NCBI GenBank assembly: GCA_014874265.1
Contig: JACWAM010000052.1
Coordinates: forward strand, 1-42,883
DNA from: Thermoleophilia bacterium
GTDB taxonomy: Bacteria; Actinomycetota; Thermoleophilia; BMS3ABIN01
DNA length: 42,883 bases
Direction of reading: 5' to 3'
A program made the translations under genes and the position numbers. Of this stretch, positions 1 through 42,883 are shown one piece after another (the first letter of the stretch is position 1; every line of letters starts with the position of its first letter). Below the pieces are notes generated by a model. It did not search any database. It had not been told where the DNA came from and worked only from the letters and a program-made list of their open reading frames with translations.

Positions 1-2849
1 AGCTTAAGCGCCACTGACGCGGTGTTGATGCCGGTGCCGCTATTGTCCGCGTAGCCGGCGCTGACGGTGGTGGCGGCGCCGGTGATGATGCCGCTGGGCT
101 GGACGTTGGTGACGGTGGGTGGGGTGGCGGTGGCGGCAAAGTTTAACATGAGCTGATACCCCTCCGGGCTGCCCCATCCAGTCGGCGGATCCCAGCCCGG
201 CCCGGCAGAATAATCGCCACTGGCAAGGCCGCTGTTTGCGCCGCTCCAGTTGGAGCCGCCATCCGTCGATTTGGAAAAGCCCCCCTGATTGCTTCCGGCG
301 AACATCGTCCCGTCAGTTCCATAGCCGGGAGAAAATGCGAGAGACCAGACCAGCGGGCCGGGGCCGCCGGAACCGGGTTGACTCCAGGTGGCGCCGCCGT
401 CGGTTGACTTGAAAATGGCGCCTTCCGGATAGGCGCTGGTTGAGGCCGTGCCAACCAGGATCGTTTTGTCGTTGTCGAAGTTTGGCGATATGGCAAGCGA
501 TTGCACCACCGAGCTTATGGCGCTAATGCTTCCTGGGTAGGCCAGCAGGCTCCAACCGGCGCCGCCATTTGTTGACTCATAAAGGACACCGTTGTCATTA
601 CTGTCTACGCCGCCCGCAACCATAGTTTGATTGCTAAGATTATTTTGCGAAATGGCAAGCGCTGAAATGAAAGTGCCGGTGGCGATCCCGGCGCCCGTGG
701 CGCTCCAGGTGGAGCCGCCGTCAATGGATTTATAGACGCCCTTTGTAGTGGAGGCAAAGAGGGTGTGGTCGCTGGCGAAGTTCGGGGAGACGGCCATCGC
801 GTCAACGATTGAGCCGGATGGCAGACCCGTATCATTCGCGCTCCAGCTGCCGCCGCCGTCGGTTGACTTGTAAACGACGCTGTTATCATTGGCATCAGCG
901 CCGCCAATGAAAATCGTTTTATCGCTGGCATAACCAGGCGAGATAACTGTCGCGTAACAACTTTCGCAAACCGCACCCGAATTCGAGTCGACCGGGAGTC
1001 CGGTATTGACCGCGCTCCAGCTGTCGCCGCCGTCGGTTGATTTGTACTCCCCGGTATATTTGCCCGCGAAAATTGTCTTGTCAGTGGCAAAATCCGGGGA
1101 AATAACTATTTGAGTAGCAAACGGAAATGTGCTTGCATCGAAACCGCTGTTTACCGCGTTCCAACTGGCCCCGCCGTCGATTGACCTAAAGGCGCCGGTG
1201 GCCGTGCCGGCAAAGAGGGTGTGGTCGGTGGCAAAGTTCGGCGAGACGGCCAGCGACCACACCGTGTTTGTGCCGCTGTTGCTTCCCGATGTTACGTCGT
1301 GCATTACTGTAGAGTAACCGGACGAGTTTGCCAGCTGATAAAGCCGGGCTGCGAAGACTCCCAGCCGCCTGCTTTCGTTCTGACCGATCTCGGCCGCTAA
1401 CGCCGACGCAAACGGGGCGTCGATGCTGGTGCCGCCATATTCCCCCCATTGACCGGAATCATACACTGGCATTCCTGTAAAGGGATCAGCATCCATGGAA
1501 AAATCTGTTATCCAGCGATTGCCGTTGGCAAAGTATGAAGAACCTGTCTGCCAGGACGGCGCTTTCTCAATAATTGAAAATCCCCCGCCGGTGGCGTCCT
1601 TGCTGGGAAGACCCTGGTTGTCATTCCAGACCGTTTCAGCGGCGATTCCATTTGATCCGTTCAGCTGCAGCGAGGTGCCTCCCATCGCCGTGACGTAGGG
1701 CGACGCTGCTGGGTAGTCAACCCCAAATTCACCGCCGCCGCTACAGTTGGCGCCGTAGTCGCCGCCTGCCATAAACCATGTCTGGCCCTGTGCGGCGCCC
1801 TGCTCGATGATGCCGTCGACTTGAGACAAACCACCACCCCAGATGTCCTCACAAGCTCCCCAGGATGTGGTAATGGCATCAGCCTTGTTGTCGGTGACAA
1901 TCCGGTTAAATTCCGCGGCCCAATCGCTAAAGGTATTGGGCGCCATATAGACAAGCTCATTGGCGCCGGGAGCAAGCGATGTTGACCATTCTATGTCCAT
2001 TGTGGTCTCGTCGGCGCCATAGGTCGTTCCCGGATTCGAGTCCACCACGATACGGCTGAGACTGGCCGGACTGTACCCAAACCAGGTTTCAAAGGTCTGT
2101 ACGTCGGAATCGCTATAATCGGCAAATGTCGCCACGGCAATGGTCCGGCCGCTGCCGTTATAGCCGTGCTCATTCGGGTAATCGTAAGCGGTGGAAATCT
2201 GGGCGGGCGTATAAGGAGGAGGAGGACCGGAAGCCTGCGCCGGGGCGGCGGCTCCCGCCGGGCGGGCGGTAAAACCCGTATGAAGCCGGGTTGAGTCAAG
2301 CCCCTGGACTGATTTGACGAGCCCGGCGAGTCCCGCCGGAACCCGGGGCGCGCTCTGGTTCGCAAATTCTTGCTTTCCGTGAACTTCATATTGATGGATT
2401 TCCGTTTTAAATGCGCTTTCGGCCTGGGCCGCCGTGCCGCTGGCGCTTATCACCTGTCCACTGGAATCTTTCCCGATGGTGAATCCATTTGCGGCCAGAA
2501 AGCTTTTGACATAATTATAGTCCTGTGCGGTAGGTCCGTATATGCTGAGAAACTGCGCCGGCGTGAGAAACTTGTGATAAGAAGGGGAGCCGGGGTTGTT
2601 TTGTGCCGCGATTAACTCATCCAGGCTTTTCTGGTTACGCAAAGACAGGACAACCGCAATATTGATGGGCGTTTCCGGCGCGACCTTTCCCCGGTCAGCT
2701 CCTTCCATGGCAATTGATGATTTTCCCTGCGGCAATTCAACCTGAGAGGGCGCATTTGCCGCCAGCAGCGTTTGGGAAAATAACGCAAAAAACAGCAAAG
2801 TCAAACTGTATAGCAGCAAACCTGATTTAACTACCAGACTTGATATCAC
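1..2849 (-). CDS. Secreted S53 family (sedolisin/kumamolisin-like) serine-carboxyl peptidase with prodomain and an internal seven-repeat Asp-box beta-propeller; C-terminus truncated by window edge
   Basis: Open frame read through continuously from GTG at 2849 (SD AAGGAAG upstream) to base 1; frame checked at 2849, 1304 and 218 (same phase). Signal peptide (LLLYSLTLLFFALFSQTLLAANA), pro-kumamolisin-like prodomain (INIAVVLSLRNQKSLDELIAAQNNPGSPSYHKFLTPAQF), catalytic motifs DETTMDIEWSTSLAPGA (E-x3-D), AGGDYGANC (oxyanion Asp), GGTSIDAPFASALAA (Ser), Ca site halves MHDVTSGSN and AGPGWDPPTGWGSP. Not in the supplied ORF track, probably because it runs off the edge. Confidence 0.93.
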   Translation of the reverse strand, partial: MISSLVVKSGLLLYSLTLLFFALFSQTLLAANAPSQVELPQGKSSIAMEGADRGKVAPETPINIAVVLSLRNQKSLDELIAAQNNPGSPSYHKFLTPAQFLSIYGPTAQDYNYVKSFLAANGFTIGKDSSGQVISASGTAAQAESAFKTEIHQYEVHGKQEFANQSAPRVPAGLAGLVKSVQGLDSTRLHTGFTARPAGAAAPAQASGPPPPYTPAQISTAYDYPNEHGYNGSGRTIAVATFADYSDSDVQTFETWFGYSPASLSRIVVDSNPGTTYGADETTMDIEWSTSLAPGANELVYMAPNTFSDWAAEFNRIVTDNKADAITTSWGACEDIWGGGLSQVDGIIEQGAAQGQTWFMAGGDYGANCSGGGEFGVDYPAASPYVTAMGGTSLQLNGSNGIAAETVWNDNQGLPSKDATGGGFSIIEKAPSWQTGSSYFANGNRWITDFSMDADPFTGMPVYDSGQWGEYGGTSIDAPFASALAAEIGQNESRRLGVFAARLYQLANSSGYSTVMHDVTSGSNSGTNTVWSLAVSPNFATDHTLFAGTATGAFRSIDGGASWNAVNSGFDASTFPFATQIVISPDFATDKTIFAGKYTGEYKSTDGGDSWSAVNTGLPVDSNSGAVCESCYATVISPGYASDKTIFIGGADANDNSVVYKSTDGGGSWSANDTGLPSGSIVDAMAVSPNFASDHTLFASTTKGVYKSIDGGSTWSATGAGIATGTFISALAISQNNLSNQTMVAGGVDSNDNGVLYESTNGGAGWSLLAYPGSISAISSVVQSLAISPNFDNDKTILVGTASTSAYPEGAIFKSTDGGATWSQPGSGGPGPLVWSLAFSPGYGTDGTMFAGSNQGGFSKSTDGGSNWSGANSGLASGDYSAGPGWDPPTGWGSPEGYQLMLNFAATATPPTVTNVQPSGIITGAATTVSAGYADNSGTGINTASVALK
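219..1262 (-). repeat. Seven tandem Asp-box (BNR/Ycf48-like) protein repeats, 45-53 aa each, within the S53 CDS
   Basis: Repeats with core SPxFxxDxTxFAG...(K/R)S(T/I)DGGxSW at 1116-1262, 957-1115, 807-956, 669-806, 510-668, 354-509, 219-353; lengths 49+53+50+46+53+52+45 = 348 aa, exactly filling 1044 nt. Confidence 0.92.
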
Positions 2850-3383
2850 AAGACTTCCTTTCTCACTGCCGCCATAAAGCAGATACCGGTTCCAGGATAC
2901 AGGATTTTAAATATAACAAAACAAGCAGATCCCCCGGTCACTTCGCTTTCCCGGAATGACAATTTCGGGAGCCTCCTGATAAATTTGAATGATCAACGTA
3001 TTCAAAGTCCGGAGTCCAAAATCCAGGATCTGGTTTTTTGCGGCTATCGGTGCCGGAACGGAAACATTTAGCTTTCAAGCAGTCTTTTCTTGCTTGAGAT
3101 TCGGCTTCGCTACGTGCAGACCGTCATCAAATCCCTCTCAGATATATTATCGGCTTTCCAAAGCGAGATATGCGGTCTCAGCGGAGGGAATATCCCCCTT
3201 GCCGCTTAAGGGGAAAAAGCCGTTCGGGACCTGAAGACATTAAAATCCGTCAGGGTTCGATGAGATCGTGCCTTAGCGGGGCCGAAGCGAAGCAAGCAGG
3301 AAGGACTAAACTGCGCGCCCGACCCGTTCCCTGCGGACCGTCATGATTTGAACTCATCCGTGGCTCATGCGAGGATAACAATT

Positions 3384-5060
3384 ATGGACGGTTCACCGGC
3401 GAATAATTATAAGATCATTGCCATGGTCGGCGCGCTGCTGGCCATGCTGCTGTCGGCGCTTGATCAGACGATTGTAGCCACCGCTCTGCCACAAATCGTT
3501 AGGGAATTCAACGGGCTGGAGCACATGAGCTGGGTGTATGCGTCCTATCTGATCGCCTCCACCGTCGCCATCCCGATCTATGGAAAACTGTCTGACATCT
3601 ACGGCCGCCGCGGTTTCTTTCTGGGCGGCATCGTTATCTTCCTGGCCGGCTCAATCTTAAGCGGCCTGTCACAGTCGATGCTGGAGCTGATCCTGTTTAG
3701 AGGTCTGCAAGGGCTCGGCGCCGGCGCCATCATGGTCAACTCAATCGCCCTCATCGGCGACCTGTTTACGCCGGCGGAGAGGGGGCGCTGGCAAGGGCTA
3801 ATCGGGGGCGTCTACGGCATCGCCAGCATCGCCGGGCCGCTAATGGGAGGCTGGCTCACCGACAATATCAGCTGGCGGTGGATTTTTTACATTAATCTGC
3901 CGCTGGGGGCGCTGGCGCTGATTGTAATCGCGACAACCATGCCGCGCATCAGGCCCGAGAGAATGGAGAGCTCCATCGATTACTGGGGCGCGGTGTCGCT
4001 GGCGACGGCGCTGGTGGCGCTGCTTTTGGGGTTTGTCTGGGGCGGCAGCGAGTATCCCTGGATCTCCCCCCAGATTATCGGCCTGTTTGCCGCCACGGGG
4101 GTGTTCCTGCTGCTGTTCATGATTATTGAGGAGCGCGTTCGCTCGCCCATCTTGCCGCTGGGCCTGTTTAAACACCGCGCTCTGAGTATATCTTCGGCAG
4201 CAACCTTCCTGATCTCGTTTGCCATGTTCGGCGCTGTCGCCTTCCTGCCGCTTTACGCTCAGAGCGTAGTCGGCTTTTCCGCCACCAACTCGGGCCTCGC
4301 GTTGACGCCGCTGATGTTGGGCGCTGTTTTTTCCAGCGCGACCGCCGGTCAGATGATCAGCCGCCGGGGAACTTACAAGTCGATGGCCATCGGCGGCATG
4401 GCGCTATCGGCGCTGGGTATCTATCTCTTTTCACACATTTCAGTAGATACGTCAGAACTGACGATGGTGGAATATATGGTGCTGCTCGGCCTGGGCATCG
4501 GCGTATCCTTTCCCATCTATACCATCGTGGTCCAGAGCGCTTTTGACCGCAGCAAGCTGGGCGTGGTGACCGCCGCCATCCAGATGTTTCGCAGCATCGG
4601 TAGCGCCGTCGGCATCGCCGTGATGGGCAGCCTGCTTAACAACGGTCTTGCCGGCAGGCTGGCAAACATTGCCTCCAACCCGTTCGTCCGCTCCGTCAAA
4701 CGCATGAACCCGGCGACGCCGCTAACGAATATCAATGCGGATACGCTTCAAAGTTTTCTTGCCGGTGAGGGGCGCCAGAAACTCAAGAGCGCCGTCGCCG
4801 CCGCGCCCGTGCCGCAGCGAGACCAGCTGGAGCAGGGTCTGCTTCACTTCATCCACACGCTCAAGGAGGCGCTGGCCAGCTCCATCGCCAACGTTTTTTT
4901 CGTGACGATGTTCCTGGTGCTGGCGGCAACGGCCTTGACGCTGCTCTTGCCGGTGATTAATCTCCACCCGCTAAAAAAACGCCCCCTCCCGGAAGAGGTC
5001 GGCGTCGAGCTGGAAGCGGAGTTGGCTCTGGCGGAGCCGGAAGACGAGCCGGAACTTTAA
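3384..5060 (+). CDS. DHA2-type (EmrB/QacA) MFS multidrug efflux transporter, about 14 TM
   Basis: [105 protein letters not shown]-type motifs. ORF track starts at TTG 3348; ATG at 3384 preceded by GAGG is the likelier start. Confidence 0.92.
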   Translation: [558 protein letters not shown]

Positions 5061-5063
5061 CTG

Positions 5064-5417
5064 TCAGTCCACGAGTTCAAGATAAACCATCTCCGCCGCA
5101 TCTCCGGGCCGGGGGCCAATCCGGACAATGCGAGTGTATCCTCCGGGCCGGTCGGCGAACCGGGGCGCCACATCGGCAAACAGGGTGTGAACCACATCAT
5201 TGCTTCTCAGCCGCGCCAGCGCCTGACGGCGGGCATGCAGATCGCCGCGCTTTCCCAGGGTAATCATCTGTTCCGCAAGCGGCCGGGCCTCCTTGGCCTT
5301 GCTTGCTGTCGTCTTGATCCGGCCGTGCTCAACCAGCGAGCAGACAAGGTTGCCCAGCATCGCCTTCCGGTGAGAAGAGTCGATTCCCAGTTTTCTGCCT
5401 TGTTTGGCGTGCCTCAT
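5064..5417 (-). CDS. rplQ: 50S ribosomal protein L17
   Basis: [52 protein letters not shown]; last gene of alpha operon. Confidence 0.96.
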
Positions 5418-5489
5418 TTATATCTCCGAACAGGTAAGTTTAGGCCTGATTATTTATTGTGACGGAATGCTAGCAGATCTGCAATGAGA

Positions 5490-6467
5490 TCAATCCTGCT
5501 GCTCCTCGGCGCTTCCGCCTTTAAGTGACAGCCCCAGCTTGGCCAGATTCTCTTTTACTTCCTCAATGCTCTTTTTGCCAAAATTCGGAATGTTCATCAG
5601 CTCCGCCTCGCTGCGCTTGACCAGATCGCCAACGGTCTGAATTCCCTCTCGCTTGAGGCAGTTGTATGACCGGACGCCGATCTCCAGCTCCTCGATGAGA
5701 ATGTCATCCTCGCTGCCGCCGCTCTTGGCCTCGGCCGGGATTTCCAGTGCCGCCGCGGCGGCCGCCTCGGGCGACTCACCCGATTCGTGGACGCCGGTAA
5801 ATATCTGCAGGGAAGAGATGAGAATGCCGGCCGCTTTCCGGAGAGCGTCGCCGGGACCCATGCTGCCATCGGTGCTGATCTCCATCGTCAGCTTGTCAAA
5901 GTCGGTCCGCTGGCCGACCCGGGCCCGGTCAACCTCATAGGAAACCCTGGTCACGGGCGAAAAATTGGAGTCAACCGGAATAATACCGATGGCGGCGCCG
6001 GCGGGCTTGTTTGCTTCCGCTGAGTTATAGCCGCGGCCGCGCCTGATCGTCAGAGTCATCTCGAGCTTGGCCTTTTTCCCCAGGCTGGCAATGTGAAGAT
6101 CGGGGTTGATAATTTCCAGTTCGGAGGGCGCGCTGACATCGCCGGCGACCGCTTCACCCGGGCCTGATTTAGCCAGCTGGACCTCTACCTCGCCGGTCTC
6201 GCCGCCCAGGGTGCAAACCATCTTTTTCAGGTTCAGGACGATGTCGGTCACATCTTCTTTTACGCCCGTGACCGTCGAAAACTCATGGGAGACTCCCTCG
6301 ATCTTGACATCCGTGACCGCGGCGCCTTCCAGTGATGACAGGAGCACGCGCCGGAGCGAATTGCCAAAGGTATGGCCAAAACCGCGGTCAAGCGGCTCGA
6401 CGACGAAAACGCCCTTGTTATGGTCTATCTGCTCATGTGTAATCTTGGGGACCTGAAAATTTAACAA
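5490..6467 (-). CDS. rpoA: DNA-directed RNA polymerase alpha subunit
   Basis: GHTFGNSLRRVLLSSLEGAAVTDVKIEGV..., alpha-CTD SYNCLKREGIQTVGDLVKRSEAELMNIPNFGKKSIEEVKE. TTG at 6467 with GGAGG upstream is the likely start; track ORF extends to 6533. Confidence 0.95.
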   Translation of the reverse strand: MLNFQVPKITHEQIDHNKGVFVVEPLDRGFGHTFGNSLRRVLLSSLEGAAVTDVKIEGVSHEFSTVTGVKEDVTDIVLNLKKMVCTLGGETGEVEVQLAKSGPGEAVAGDVSAPSELEIINPDLHIASLGKKAKLEMTLTIRRGRGYNSAEANKPAGAAIGIIPVDSNFSPVTRVSYEVDRARVGQRTDFDKLTMEISTDGSMGPGDALRKAAGILISSLQIFTGVHESGESPEAAAAAALEIPAEAKSGGSEDDILIEELEIGVRSYNCLKREGIQTVGDLVKRSEAELMNIPNFGKKSIEEVKENLAKLGLSLKGGSAEEQQD

Positions 6468-6555
6468 ATTGTCCTCCGTGGTTGTAAGTTGAAAATTCTT
6501 GAGAACGGCTTCGGCCGCGGCTGCGGGGCTCAAGAATCGATCCTGGCAGGCTCGC

Positions 6556-7176
6556 TCATTTGGAATACAACTCCACGATCAATTGTTCCGCCACCGGCAC
6601 GTCGATCTCGTCGCGTTCCGGATACTTCAGGATTTTACCCACCAGGTTGTCATGATCTGCCTGCAGCCAAGGCGAAACAGAGGCGGTCAGCTCTGTTGCC
6701 TCGCTGATCGTTCCCCGCGCCGATGAATTCAGCGCTACGGAAACCATATCGTCCGGTTTAACACGATACGACGGTATATCAACTCGTTTGCCGTTGACCA
6801 TGAAATGTCCATGCATTACCAGTTGCCGAGCCTGCCGCCGCGATGCGGCGAAACCAAGGCGATACACGACATTATCTAACCGCGTCTCCAGAATTCTCAG
6901 AAGGTTCTCGCCCGTAATGCCAGTTTGACGGTTGGCTGTTTCATAATAGTTGCGAAACTGCTTTTCCAGCAGCCCGTAATAACGCCGCGCTTTCTGCTTC
7001 TCGCGCAACTGGGTCAGATATTCTGTTTGTTTTGTCCGCCGCCGCCCGTGCTCTCCCGGAGCGTATGATCTGCGGTCAATGGCGCAGCGATCGGTAAGGC
7101 AACGTTCCCCTTTGAGATATAATTTCAAACTCTCGCGCCGGCACTGCCGGCAGGCGGGTGATGTGTCTTTGGCCAA
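6556..7176 (-). CDS. rpsD: 30S ribosomal protein S4 (zinc-type, CxxC...C N-terminus)
   Basis: MAKDTSPACRQCRRESLKLYLKGERCLTDRCAIDRRSYAPGEHG...; S4 domain RQARQLVMHGHFMVNGKRVDIPSYRVKPDD. Confidence 0.96.
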   Translation of the reverse strand: MAKDTSPACRQCRRESLKLYLKGERCLTDRCAIDRRSYAPGEHGRRRTKQTEYLTQLREKQKARRYYGLLEKQFRNYYETANRQTGITGENLLRILETRLDNVVYRLGFAASRRQARQLVMHGHFMVNGKRVDIPSYRVKPDDMVSVALNSSARGTISEATELTASVSPWLQADHDNLVGKILKYPERDEIDVPVAEQLIVELYSK

Positions 7177-7292
7177 ATTAATTCACCTTTTTTATTAGTT
7201 CAAAATTTCAGGTTCAAAGTTCAAAGTTTACAACACTGATTGTTGATTGTTTTTCCCTTTTATGATTTTTCCAGTGTCCGGAATCCGAATAA

Positions 7293-7688
7293 TCAGACCC
7301 GGCGGCGCTTGCGCTGCCGGCAGCCATTGTGCGGCGACGGTGTTACGTCCTTGACGCTCATTACCTCCAGGCCGGCGGCCTGCAGCGAGCGGATGGCCGT
7401 CTCTCTACCGGATCCCGGGCCTTTTACGTAAACATCTACTTTTTTCAGGCCGTGCTCCATGCCCTTCTTGGCACACGAATCGGCAGTCACCTGCGCGGCA
7501 AAAGGCGTGCTCTTGCGCGATCCCTTGAAACCAACCGACCCCGCGCTTTCCCAGGCAATGACGTTGCCATCCCGGTCGCAGAGACTGACGATCGTGTTAT
7601 TAAACGATGTTTTGATGTGCGCCTGCCCTACCGGTATATTTTTCTTTACCTTGCGGCGCGTGCGCCCTTTTGATTTCGGTGCTGCCAT
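7293..7688 (-). CDS. rpsK: 30S ribosomal protein S11
   Basis: [64 protein letters not shown]-terminus. Confidence 0.97.
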
Positions 7689-7783
7689 TTATTCCTTTCA
7701 GTTCAAAGTTCCAAATTACAGCCATGAAAATTTATAAAAAGCTTCAAGCCAAAAACTTTGAACCTGAAACTTGAAACTTTGAA

Positions 7784-8155
7784 CTATTTTTTACGTTTGA
7801 CCCCCACGGTGCGGCGGGGCCCCTTGCGGCCGCGGGCATTTGTTTTTGTGCGCTGGCCCCTGACCGGCAGACCGCGCCGGTGCCGGAGACCGCGGTAACT
7901 GCCAATCTCCATCAGCCGTTTAACATTCTGCGACCGCTCGCGGCGAAGGTCGCCTTCAACCATCACATTCCGGTCAAGGTATTCCCGCAGCCGGTTGACC
8001 TCTTCCTCGGTCAAGTCGCGAATATACGTATCCTTGTTGATGTCCAGATCAGCCAGGATCTTGTTGGATGTGGAGCGGCCGACGCCAAATATATATGTAA
8101 GCCCTACCTCAACCCGTTTGTCACGAGGTAGATTTACTCCTGATATTCGTGCCAC
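7784..8155 (-). CDS. rpsM: 30S ribosomal protein S13
   Basis: [30 protein letters not shown]...[38 protein letters not shown]. Confidence 0.97.
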
Positions 8156-8270
8156 TTAAAACCTCCAAAAAACAAGTTTCTTGTTTTTAGTCTAGTTTCC
8201 AGTTATTCAGCCTGTTTGTTGTTTGAAGATTTCTTAACCAGAAACTTTTAACCAGAAACTAGCAACTGCT

Positions 8271-8384
8271 TTATCCCTGGCGCTGCTTGTGCCGCGGATT
8301 AACGCAGATGACCAGCAGCTTACCCTTCCGCCGCACGATCTTGCACTTCTCGCATATTGGTTTTACAGATGATCTGACTTTCAA
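8271..8384 (-). CDS. rpmJ: 50S ribosomal protein L36 (zinc type)
   Basis: 37 aa, absent from ORF track (short): (M)[39 protein letters not shown] start; located between rpsM and infA as expected. Confidence 0.93.
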
Positions 8385-8490
8385 GCTAACCCCGTTCTAA
8401 GTTCAAAGTTCAGGTTCCAGGTTCCAGGTTTAATTAACCGCAATCTCACAAGTTCGACTTTATAAAACTTTGATATTTGAACTTTGAACC

Positions 8491-8712
8491 CTATTTAAAT
8501 CTGTACGTAATCCTTCCCCGTGACAGGTCGTAAGGAGACAGCTCAACTTTCACTCTGTCTCCCGGCAAGATCCGGATATAATGCATCCTCATCTTGCCCG
8601 AGATGTGCGCCAGAACCTCATGATCGTTGTCAAGGCGCACCTTGAACATCGTGTTCGGCAGGGCTTCCACAACCTCGCCCTCAAACTCTATGGCTTCCTC
8701 TTTTTGAGTCAT
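8491..8712 (-). CDS. infA: Translation initiation factor IF-1
   Basis: [65 protein letters not shown]. Confidence 0.97.
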
Positions 8713-8740
8713 AATCTCCCGTCACGGCCAACCCGGCATT

Positions 8741-9532
8741 TTACCACAAACGATGGGCCGCGCCCAAACCCGCCTCGCCCTCTGCCTTGCTCGCTGTCAA
8801 AATTCTGGGACCGTTCCGGGTCACAGCTACAGTATGCTCAAAATGAGCCGAGAGGTTGTTATCCGCTGTCGAGATGGCCCACTTATCCTCTCCCACCGTT
8901 ACTTTGTGCGTACCGGCATTTACCATCGGCTCGATAGCCAGGACCGTCCCTTCCTTAAGCAAAGGTCCCTCTCCCTCGGCGCCGAAATTCGGCACCTGCG
9001 GGTCTTCATGCATCTCCCTGCCAACGCCGTGGCCGACCAGGCTTCTGACCACGGTAAATCCGTTGGCGACGACATGCTCCTCCACCGCGTGCGAAACGTC
9101 TCCCAGATGGTTGCCCACAACGCACCGGGCAATTGCCCGCATCAGCGATGTTTCCGTGACCTCCATCAGCCTCAGGGCCAGAGGTCCCGGATCGCCCACG
9201 GCCACCGTAATGGCCGCATCAGCCACCCAGCCTCCGAGGGTAACGCCGACATCCAGGCTGATAATGTCGCCAAACTTCAGCTCGTACGGCCCGGGAATGC
9301 CGTGCACAACCATCTGGTTGGGCGATGCGCAGATAGAAGCCGGATAACCCCGGTATCCCTTAAAAGTGGGAATGCCTTTGTGCTCCCGGATAAAACTCTC
9401 CGCCACCCGGTCCAACTCCGCCGTCGTGACGCCCTCGGCGCAGCTATCACGCAAAAGCGCCAGGCAACCGGCAACAACTTCTCCCGCCCGGGCCATCTTC
9501 TCTATCTGGGCTGGAGACTTGCAAATAATCAA
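8741..9532 (-). CDS. map: Methionine aminopeptidase type I
   Basis: MIICKSPAQIEKMARAGEVVAGCL...GIPTFKGYRGYPASICASPNQMVVHGIP...GHGVGREMHEDPQVPNFG...VLAIEPM. Confidence 0.96.
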   Translation of the reverse strand: MIICKSPAQIEKMARAGEVVAGCLALLRDSCAEGVTTAELDRVAESFIREHKGIPTFKGYRGYPASICASPNQMVVHGIPGPYELKFGDIISLDVGVTLGGWVADAAITVAVGDPGPLALRLMEVTETSLMRAIARCVVGNHLGDVSHAVEEHVVANGFTVVRSLVGHGVGREMHEDPQVPNFGAEGEGPLLKEGTVLAIEPMVNAGTHKVTVGEDKWAISTADNNLSAHFEHTVAVTRNGPRILTASKAEGEAGLGAAHRLW

Positions 9533-9592
9533 ATCGATGCCCTGCCCTCTCGCTTGCGCGGTTTGCCGGAAATCAAGCGGCGTGATCAGAAT

Positions 9593-10246
9593 CTATTGAC
9601 TGAGAATTCCCCTGATCCTTTGGTAAATCTCGTCAGGATGCCCGACGCCGTCGATTTCTGTCAGGACACCGCGGGACCGGTAATAATCGATCAGCGGCTC
9701 CGTCTGCGTCCTGTAAACTTCAAGCCGGTTTCGCACCGTCTCTTCGCTGTCATCGCTTCGTTGAAATATTTCTCCGCCGCACTGATCGCAAACACCTTCC
9801 TGCCGGGGCGGTGAAAAAACTACATGATACGGCTTTTGACAATTGCGGCAAAGCCGCCTGCCGGTAAGCCGTTTAATCAGCTCTGACTCGGGAACGATAA
9901 TCGCCAGCGCCATCGTAATCTGCTTGCCGGCAGCGTCCAGCGCCTCGTCCAGCTCGTGGGCCTGAGACAGGCTCCGGGGAAAACCGTCCAGCAAGAAACC
10001 GCTCTCCGTATCCAGCTGCCGGAGCCGGTCGACAACGATACCGATGACGACTTCGTCCGGCACCAGCTCGCCGGCGTCCATAAACCCTTTGGCCTTGACG
10101 CCCAGCTCCGTGCCGGCGGCGACCGCTTCCCGCAGCATATCGCCGGTGGAGATGTGCACCAGGCCGTAGTCCTTCTTGATTCGCTCCGCCTGCGTGCCCT
10201 TGCCGGCGCCCGGCGGCCCCAGGAGAATGACGTTCAGCCCAGCCAT
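9593..10246 (-). CDS. adk: Adenylate kinase (zinc-lid type)
   Basis: NVILLGPPGAGKGTQAERIKKDYGLVHISTGDMLR; lid CRNCQ...CDQC. Confidence 0.97.
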   Translation of the reverse strand: MAGLNVILLGPPGAGKGTQAERIKKDYGLVHISTGDMLREAVAAGTELGVKAKGFMDAGELVPDEVVIGIVVDRLRQLDTESGFLLDGFPRSLSQAHELDEALDAAGKQITMALAIIVPESELIKRLTGRRLCRNCQKPYHVVFSPPRQEGVCDQCGGEIFQRSDDSEETVRNRLEVYRTQTEPLIDYYRSRGVLTEIDGVGHPDEIYQRIRGILSQ

Positions 10247-11502
10247 TATTTCAGAAACCCTTCGTAATGGCGCATCAGCAATTGCGATTCCATCTGTTGC
10301 ATGGTTTGCAGCGCCACGCCCACAACAATCAGGATCGAGGTGCCACCGAAGAAAAACGGGATCCCCATCGTGGAGATCAGGATGTTGGGCAACACCGCGA
10401 TCGCCGCCAGGAAGATCGCCCCCGGCAGCGTCAGCCGGGTCAGCACCCGGTCGAGATAAACGGCCGTCGGCCGCCCCGGCCGGATACCGGGAATGAAACC
10501 GCCGTATTTCTTTAAGTCATTAGCGCGTTCCACCGGATCGAACTGGACCGCAGTATAAAAATAGGTAAAACCAATGATGAGGATGGCGTCGATAATCAGG
10601 AAAGGCGCCCCTGAAGGCGATAAAAAGCTGGCAAACCCCTGCGCCACGGCCCCAGGGAAAAAGCGTGCGATCGTCGGCGGAAACATCAGCACCGAGGAAG
10701 CAAAGATAACCGGGATGACGCCGGCCATGTTGACTGACAGCGGCAGGTAAGTGCTGCCGCCGGTGGTCATGCGGCGGCCGATCTGGCGTTTGGCGTACTG
10801 GATGTTTATTCGTCGCTGGCCCTCCTGCACCAGCACGACGCCCATGACGACAACGATGGCAATAGCAATCATGATCACGATTGTAAAGGCGCTGGCGCTC
10901 CCATTGAGGAACCGGTAGAGAGCCGGCAGCAGGCCGGAGACAATGCTGGCGAAGATTATCAGCGAGATGCCGTTGCCGATGCCATGCTGCGTGATCAGCT
11001 CGCCGATCCACATCAGCAGCACCGTTCCGGCCGTCAGCGTGATCACGATCTCGTAAAGTTTAAGCGGCGTCAGCTGGATAATCCCCTGCTGCGCGAAAAG
11101 AACGGTGAAGCCGACCGATTGCGCCAGCGCCAGCCCGACCGTGAGATAACGGGTGTACTGGGTGATTTTTCGCTGCCCTGCCTCTCCCTCGCGGGCAAGC
11201 TCCTTCAATGAAGGGAACGCCATCGTCAGCAGCTGCAGAATGATGGACGCGGTGATATATGGCATGATGCCCAGGGCAAAGACGGCAAATCTGGTGAGCG
11301 CGCCGCCGGAGAACAGATTCAGAAAACCAAGAATGGAATTTTGATTCGAGCCGTTGCTAATAAACTGATTGATTGCATGAACATTTATGCCCGGAACCGG
11401 CACGTGCGCTCCCAGGCGGTAGACAACAATCATCCCCGCGGTAAAGAGCAACTTTAACCGCAGCTCGGGAATCCTCCAGGCATTTGCCAGCGATCCCAGC
11501 AC
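10246..11502 (-). CDS. secY: Preprotein translocase subunit SecY
   Basis: LANAWRIPELRLKLLFTAGMIVVYRLGAHVPVPGIN...GIGNGISLIIFASIVSGLP-type motifs; 10 TM; 1-nt overlap with adk. Confidence 0.97.
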   Translation of the reverse strand: MLGSLANAWRIPELRLKLLFTAGMIVVYRLGAHVPVPGINVHAINQFISNGSNQNSILGFLNLFSGGALTRFAVFALGIMPYITASIILQLLTMAFPSLKELAREGEAGQRKITQYTRYLTVGLALAQSVGFTVLFAQQGIIQLTPLKLYEIVITLTAGTVLLMWIGELITQHGIGNGISLIIFASIVSGLLPALYRFLNGSASAFTIVIMIAIAIVVVMGVVLVQEGQRRINIQYAKRQIGRRMTTGGSTYLPLSVNMAGVIPVIFASSVLMFPPTIARFFPGAVAQGFASFLSPSGAPFLIIDAILIIGFTYFYTAVQFDPVERANDLKKYGGFIPGIRPGRPTAVYLDRVLTRLTLPGAIFLAAIAVLPNILISTMGIPFFFGGTSILIVVGVALQTMQQMESQLLMRHYEGFLK

Positions 11503-12015
11503 CTAGATTACCTCCGCCTTGCCGCCGGCGGCCTCGATTTTCTCCCGCGCCGACCGGCTGAACCCCGCGGCCTGAATGGTGAGAGCCGTCTTGATCTCTC
11601 CATGCCCGAGAATCTTGACCGGGACTTCGGCGCTGCTGATGATCCCTGCCTCTCGCAACACCGCCGGGTTAACAACCGCGCCTTCCTTGAAATTGACCAA
11701 GCGGCTTAAGTTGACAGCCTGCGTCATGGTGCGAAAAGGACCAAAAGGCATGCTCATTTTCTTGTTGGGGCCGCGCAGTTTGCCCACCCTCATGTAGAGC
11801 GGCATCTGACCGCCCTCATAGCCGGCGCGAACGCCGCCGCCGGAGCGGCTGGTAAAACCCTTATGACCGCGGCCGGACGTTTTGCCGTGGCCGCTGCCAT
11901 GACCCCGGCCGACACGCTTTCGGGCATGCTTGGCGCCCGGCGACGGCCTCAGGTTGTGGAGGCCGATATAGGTCTCGGTGTTGACGTTTTGTTCTTTTTT
12001 ATTATCTGTACTCAT
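11503..12015 (-). CDS. rplO: 50S ribosomal protein L15
   Basis: LHNLRPSPGAKHARKRVGRGHGSGHGKTSGRGHKGFTSRSGGGVRAGYEGGQMPLYMRVGKLRG. Confidence 0.96.
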   Translation of the reverse strand: MSTDNKKEQNVNTETYIGLHNLRPSPGAKHARKRVGRGHGSGHGKTSGRGHKGFTSRSGGGVRAGYEGGQMPLYMRVGKLRGPNKKMSMPFGPFRTMTQAVNLSRLVNFKEGAVVNPAVLREAGIISSAEVPVKILGHGEIKTALTIQAAGFSRSAREKIEAAGGKAEVI

Positions 12016-12094
12016 TAGCCACCGGTTTCTGGTTTCCAGTTTCTGGTTAAACCCTTAAAAAAGGAAACAGAAACTATAAACTCGGAACACGAAA

Positions 12095-12280
12095 CTATTT
12101 TTTTACCTCTTCTACCTCAACCAGATAACGAACCTGGTGAATCATGCCCCGGATCACCGGATTATCGTCATGCACGACGCTGTGATTAATCTTCCGGAGG
12201 CCGAGCGCCCTGACTGTCTTCCGATGCCGGTCCTTGTGACCGATAAGGCTTTTCTTCTGGGTAATCTTTATTCGCGCCAT
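12095..12280 (-). CDS. rpmD: 50S ribosomal protein L30
   Basis: [59 protein letters not shown]. Confidence 0.96.
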
Positions 12281-12880
12281 TTACTTGGCCGCCCCCTCTG
12301 CGGCCTTGGCCGCCGTCTTCGCGGTTTTCTGCGACTTGGCAGCCGGCTCAGGCTCGGGTTCGATTCCCAATATCTCGGCGACGGTCTTGCCCCGGAGCTT
12401 GGCCAGTGCTTTTGGATCCTTAAGCGACGCCAGCCCGTCGATGCTGGCCCGGACCATGTTGATCGGATTGGTGGTTCCCAGACATTTCGCCAGTACGTCG
12501 CGCACGCCCGCCAGCTCCAGCACCGCCCGCACCCCGCCGCCGGCAATAATGCCGGTGCCAGGAGAAGCCGGTTTTAGCAGCACCCGGCCGGCGCCGTAAC
12601 GCCCCAGGATCTGATGCGTGATCGTGTTGTTGTGCTTGGGCACGGTGAACATATTCTTCTTCGCATCTTCCACCGCCTTTTGGATCGCCAGCGGCACCTC
12701 TTTCGCTTTTCCATAACCGACGCCAACCCGGTTGACCGTGTCGCCCACGACCACCAGCGCCGTGAAGGAGAAGCGCCGGCCGCCCTTGACCACCTTGGCA
12801 ACGCGGTTGATATGGACTACTTTCTCCTGCAACTCCGGCCCTTTGCGGCCCAATTCGATTTTCTCATAAGCATCGGCCAT
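12281..12880 (-). CDS. rpsE: 30S ribosomal protein S5 with Ala/Lys-rich C-terminal tail
   Basis: [60 protein letters not shown]; tail [26 protein letters not shown]. Confidence 0.96.
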
Positions 12881-12882
12881 TG

Positions 12883-13251
12883 TTAAAACTTAATCCCTCC
12901 CTTGCGGACTCCATCAGCCAGGGCCTTGACACGGCCATGATAAAGATAGTTACCTCGATCGAAAACAATTTCGTCGATATTCTTTTCCCTGGCCCTAGCC
13001 GCCAGCAACTCGCCCACCTTCCCGGCAGCCTCACTCTTGCTCAAGCCGGTTTCCTTGATATCCCGAATCGAAGCGGAGGCCAGCGTGTTTCCTTTCAGAT
13101 CATCGATGATCTGCGCATAAATACCTTTATTGCTGCGGAAAACCGACAGGCGGGGCCGCTCGAAGTTCGTCTTCAGGACGCGGCGCACGCGCATACTGCG
13201 GCGAAGGCGCGTCTTGCTTCTGCTTTTTAGCTGTTCGGCGGTTTTTGCCAT
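12883..13251 (-). CDS. rplR: 50S ribosomal protein L18
   Basis: [45 protein letters not shown]...[26 protein letters not shown]. Confidence 0.97.
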
Positions 13252-13787
13252 TATGCCCGCTTGCCAACCTTTCTCCGAATATGCTCTTCCACGTATTTGA
13301 TGCCCTTTCCCTTGTAAGGCTCAGGCGGCCGCACAGAGCGAATCTTGGCCGCCATCTGGCCAACGACCTGCTTGTCGATTCCCCTGATGATGATCTGGGT
13401 CGGCTTGGGAACCTCGAAGGACGTGTCCGCATTTGCCGGCTGGATCAAAACCGGATGCGAGTAACCAACGGCAAGCTCCAGGTCTTTTCCCTTCAGCTGG
13501 GCCCGGTAGCCAACGCCGTTGATCTCCAGCTCGCGGCTAAACCCCTGCGTCACGCCATGGACCATATTGGCGATCAGCGTCCGCGTCAGCCCGTGCAGCG
13601 AGCGGTGATGCCCCTGATCGGTGGGCCGGCGCACCAGAATCTGGCCGTCCTCCTGGACGATCTCCATCTCTGGCGAAAACCGTCCCGCCAGCGACCCTTT
13701 GGGGCCCTTGACGCTAACGTCACTGCCGTCGATCCTGACCTCGACGCCATCCGGAACTGCTATGGGAGTTCTTCCAATTCGTGACAC
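13251..13787 (-). CDS. rplF: 50S ribosomal protein L6
   Basis: [33 protein letters not shown]...[26 protein letters not shown]. Confidence 0.97.
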
Positions 13788-13862
13788 TTAAAAAAATAAC
13801 CTCATATTGTACGTTTGACCCGTCAGCCAGGCCCTGACAACCCTTAATTTATTCGTTTTTTA

Positions 13863-14261
13863 TCACCAGATAAAGCAGACTACCTCGCCGCCGATTCCTT
13901 TCTTCTCGGCGTCACGTCCGGTCATCAACCCTTTCGAGGTGGAAAGCACTGCCGTTCCCAGCCCTCCCAGAACCCTGGGAATGCTGTCCTTCTTCGCGTA
14001 AACACGACGGCCAGGCTTGCTGATCCGCTTCAGGCCGGAGATCACCCGGCGCCGGTCATCGCCATATTTCAGATCCAGCACGATCATGTCAAAACTGTCG
14101 CCGTGGACAACGGAATAATCCAGAATATATCCCTCTTCCTTCAGCAGCCTGGCGATTTCCACCTTCATCGTCGAAACAGGCATCTCCACGTTATCTTTCA
14201 GGCTTGTATTCGCGTTCCTGATGCGAGTCAGCATATCCGAGATCGGATCATTTACTGCCAT
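13863..14261 (-). CDS. rpsH: 30S ribosomal protein S8
   Basis: VNDPISDMLTRIRNANTSLKDNVEMPVSTMKVEIARLLKEEGYI...STSKGLMTGRDAEKKGIGGEVVCFIW. Confidence 0.97.
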   Translation of the reverse strand: MAVNDPISDMLTRIRNANTSLKDNVEMPVSTMKVEIARLLKEEGYILDYSVVHGDSFDMIVLDLKYGDDRRRVISGLKRISKPGRRVYAKKDSIPRVLGGLGTAVLSTSKGLMTGRDAEKKGIGGEVVCFIW

Positions 14262-14273
14262 ATCACCAACCTC

Positions 14274-14459
14274 CTACCAGCTGGACTTGGTCAGCCCAGG
14301 GATTACACCGTGATGGGCAAGCTCTCTCAGACAGATGCGGCACAGTCCAAATTTGCGAAAATAACCGCGCGGCCTGCCGCAGCGCCGGCAGCGGTAATAT
14401 GATCTGCTCTTGTACTTTGGCGAGCGATTGGATTTGACTACCAATGATGTTTTCGCCAT
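14274..14459 (-). CDS. rpsN: 30S ribosomal protein S14 type Z (zinc)
   Basis: [61 protein letters not shown]. Confidence 0.97.
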
Positions 14460-14470
14460 GAAAAATCTCC

Positions 14471-15013
14471 TTAGCGCTCACGGAACGGCATGCCTATCCT
14501 TGCGATAAGCTCCCGTCCCTGTTCGTCGTTGCTGGCGGTGGTCGTAATTGCAATATCGAGCCCGCGGGTCTGGGTGATCGAGTCATAGTCGATCTCAGGG
14601 AAGATCATCTGCTCCTTGATGCCCAGCGACATATTGCCCCGGCCATCAAACGACTTAGGCGAGATCCCCCGAAAATCACGAATCCGCGGCAGCGCTATCG
14701 AGATCAGCCGGTCCAGAAATTCATACATCCGCTCGCCTCTTAGCGTCACGGAGCAGCCTACCGGCATTCCCTCCCGGATCTTGAACTGGGCGATGGACTT
14801 TCTGGCCCGGTTCAGCCGCGGCTTCTGCCCGGTAATCACGGCCAGTTCCTGCATCGCGTCATCGAGAGCCTTGGCGTCCGTCTTGGCCTCGCCGACGCCC
14901 ATATTTACCGTGATCTTGGTGACCCTGGGAACCTCCATCGGGTTCTTGAACGCCAGCTCTTTCATAAGCGCAGGCAGAATCTCCTGTTCGTATCTGTCTT
15001 TCAGGCGCGCCAT
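14471..15013 (-). CDS. rplE: 50S ribosomal protein L5
   Basis: [43 protein letters not shown]...[30 protein letters not shown]. Confidence 0.97.
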
Positions 15014-15334
15014 TTAGTCAACCTCCGCGCCGCATTGCTTGCAGATCCGCATCCGGCGGTCGTCCGTTCGCTTGATTCCCAGCCGGACGGCATCGCTGCA
15101 GCGCGAGCAGTAAAACATCACATTGGATATGTTAATCGGCGCTTCCCGCTCCAGCGTCCCCTGAGGATTGTTCTGCGTCGGACGCTTGTGGCGCTTGACC
15201 ATATTGAGCCGTTCTACCACAACCCGCTCTTTCTTGGGATCGACGCGCAACACCTTGCCGGTCTTGCCCCGGGCTTTGCCCGCGATCACCTTGACCGTAT
15301 CGCCTTTTTTAATTTTTAGTTTGTTCTGTGACAT
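15014..15334 (-). CDS. rplX: 50S ribosomal protein L24 with C-terminal CxxC...CxxC
   Basis: LKIKKGDTVKVIAGKARGKTGKVLRVDPKKERVVVERLNMVKRHKRPTQNNPQG...YCSRC...CKQCGAEVD. Confidence 0.96.
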   Translation of the reverse strand: MSQNKLKIKKGDTVKVIAGKARGKTGKVLRVDPKKERVVVERLNMVKRHKRPTQNNPQGTLEREAPINISNVMFYCSRCSDAVRLGIKRTDDRRMRICKQCGAEVD

Positions 15335-15353
15335 AAAACCTTTAGTTCAAAGT

Positions 15354-15722
15354 TCAAAGCACTTCTGGGGCCAGAGAAACAATTTTCATAAAATTTCTGT
15401 CCCTCAACTCGCGAGCCACCGGGCCGAAAATGCGGGTTCCGCGAGGATTCTTGGCGGCGTCAATAAGCACCGCGGCATTCTCGTCAAAAGCAATGTAGGT
15501 GCCATCTTTGCGTCCAAGCTCTTTTTTGGTACGGACGACCACCGCCTGTACGACATCGCCCTTTTTTACGGCGCCGCCCGGCGTGGCCGACTTGACAGTG
15601 CCGACAATCGTATCCCCGACACGGGCGTAACGCCTCCGGGAACCGCCCATAATCCGGATGCACAGGAGCTCGCGGGCGCCGGTGTTATCAGCTACTTTTA
15701 GTCTTGTCTCGACCTGAATCAA
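15354..15722 (-). CDS. rplN: 50S ribosomal protein L14
   Basis: [68 protein letters not shown]. Confidence 0.97.
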
Positions 15723-15783
15723 TTAACGGTTTCTCTCCTGTAAAAATTGCCTGCTTAAGTTTTCCTCTTCGTCAATATTTTTG

Positions 15784-15861
15784 TTCAAAGTTCCGAGTTC
15801 AAAGTTCAAACCGGTTCAAGGTTTTTTCACGTTTAACTTTGTAACTTTGAACTTGAAACTA
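15784..15861. repeat. Inverted heptad-repeat element between rpsQ and rplN
   Basis: GTTCAAAGTTCCGAGTTCAAAGTTCAAA...AACTTTGTAACTTTGAACTTGAAACTA. Confidence 0.8.
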
Positions 15862-16128
15862 TTATTTTGCTTTCTCTATCACTTCGACCAGCCGCCAGCG
15901 CTTGTTCTTTGACAGGGGCCTGGTCTCGATGACGCGAACCATGTCACCGACATGAGCTTCGCTCTTCTCATCATGCACTGCCAGTTTTTTTGACCTGAGC
16001 ATTGTTTTGCCATACAAACGGTGCGGCTTCTTGGTATCGATGCGGACCGTGATCGTCTTTTCCATTCCGTCGCTAACCACGACGCCGCGGCGCTCTTTGC
16101 GAACGCTTGTTTCTGTCTCATTGCTCAA
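15862..16128 (-). CDS. rpsQ: 30S ribosomal protein S17
   Basis: RRGVVVSDGMEKTITVRIDTKKPHRLYGKTMLRSKKLAVHDEKSEAHVGDMVRVIETRPLSKNKRWRLVEVIEKAK. Confidence 0.96.
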   Translation of the reverse strand: MSNETETSVRKERRGVVVSDGMEKTITVRIDTKKPHRLYGKTMLRSKKLAVHDEKSEAHVGDMVRVIETRPLSKNKRWRLVEVIEKAK

Positions 16129-16349
16129 CTTGTGGCCTCCTGCTCACCGGCGAAATTACGCTCTTCCTGCACCGTCATGATCCGGGCGATATCTTGCCGG
16201 ACCAGCCGCAGCTTGCGCGGGTTATCCAGCTGCCCGGTGGCATGCTGAAATCTGAGATTGAACAGCTGCTTGCGCGTTTCACTCAGCCGCTGAACCAGTT
16301 CGTCGTCTGTCATTTCCCGAAGCTCGCTAGCCTTCAAAGATATCACCAC
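16125..16349 (-). CDS. rpmC: 50S ribosomal protein L29 (TTG at 16337 may be the real start)
   Basis: [56 protein letters not shown]. Confidence 0.95.
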
Positions 16350-16752
16350 CGCGCATCACGAATTTACATTTAACCGGCAGCTTGTGGGAGGCAAGCCGCA
16401 TGGCTTCCCGCGCCACCACCGGCGCCACTCCAGAGAGCTCAAACATGATCTTACCCGGCTTGACAACCGCCACCCATTGCTCGGGCGAGCCCTTGCCGCC
16501 ACCCATTCTGGTTTCAGCCGGCTTTTCCGTGACCGGTTTATGCGGGAAAATATCGATCCAGACTTTGCCGCCGCGCTTGATATGCCGGGTCATCGCGATA
16601 CGGGCGGCCTCGATTTGCCGGTTGGTAATCCACCCGGGCTCGAGCGCCTTTAGCCCGTACTCTCCGTGCTCGATCCGCGTGCCGCCTTTAGCCATCCCCG
16701 GCATCCGGCCCCGATGTTGTTTTCTATACTTTGTTTTCTTTGGTAGTAACAT
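16327..16752 (-). CDS. rplP: 50S ribosomal protein L16
   Basis: [88 protein letters not shown]. Confidence 0.97.
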
Positions 16753-16966
16753 CTTTAGTTCTACGTTCCAAGTTCAAAGTTCAAGGTTACATACATTTTT
16801 CTGTCTGCCAGGGCCCCAGTTCCAAAACTAATCCAGCGACATAAAACTACTCGTTCCCTCTGCTGCCTTTTCACAACAATGAAAATTTCAATGTTTCATA
16901 AAAGTCAAATAAGAAATGTTCTTGTTCTTGTTCCATGAGCTTCAACTTTGAACAGGAATGTTGAAC

Positions 16967-17662
16967 TTATTTTCTTCTTTGCGCGTCCACCTCGCCTAAC
17001 CGGCGCTCGTTCTTTTTGGTCTCCATGTCGTAGCCGGCAGGCATAATCTCGCCCTTGTTGATCCAGACCTTGACGCCGATACGTCCGAAGGTCGTACGGG
17101 CCTCCGTAAAACCATAATCGATGTCCGCCCGCAGCGTATGCAACGGCACACGTCCTTCGCTGTATCCCTCGCTGCGCGCCATTTCGGCGCCGCCCAACCG
17201 TCCGGAACAGGCGACCTTGATGCCCTCGGCTCCCGACCTGATTGCTGACGTAATGGCCCGCTTCATCGCGCGCCGGAAGGCAACCCTGCCCTCAAGCTGC
17301 TCGGCAATGGATTGCGCCACCAGATTGGCGTCCAACTCCGGCCGCTTGACCTCGATAATGTTGACGTGGACAGACTTCCCCGTTTGCGCATGAATCTCCT
17401 TGCGCAGGGCATCCACTTCGGCGCCGCTCTTGCCAATGACGATTCCGGGCCGGGCCGTATGGATGTCAATCGTGATTTTCTGCGTATCCTTCTTGATGTG
17501 GATATCCGACAGCGCCGCATGCCGCAGCTTGTTGCGGATATGCTCGCGGATCTTCAGATCCTCGATTAAAAAATTGGCAAATTCCTTTTCCGTATACCAG
17601 TGGGATTTCCAGTCATGAATGATTCCCAACCGGAGTCCTCCTGGATGAACTTTCTGACCCAT
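16967..17662 (-). CDS. rpsC: 30S ribosomal protein S3
   Basis: [46 protein letters not shown]...[16 protein letters not shown]. Confidence 0.97.
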
Positions 17663-17663
17663 G

Positions 17664-18095
17664 CTATCCCTCCTCCCTGCTTGTCAGCTCAACGGTCACG
17701 TGACTGCTGCGTTTGTGAATCCGGCCGGCGCGGCCCATCGCCCGCGGCCGGAAACGCTTTAATGTTGGCCCTTCATTTACCACAATCCGGCTAATGTAAA
17801 GATCCTCACTGCTTAAGTCGTTGTTATTCTCCGCGTTGGCGGCGGCAGAAGAGATAACCTTGCCGATGACGCCCGCGGCTCCTCTGGTGGAAAAAGTAAG
17901 CGCCGCGCGGGCCTCCGCGATCTTCTTGCCGCGCACTGTGTCAGCCACCAGCCGCATCTTCCGCGGCGAAATGCGTACGTACTTGGCCGTCGCCGTCACC
18001 GACCGCGCTGCTGTTTCGGTTTCTTCTGCTTCTGCTTTTTCTTTTTTCTTTTTTTTGTCTGCCATAATAAACCTAGTTCCAGGTTCCGAGCTCAA
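17664..18095 (-). CDS. rplV: 50S ribosomal protein L22 with Lys/Glu-rich N-terminal extension ([18 protein letters not shown]..., likely start at 18065)
   Basis: [34 protein letters not shown]...[30 protein letters not shown]. Confidence 0.95.
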
Positions 18096-18145
18096 AGTTT
18101 AAAATCCCTTAAAAAAACAAACTTTGAACTTGGAACTTTGAACTA
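18068..18145. repeat. Inverted heptad-repeat element between rpsS and rplV
   Basis: CTAGTTCCAGGTTCCGAGCTCAAAGTT...AACTTTGAACTTGGAACTTTGAACTA; about 21 of 25 positions complementary between arms. Confidence 0.85.
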
Positions 18146-18427
18146 TTTAAGTGACGTGCTCCGATCGGTATGATGGCCGTGGCCGCGGAACGTGCGGGTG
18201 GGAGCAAACTCGCCGAGTTTATGACCCACCATGCTTTCCGTGATAAAGACCGGCACATGCTTGCGGCCGTCATGGACGGCGATCGTATGGCCGACCATCT
18301 CCGGGAAGACGGTGGAGGCGCGCGACCAGGTCTTGATCATCTTTTTCTTGCCTGATTCGTTCATCGCCTCGATCCGCGCCAGCAGTTTCGCCTGTACGAA
18401 CGGTCCTTTTTTTAACGATCTGCTCAT
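18143..18427 (-). CDS. rpsS: 30S ribosomal protein S19
   Basis: [83 protein letters not shown]. Confidence 0.97.
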
Positions 18428-18438
18428 TTTTGTCCTTC

Positions 18439-19278
<840 letters not shown>

Positions 19279-19285
19279 AAATTCT

Positions 19286-19372
19286 TTCGTTTAACGTTTA
19301 ACGTTTAACGTTTAATGCTCCGCAAACAACTCCTGAAATCCGTCAAACCTTAAACATTAAAGTTGAACGTTC
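19286..19372. repeat. Heptad array GTTTAAC x3-4 with partial inverted arm between rplB and rplW
   Basis: cGTTTAACGTTTAACGTTTAACGTTTAAT ... cattaaagttgaacgttcc. Confidence 0.8.
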
Positions 19373-19660
19373 CTACATCGATTCGAAAAACTCGATCTTC
19401 TGTCCTTCTGACAGTTCCACGATCGCTTTTTTCCCGGAACTGGTATGGCCCTGAACCATGCCGCGACGTTTCGGTTTGGACCGCGTCTTGATGATGTTGA
19501 CGCCCACCACATTGACGCTAAAAATCTCTTCCACCGCCTTGGCGATCGCCGGTTTTCTTGCCCGCGGATCCACCTTGAAGGTGTATTTATTGTGCTCGAT
19601 CAGCTGGTAACTCTTTTCCGAGATCACCGGCCCGATAATAATCGTGTACGGATCTCTCAT
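19373..19660 (-). CDS. rplW: 50S ribosomal protein L23
   Basis: MRDPYTIIIGPVISEKSYQLIEHNKYTFKVDPRARKPAIAKAVEEIFSVNVVGVNIIKTRSKPKRRG. Confidence 0.96.
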   Translation of the reverse strand: MRDPYTIIIGPVISEKSYQLIEHNKYTFKVDPRARKPAIAKAVEEIFSVNVVGVNIIKTRSKPKRRGMVQGHTSSGKKAIVELSEGQKIEFFESM

Positions 19661-20598
19661 CTGGACTCAACCACCCTGTTAAGCTCGCTGACGGCTTCCT
19701 TCGTCGCCAGAACCATCCGCGCCGCCATGATGTCGCTCACGAGCAGATCGCCGGGGCCGGTAACATCCACCCTCGGAATGTTTCGCAACGACAGAGCGGC
19801 ATTGTCATCGGCCTCGGCCAGGAGCACCAGCAGCGGGTACTTGACCTCAAGCTTTTCCAGCACCGCAACCACCGCAGACGTCTGCGGCTCCTCGAACGGC
19901 AAAGCGTCAACAACCTTGAAACTGCCTTCGCCGGCCCTGGCGCTCAGCGCCATTTTCAGGGCGCGGCTGCGCACTTTCCGGTTAACCTTAAACTTGTAAT
20001 CCCTCGGCACCGGTCCGAAAACGATGCCGCCGCCGGTCCAGTGCGGCATCCGGCTCGAGCCGGCGCGGGCGCGGCCCGTGCCCTTCTGGCGCCAGGGCTT
20101 CACGCCGCCGCCCCTTACCTCGGACCGGTTCTTCGCCGACGCGGTGCCGCGCCGCCGGGAAGCAAGCTCGGCCCGGACAACCTCATGCAGAACGGCGATC
20201 TTTGGTTTAACGCCGAAAACTTTCGGATCAAGACCGGCCTGCTCGCCCTCAAGAGCCTTAACCTCAGGCACCTTGACCTCCCGCTTCGCGACCTCTTCTT
20301 TCTTTTTCCGCCTCGATTTCCTGGAAGTCTTTTTCCTGGGCTTCGTTTCTTTGGCGGGCGCTGTGGCTTCAGCCCCGGTCTGCGACTCTTCCTCGCCCTC
20401 GGCGCCAGCCGCCGCTTCTTCAGGCGTAGACTCCACTTCTGCCGGCGTTTCCGGCTCCGGATTTTCCGCACCCGCCTCCACCTCTACGGCGCCGGTCGGG
20501 GCTGCCTCAGTTTCCAGCTCGGACTGGCTCCCGGCCGCTTCTTTCTTCGGTTCCTGCTGCGGTTCCTGATTTTCAGTTTTTTCTTCGTTGTCAGCCAT
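19657..20598 (-). CDS. rplD: 50S ribosomal protein L4 with about 106-aa acidic-then-basic N-terminal extension
   Basis: Core HEVVRAELASRRRGTASAKNRSEVRGGGVKPWRQKGTGRARAGSSRMPHWTGGGIVFGP; N-terminal MADNEEKTENQEPQQEPKKEAAG...TKPRKKTSRKSRRKKKEEVAKRE precedes it in frame. Confidence 0.94.
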   Translation of the reverse strand: MADNEEKTENQEPQQEPKKEAAGSQSELETEAAPTGAVEVEAGAENPEPETPAEVESTPEEAAAGAEGEEESQTGAEATAPAKETKPRKKTSRKSRRKKKEEVAKREVKVPEVKALEGEQAGLDPKVFGVKPKIAVLHEVVRAELASRRRGTASAKNRSEVRGGGVKPWRQKGTGRARAGSSRMPHWTGGGIVFGPVPRDYKFKVNRKVRSRALKMALSARAGEGSFKVVDALPFEEPQTSAVVAVLEKLEVKYPLLVLLAEADDNAALSLRNIPRVDVTGPGDLLVSDIMAARMVLATKEAVSELNRVVESR

Positions 20599-20643
20599 AA
20601 AACCAGCTCAAAATTCCAAGTTCAAAGTTAATCCAGAACTGCT

Positions 20644-21492
20644 TTAATGCGTCTGGATGAACACAATCGCGTTGCTGGCGCCCGGCACCGCGCCCTTTAC
20701 CATGATCAGGTTCTGCTCCGGCTCCGTGGCGACCACCTCCAGGCCCAGCTGGGTCGAACGTTTGTTGCCCATCTGTCCCGGGAGCCGGAGCCCCTTAAAC
20801 ACCCGCGAAGGGTAGGCCGAAGCGCCAACCGATCCGGGAGCCCGATGAAAATGAGCCCCGTGCGATCCCGGTCCGCCGGCAAATCCGTGGCGCTTGATGA
20901 CGCCGGCAAAGCCTTTTCCCTTGGAAATGCCGGTCACCTTGACCTTCTGTCCGATCTCGAACGCCTCCACCGTGATCTGGTCGCCGGCCTGCGGCATCTC
21001 CCTCTCGGCTGGCGGCGCGGGAGCAGCCTCAGCCTCGGCAGCCTCAGCCTGAGCTGCTTCGGGCTTGACTGATTCCGCCGCTTTTTCGCCAGCCACGACG
21101 GCCTCTTCAGATTCAGCTGCTTCCTTTGCTTCCTTCTCCGCCCCTTTGGCGGCTTTCTTCGCTTTCGCCCGGGTCTTTTTCGCCGGCTTTTCCGCGGTTT
21201 CAACAACTGACACCCAGGCTGTTGCTTCCCTTAGATCGCAGCGCACTTCAGCCAGATAACGCCGGGGACCGACGCCGGCTTTTTTGAAGTGACCCGCCGC
21301 AGGCTTGTTAAGCCGACTCTCCTTGATTTCGCCAGATCCGATCTGCAGCGCCTCATACCCGTCCCGGGCGACGGTTTTCACCTGCGTTACCGTACAGGGA
21401 CCGGCCTCAATGACCGTAACTGGAATCCGGTCGCCGCCTTCGGTGAAGATCTGGGACATGCCCAGTTTTTTCCCCAGAATGGCAGCCATCAC
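20644..21492 (-). CDS. rplC: 50S ribosomal protein L3 with about 70-aa internal Ala/Lys/Glu-rich insertion
   Basis: [36 protein letters not shown]...[53 protein letters not shown]. Confidence 0.95.
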
Positions 21493-21797
21493 AATTTAAT
21501 CTCAATATCAACGCCGGCCGGCACGTCAAGTCGCATCAGGGAATCGACGGTTTTCGGCGTCGGCTGATGGATGTCGATCAGCCGCTTGTGTGTCCGCATT
21601 TCGAAGTGCTCGCGCGAATCCTTGTCCTTGAACGGGCTCTTGATCACGCAGTAGACATTCTTTTCCGTCGGCAGCGGCACCGGACCCACCACGGTGGCGC
21701 CGGTCCGCTGAGCCTGCTCCACGATTAGCCGCGCACTCCGGTCGATCAACTCATGATCGTAAGCTTTAAGCCTAATTCTTATTTTTTGCTGTGCCAT
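21489..21797 (-). CDS. rpsJ: 30S ribosomal protein S10
   Basis: [76 protein letters not shown]. Confidence 0.97.
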
Positions 21798-21910
21798 TTT
21801 TTAAGTTCCGGTTCAATGTTCCGAGTTCAAAGTTACAATCTCAAGGCCTTGACTTTGAACCTTGAACTTTGAACTGCATGGCCGCCGGTTAGGCGGCCAC
21901 ACTATGGTTG

Positions 21911-23116
<1,206 letters not shown>

Positions 23117-23235
23117 GGGTTACTCCTTTCGTCACTAAAAATCGAGCAAGTTATAAAATTCTCTTTGAATCTTTATTGCTTTCAAGTTGCGCAACCGGTT
23201 TTCCGTTTAAAGCCCGCCGATTTCCCTGGGCGAGT

Positions 23236-23264
23236 ACTATATATCAAACAGCCATCCCGGACAA
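23236..23264 (-). promoter_or_regulatory. Candidate internal sigma70-type promoter for tuf
   Basis: Minus strand TTGTCC - 17 nt (gggatggctgtttgata) - TATAGT, starting 4 nt after the fusA stop and about 120 nt before tuf. Confidence 0.55.
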
Positions 23265-23267
23265 TTA

Positions 23268-25400
23268 CTACCTGGCGCCCACCTGCTCCATGATGCCCTC
23301 GGCAATGGAGCTGGGTACCTCTTCGTATTTTTCGAACTGCATCGTATACTGCGCCCGTCCCTGGCTGATAGACCGTAAATCTGTGGCATAGCCAAACATT
23401 GACGCCAGCGGCACATGCGCGCGGATGATCTGAGCGTTGCCACGCGGCTCCATACCTTCAATCTTGCCGCGCCGGGAATTCAGGTCGCCGATGACGTCTC
23501 CCATGTACTCTTCCGGAGTGACAATCTCAACCTCCATCACGGGCTCCAGCAGCACCGGCTTCCCTTTGCCGGCAGCCTCTTTCAGCGCCATGGAGCCGGC
23601 AATGCGAAAAGCCATCTCCGATGAGTCCACCTCATGGTAAGAGCCGTCGATCAGAGTTACCTTGATCCCGACCATCGGGTAGCCGGCAAGCACGCCGTTG
23701 TCCATCGCTTGCCTGATCCCCTCGTTAACAGCGGGGATATAGTCCTTGGGAATGACGCCGCCAGTAATCTGGTCGTCGAACTCGTAGCCCTCGCCGGGGC
23801 CGGCCGGCTCGACGTTGATGACGACGTGACCGTACTGGCCGCGGCCGCCGGACTGCCGCACGAACCTGCCTACCACCTTCTCCACCGGCCGGCGGATCGT
23901 CTCGCGGTAAGCAACCTGGGGCCGGCCGACATTGGCGTCGACCCGGAACTCCCGCAGAAGCCTGTCAATGATAATCTCCAGGTGCAACTCTCCCATGCCG
24001 GAGATGACTGTCTGGCCGGTCTCCTCATCGGTGCGAACCTGGAAGGTCGGGTCCTCCTCCGCCAGACGATGCAGCGAAGTGCCAAGCTTTTCCTGATCGG
24101 CCTTGGTCTTTGGCTCGATCGCAACCGAAATAACCGGCGCCGGAAAGTCCATCGATTCGAGAATGATGGGACTGCCCTGAACGCAAAGAGTGTCGCCGGT
24201 AGTCGTATGTTTGAGGCCGATAGCCGCCGCCAGTTCCCCGGCATAGATCGCGTCGCGGTCCTCGCGATGGTTGGCGTGCATCTGCAGAATGCGGCCGATG
24301 CGCTCTTTCTTGTCCTTGGTGGCGTTGTAAATGTGGCTGCCAGCCTTTAGCGAGCCGGAGTAAACCCGGAAATAGGTCAGTTTGCCTACATGCGGGTCGG
24401 TCATAACCTTGAAAGCCAGCGCCGCGAACGGCTCGCTGTCATCGGCATGCCTGGCCTCCTCGGCGCCGGTATCGGGGTTGATTCCCTTGATGGCGGGAAC
24501 GTCAACCGGCGAGGGGAGATAGTCGATGACCGCGTCCAGGAGCGGTTGCACTCCCTTGTTCTTAAAAGCGGAGCCGCACAGAACCGGCGTAATCACAATA
24601 TCATTGGTGGCTTTGCGGATGATCCGCTTCAGCGTAGCCGCTTCAATCTCTTTTCCTTCCAGGAAAGCTTCCATCAGCTCATCGTCGTGATCGGCGAGTT
24701 TCTCGATCATCAGCTCACGCCATTCCTGGGCGAAATCTTTCATATCTTCGGGAATTTCCTCCACTTTCCAGCTCTCGCCCTTGTCATCGCTTCCCCAGAT
24801 AAGAGCCTTCATCTCTACCAGGTCAATGACCCCCTGGAAAGCGCTCTCCCGCCCGATCGGCAACTGGATCGCCACCGGGTGGGCGTCCAGCCGTTTGACC
24901 ATCATGTCCAAAACGGCGAAATAATCGGCGCCGATGCGGTCCATTTTGTTCACGTAAGCGATGCGAGGGACGCCGTATTTGTCGGCCTGGCGCCAGACCG
25001 TCTCCGATTGCGGCTCGACGCCGCCGACGGAGCAAAACAGGGCGATGGCCCCGTCCAGCACCCGGAGCGAGCGCTCAACCTCGACGGTAAAGTCCACGTG
25101 CCCGGGAGTGTCTATAAGATTAATTCGGCAATCACGCCAGTGATAGGTTGTAGCAGCGGAGGTGATGGTGATTCCCCGCTCCTGCTCCTGCTGCATCCAG
25201 TCCATGACCGCCGCGCCTTCGTGGACCTCGCCGATCTTGTGGGTCCTGCCGGTGTAGTACAGGATCCGTTCGGTGGTGGTCGTCTTGCCGGCGTCAATAT
25301 GAGCCATAATGCCGATATTTCTTGTTTTTTCTAACGAGAACTTTCTGGTCATGTTACCGCTCTTGTTCCCTTTGCTTACAGTAATAGCCTGTGTCGTCAT
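23268..25400 (-). CDS. fusA: Elongation factor G (core begins at [12 protein letters not shown]; 16-aa upstream extension possible)
   Basis: [58 protein letters not shown]...[12 protein letters not shown]. Confidence 0.97.
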
Positions 25401-25471
25401 TTATTAATCAAAACCTTTAATTATAATTGTTTGTCAGCCGCTGTCGCCGGCCTTCATTCATTGTTACGCCC

Positions 25472-25942
25472 CTACCAGCGGTAGTGAGCAAACGCCCGGT
25501 TGGCCTGAGCCATCCGGTAAAGATCGTCCTTCTTCTTCCAGGCGCTGCCCTGGCCCGACAGAGCATCGAGGCATTCATTTGCCAAACGCTCCGCCATTGT
25601 TTTCTCGCGCCGCTGCCGCGCATAGCCGACCATCCAGCGCACCGCCAGCGTTCTGGCCCTGCGGGTAGGAACCTCCACCGGCACCTGATAGGTGGCCCCG
25701 CCGACCCGACGCGACCGGACCTCGAGCTGCGGCGTCACCGTATCGACGGCCTTTTTGAGTACCGCCACCGGATCGTCGCTGTTTTTTTCACCCAGAATTT
25801 CCAGCATGCGGTAAACGATACGCTCCGCGGTTGATTTCTTGCCGCCCAGCATTACCTTGTTGACAAACTGGGCTACCAGCTTGCTGCTGTAAACCGGATC
25901 AGGCGTAACATCGCGCTTCTGGGCTGCGGCTCGTCTCGGCAT
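25472..25942 (-). CDS. rpsG: 30S ribosomal protein S7
   Basis: [50 protein letters not shown]...[28 protein letters not shown]. Confidence 0.97.
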
Positions 25943-25945
25943 GGC

Positions 25946-26314
25946 TTAGGGAGTCTTGACTCCATATTTGGACCGGCCCTGCCGCCGATCGGTTACGCCG
26001 GCCGTGTCCAGCGCCGCCCTGACGATCTTGTACCTCACGCCTGGAAGATCCTTGACCCTGCCTCCCTTTACAAGAACCACCGAGTGCTCCTGTAAGTTGT
26101 GGCCGATGCCGGGAATATAGGCGGTAACCTCGATGCCGCTAGTCAGACGAACGCGGGCAACCTTGCGCAGAGCCGAATTCGGCTTTTTGGGCGTGGTGGT
26201 GTACACGCGTGTACAGACACCCCGGCGTTGCGGGCTGCCTTTCAGAGCCGGCGTCGACACCTTCTCCGAAGGAGTAACGCGGCCTTTCCTGATAAGTTGA
26301 TTTACGGTCGGCAT
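25946..26314 (-). CDS. rpsL: 30S ribosomal protein S12
   Basis: [107 protein letters not shown]. Confidence 0.97.
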
Positions 26315-26508
26315 AATAATATCCGGTTTAAAGTTCCAATTTCAAAGTTTGAGCGATTCGTGACTTTACGAATGATCCTCATTGCACGCAAACGAGCTGC
26401 AGGCCAATTCTCTCCGGAGAACAAATCCGGAGCGAGCCTGCGGCTCGGTGATACTTACAATAATTCCCTTGCAGAATCACACGCCTGCTTCTTGAGGCGC
26501 AAGAAGGC

Positions 26509-26537
26509 AGTATAGCAAGGGGCAAAAGTGGAGTCAA
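26509..26537 (-). promoter_or_regulatory. Sigma70-type promoter of the str operon (rpsL-rpsG-fusA...)
   Basis: On minus strand TTGACT - 17 nt (ccacttttgccccttgc) - TATACT, about 200 nt upstream of rpsL. Confidence 0.82.
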
Positions 26538-26565
26538 GAAAAAAACAACCGGCCCCGGGAGTTTT

Positions 26566-27414
26566 TTACATGCCCGGCATCCCCTGCATTCCCCCGCCCG
26601 TGCTCGTTCCGGTAGAGGCACCGCCGGCGGATGGACCGGCGGAAGAATTCGCGGGAATTGCCGGATTTACCCAGTAATCAGAAGCCATTTTTGCCGCTGT
26701 GTCTTCTGAATAGGCGGACCAGTCCATCTTGATGGCGGCGGCTCTGGTGATCGCCGTCTTGACCACCAGGGGCTGATCCATGTTCATGGGGCCGGTCATG
26801 TTAACCGATGTCTGCAGGTCGCTGTACAGGTTTATCTGGACCCGGGATACGTCCTTGTATTCAAACAAAATGCTGGCAACCTTTTGGGTGGCGTCGGCCG
26901 CCACACCAGGCAGTTGTTCAGGAGTACACACCATCTCCATCGCAATCATGGGACATTCAGTCCGGTTCATATCAATCTGGATGGAAATGCCGCCCGCCAC
27001 GGGCGTCAGAGTTATATTCCTGACGAGAGGTTCTTCCATCTCGCCTTTGGTGCCCAGCTCGTGGTCCATTACCTGCTGGACGTCATCCTTTGTCACCGGC
27101 CCCGGCCTGGTGATCCGGCCAGCCAGGGTTCCTACCGGTTGCGTATCAGTGTCTGCGGGAAGAGTGACGTAAGACCCGCCGCAACTCCAGGCCACAAGCG
27201 CCGCCGCGAGAACTACAACGGAGAGCGCCAACATCAACGCGGCTTTCGGATTCAACGCAAAAAACCTGCGGCGGCGGAAAAAACGAGGTGCGTTCAGTGG
27301 ATGATCTCCTAACTTGCGAGCCGGCCAGCACAGCCGCCTGTCCTGGATGGAAGTATACCATTTTTTCGTCAGACAGGCAGCTAAGCCAGCGCCGGATTGA
27401 TTTGGATGTTTCAT
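26566..27414 (-). CDS. Hypothetical membrane-anchored/secreted protein (single N-terminal TM, Gly/Ser/Met-rich C-terminus); true start uncertain
   Basis: FFRRRRFFALNPKAALMLALSVVVLAAALVAWSCGGSYVTLPADTDTQPVG...; C-terminus GGASTGTSTGGGMQGMPGM. AGGAG lies 7 nt before an in-frame CTG (LNAPRFFRRRR), so start may be internal. Confidence 0.75.
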   Translation of the reverse strand: MKHPNQSGAGLAACLTKKWYTSIQDRRLCWPARKLGDHPLNAPRFFRRRRFFALNPKAALMLALSVVVLAAALVAWSCGGSYVTLPADTDTQPVGTLAGRITRPGPVTKDDVQQVMDHELGTKGEMEEPLVRNITLTPVAGGISIQIDMNRTECPMIAMEMVCTPEQLPGVAADATQKVASILFEYKDVSRVQINLYSDLQTSVNMTGPMNMDQPLVVKTAITRAAAIKMDWSAYSEDTAAKMASDYWVNPAIPANSSAGPSAGGASTGTSTGGGMQGMPGM

Positions 27415-27452
27415 GAGTGAGGTTTAAGGCGCAAAGCACAGAGCCAGGCAGA

Positions 27453-27555
27453 TTGTCATCCCGAGCATTTCGCTACCGCTTAGCGCAGGCTCCGCGAAGG
27501 AGCTGCTCTTTAAGCAGATTCGGCGGTCGCTCCCCTTAATGAGGTTCGGGAGCCT
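27453..27555. repeat. REP-like palindromic intergenic repeat (GTCATCCCGAGC.../...AAGCAGATTC)
   Basis: ttgtcatcccgagcatttcgctaccgcttagcgcaggctccgcgaaggagctgctctttaagcagattcggcggtcgctcc...ggttcgggag; related segment at 2924-2972. Confidence 0.5.
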
Positions 27556-27640
27556 TAGCAAAAGAAATATCCGGATCATCCCGGCGCCGGGCGCCGGCTA
27601 ATTTTCCATTGGAGCATCCCTTAAGGCGCCGGCATAAGCA

Positions 27641-27669
27641 GGCCCATCCCGGATCTTCCGGGATGGGCC
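27641..27669 (-). terminator. Perfect hairpin downstream of rpoC (13-bp stem, 3-nt loop); probable transcription terminator of the rpoBC unit
   Basis: GGCCCATCCCGGA-TCT-TCCGGGATGGGCC, 29 nt beyond the rpoC stop; T-rich tract lies on the plus-strand side (atatatatttt), so polarity is not fully canonical. Confidence 0.6.
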
Positions 27670-27698
27670 ATATATATTTTGAGTGCGGCGGGCCGGGT

Positions 27699-30600
27699 TT
27701 ACGCCAGTGGGTCTTCGTCGTCGCTCGCGGCTCCCACGGCCAACATCTCCGCCTCCACCGGCGGTACCGTCGAATATATCTCCAGCGTGCGATACCTTCT
27801 GAGGCCGGTTGACGCCGGAATCAGCTTGCCGATGATGACATTCTCTTTCAGGCCTTGCAGACGATCTACTTTCCCTTCGATGGCGGCGTCCGTCAGTACT
27901 TTGGTCGTCTCCTGGAACGACGCCGCCGACAGGAAGCTTTCTGTAGCCAGCGAAGCCTTGGTTATACCAAGAATTGCTTGCTCAGCAACGGCAGGCTTTC
28001 CTTTGGCCTTGATCACCTGTTCGTTTATCTTCTTGAACTGGACCTTGTCCACCAGCTGGCCCGGGAGCAGGTCCGTGTCGCCCCTGGACTCAACCCGCAG
28101 ACGTTTCATCATCTGCCTGACCACGATCTCAATGTGCTTGTCATTTATGTCAACTCCCTGGCGACGGTAGACGTCCTGAACCTCGCTTACCAGATACAGT
28201 TCCGTGGAGGTGTTGCCCCTAACCGCGACCAGATCGCCCGGATAGAGCGAACCCTCCGACAGCTGGGTCCCCTGTTCGATCTTGTCGCCATCCCTGACGA
28301 ACAAGCGGGTATGACGCGGAAAACTGTAGCTCTTCTCGTCTCCCTTGGCCCCATGGACGATCACCTTGAGGCTCTTGTCAGTATCGACGATCTCAACCTT
28401 GCCGCCAATTTCGGCAATCTTTGCCTGCCCTTTTGGCTTGCGCGCTTCAAACAGCTCGACGACGCGGGGCAGACCATGGGTAATATCCTCGCCGGCGATG
28501 CCGCCGCGGTGGAACGTGCGCATGGTCAGCTGCGTGCCTGGCTCGCCAATAGACTGGGCGGCGATGATGCCGACGGCGTCCCCCAGCTCCGCCATCTCTC
28601 CGGAAGCAAGGTTGCGCCCGTAACAGGCGGAGCAGACTCCGACTTCCGATTCACACTTGAGCACGGACCGCACTGCCAGGAAGTAACCCTCCTTAGCGCC
28701 GTGCACTTCGTCGATAGCGGCCAGCAGCTCGTCCGTAATCTGATCGCCCTTTTGAGCCACTACCTGCGGTTTGCGCTTGCCGGGTACATCCTGCGCTAAA
28801 ACGCGACCGAGCAGGCTTTCATTGAGTTTTGTGCTCCGGCTTTTCTTGTCAACCACCCGCAGCGGCAGCTCCAGGTATGCCTCGGTGCCGCAGTCATCTT
28901 CCCGGATGATGACATCCTGTGCGACGTCGACCAGGCGCCGTGTCAGGTAGCCGGAGTCGGCTGTCCTGAGCGCCGTGTCCGCCAGTCCCTTGCGGGACCC
29001 GTGGGTGGAGATAAAAAACTCCAGCACGCTCATGCCTTCCATCAGGCTGGCGCGCACCGGCCGCTCGATTGTATCACCTTTCGGGTTAAGCATCAAACCT
29101 CTCATCCCGGCCAGCTGATGCATCTGATCCGGATTGCCGCGGGCGCCGGAATTCGCCATCATAAACAGCGGGTTAAGCTCATAGAGGTTGTTATCCATGG
29201 CCTGGGCCACTTCCTCGGTCGCCTGCTGCCACTTCTGGATCACCATGTCCCTCCGCTCGCCATCAGTAATGAAACCGCGGTCGTACTGCCGGTGAATCTC
29301 CTCCACTTCCGACTCGTAACGGTCAAGGATATCGCCCTTTTCGGGAGGAACGACGATGTCATTCTTTCCCACCGTGACGCCGGAGAGAGTCGCATGCCGG
29401 AAACCGAGGCTTTTGATCACATCAAGCACCCGCGCTACCGTGACCGTTCCGTACTGGTTGATCAGATCCGCGATCAGATTTTTCATTCTTGTCTTGTCAA
29501 GAGTGACATTGACAAATTTCCTTTTCATCTGATCGTACACATCGCCCAGATGCCCGCTGAGCACCTCGTCGATTTCGTCGTTAAAGATGACCCGGCCGGC
29601 GGTGGTGACGATCTTGCTGCCGTCGGCGCGGCGGTAGCGGATCACCTGCTGCAGCCCAACCGTCCGCTCGTCAACGGCGCGCACCACTTCATCCGGTGAG
29701 CCGAACATCGGCGGCGTCGGCTTCATTTTCTGCGGGTCGAGTTCCTCCACGTTGACCTCGCAGTAGGTCAGCCAGTAGGTTCCCAGGACCATATCCTGTG
29801 ACGGTACCGCTAACGGCCGCCCGTGCGCTGGCGAGAGTATGTTATTCGCTGACAGCATCAGGATGCGCGCCTCTGCCTGGGCCTCGACTGAAAGCGGCAC
29901 GTGCACCGCCATCTGGTCGCCGTCAAAGTCGGCGTTAAAGGCGGCGCATACCAGTGGATGGATCATAATAGCCTTGCCCTCGACCAGGATCGGCTCGAAC
30001 GCCTGGATACCCAGCCGGTGCAGGGTAGGAGCGCGGTTGAGCATCACCGGATGTTCAGAGATGACCTCTTCCAGCACGTCCCATACTTCCGGAACCATGC
30101 TTTCCACCATCTTCTTGGCGGCCTTGATGTTCTGCACCCGGTCGCGCTCGACTAGGCGGCTCATGATAAAGGGCTTAAACAGCTCCAGCGCCATCAGCTT
30201 GGGGATGCCGCACTGGTGCAGCTTCAGCTGCGGTCCCGCCACGATCACCGAGCGGCCGGAGTAGTCAACACGCTTGCCGAGCAGGTTCTGGCGGAACCGC
30301 CCCTGCTTTCCCTTGAGCATGTCCGACAGGGACTTGAGCGGCCGGTTGCCTGGGCCGGTCACGGCGCGTCCGCGGCGGCCGTTGTCAAACAGGGCGTCGA
30401 CGGCCTCCTGCAGCATCCGCTTTTCATTGTTGACAATGATTTCGGGAGCTCCCAGGTCAAGGAGCCGCTTGAGGCGGTTATTTCTGTTGATAACTCGCCG
30501 ATATAAGTCATTAAGATCACTTGTGGCGAAGCGGCCGCCGTCCAGCTGGACCATCGGCCTCAACTCCGGCGGGATCACCGGCACGGATTCCAGAATCATC

Positions 30601-31628
30601 CACTCCGGCTTGTTGCCGGAGCGCAGGAAGGCATCCATCACCTTCAGGCGTTTGAGCGCCCGCTGCAGCTTCTGTCCTTTGGAAGTGACGACGATCTCGT
30701 TCAGCTCGGCTACCTCTGTTTCAAGGTCAACCTGCTCCAGCAGTTCGCGGATCGCCTCCGCTCCCATACCGCCTCGGAAATAATTGCCAAAGCCAAACGG
30801 GCTGCCAAAACGGTCCTTGAGATCGCGGAAAAGCTGCTCATCGCCGATGATCTGCTTCAGCTCCAGCTTCTGGAATTCTTCCCACAGCTGCGCCAGGCGC
30901 TCCGCCTGCTCGTTGGCGTACTGCTCGTTATCGGCAATCTCGTCGGCGATTTCCCGCTCGACCTGCACTTTGCGCTCTTCGGTCTCCTTCTTGGTGAGCT
31001 TGCTCAGTTTGGTTTCGGTACCGCCGAAAAGCGCCAGCGATTCCATCTCAACCTCTTCCGGAGAGGCGTCGCCGTCGAGCACGCGCAGCCGCCGTTCCTT
31101 TGCTTCTTCCAGCTCCTTGATCCGTTCCAGCTTGTCCGCATGAAACTGCTCGATGGCCGCGTTCACCTTTTCCTGCAAAACCTCAGCGTCGGCGGCCCGC
31201 TTCTCAAAATCAATAAAGGTGACAATCGAGCCGGCGAAATACAGCACCTTTTCCAGTTCCTTGGGAGCAATGTCAAGCAGATAGCCCATCCGTGACGGGA
31301 CTCCCTTGAAAAACCAGATATGGGAAACCGGGGCGGCCAGGTCGATATGACCCATCCGCTCGCGGCGCACTTTGGAGCGGGTCACCTCGACACCGCAGCG
31401 CTCGCAGATAATGCCCTTGTAACGGACCCGTTTGTATTTGCCACAGTAGCATTCCCAGTCCTTGGTGGGACCGAATATGCGCTCGCAAAAGAGGCCGTCT
31501 TTCTCCGGCTTGAGCGTGCGATAGTTGATTGTCTCCGGCTTGGTTACCTCGCCGGAGGACCAGGCCCGGATATTCTCCGATGAGGCCAGGCCAATCCTGA
31601 TTGCATCAAAATTATTGATGTCTAACAA
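27699..31628 (-). CDS. rpoC: DNA-directed RNA polymerase beta' subunit
   Basis: [62 protein letters not shown]...[16 protein letters not shown]; coiled-coil insertion (about res. 145-290) like the actinobacterial beta' insert. Confidence 0.97.
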
Positions 31629-31709
31629 AACTATCCTCCTAAAGCAGATGGTGGATGGCAGATGCTCCGTGGTGGATTAACATCAAAATTCCACCTCATA
31701 TCTTTTAAT

Positions 31710-34700
31710 TTAATCAACCTCGACTTCAGTGGTGCTGGCTTCCGAATCTGCCAGCACGTCCTCGGACTCCTCAGCCATGTCAATAACATCTCCGAGCAGT
31801 TCTTCCGCCGATTTCTCTTCTTCCTCCTCTTGCCCGCCCATCTTCAAACCGGCAGAGAGATCAATTCCCAGCTCCTCGGCCGCCCGGCGGAGTTCGTCGT
31901 CTTCTTCCAGCATGTCAACATTCTCGCCCTCCTCGGACAGGATGTTTACATCAAGCCCCAGGCTCTGCATCTCCTTGAGCAATACCTTGAAGGACTCGGG
32001 AATATTGGGTTCGGGAATATTCTCGCCCTTGACGATCGCCTCGTAAGCCTTGACGCGGCCGATGGTGTCGTCGGATTTGATCGTCAGCATTTCCTGAAGC
32101 GTGTGGGCGGCGCCGTATGCTTCCAGCGCCCATACCTCCATTTCACCGAAACGCTGGCCGCCAAACTGGGCCTTGCCGCCCAGGGGCTGCTGCGTTACCA
32201 GCGAGTAGGGACCAGTGGATCGGGCATGGATCTTGTCGTCCACCAGGTGGAGCAGTTTCAGGATATACATGTAGCCGACCGTGATCTTGTCGCCGTAAGG
32301 GTCGCCGGTCAGGCCGTTGTACAGCTTCACCTTGCCGGCGGCCGGGTTGGGCTCGTCGCTGTCATACGTATAAGTGATCTTTTTCTCCGGATCATGCTCG
32401 TAACATTTAATCAGCGCTTCCTCCACTTCACCGACCGTGGCGCCGTCGAAAACAGGCGTGGCGATGTGAGTTGGCGATTCAAAACCGTCGCCGTTATCCC
32501 AGCCGCGCGCAGCGGCCCATCCGAGATGAGTCTCCAGAATCTGGCCGATGTTCATACGGGAGGGAACGCCCAGCGGATTGAGAATGATATCAACCGGCGT
32601 GCCGTCCTCCAGGAATGGCATATCCTCCTCGGGCACGATCTTGGAGATGACTCCCTTGTTGCCGTGCCGGCCGGCAAGCTTGTCGCCTTCAGCGATCTTG
32701 CGCTTCTTGGCCACGTAGGCGCGCACAAGCTTGTTGACTCCCGGAGACAGGTCGTCGCCCTTTTCCCGGGAGAAAATCTTGACATCGATAACGCGGCCGC
32801 CCTCTCCGTGCGGCACTTTCAGCGAAGTGTCGCGCACCTCGCGGGCTTTCTCCTTGAAGATGGCGCGGATCAGCTTTTCCTCCGCGGTCAGCTCCGTCTC
32901 GCCCTTGGGCGTCACCTTGCCGACCAGCAAGTCGCCCGAGTTGACTTCCGCGCCGATGCGAATGATGCCATCCTCATCCAGGTCCGCCAGCGACTCCTCG
33001 CTGCGGTTGGGGATGTCCCTGGTGATCTCCTCATCGCCCAGCTTGGTGGTGCGGGCCTCGACCTCGTACTCTTCAATGTGGATCGAGGAGAGAACGTCGT
33101 CCTTGACGATGCGCTCGCTTAAGATGATCGCGTCCTCGAAGTTGTATCCTTCCCAGCTCATGAACGCCACCAGCAGGTTCTTGCCCAGGGCCATCTCGCC
33201 CAGCTCGGTGGCGGCACCATCGGCAAGCACCGTTCCTTTCTTGACCCGGTCGCCCTCCACCACCAGAGGCTTCTGGTGGATGATCGTTCCCTGATTGGAG
33301 CGGGTAAACTTGTTAAGGATGTACAGATCCTCCTCGCCCCGGTTGCCTTCGACGATGACCCGCTCGGCATCGACCTCTTTGATCTTGCCGGCGCGACGCG
33401 CCAGAATGACGTCGCCGGTGTCAACAGCGGCGCGGAACTCCATGCCGGTGCCGATCAGTGGCGCTTCCGCCTTGAGCAGCGGCACCGCCTGGCGTTGCAT
33501 GTTGGAGCCCATCAGGGCGCGGTTGGCGTCGTTGTGCTCCAGGAACGGGATCAGCGACGTGGCCACCGAGACGATCTGCTGCGGCGACACGTCCATGAAG
33601 TCAACTTCCTTGGGGTCAACCGTGACCACCTCGCCGTCGCGGGCGCGCGCCAGGATGTGCTTGTCGCGGAACTTGCCCGTCTCGGTGCTGAAATTGGCGT
33701 TTGCCTGGGCGATGACGTATTTGTCTTCCTCGCTGGCGTCCAGATAGATGATCTTGTTTGTGACCTTGCCCTTCTCCACCTTGCGGTAAGGCGTCTGGAT
33801 AAAACCAAACTCGTTAACCGTGGCGTACGAGGCAAGCGATCCCATCAGGCCGATATTCGGACCCTCGGGAGTCTCGATCGGGCACATCCGCCCGTAGTGA
33901 GTCGGATGAACGTCGCGCACCTCGATCGGGGCTCGCTCGCGCGTGAGGCCGCCGGCGCCGAGAGCGCTCAAGCGGCGGCGATGCGTCAGTCCCGACAGCG
34001 TGTTGGTCTGGTCCATAAACTGTGACAGCTGCGAGGAGCCGTAAAATTCCTTGAGCGCCGCCACCACCGGCCGGATATTGATAATATGCTGGGGCGTGAT
34101 GGCATCCACATCCTCGGTGGTCATCCGCTCCTTGACTACCCGCTCCATCCGGTAGAGCCCGATGCGGAAGGCTTCCTGCACCAGCTCGCCGACCGTGCGC
34201 AGGCGGCGGTTGCCAAAATGTTCGTACTCGTCGAGGTCGTGGGCGACCGCTTCGGCATTTTCCTGCATCAACGACCGGGCCTCCTCGGCGTAATCGATGG
34301 CATCCTCAGGAATGCCAAGCTTGTCCGGCAGCACGATCAGCACCTTGATCAACGCGATGATGTCATCATTGGTGAGAACCCGCATGTCGGGATCGATGCT
34401 GAGTTCGAGACGGCTGTTCAGCTTGTAGCGCCCCACTCGAGTCAGGTCGTAGCGCTTGGGATCGAAGAACAGCGCTTTCAGCAGCGACCGGGCGCTGTCG
34501 AGACTGGGCGGCTCACCGGGGCGCTGTTTCTTGAACAGCTCGATCAGCGCCTCCTCTTCACTAGCGGTGGGATCTTTTTCCAGCGTGTTCTTGATATAGA
34601 CAGAGTTGTCAAAAAGTTTCTCGATCTCGCTGTTCGTCGAATAGCCGAGCGCCCGCAGGAGCACCGTCACGGGCAATTTGCGCTTGCGGTCGATCCGGAC

Positions 34701-35241
34701 ATTGACCAGGCCTTTCTTGTCGATCTCCAGCTCCAGCCAGGAACCGCGCGAGGGCATCAGGTTGGCGATAAACACCTGCTTGGCCGGGTCCTTCGGCTCC
34801 ATGACATAGGCCCCCGGCGAGCGAACCAGCTGCGTCACGACCACCCGCTCGGTGCCGTTGATGATGAAAGTGCCCCAGTCGGTCATCATGGGGAAATCGC
34901 CCATGAATACTTTCTGCTGGCGGATCTCACCCGTCTCCTTATTGACAAAACTGACGTCCATGAACAACGGCGCGGAAAAATTGCCATCCTTGTCACGGCA
35001 TTCTTCAATGCTGCTCGACGGCTCTTCGAATTCGTGAGAGCCGAATTCAACCGCCAGCGTGCCGGTGTAATCTTCAATCGGCGAGATATCGGCTACCGTT
35101 TCACGGATGCCTTCCGTGAGAAACCACTCATAGGATTTCTTCTGGATATCGATGAGGTTGGGTACTTCGAGAATCTTTTCCAGCTTGGAAAAAGTTCGGC
35201 GCTGACGGGGACTGATGGCGAAGTTGGAAAGTTGCTCCAAA
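31710..35241 (-). CDS. rpoB: DNA-directed RNA polymerase beta subunit
   Basis: [40 protein letters not shown]...; TTG at 35241 (MEQLSNF) with AGGAGGGG upstream is likelier than the track start at 35303. Confidence 0.95.
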
Positions 35242-35487
35242 AGGCTCACCCCTCCTGGGAGGAAAAATTGCAGGAAAACAGGACCGTGCAGAGGCACGAA
35301 CAATGAAATATAACATACGGGGATGTGGGAAGCAAGCGTACCGTCAAACTTCCATCCCGCTGTTGTGAAATTGCTGCCTGATTACCAATTTAATTTTTCA
35401 ATATCCTGAATCCGGCAGCCTTAAACGTTTAAAGCCTATCACAGCAGGATACGCCTAGGGTACACGCGTTCTTCGGGGGTTCTATCA

Positions 35488-35513
35488 GGGCGCACGGCTT
35501 CAGCCGTGCGCCC
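35488..35513 (-). terminator. Strong hairpin between rplL and rpoB (candidate attenuator or REP-like palindrome)
   Basis: GGGCGCACGGC-TTCA-GCCGTGCGCCC, 11-bp perfect stem; no clear U-tract. Confidence 0.5.
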
Positions 35514-35542
35514 CTATGTAAAATCAATCGTTTTCGCGGCTG

Positions 35543-35932
35543 TTACTTCACCTCGACGGTGGCGCCCACTTCTTCCAGCTTGGCCTTGATGTCCTCGGCT
35601 TCCTCTTTACCGATCTTTTCCTTTACCGGCTTGGGCGCGCCATCGACGACCTCCTTGGCCTCCTTGAGGCCTAGCCCCGTGACGGCCCGGACAACCTTGA
35701 TCACCTGGATCCTCTTGTCGCCCACCGCCGCCAGGACCACGTCGAACTCTGTTTTTTCCTCTTCCGCAGCCGCGCCTTCGCCGGCGGCAGCGGGAGCGGC
35801 AGCCACCGCTACCGGAGCCGCGGCGCTGACGCCGAACTCGTCCTCAAGAGCCTTGACCAGCTCGGCCAGCTCCGTGACGCTTAGTTTTTTAATCTCTTCG
35901 ATAAGTGTGTCAACTGCCATTTTTTCCTCCAT
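35543..35932 (-). CDS. rplL: 50S ribosomal protein L7/L12 ([12 protein letters not shown]... start at 35920 likely)
   Basis: [45 protein letters not shown]...[44 protein letters not shown]. Confidence 0.97.
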
Positions 35933-36000
35933 TTCAAGTTCAAAGTTTCTTCAATCAGACCAGATGCAAGCAGATACGGGAATCCGGTCCGGCCGCAAAC

Positions 36001-36525
36001 TCATGCCGCCTCTTTCTGCTCCTGAATCCGCTGAAGCACTGTCACCAGTCCGCGAATCGGTCCGGCGCAAACAGTCGCCAGCCCGCGAATGGGTCCGATC
36101 ATGACCCCCAACAACTGCGCCTGGAGAATATCTTTGGGCGGCAGCGACGCCAGAAATTTGATCTTGTCGACATCAATCAGCTGATTGTCAAGAATGCCGC
36201 CCTTTATCTCCAGCGGCGTGAACTCCTTGGCGTACTTCACCAGCACCTTGGCGGGGATCACTGCTTCAACGTCGCAAAAAGCGATCGCCGTCGGCCCCGT
36301 GAGAAACTCTTTCAGTTCCCCTGCGCCGGCTTCCTCGGCGGCGCGTTTAGTGAGCGTGTTCTTTACTACCTCAAAGCTCGTGCAGCCGGCCTCCCTGAGC
36401 CCCTGGCGCAACTGGCGCGATTCGGCCACCGTGAGGCCGCGGAAGTCGGTGACCAGCATGGCGCTGCTGGACTTGATCCTGGCGACCAGTTCCGCCACCC
36501 TGGTTTCCTTCTCTTCCCTGTTCAT
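36001..36525 (-). CDS. rplJ: 50S ribosomal protein L10
   Basis: MNREEKETRVAELVARIKSSSAMLVTDFRGLTVAESRQLRQGLREAGCTSFEVVKNTLTKRAAEEAG. Confidence 0.96.
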   Translation of the reverse strand: MNREEKETRVAELVARIKSSSAMLVTDFRGLTVAESRQLRQGLREAGCTSFEVVKNTLTKRAAEEAGAGELKEFLTGPTAIAFCDVEAVIPAKVLVKYAKEFTPLEIKGGILDNQLIDVDKIKFLASLPPKDILQAQLLGVMIGPIRGLATVCAGPIRGLVTVLQRIQEQKEAA

Positions 36526-36574
36526 TTCTCACCTCCCGGCCAGTTTAAAGTTCAAAGTTCAAGTTTTGATCAAT

Positions 36575-36705
36575 AAAAAAACTACCTCCGCAGAGGTAGA
36601 CATAAAAGAACAGGAATCCTGTTCCCGATACCGTCACCTCGGCGGGCAGGCCCCCGGCCCCTTAAGCTCACTTCGTAAATGCGAGCGCCAGCTGTCTTCG
36701 GCTAT
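36575..36705 (-). ncRNA. L10 leader (ribosomal protein L10/L12 autoregulatory mRNA leader) upstream of rplJ
   Basis: Minus-strand GCCGAAGACAGCTGGCGC...CTTAAGGGGCCGGGGGCCTGCCCGCCGAGGTG...TATCGGGAACAGG matches the conserved L10-leader signature (CCGAAGACAG...CTTAA...CCTGCCGAGG) and ends in hairpins before rplJ. Confidence 0.87.
36582..36599 (-). terminator. Intrinsic terminator hairpin at the end of the L10 leader
   Basis: Minus strand CTACCTC-TGCG-GAGGTAG followed by TTTTTTTATT (plus: aataaaaaaactacctccgcagaggtag). Confidence 0.85.
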
Positions 36706-36752
36706 GAGTTTCCTGTTTCGAGTTTTGTCAACTGGAAACCAGAAACTGTTTT

Positions 36753-37469
36753 TTATCCTTCTCCCATAAAATCACGGGTGATCGTCGAATCAAGAGGGAT
36801 GCCCGGTCCCATGCTGGTGGCCATAACGACGCTTTTCATGTAACGCCCCTTGGCCGCCGCCGGCTTGGCCCGGATCAACTCATCGATGACGGCGCCGTAA
36901 TTTTCGAGTAGATCGGCATCGGAAAAAGAAGCCTTGCCGATTGCCAGATGGACGATGCCTGTCCGGTCAGTGCGGAATTCAATCTTGCCAGCCTTGGCGT
37001 CCTCAACCGCCTTGCCGACATCGAAGGTTACTGTGCCAGCTTTAGGATTTGGCATCAAACCACGCGGGCCGAGCGCGCGCCCAAGGCGGCCGACCACTCT
37101 CATCATATCCGGTGTGGCGATGGCCACATCAAAATCAAACCAGCCGCCCTCGATTTTCTTGGCCAGCTCTTCGCCGCCGGCAAAATCAGCGCCGGCGTCC
37201 CTGGCTTCCTTCTCCTTTTCGCCTTCGGCAAACACGAGCACGCGCACCTGCTTCCCGGTTCCCTTAGGAAGCATCAGCGTTCCCCGAATCATCTGGTCGG
37301 CTTTTCGCGGATCCACCCCCAGACGGAAATGGACCTCGACCGTTTCGTCGAATTTGGCTGATTTAAGGCCTTTGAGAAGCCGTACCGCATCCAGCGGCGA
37401 ATAAAGCTCGGCCCGGTCGACCCGGGATTTATTTTCCTGGACGCGCCTGCTCGTCTTCACGCTCATCAC
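36753..37469 (-). CDS. rplA: 50S ribosomal protein L1
   Basis: [51 protein letters not shown]...[21 protein letters not shown]. Confidence 0.97.
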
Positions 37470-37888
37470 CGCACCTCGATCCCCATGCTACGGGCGGTGC
37501 CGGCGATAATCTTCATGGCCGCCTCGACATCATTGGCGTTTAAATCTTTCATTTTCAGCTCGGCGATCTCCCTGACCCTGGCGACCGGTACGGTGGCCAC
37601 CTTCTCCTTGTGCGGCTCGCCGGAACCTTTTTCGATGCCGGCAGCCTGCTTCAGGAGCACGGCGGCCGGCGGCGTCTTGGTGATAAATGTGAAGGAGCGG
37701 TCTTCAAAAACAGTGATTTCCACGGGGATGATGGTGTTGCCTTCCTGCTGTGTCTTGGCATTGAACGCCTTGCAGAAATCCATGATATTGACACCGTGCT
37801 GTCCCAGCGCCGGTCCGACTGGCGGCGCCGGATTGGCCTGCCCCGCCGGAATCTGCAACTTTATAATTGTCATTATTTTTTTAGCCAT
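37466..37888 (-). CDS. rplK: 50S ribosomal protein L11
   Basis: [77 protein letters not shown]. Confidence 0.97.
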
Positions 37889-38014
37889 TAATAAACCCGG
37901 TTCAAAGTTCCAAGTTCAAAGTTCCGCCTGCAACCCCGTTGCGGCTGAGCAGCCGCTCCAGCATTTTTGCGCAAGCAAGAAGGATACAGCAAAAACGGCC
38001 CGCGCCGCAACTTT

Positions 38015-38539
38015 TTAAACCTTCTTGACCTGCTCGAAGCTGAGCTCCACCGGAGTCTCGCGGCCGAAAATGTTTACCAGCACCTTCAGCTTGCTCTGGT
38101 CTTCGTTGATCTCGGCGATCTCGCCGTTAAAGTCAGACAGCGGCCCGGACATAACCCGCACCGTCTCGCCGACGCTGAACTGGGCCACGGCCTTGGGCTT
38201 CTCCACGGTGGACGTATGCAGGATGCGATCGACCTCCTGCCCGTTCAGTGGCACCGGCTTGTTGGCCGAGCCGACAAACCCGGTGACGCCGGGAGTATTC
38301 TTCACCAGCGCCCAGGAGTCATCTGTCATATTCATATTAACCAGGACATACCCGGGAAAGACGCGCTTTTCCACCTGTTTCTTCTCGCCTTTTACCGTCT
38401 CCACGACCTGTTCCGTCGGGACAACGATCTCCTTGACACTGTGCTCCTGGTTCATCGATTTGATCCGTTGCAGCAGGTTGAGCCGGACCTTGTTCTCATG
38501 ACCCGAATATGTATTGATGACATACCAGTTAAATGCCAA
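38015..38539 (-). CDS. nusG: Transcription termination/antitermination factor NusG
   Basis: WYVINTYSGHENKVRLNLLQRIKSMNQ...RVFPGYVLVNMNMTDDSWALVKNTPGVTGFVGS...GETVRVMSGPLSDFNGEIAEI. Confidence 0.97.
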   Translation of the reverse strand: MAFNWYVINTYSGHENKVRLNLLQRIKSMNQEHSVKEIVVPTEQVVETVKGEKKQVEKRVFPGYVLVNMNMTDDSWALVKNTPGVTGFVGSANKPVPLNGQEVDRILHTSTVEKPKAVAQFSVGETVRVMSGPLSDFNGEIAEINEDQSKLKVLVNIFGRETPVELSFEQVKKV

Positions 38540-38553
38540 AGCGATGTTCCTCC

Positions 38554-38955
38554 TTAACCGGTGAACAAACCGATGATATAAGAAAAAAGATCATCAAACA
38601 GAAATATAAATACGCCCGCGATGACGACAGCGATGGTGACGACAATGGTCGATTGAATCAGCTCTTCGCGGGAAGGCCAGGTGACTTTGGACAGCTCCAC
38701 CCGGACTTCGCGAAAGAACTTCATTGCCTTGCGCTCTTTCGGCGCCGCCTTGCCCTTGGCCTTGGCTGTCTTGGGTTGCGACTTTGCCCTTCTGGCCTTT
38801 AGGCCCCCGGCAGCCTTCGCTTTTTCCTTGGTCTTCCCTTTTGCCTTTCCCTTCGCGGGAACTTCCTTAACCTTTCCTTTGGCAGCCGCCTTCGCACCCT
38901 TCTTTAAGGGCGCCGCCTCTTCTTTTTTCTTCCTTACTCTTGCCGGCTTGGCCAT
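38554..38955 (-). CDS. secE: Preprotein translocase subunit SecE with about 75-aa Lys/Ala-rich N-terminal extension
   Basis: Core KFFREVRVELSKVTWPSREELIQSTIVVTIAVVIAGVFIFLFDDLFSYII; position between tRNA-Trp and nusG. Confidence 0.94.
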   Translation of the reverse strand: MAKPARVRKKKEEAAPLKKGAKAAAKGKVKEVPAKGKAKGKTKEKAKAAGGLKARRAKSQPKTAKAKGKAAPKERKAMKFFREVRVELSKVTWPSREELIQSTIVVTIAVVIAGVFIFLFDDLFSYIIGLFTG

Positions 38956-39109
38956 TCTAAAGTTCCAGGTTCCAAGTTCAAAGTTTCAAGTTATATGCCA
39001 CCTGCGTCCTTGCCATAGCCTTTTCGCGCTGCCTGGCAACAAACAACCTTCCGAGATAGATTCTGATCACCTTCAGAACAGGTGGGAAACGAAAGGTGAG
39101 CAATCTTTC

Positions 39110-39186
39110 TGGCAGGGCAGGAGGGACTCGAACCCCCAACATCCGGTTTTGGAGACCGGCGCTCTACCAGTTGGAGCTACTGCCCT
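39110..39186 (-). tRNA. tRNA-Trp (anticodon CCA), CCA tail encoded
   Basis: AGGGCAG TA GCTCCAACTGGTAGAGC GCCGGTCTCCAAAACCGGA TGTTG GGGGTTCGAGTCCCT CTGCCCT G CCA; perfect 7-bp acceptor stem. Confidence 0.96.
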
Positions 39187-39262
39187 TTGGCTGCCACGGG
39201 CCAAATGAAATTATAACCCGGCACGGGTCAGTCAGGCAAAAACCGCCGCCCGGCCGGCGCCT

Positions 39263-39424
39263 TTAACGAGTCTCCCGGTGCGGGGTATGTTTTTTACACC
39301 AGGGGCAGTATTTCTTCAACTCCAGCCGCTCCCTGTTGTTTACCTTGTTCTTGGTAGTGTTGTAATTTCGCCGCTTGCATTCGGTGCAGGCCAGCGTAAC
39401 CATCGGCCGTTTGTCAGAAGCCAT
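39263..39424 (-). CDS. rpmG: 50S ribosomal protein L33 (zinc type)
   Basis: 53 aa, missed by ORF track length cut: [53 protein letters not shown]. Confidence 0.95.
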
Positions 39425-39631
39425 GAAACCCTCAATGTTAAATTTAATTCAGCAATAGAAAAGACGGCCAAGCCGTCCTTGTAGAACCTGACAGTAATGT
39501 AACAGAGTTGCGGGCAGGCGGCAAGCAAGGCCGGCCGCCTCACCGTGCACAATTCGGCGGCGTTAAAAGGAAGCCGGCTGCGGACGTAGAAGCTAACCGG
39601 GAAAATTCACTAATTATGGAGGCCATACATT

Positions 39632-40147
39632 TTGCCGGACCATTCCCGGAATCATTCGCGCCAGGCGGAAGCCACGGATCATGAGCGCCGGACGGAAAAC
39701 AATCTCGTCGGCGCTTATTTACTGTTCCTGTTTGTCGCGCTCTTTTTTCTTTCGATTCTGCATCATTTGATAAACATACCGAATTGGTATATTGATGACT
39801 TGCTGCTCTTCCAATGTGGCTACATTGGCGCCCTGGGAGGGGTCCTGTATTGTGCGATCGCATTCTGGCGGCATCACGCCAACGGGAACTGGATGAAAAA
39901 ATGGGCGCTCTGGTTTGTCTTCCGCCCGGTGGGCAGCGCCGCCACCGGCCTGATCAGCTATCTCGCCCTGAAAGGCGGCCTGTTCGCTCTGTCCACTTCC
40001 ACGGCAACCAAGCCAAACACGTCTTACATTTATCTGGTCGTGGCTTTCGTTGCCGGCTACAAAATGGTTTCTTTCCTGACCAAGATCGAGGATGTCATCC
40101 TGCTGGCAAATTCAAACACGAAAGGGAAGGACGAAGGAGCAAAATAG
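39632..40147 (+). CDS. Hypothetical small integral membrane protein (3-4 TM)
   Basis: NNLVGAYLLFLFVALFFLSILHHLI...IGALGGVLYCAIAFWRHH...YIYLVVAFVAGYKMVSFLTKIEDVILLAN; TTG start; hydrophobic segments, no recognised family. Confidence 0.7.
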   Translation: MPDHSRNHSRQAEATDHERRTENNLVGAYLLFLFVALFFLSILHHLINIPNWYIDDLLLFQCGYIGALGGVLYCAIAFWRHHANGNWMKKWALWFVFRPVGSAATGLISYLALKGGLFALSTSTATKPNTSYIYLVVAFVAGYKMVSFLTKIEDVILLANSNTKGKDEGAK

Positions 40148-40699
40148 CCTGCGCAAGAACTCTTTTTGCTCCGGCCTCCACTTGCCTGTCAGTTATTGGC
40201 GGCTTCATTGGCTGGCGGAAAGGTTGTCAAAACGGGACCACTCATCCCAATTTGCTGGAACCTCCACCTGCGACCGATTTCCGGTCTGCCGGTCAAAGAG
40301 AAATATTTTTGGTGATTGGTGATAATTGACCTGAAGCGCTCAATTGACAGACGACATATCTCCCGTTTTCAGAAATGTTTGCATCAGGGCCGGTTGTTAG
40401 AAATTGGTCCTTTCCCGTTCTCTAGTCGCGAAGGATAATATGTTCGCCTGTCCCTGCGTCCGGTGATGATTAATTTCTTCCCGCTTTCCGGTAGCTCAAA
40501 CAGGTTGCGTGGCACAGGAAAACGACCGGGCCCGGTTTACCGGAACCAGCCGCGTTGCGGCAAAATTGGCCCTTCATAGGTTTAGAAATCCGGCATGGTG
40601 GTAACCCCTTGCCGGCTCGGTTATCTTGCTGCTCATCGTTAATCTCATTTCCGGTGAAAAGCACAAACGTGTTACTTGAACATTCAAGGAGTCATTAAG

Positions 40700-40926
40700 C
40701 CATATAGTATCAACAAAGAGCTTCCAGCCAGTAAAAAAGAACAACTTACCTGGTCATGCGCAGACGATCTTCCGCATGTTTTTTAACAACGCCTGAGAAC
40801 AGTACAAGTCGCCTTCAAAGCTGCGCGGCAGCGATCCACGCGGAGGCTTCCCGCAAGGTGGCATGGGCTGCCGTCAAGAAGGAATACCGGAAGAAGGGGG
40901 ACTCGGGGAAAAAGAAGCCGTCGTAA
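40700..40926 (+). pseudogene. chaB: Degraded ChaB-family gene (lost ATG, two frameshifts, one in-frame TGA)
   Basis: PYSINKELPASKKEQL /fs/ PGHAQTIFRMFFNNA*EQYKSPSKLRGS /fs/ HAEASRKVAWAAVKKEYRKKGDSGKKKPS matches ChaB layout (PY..ELP..VK..LPEHAQ.I(F/Y)..AFN.AW.QY..P..RRG..S...KVAWAAVK..Y) once frames 40700, 40749 and 40837 are joined. Confidence 0.82.
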
Positions 40927-41007
40927 ATCGGTGAGTTCCGGCGGCTTTTCGGGACCAACCCTTGTCAAAGCCGGTTTACAGCCGCCTGATAACGGAACAA
41001 CCAGGAA

Positions 41008-42270
41008 GTGATAGCATTGCAATTTCTGTCAATAAACAGCGGATCATCAAGCCTCAAATATGCGATCCACGACATCGACGGCGGGCAGGAAGCGCCGGTC
41101 GAATCAGGCAGCCTCCGGCGCATCGGCACGGCTGACAGCTCTTTCGATGTGCGCGAATTCGCCGGCGGCGGGATGGGGGCGCCGCAGGCCAAAGCATCAT
41201 CGCGGCCGGTAGCGCTTCCCGATCACCGGAGCGCGCTTGAAACGCTGGCCCGATACCTCGACGAAAGGGAGGGCGCCCAGCAGATCGATTGCATTGGCCA
41301 CCGCGTCGTCCATGGCGGCTTGCTCTACCGCGAACCTCAGCTGGTTAACAGCGAGCTGCTCGCCGGCCTCCGCCGGCTGATTCGCCTGGCGCCCGACCAT
41401 CTGCCCGACGAGATCGCCGCGATTGATTTCTGCCGCGAGCGCTATCCCGCCACGCCGCAGACAGTCTGCTTTGACACCGCCTTTCATCGCGACTTGCCGC
41501 TAAAAGCGCGCCGCCTTCCCCTTCCGGGAAGATTCGTTGATGACGGTTTAATGCGTTACGGCTTTCATGGCATCTCCTGCGAATACATCATGAGCCGCTT
41601 AAGCAATCCTCCTGAGTCCAATTCGGAACAAACCTCAACTCAGCTGTCCGCGGCGGCGCCTGTGCGCATCATCATCGCTCATCTGGGCAGCGGCGCCAGC
41701 ATGACGGCGGTCAGGGACAGGCGCAGCATTGACACCACGATGGGTTTCACGCCGACCGGCGGCCTGATGATGAGCACACGCGCCGGAGATCTCGATCCCG
41801 GAGTTATCTTTTTCCTCCTGCGGGAAAAGGAGATGGAACCGGAAGCGGCAGCGGCGCTTGTCAGTGACGGCGCCGGCCTGCTGGGAGTCTCGGAGGCCAC
41901 GGGCGACATGGGAGAATTGCTCAAGCAGGAAGCGGAAAATCCGCTGGCCGCCGAAGCGATATCGTTGTTTTGCTACCAGGCGCGAAAGCACCTGGGTGCG
42001 ATGGCATTCTCGCTGGGCGGGCTCGACACGCTCGTCTTCACAGGCGGAATCGGCGAGCGCGCCGGCGCCATCCGCGAACGGGTCTGCTCCGGTCTTGGCT
42101 TTATCGGTCTGGAGCTTGACCGGGACGCGAATGCGCGTAACGAGAGTACGATCTCACGATCCGGCTCCGCCGTTACCGTGAACGTGATCGAGACAGATGA
42201 GGAGCTGATGATCGCGCGGCATTCCGCCAGATTAATGAAAAGGAAGGAAGAGGTGAAGGACAATGGCTGA
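41008..42270 (+). CDS. ackA: Acetate/propionate-family kinase
   Basis: [117 protein letters not shown] start with AGGAA. Confidence 0.94.
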
Positions 42271-42883
42271 TCCCGGCAAGACCGCAGCCCGTGAACGGCA
42301 GAAAATGACCAGGGCCCGGATCGACAGCCTGCAGCGCTGCTGGCGCGCGGCCAATTATCTGGGCGCCGCTCAATTATACTTGCAGGACAATCCGCTGCTT
42401 GACGAGCCGCTCAAACCCGAGCACATCAAGCCACGGCTGCTCGGCCACTGGGGCACGCAGCCGGGCATCAATTTCCTCTACGCGCATCTCAACCGGCTGA
42501 TTCAGGACACCGGCAGCCAGGTCATGCTGGTCGTCGGTCCCGGACATGGCTCGCCCGCGGTCCTGGCGAATCTCTACCTTGAGGGCACCCTGGCAAAATT
42601 CGACCGCGAGCTTGTTTTTGACCTGGACGGCCTGAAAAAACTGATGCGGCAGTTCTCCTGGCCCTATGGCGCCCCCAGCCACGTCTATCCCGGAACGCCC
42701 GGGATGATCCAGGAAGGCGGTGAACTCGGTTACTGCCTGTCGCATGCCTACGGTGCCGTGTTCGACAATCCGGACCTGATCGCCGCCTGCATCGTCGGTG
42801 ATGGTGAAGCCGAGACCGGGCCGCTGGCAACTGCCTGGCATTCGAACAAATATCTCGATCCCGCCGGCTCCGGAGCCGTCCTG
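42263..42883 (+). CDS. xfp: Xylulose-5-phosphate/fructose-6-phosphate phosphoketolase, 3' truncated by window
   Basis: [103 protein letters not shown]; 8-nt overlap with ackA. Confidence 0.95.

Follow-up and report, generated by a model that had tools for sequence, protein, structure and literature searches.

The window, the whole stretch of 42,883 nucleotides analysed here, carries at one end a gene for an S53 serine-carboxyl peptidase whose calcium site is split by an in-frame insert of seven Asp-box repeats, a predicted seven-bladed propeller nested within the catalytic domain. A second species of the genus (G004) displays the same layout, with the insert at the same residue, whereas the calcium loop is uninterrupted in a same-genome paralogue and in the syntenic gene of the sister species G005.

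Domain Architecture

The window is all of contig C34 of a 2.0-Mb metagenome-assembled genome in 126 contigs. The S53 open reading frame (3-2849, minus strand) comprises 949 codons with no stop and runs off the contig end, leaving the C terminus of the protein fragmentary. Its features, from the N terminus onwards, are the following:

2760..2849, minus strand: N-terminal signal peptide, approximately residues 1-30 from a GTG start, assigned by reading the sequence (hydrophobic stretch LLLYSLTLLFFALFSQTLLAA)
2292..2696, minus strand: pro-kumamolisin activation domain, residues 52-186 (PF09286, E 3.9e-34)
1278..2222, minus strand: S53 catalytic domain, first part, residues 210-524 (phmmer to kumamolisin 1t1e, E 4.5e-55)
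1979..2107, no strand: 129-bp exact repeat shared with the end of contig C37 (C37 1-129), an assembly-graph fork (exact match)
1995..2009, minus strand: catalytic Glu281 and Asp285, motif ETTMD (kumamolisin alignment)
1419..1436, minus strand: catalytic Ser475 motif GGTSID (kumamolisin alignment)
1278..1298, minus strand: putative calcium site, first half, DVTSGSN, residues 518-524, including D518 and V519 (alignment; ligands by analogy with TPPI)
219..1277, minus strand: insert of residues 525-877 (353 aa) with seven Asp-box repeats, a predicted seven-bladed propeller (relatives with and without it; Asp-box count)
135..218, minus strand: S53 catalytic domain, last part, residues 878-905 (second phmmer domain, query 880-905)
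189-206, minus strand: putative calcium site, second half, AGPGWD, within GDYSAGPGWD, which starts at residue 878 (nt 218 downwards)
3..134, minus strand: start of an Ig-like tail, truncated by the contig end (nearest: the tails of G005:C36 and G004:C4)

The propeptide scores 118 bits against PF09286, for which the Pfam cut-off is 23.5, and alignment with kumamolisin places E281, D285 and S475 at the catalytic positions and D364 at the oxyanion position. Family searches gave no S9 match in the window protein, the catalytic domain matching S53 and not the alpha/beta-hydrolase of prolyl oligopeptidase. Kumamolisin 1t1e aligns to residues 47-528 and then to residues 880-905, the insert being jumped (phmmer); since it aligns only on both sides of the insert, the view of the preliminary description that the propeller is nested, and is not a C-terminal appendage, holds. 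The full tails of G005:C36 and G004:C4, closest to the truncated Ig-like tail, match Big_13 below cut-off (Pfam). AlphaFold modelling of the whole protein together with two relatives (three sequences) gave a pLDDT of 31.

The Calcium Site

The calcium ligands of human TPPI are D517, V518, G539, G541 and D543 (PMC2914745), and all five positions are kept in the window protein as D518, V519, G883, G885 and D887, in the same D, V, G, G, D order and likewise with Trp preceding the final Asp. The S53 signature D-[IV]...GxGxD is thus found near the C terminus, split by the insert: V519 and G883 lie 364 positions apart, compared with 21 for V518 and G539 of TPPI. That the insert divides the site and leaves the S53 motifs intact, as first proposed, is borne out by the aligned ligand and catalytic residues. 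The G004 protein preserves the ligand pattern, but Ala replaces the first Gly, a residue that, being glycine, probably acts as a backbone ligand in TPPI. Calcium binding by the window protein is predicted by analogy of the ligand residues.

The Insert and Its Asp-box Repeats

The insert had been described as 348 aa and exactly 1044 nt; it is indeed in frame between the two calcium half-sites, but it measures 353 aa and 1059 nt. The claim of seven repeats proved exact: Asp-boxes occur at residues 556, 604, 662, 708, 759, 815 and 861, and the remainder of the protein contains none, whereas 20,000 shuffles of the insert gave a mean of 0.04 and a maximum of 2. The repeats follow the tandem pattern [ST]-x-[DN]-x-G-x-x-W at a spacing of about 45-58 aa and, on a parse of the sequence, run in phase, each of the seven units having its own Asp-box. 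Pfam places Sortilin-Vps10 and, sub-threshold, BNR in the insert, in line with the BNR/sortilin type foreseen for it, and the repeats match Sortilin-Vps10, BNR and PSII_BNR. A profile of the two known inserts matches GH74 xyloglucanases, 3b7f and designed propellers in the PDB, of which GH74 and 3b7f are solved seven-bladed Asp-box propellers. AlphaFold of the insert alone (single sequence) gave a pLDDT of 33.

In a 2009 survey, n-bladed Asp-box propellers carried at most n-1 Asp-boxes, mostly with Velcro closure, the exception to such closure being 3b7f, so that non-Velcro propellers exist (PMC2716378). As parsed here, the insert, with seven Asp-boxes in seven units, departs from this n-1 pattern.

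Empty and Filled Sites in Relatives

The DITxGxN and GxGWD motifs are linked by a short loop in kumamolisin, in the paralogue on contig C27 and in the syntenic G005:C36, which agrees with the short loop that the preliminary description gives for known sedolisins and kumamolisins. Both genomic relatives are empty sites: (i) the C27 paralogue, from the same genome, reads DITSGNNGAYQAGTGWDPPSGWGSP, with the uninterrupted loop DITSGNN-GAYQAGTGWDPPSGWGSP; and (ii) G005:C36, from the sister species and embedded among neighbouring genes about 90-99% identical to those of the window, reads DITSGSNGDYAAGTGWDPPTGWGSP, with the uninterrupted loop DITSGSN-GDYAAGTGWDPPTGWGSP. The calcium loop is also uninterrupted in the S53 proteins of G001 and G002. 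The filled site of G004:C4, on the other hand, reads HDITSGDN, followed by 325 aa with seven Asp-boxes and then GYYSAPGWDPPTGWGSP; its reading frame of 1433 codons is internal to a 46.5-kb contig. The insert is present in two of the six species of the genus.

A query joining the S53 domain to two repeats finds matches in 94 of 399 genomes of the class, a few of them in the repeats alone; only the window and G004 give close matches that cross the S53-repeat boundary. The Ser motif and GxGWD are separated by 411 aa in the window and 382 aa in G004, as opposed to 53-83 aa in the remaining S53 frames measured (a few frames yielded no measurable distance). Among these frames, the long gap that the preliminary description had proposed as a gauge of how widespread the insertion is singles out these two. 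Beyond the class, itself partially sampled, partial samples of the phylum (398 genomes) and of one other phylum (399 genomes) gave no further S53-repeat junction with a query that more diverged or different inserts may escape; scans of viral contigs likewise added no relatives. The literature searched, with partial coverage, contains no description of an S53 peptidase with a propeller.

Three candidates were set aside: (i) an apparent 454-aa gap in L101, a false motif match; (ii) a Lactiplantibacillus plasmid match to residue 612, which ran beyond the annotated end of the S53 gene and involves no insertion; and (iii) L168 (G763:C17), considered as a second junction, in which the calcium loop is intact and the repeats come after the S53 domain. 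L168, as read by eye, is a C-terminal version of the pairing of S53 with Asp-box-like repeats.

Origin of the Insert

The genus is rich in secreted stand-alone Asp-box proteins, which are a possible source of the insert domain. The window and G004 inserts share 51% identity by MAFFT; in a separate comparison the G004 insert resembles a stand-alone propeller encoded by the G004 genome (60%) more than it resembles the window insert (46%). Blade by blade, the two inserts score 780 in register and 798 when shifted by one, values that favour neither a single nor a double origin. On these comparisons the domain may have been inserted once and later homogenised, or inserted twice.

Among the stand-alone Asp-box proteins of the genus, L046, L047, L050, L052 and L056 are large, secreted and rich in repeats, and some proteins of this kind end in a YTYP-terminus domain, common to the C27 S53 gene. 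A further repeat, of the type YFWTWYD...NWVLLANP...ASQRVL, accounts for many of 31 matches in the genome of the window, G000 (C2, C10, C16, C22, C23, C36, C64, C93 and others). In several of the S53 and Asp-box proteins found in the genus it makes up the C-terminal portion; it has no Pfam family match in G004:C4 or G005:C36.

Proposed Working and Alternative Readings

The architecture, the intact motifs and the empty and filled sites directly support a kumamolisin-like S53 protein with a nested repeat domain. In the reading preferred here, held at about an even chance, this protein would be secreted and activated by propeptide removal, with predicted protease activity, and the propeller would serve as an exosite or attachment module on the calcium loop. 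The whole Asp-box domain would sit at the tip of the calcium-binding loop, its seven complete in-phase units most likely forming a seven-bladed propeller. In-phase repeats that each bear an Asp-box should bring the two ends of the ring side by side, an arrangement that suits insertion into a loop: the chain would enter and leave through the loop with the calcium site undisturbed, and the calcium clamp would hold the propeller rigidly on the catalytic domain. The predicted target of the module is a substrate protein, a glycan or the cell surface. Models of fungal sedolisins place an insert close to the calcium site apart from those that border the binding pocket (PMC6278154), for which reason an exosite or attachment role is preferred to a lid.

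An alternative with a modest claim, though unlikely, is that the insert is real but nearly neutral, a genus rich in Asp-box repeats occasionally landing them in a tolerant surface loop. Consistent with this are its occurrence in two of six species and its absence from the syntenic ortholog, a patchiness suggesting that the insert may be dispensable, as well as the greater similarity of the G004 insert to a stand-alone propeller of G004 itself (60%) than to the window insert (46%). Arguing otherwise are the completeness and phase of the repeats, of which both species have exactly seven, the open frame maintained over 1059 nt and the shared junction residue.

Rather doubtful, in turn, is the possibility that the insert couples calcium to folding, the S53 loop closing the repeat ring and folding, calcium and propeptide removal becoming interdependent. 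Seven in-phase repeats, each with an Asp-box, would leave no free N-terminal strand for Velcro closure; in the 2009 survey, no Asp-box propeller had as many Asp-boxes as blades (PMC2716378); and EDTA blocks the maturation of TPPI (PMC2914745). The coupling is nevertheless purely inferential, and non-Velcro propellers such as 3b7f are known (PMC2716378). The strongest form of this idea, in which the calcium loop acts as the clasp of a Velcro-less ring and calcium, closure and zymogen maturation constitute a single folding switch, would be a long shot.

It is equally improbable that the propeller gates the active site in the manner of prolyl oligopeptidase, limiting substrate size. Bacterial oligopeptidase B does share the topology, with its seven-bladed propeller (residues 77-404) between two parts of the catalytic domain (PMC8533160), but the present insertion is at the calcium loop, and the fungal sedolisin models separate the insert near that site from the ones beside the pocket (PMC6278154).

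Assembly and the Upstream Join

An assembly artefact or chimera as the source of the insertion itself, an error that the preliminary description had named among its possible refutations, is highly improbable because G004 has the same layout inside a 46.5-kb contig, and the insert junctions lie outside the 129-bp repeat, more than 700 nt away on the N side and more than 1700 nt on the C side. At least one species thus genuinely has the insertion, and the window species very probably does too.

The doubt touches only the choice of N-terminal half. The join between the N-terminal half and the propeller half is uncertain because of the 129-bp exact repeat, at which the S53 gene of C37 stops, and a misjoin at this point is about as likely as natural recombination. 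Pointing to a misjoin are (i) the exact match with the end of C37; (ii) a drop in identity to the syntenic G005 gene at the repeat, from 91% (residues 40-210) to 62% (residues 292-524); (iii) disagreement between the trees of the two halves, the N-half tree grouping the window with G005_C36 at 100/100 and the C-half (catalytic) tree rejecting that grouping (p-AU 0.024); and (iv) a fragment on contig C43 of G000 (12470-12607), 89% identical to the final 46 codons of the G005:C36 ortholog, which suggests where the window gene or its true allele ends. Recombination among paralogues would, however, give the same picture. The propeller-bearing half may accordingly belong with the N-terminal half on C37, which leans weakly to G004 in the N-half tree (72/79), or the gene may have recombined. 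A search for a contig continuing the window end found none. The two S53 genes of G003 (C52 and C64) share a 118-bp exact match, and exact repeats between S53 genes could mark either a gene conversion hot spot or an assembly-graph fork.

Comparison with Known Systems

Kumamolisin and sedolisin (1t1e, 1ga1) likewise comprise a propeptide, Glu-Asp-Ser, an oxyanion Asp and both calcium half-sites, but their half-sites are joined by a short loop, whereas those of the window protein are 353 aa further apart. CSI3, a cluster-specific insert of fungal sedolisins, also lies near the calcium site; it is described as an unconserved solvent-exposed loop and not a repeat domain (PMC6278154). Prolyl oligopeptidase and oligopeptidase B (S9) similarly nest a seven-bladed propeller in a serine peptidase chain, but their catalytic fold is unrelated and their propeller faces and gates the active site. 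GH74 xyloglucanases, 3b7f and sortilin belong to the same repeat family as the insert; in these the propeller is the main domain, with fewer Asp-boxes than blades, whereas the window insert is nested, with seven in seven repeats. L168 also combines S53 with Asp-box-like repeats, but downstream of an uninterrupted calcium loop.

A repeat domain nested in a metal site is informative on how far a conserved fold can open. The empty and filled pairs within one genus offer ready material for asking whether a plug-in propeller changes what a protease binds, and also bear on whether a host loop can substitute for the closure of the propeller itself. Serine-carboxyl proteases are further of interest as acid-stable enzymes.

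Genomic Surroundings

The S53 gene is adjoined by a gene for an MFS-type transporter (window 3348-5060), followed by a long cluster of ribosomal-protein genes with rpoA, rpoB, rpoC, fusA and tuf (window 5064-38539), all named from the translations by eye. Of these neighbours, those closest to the S53 gene are syntenic in G005.
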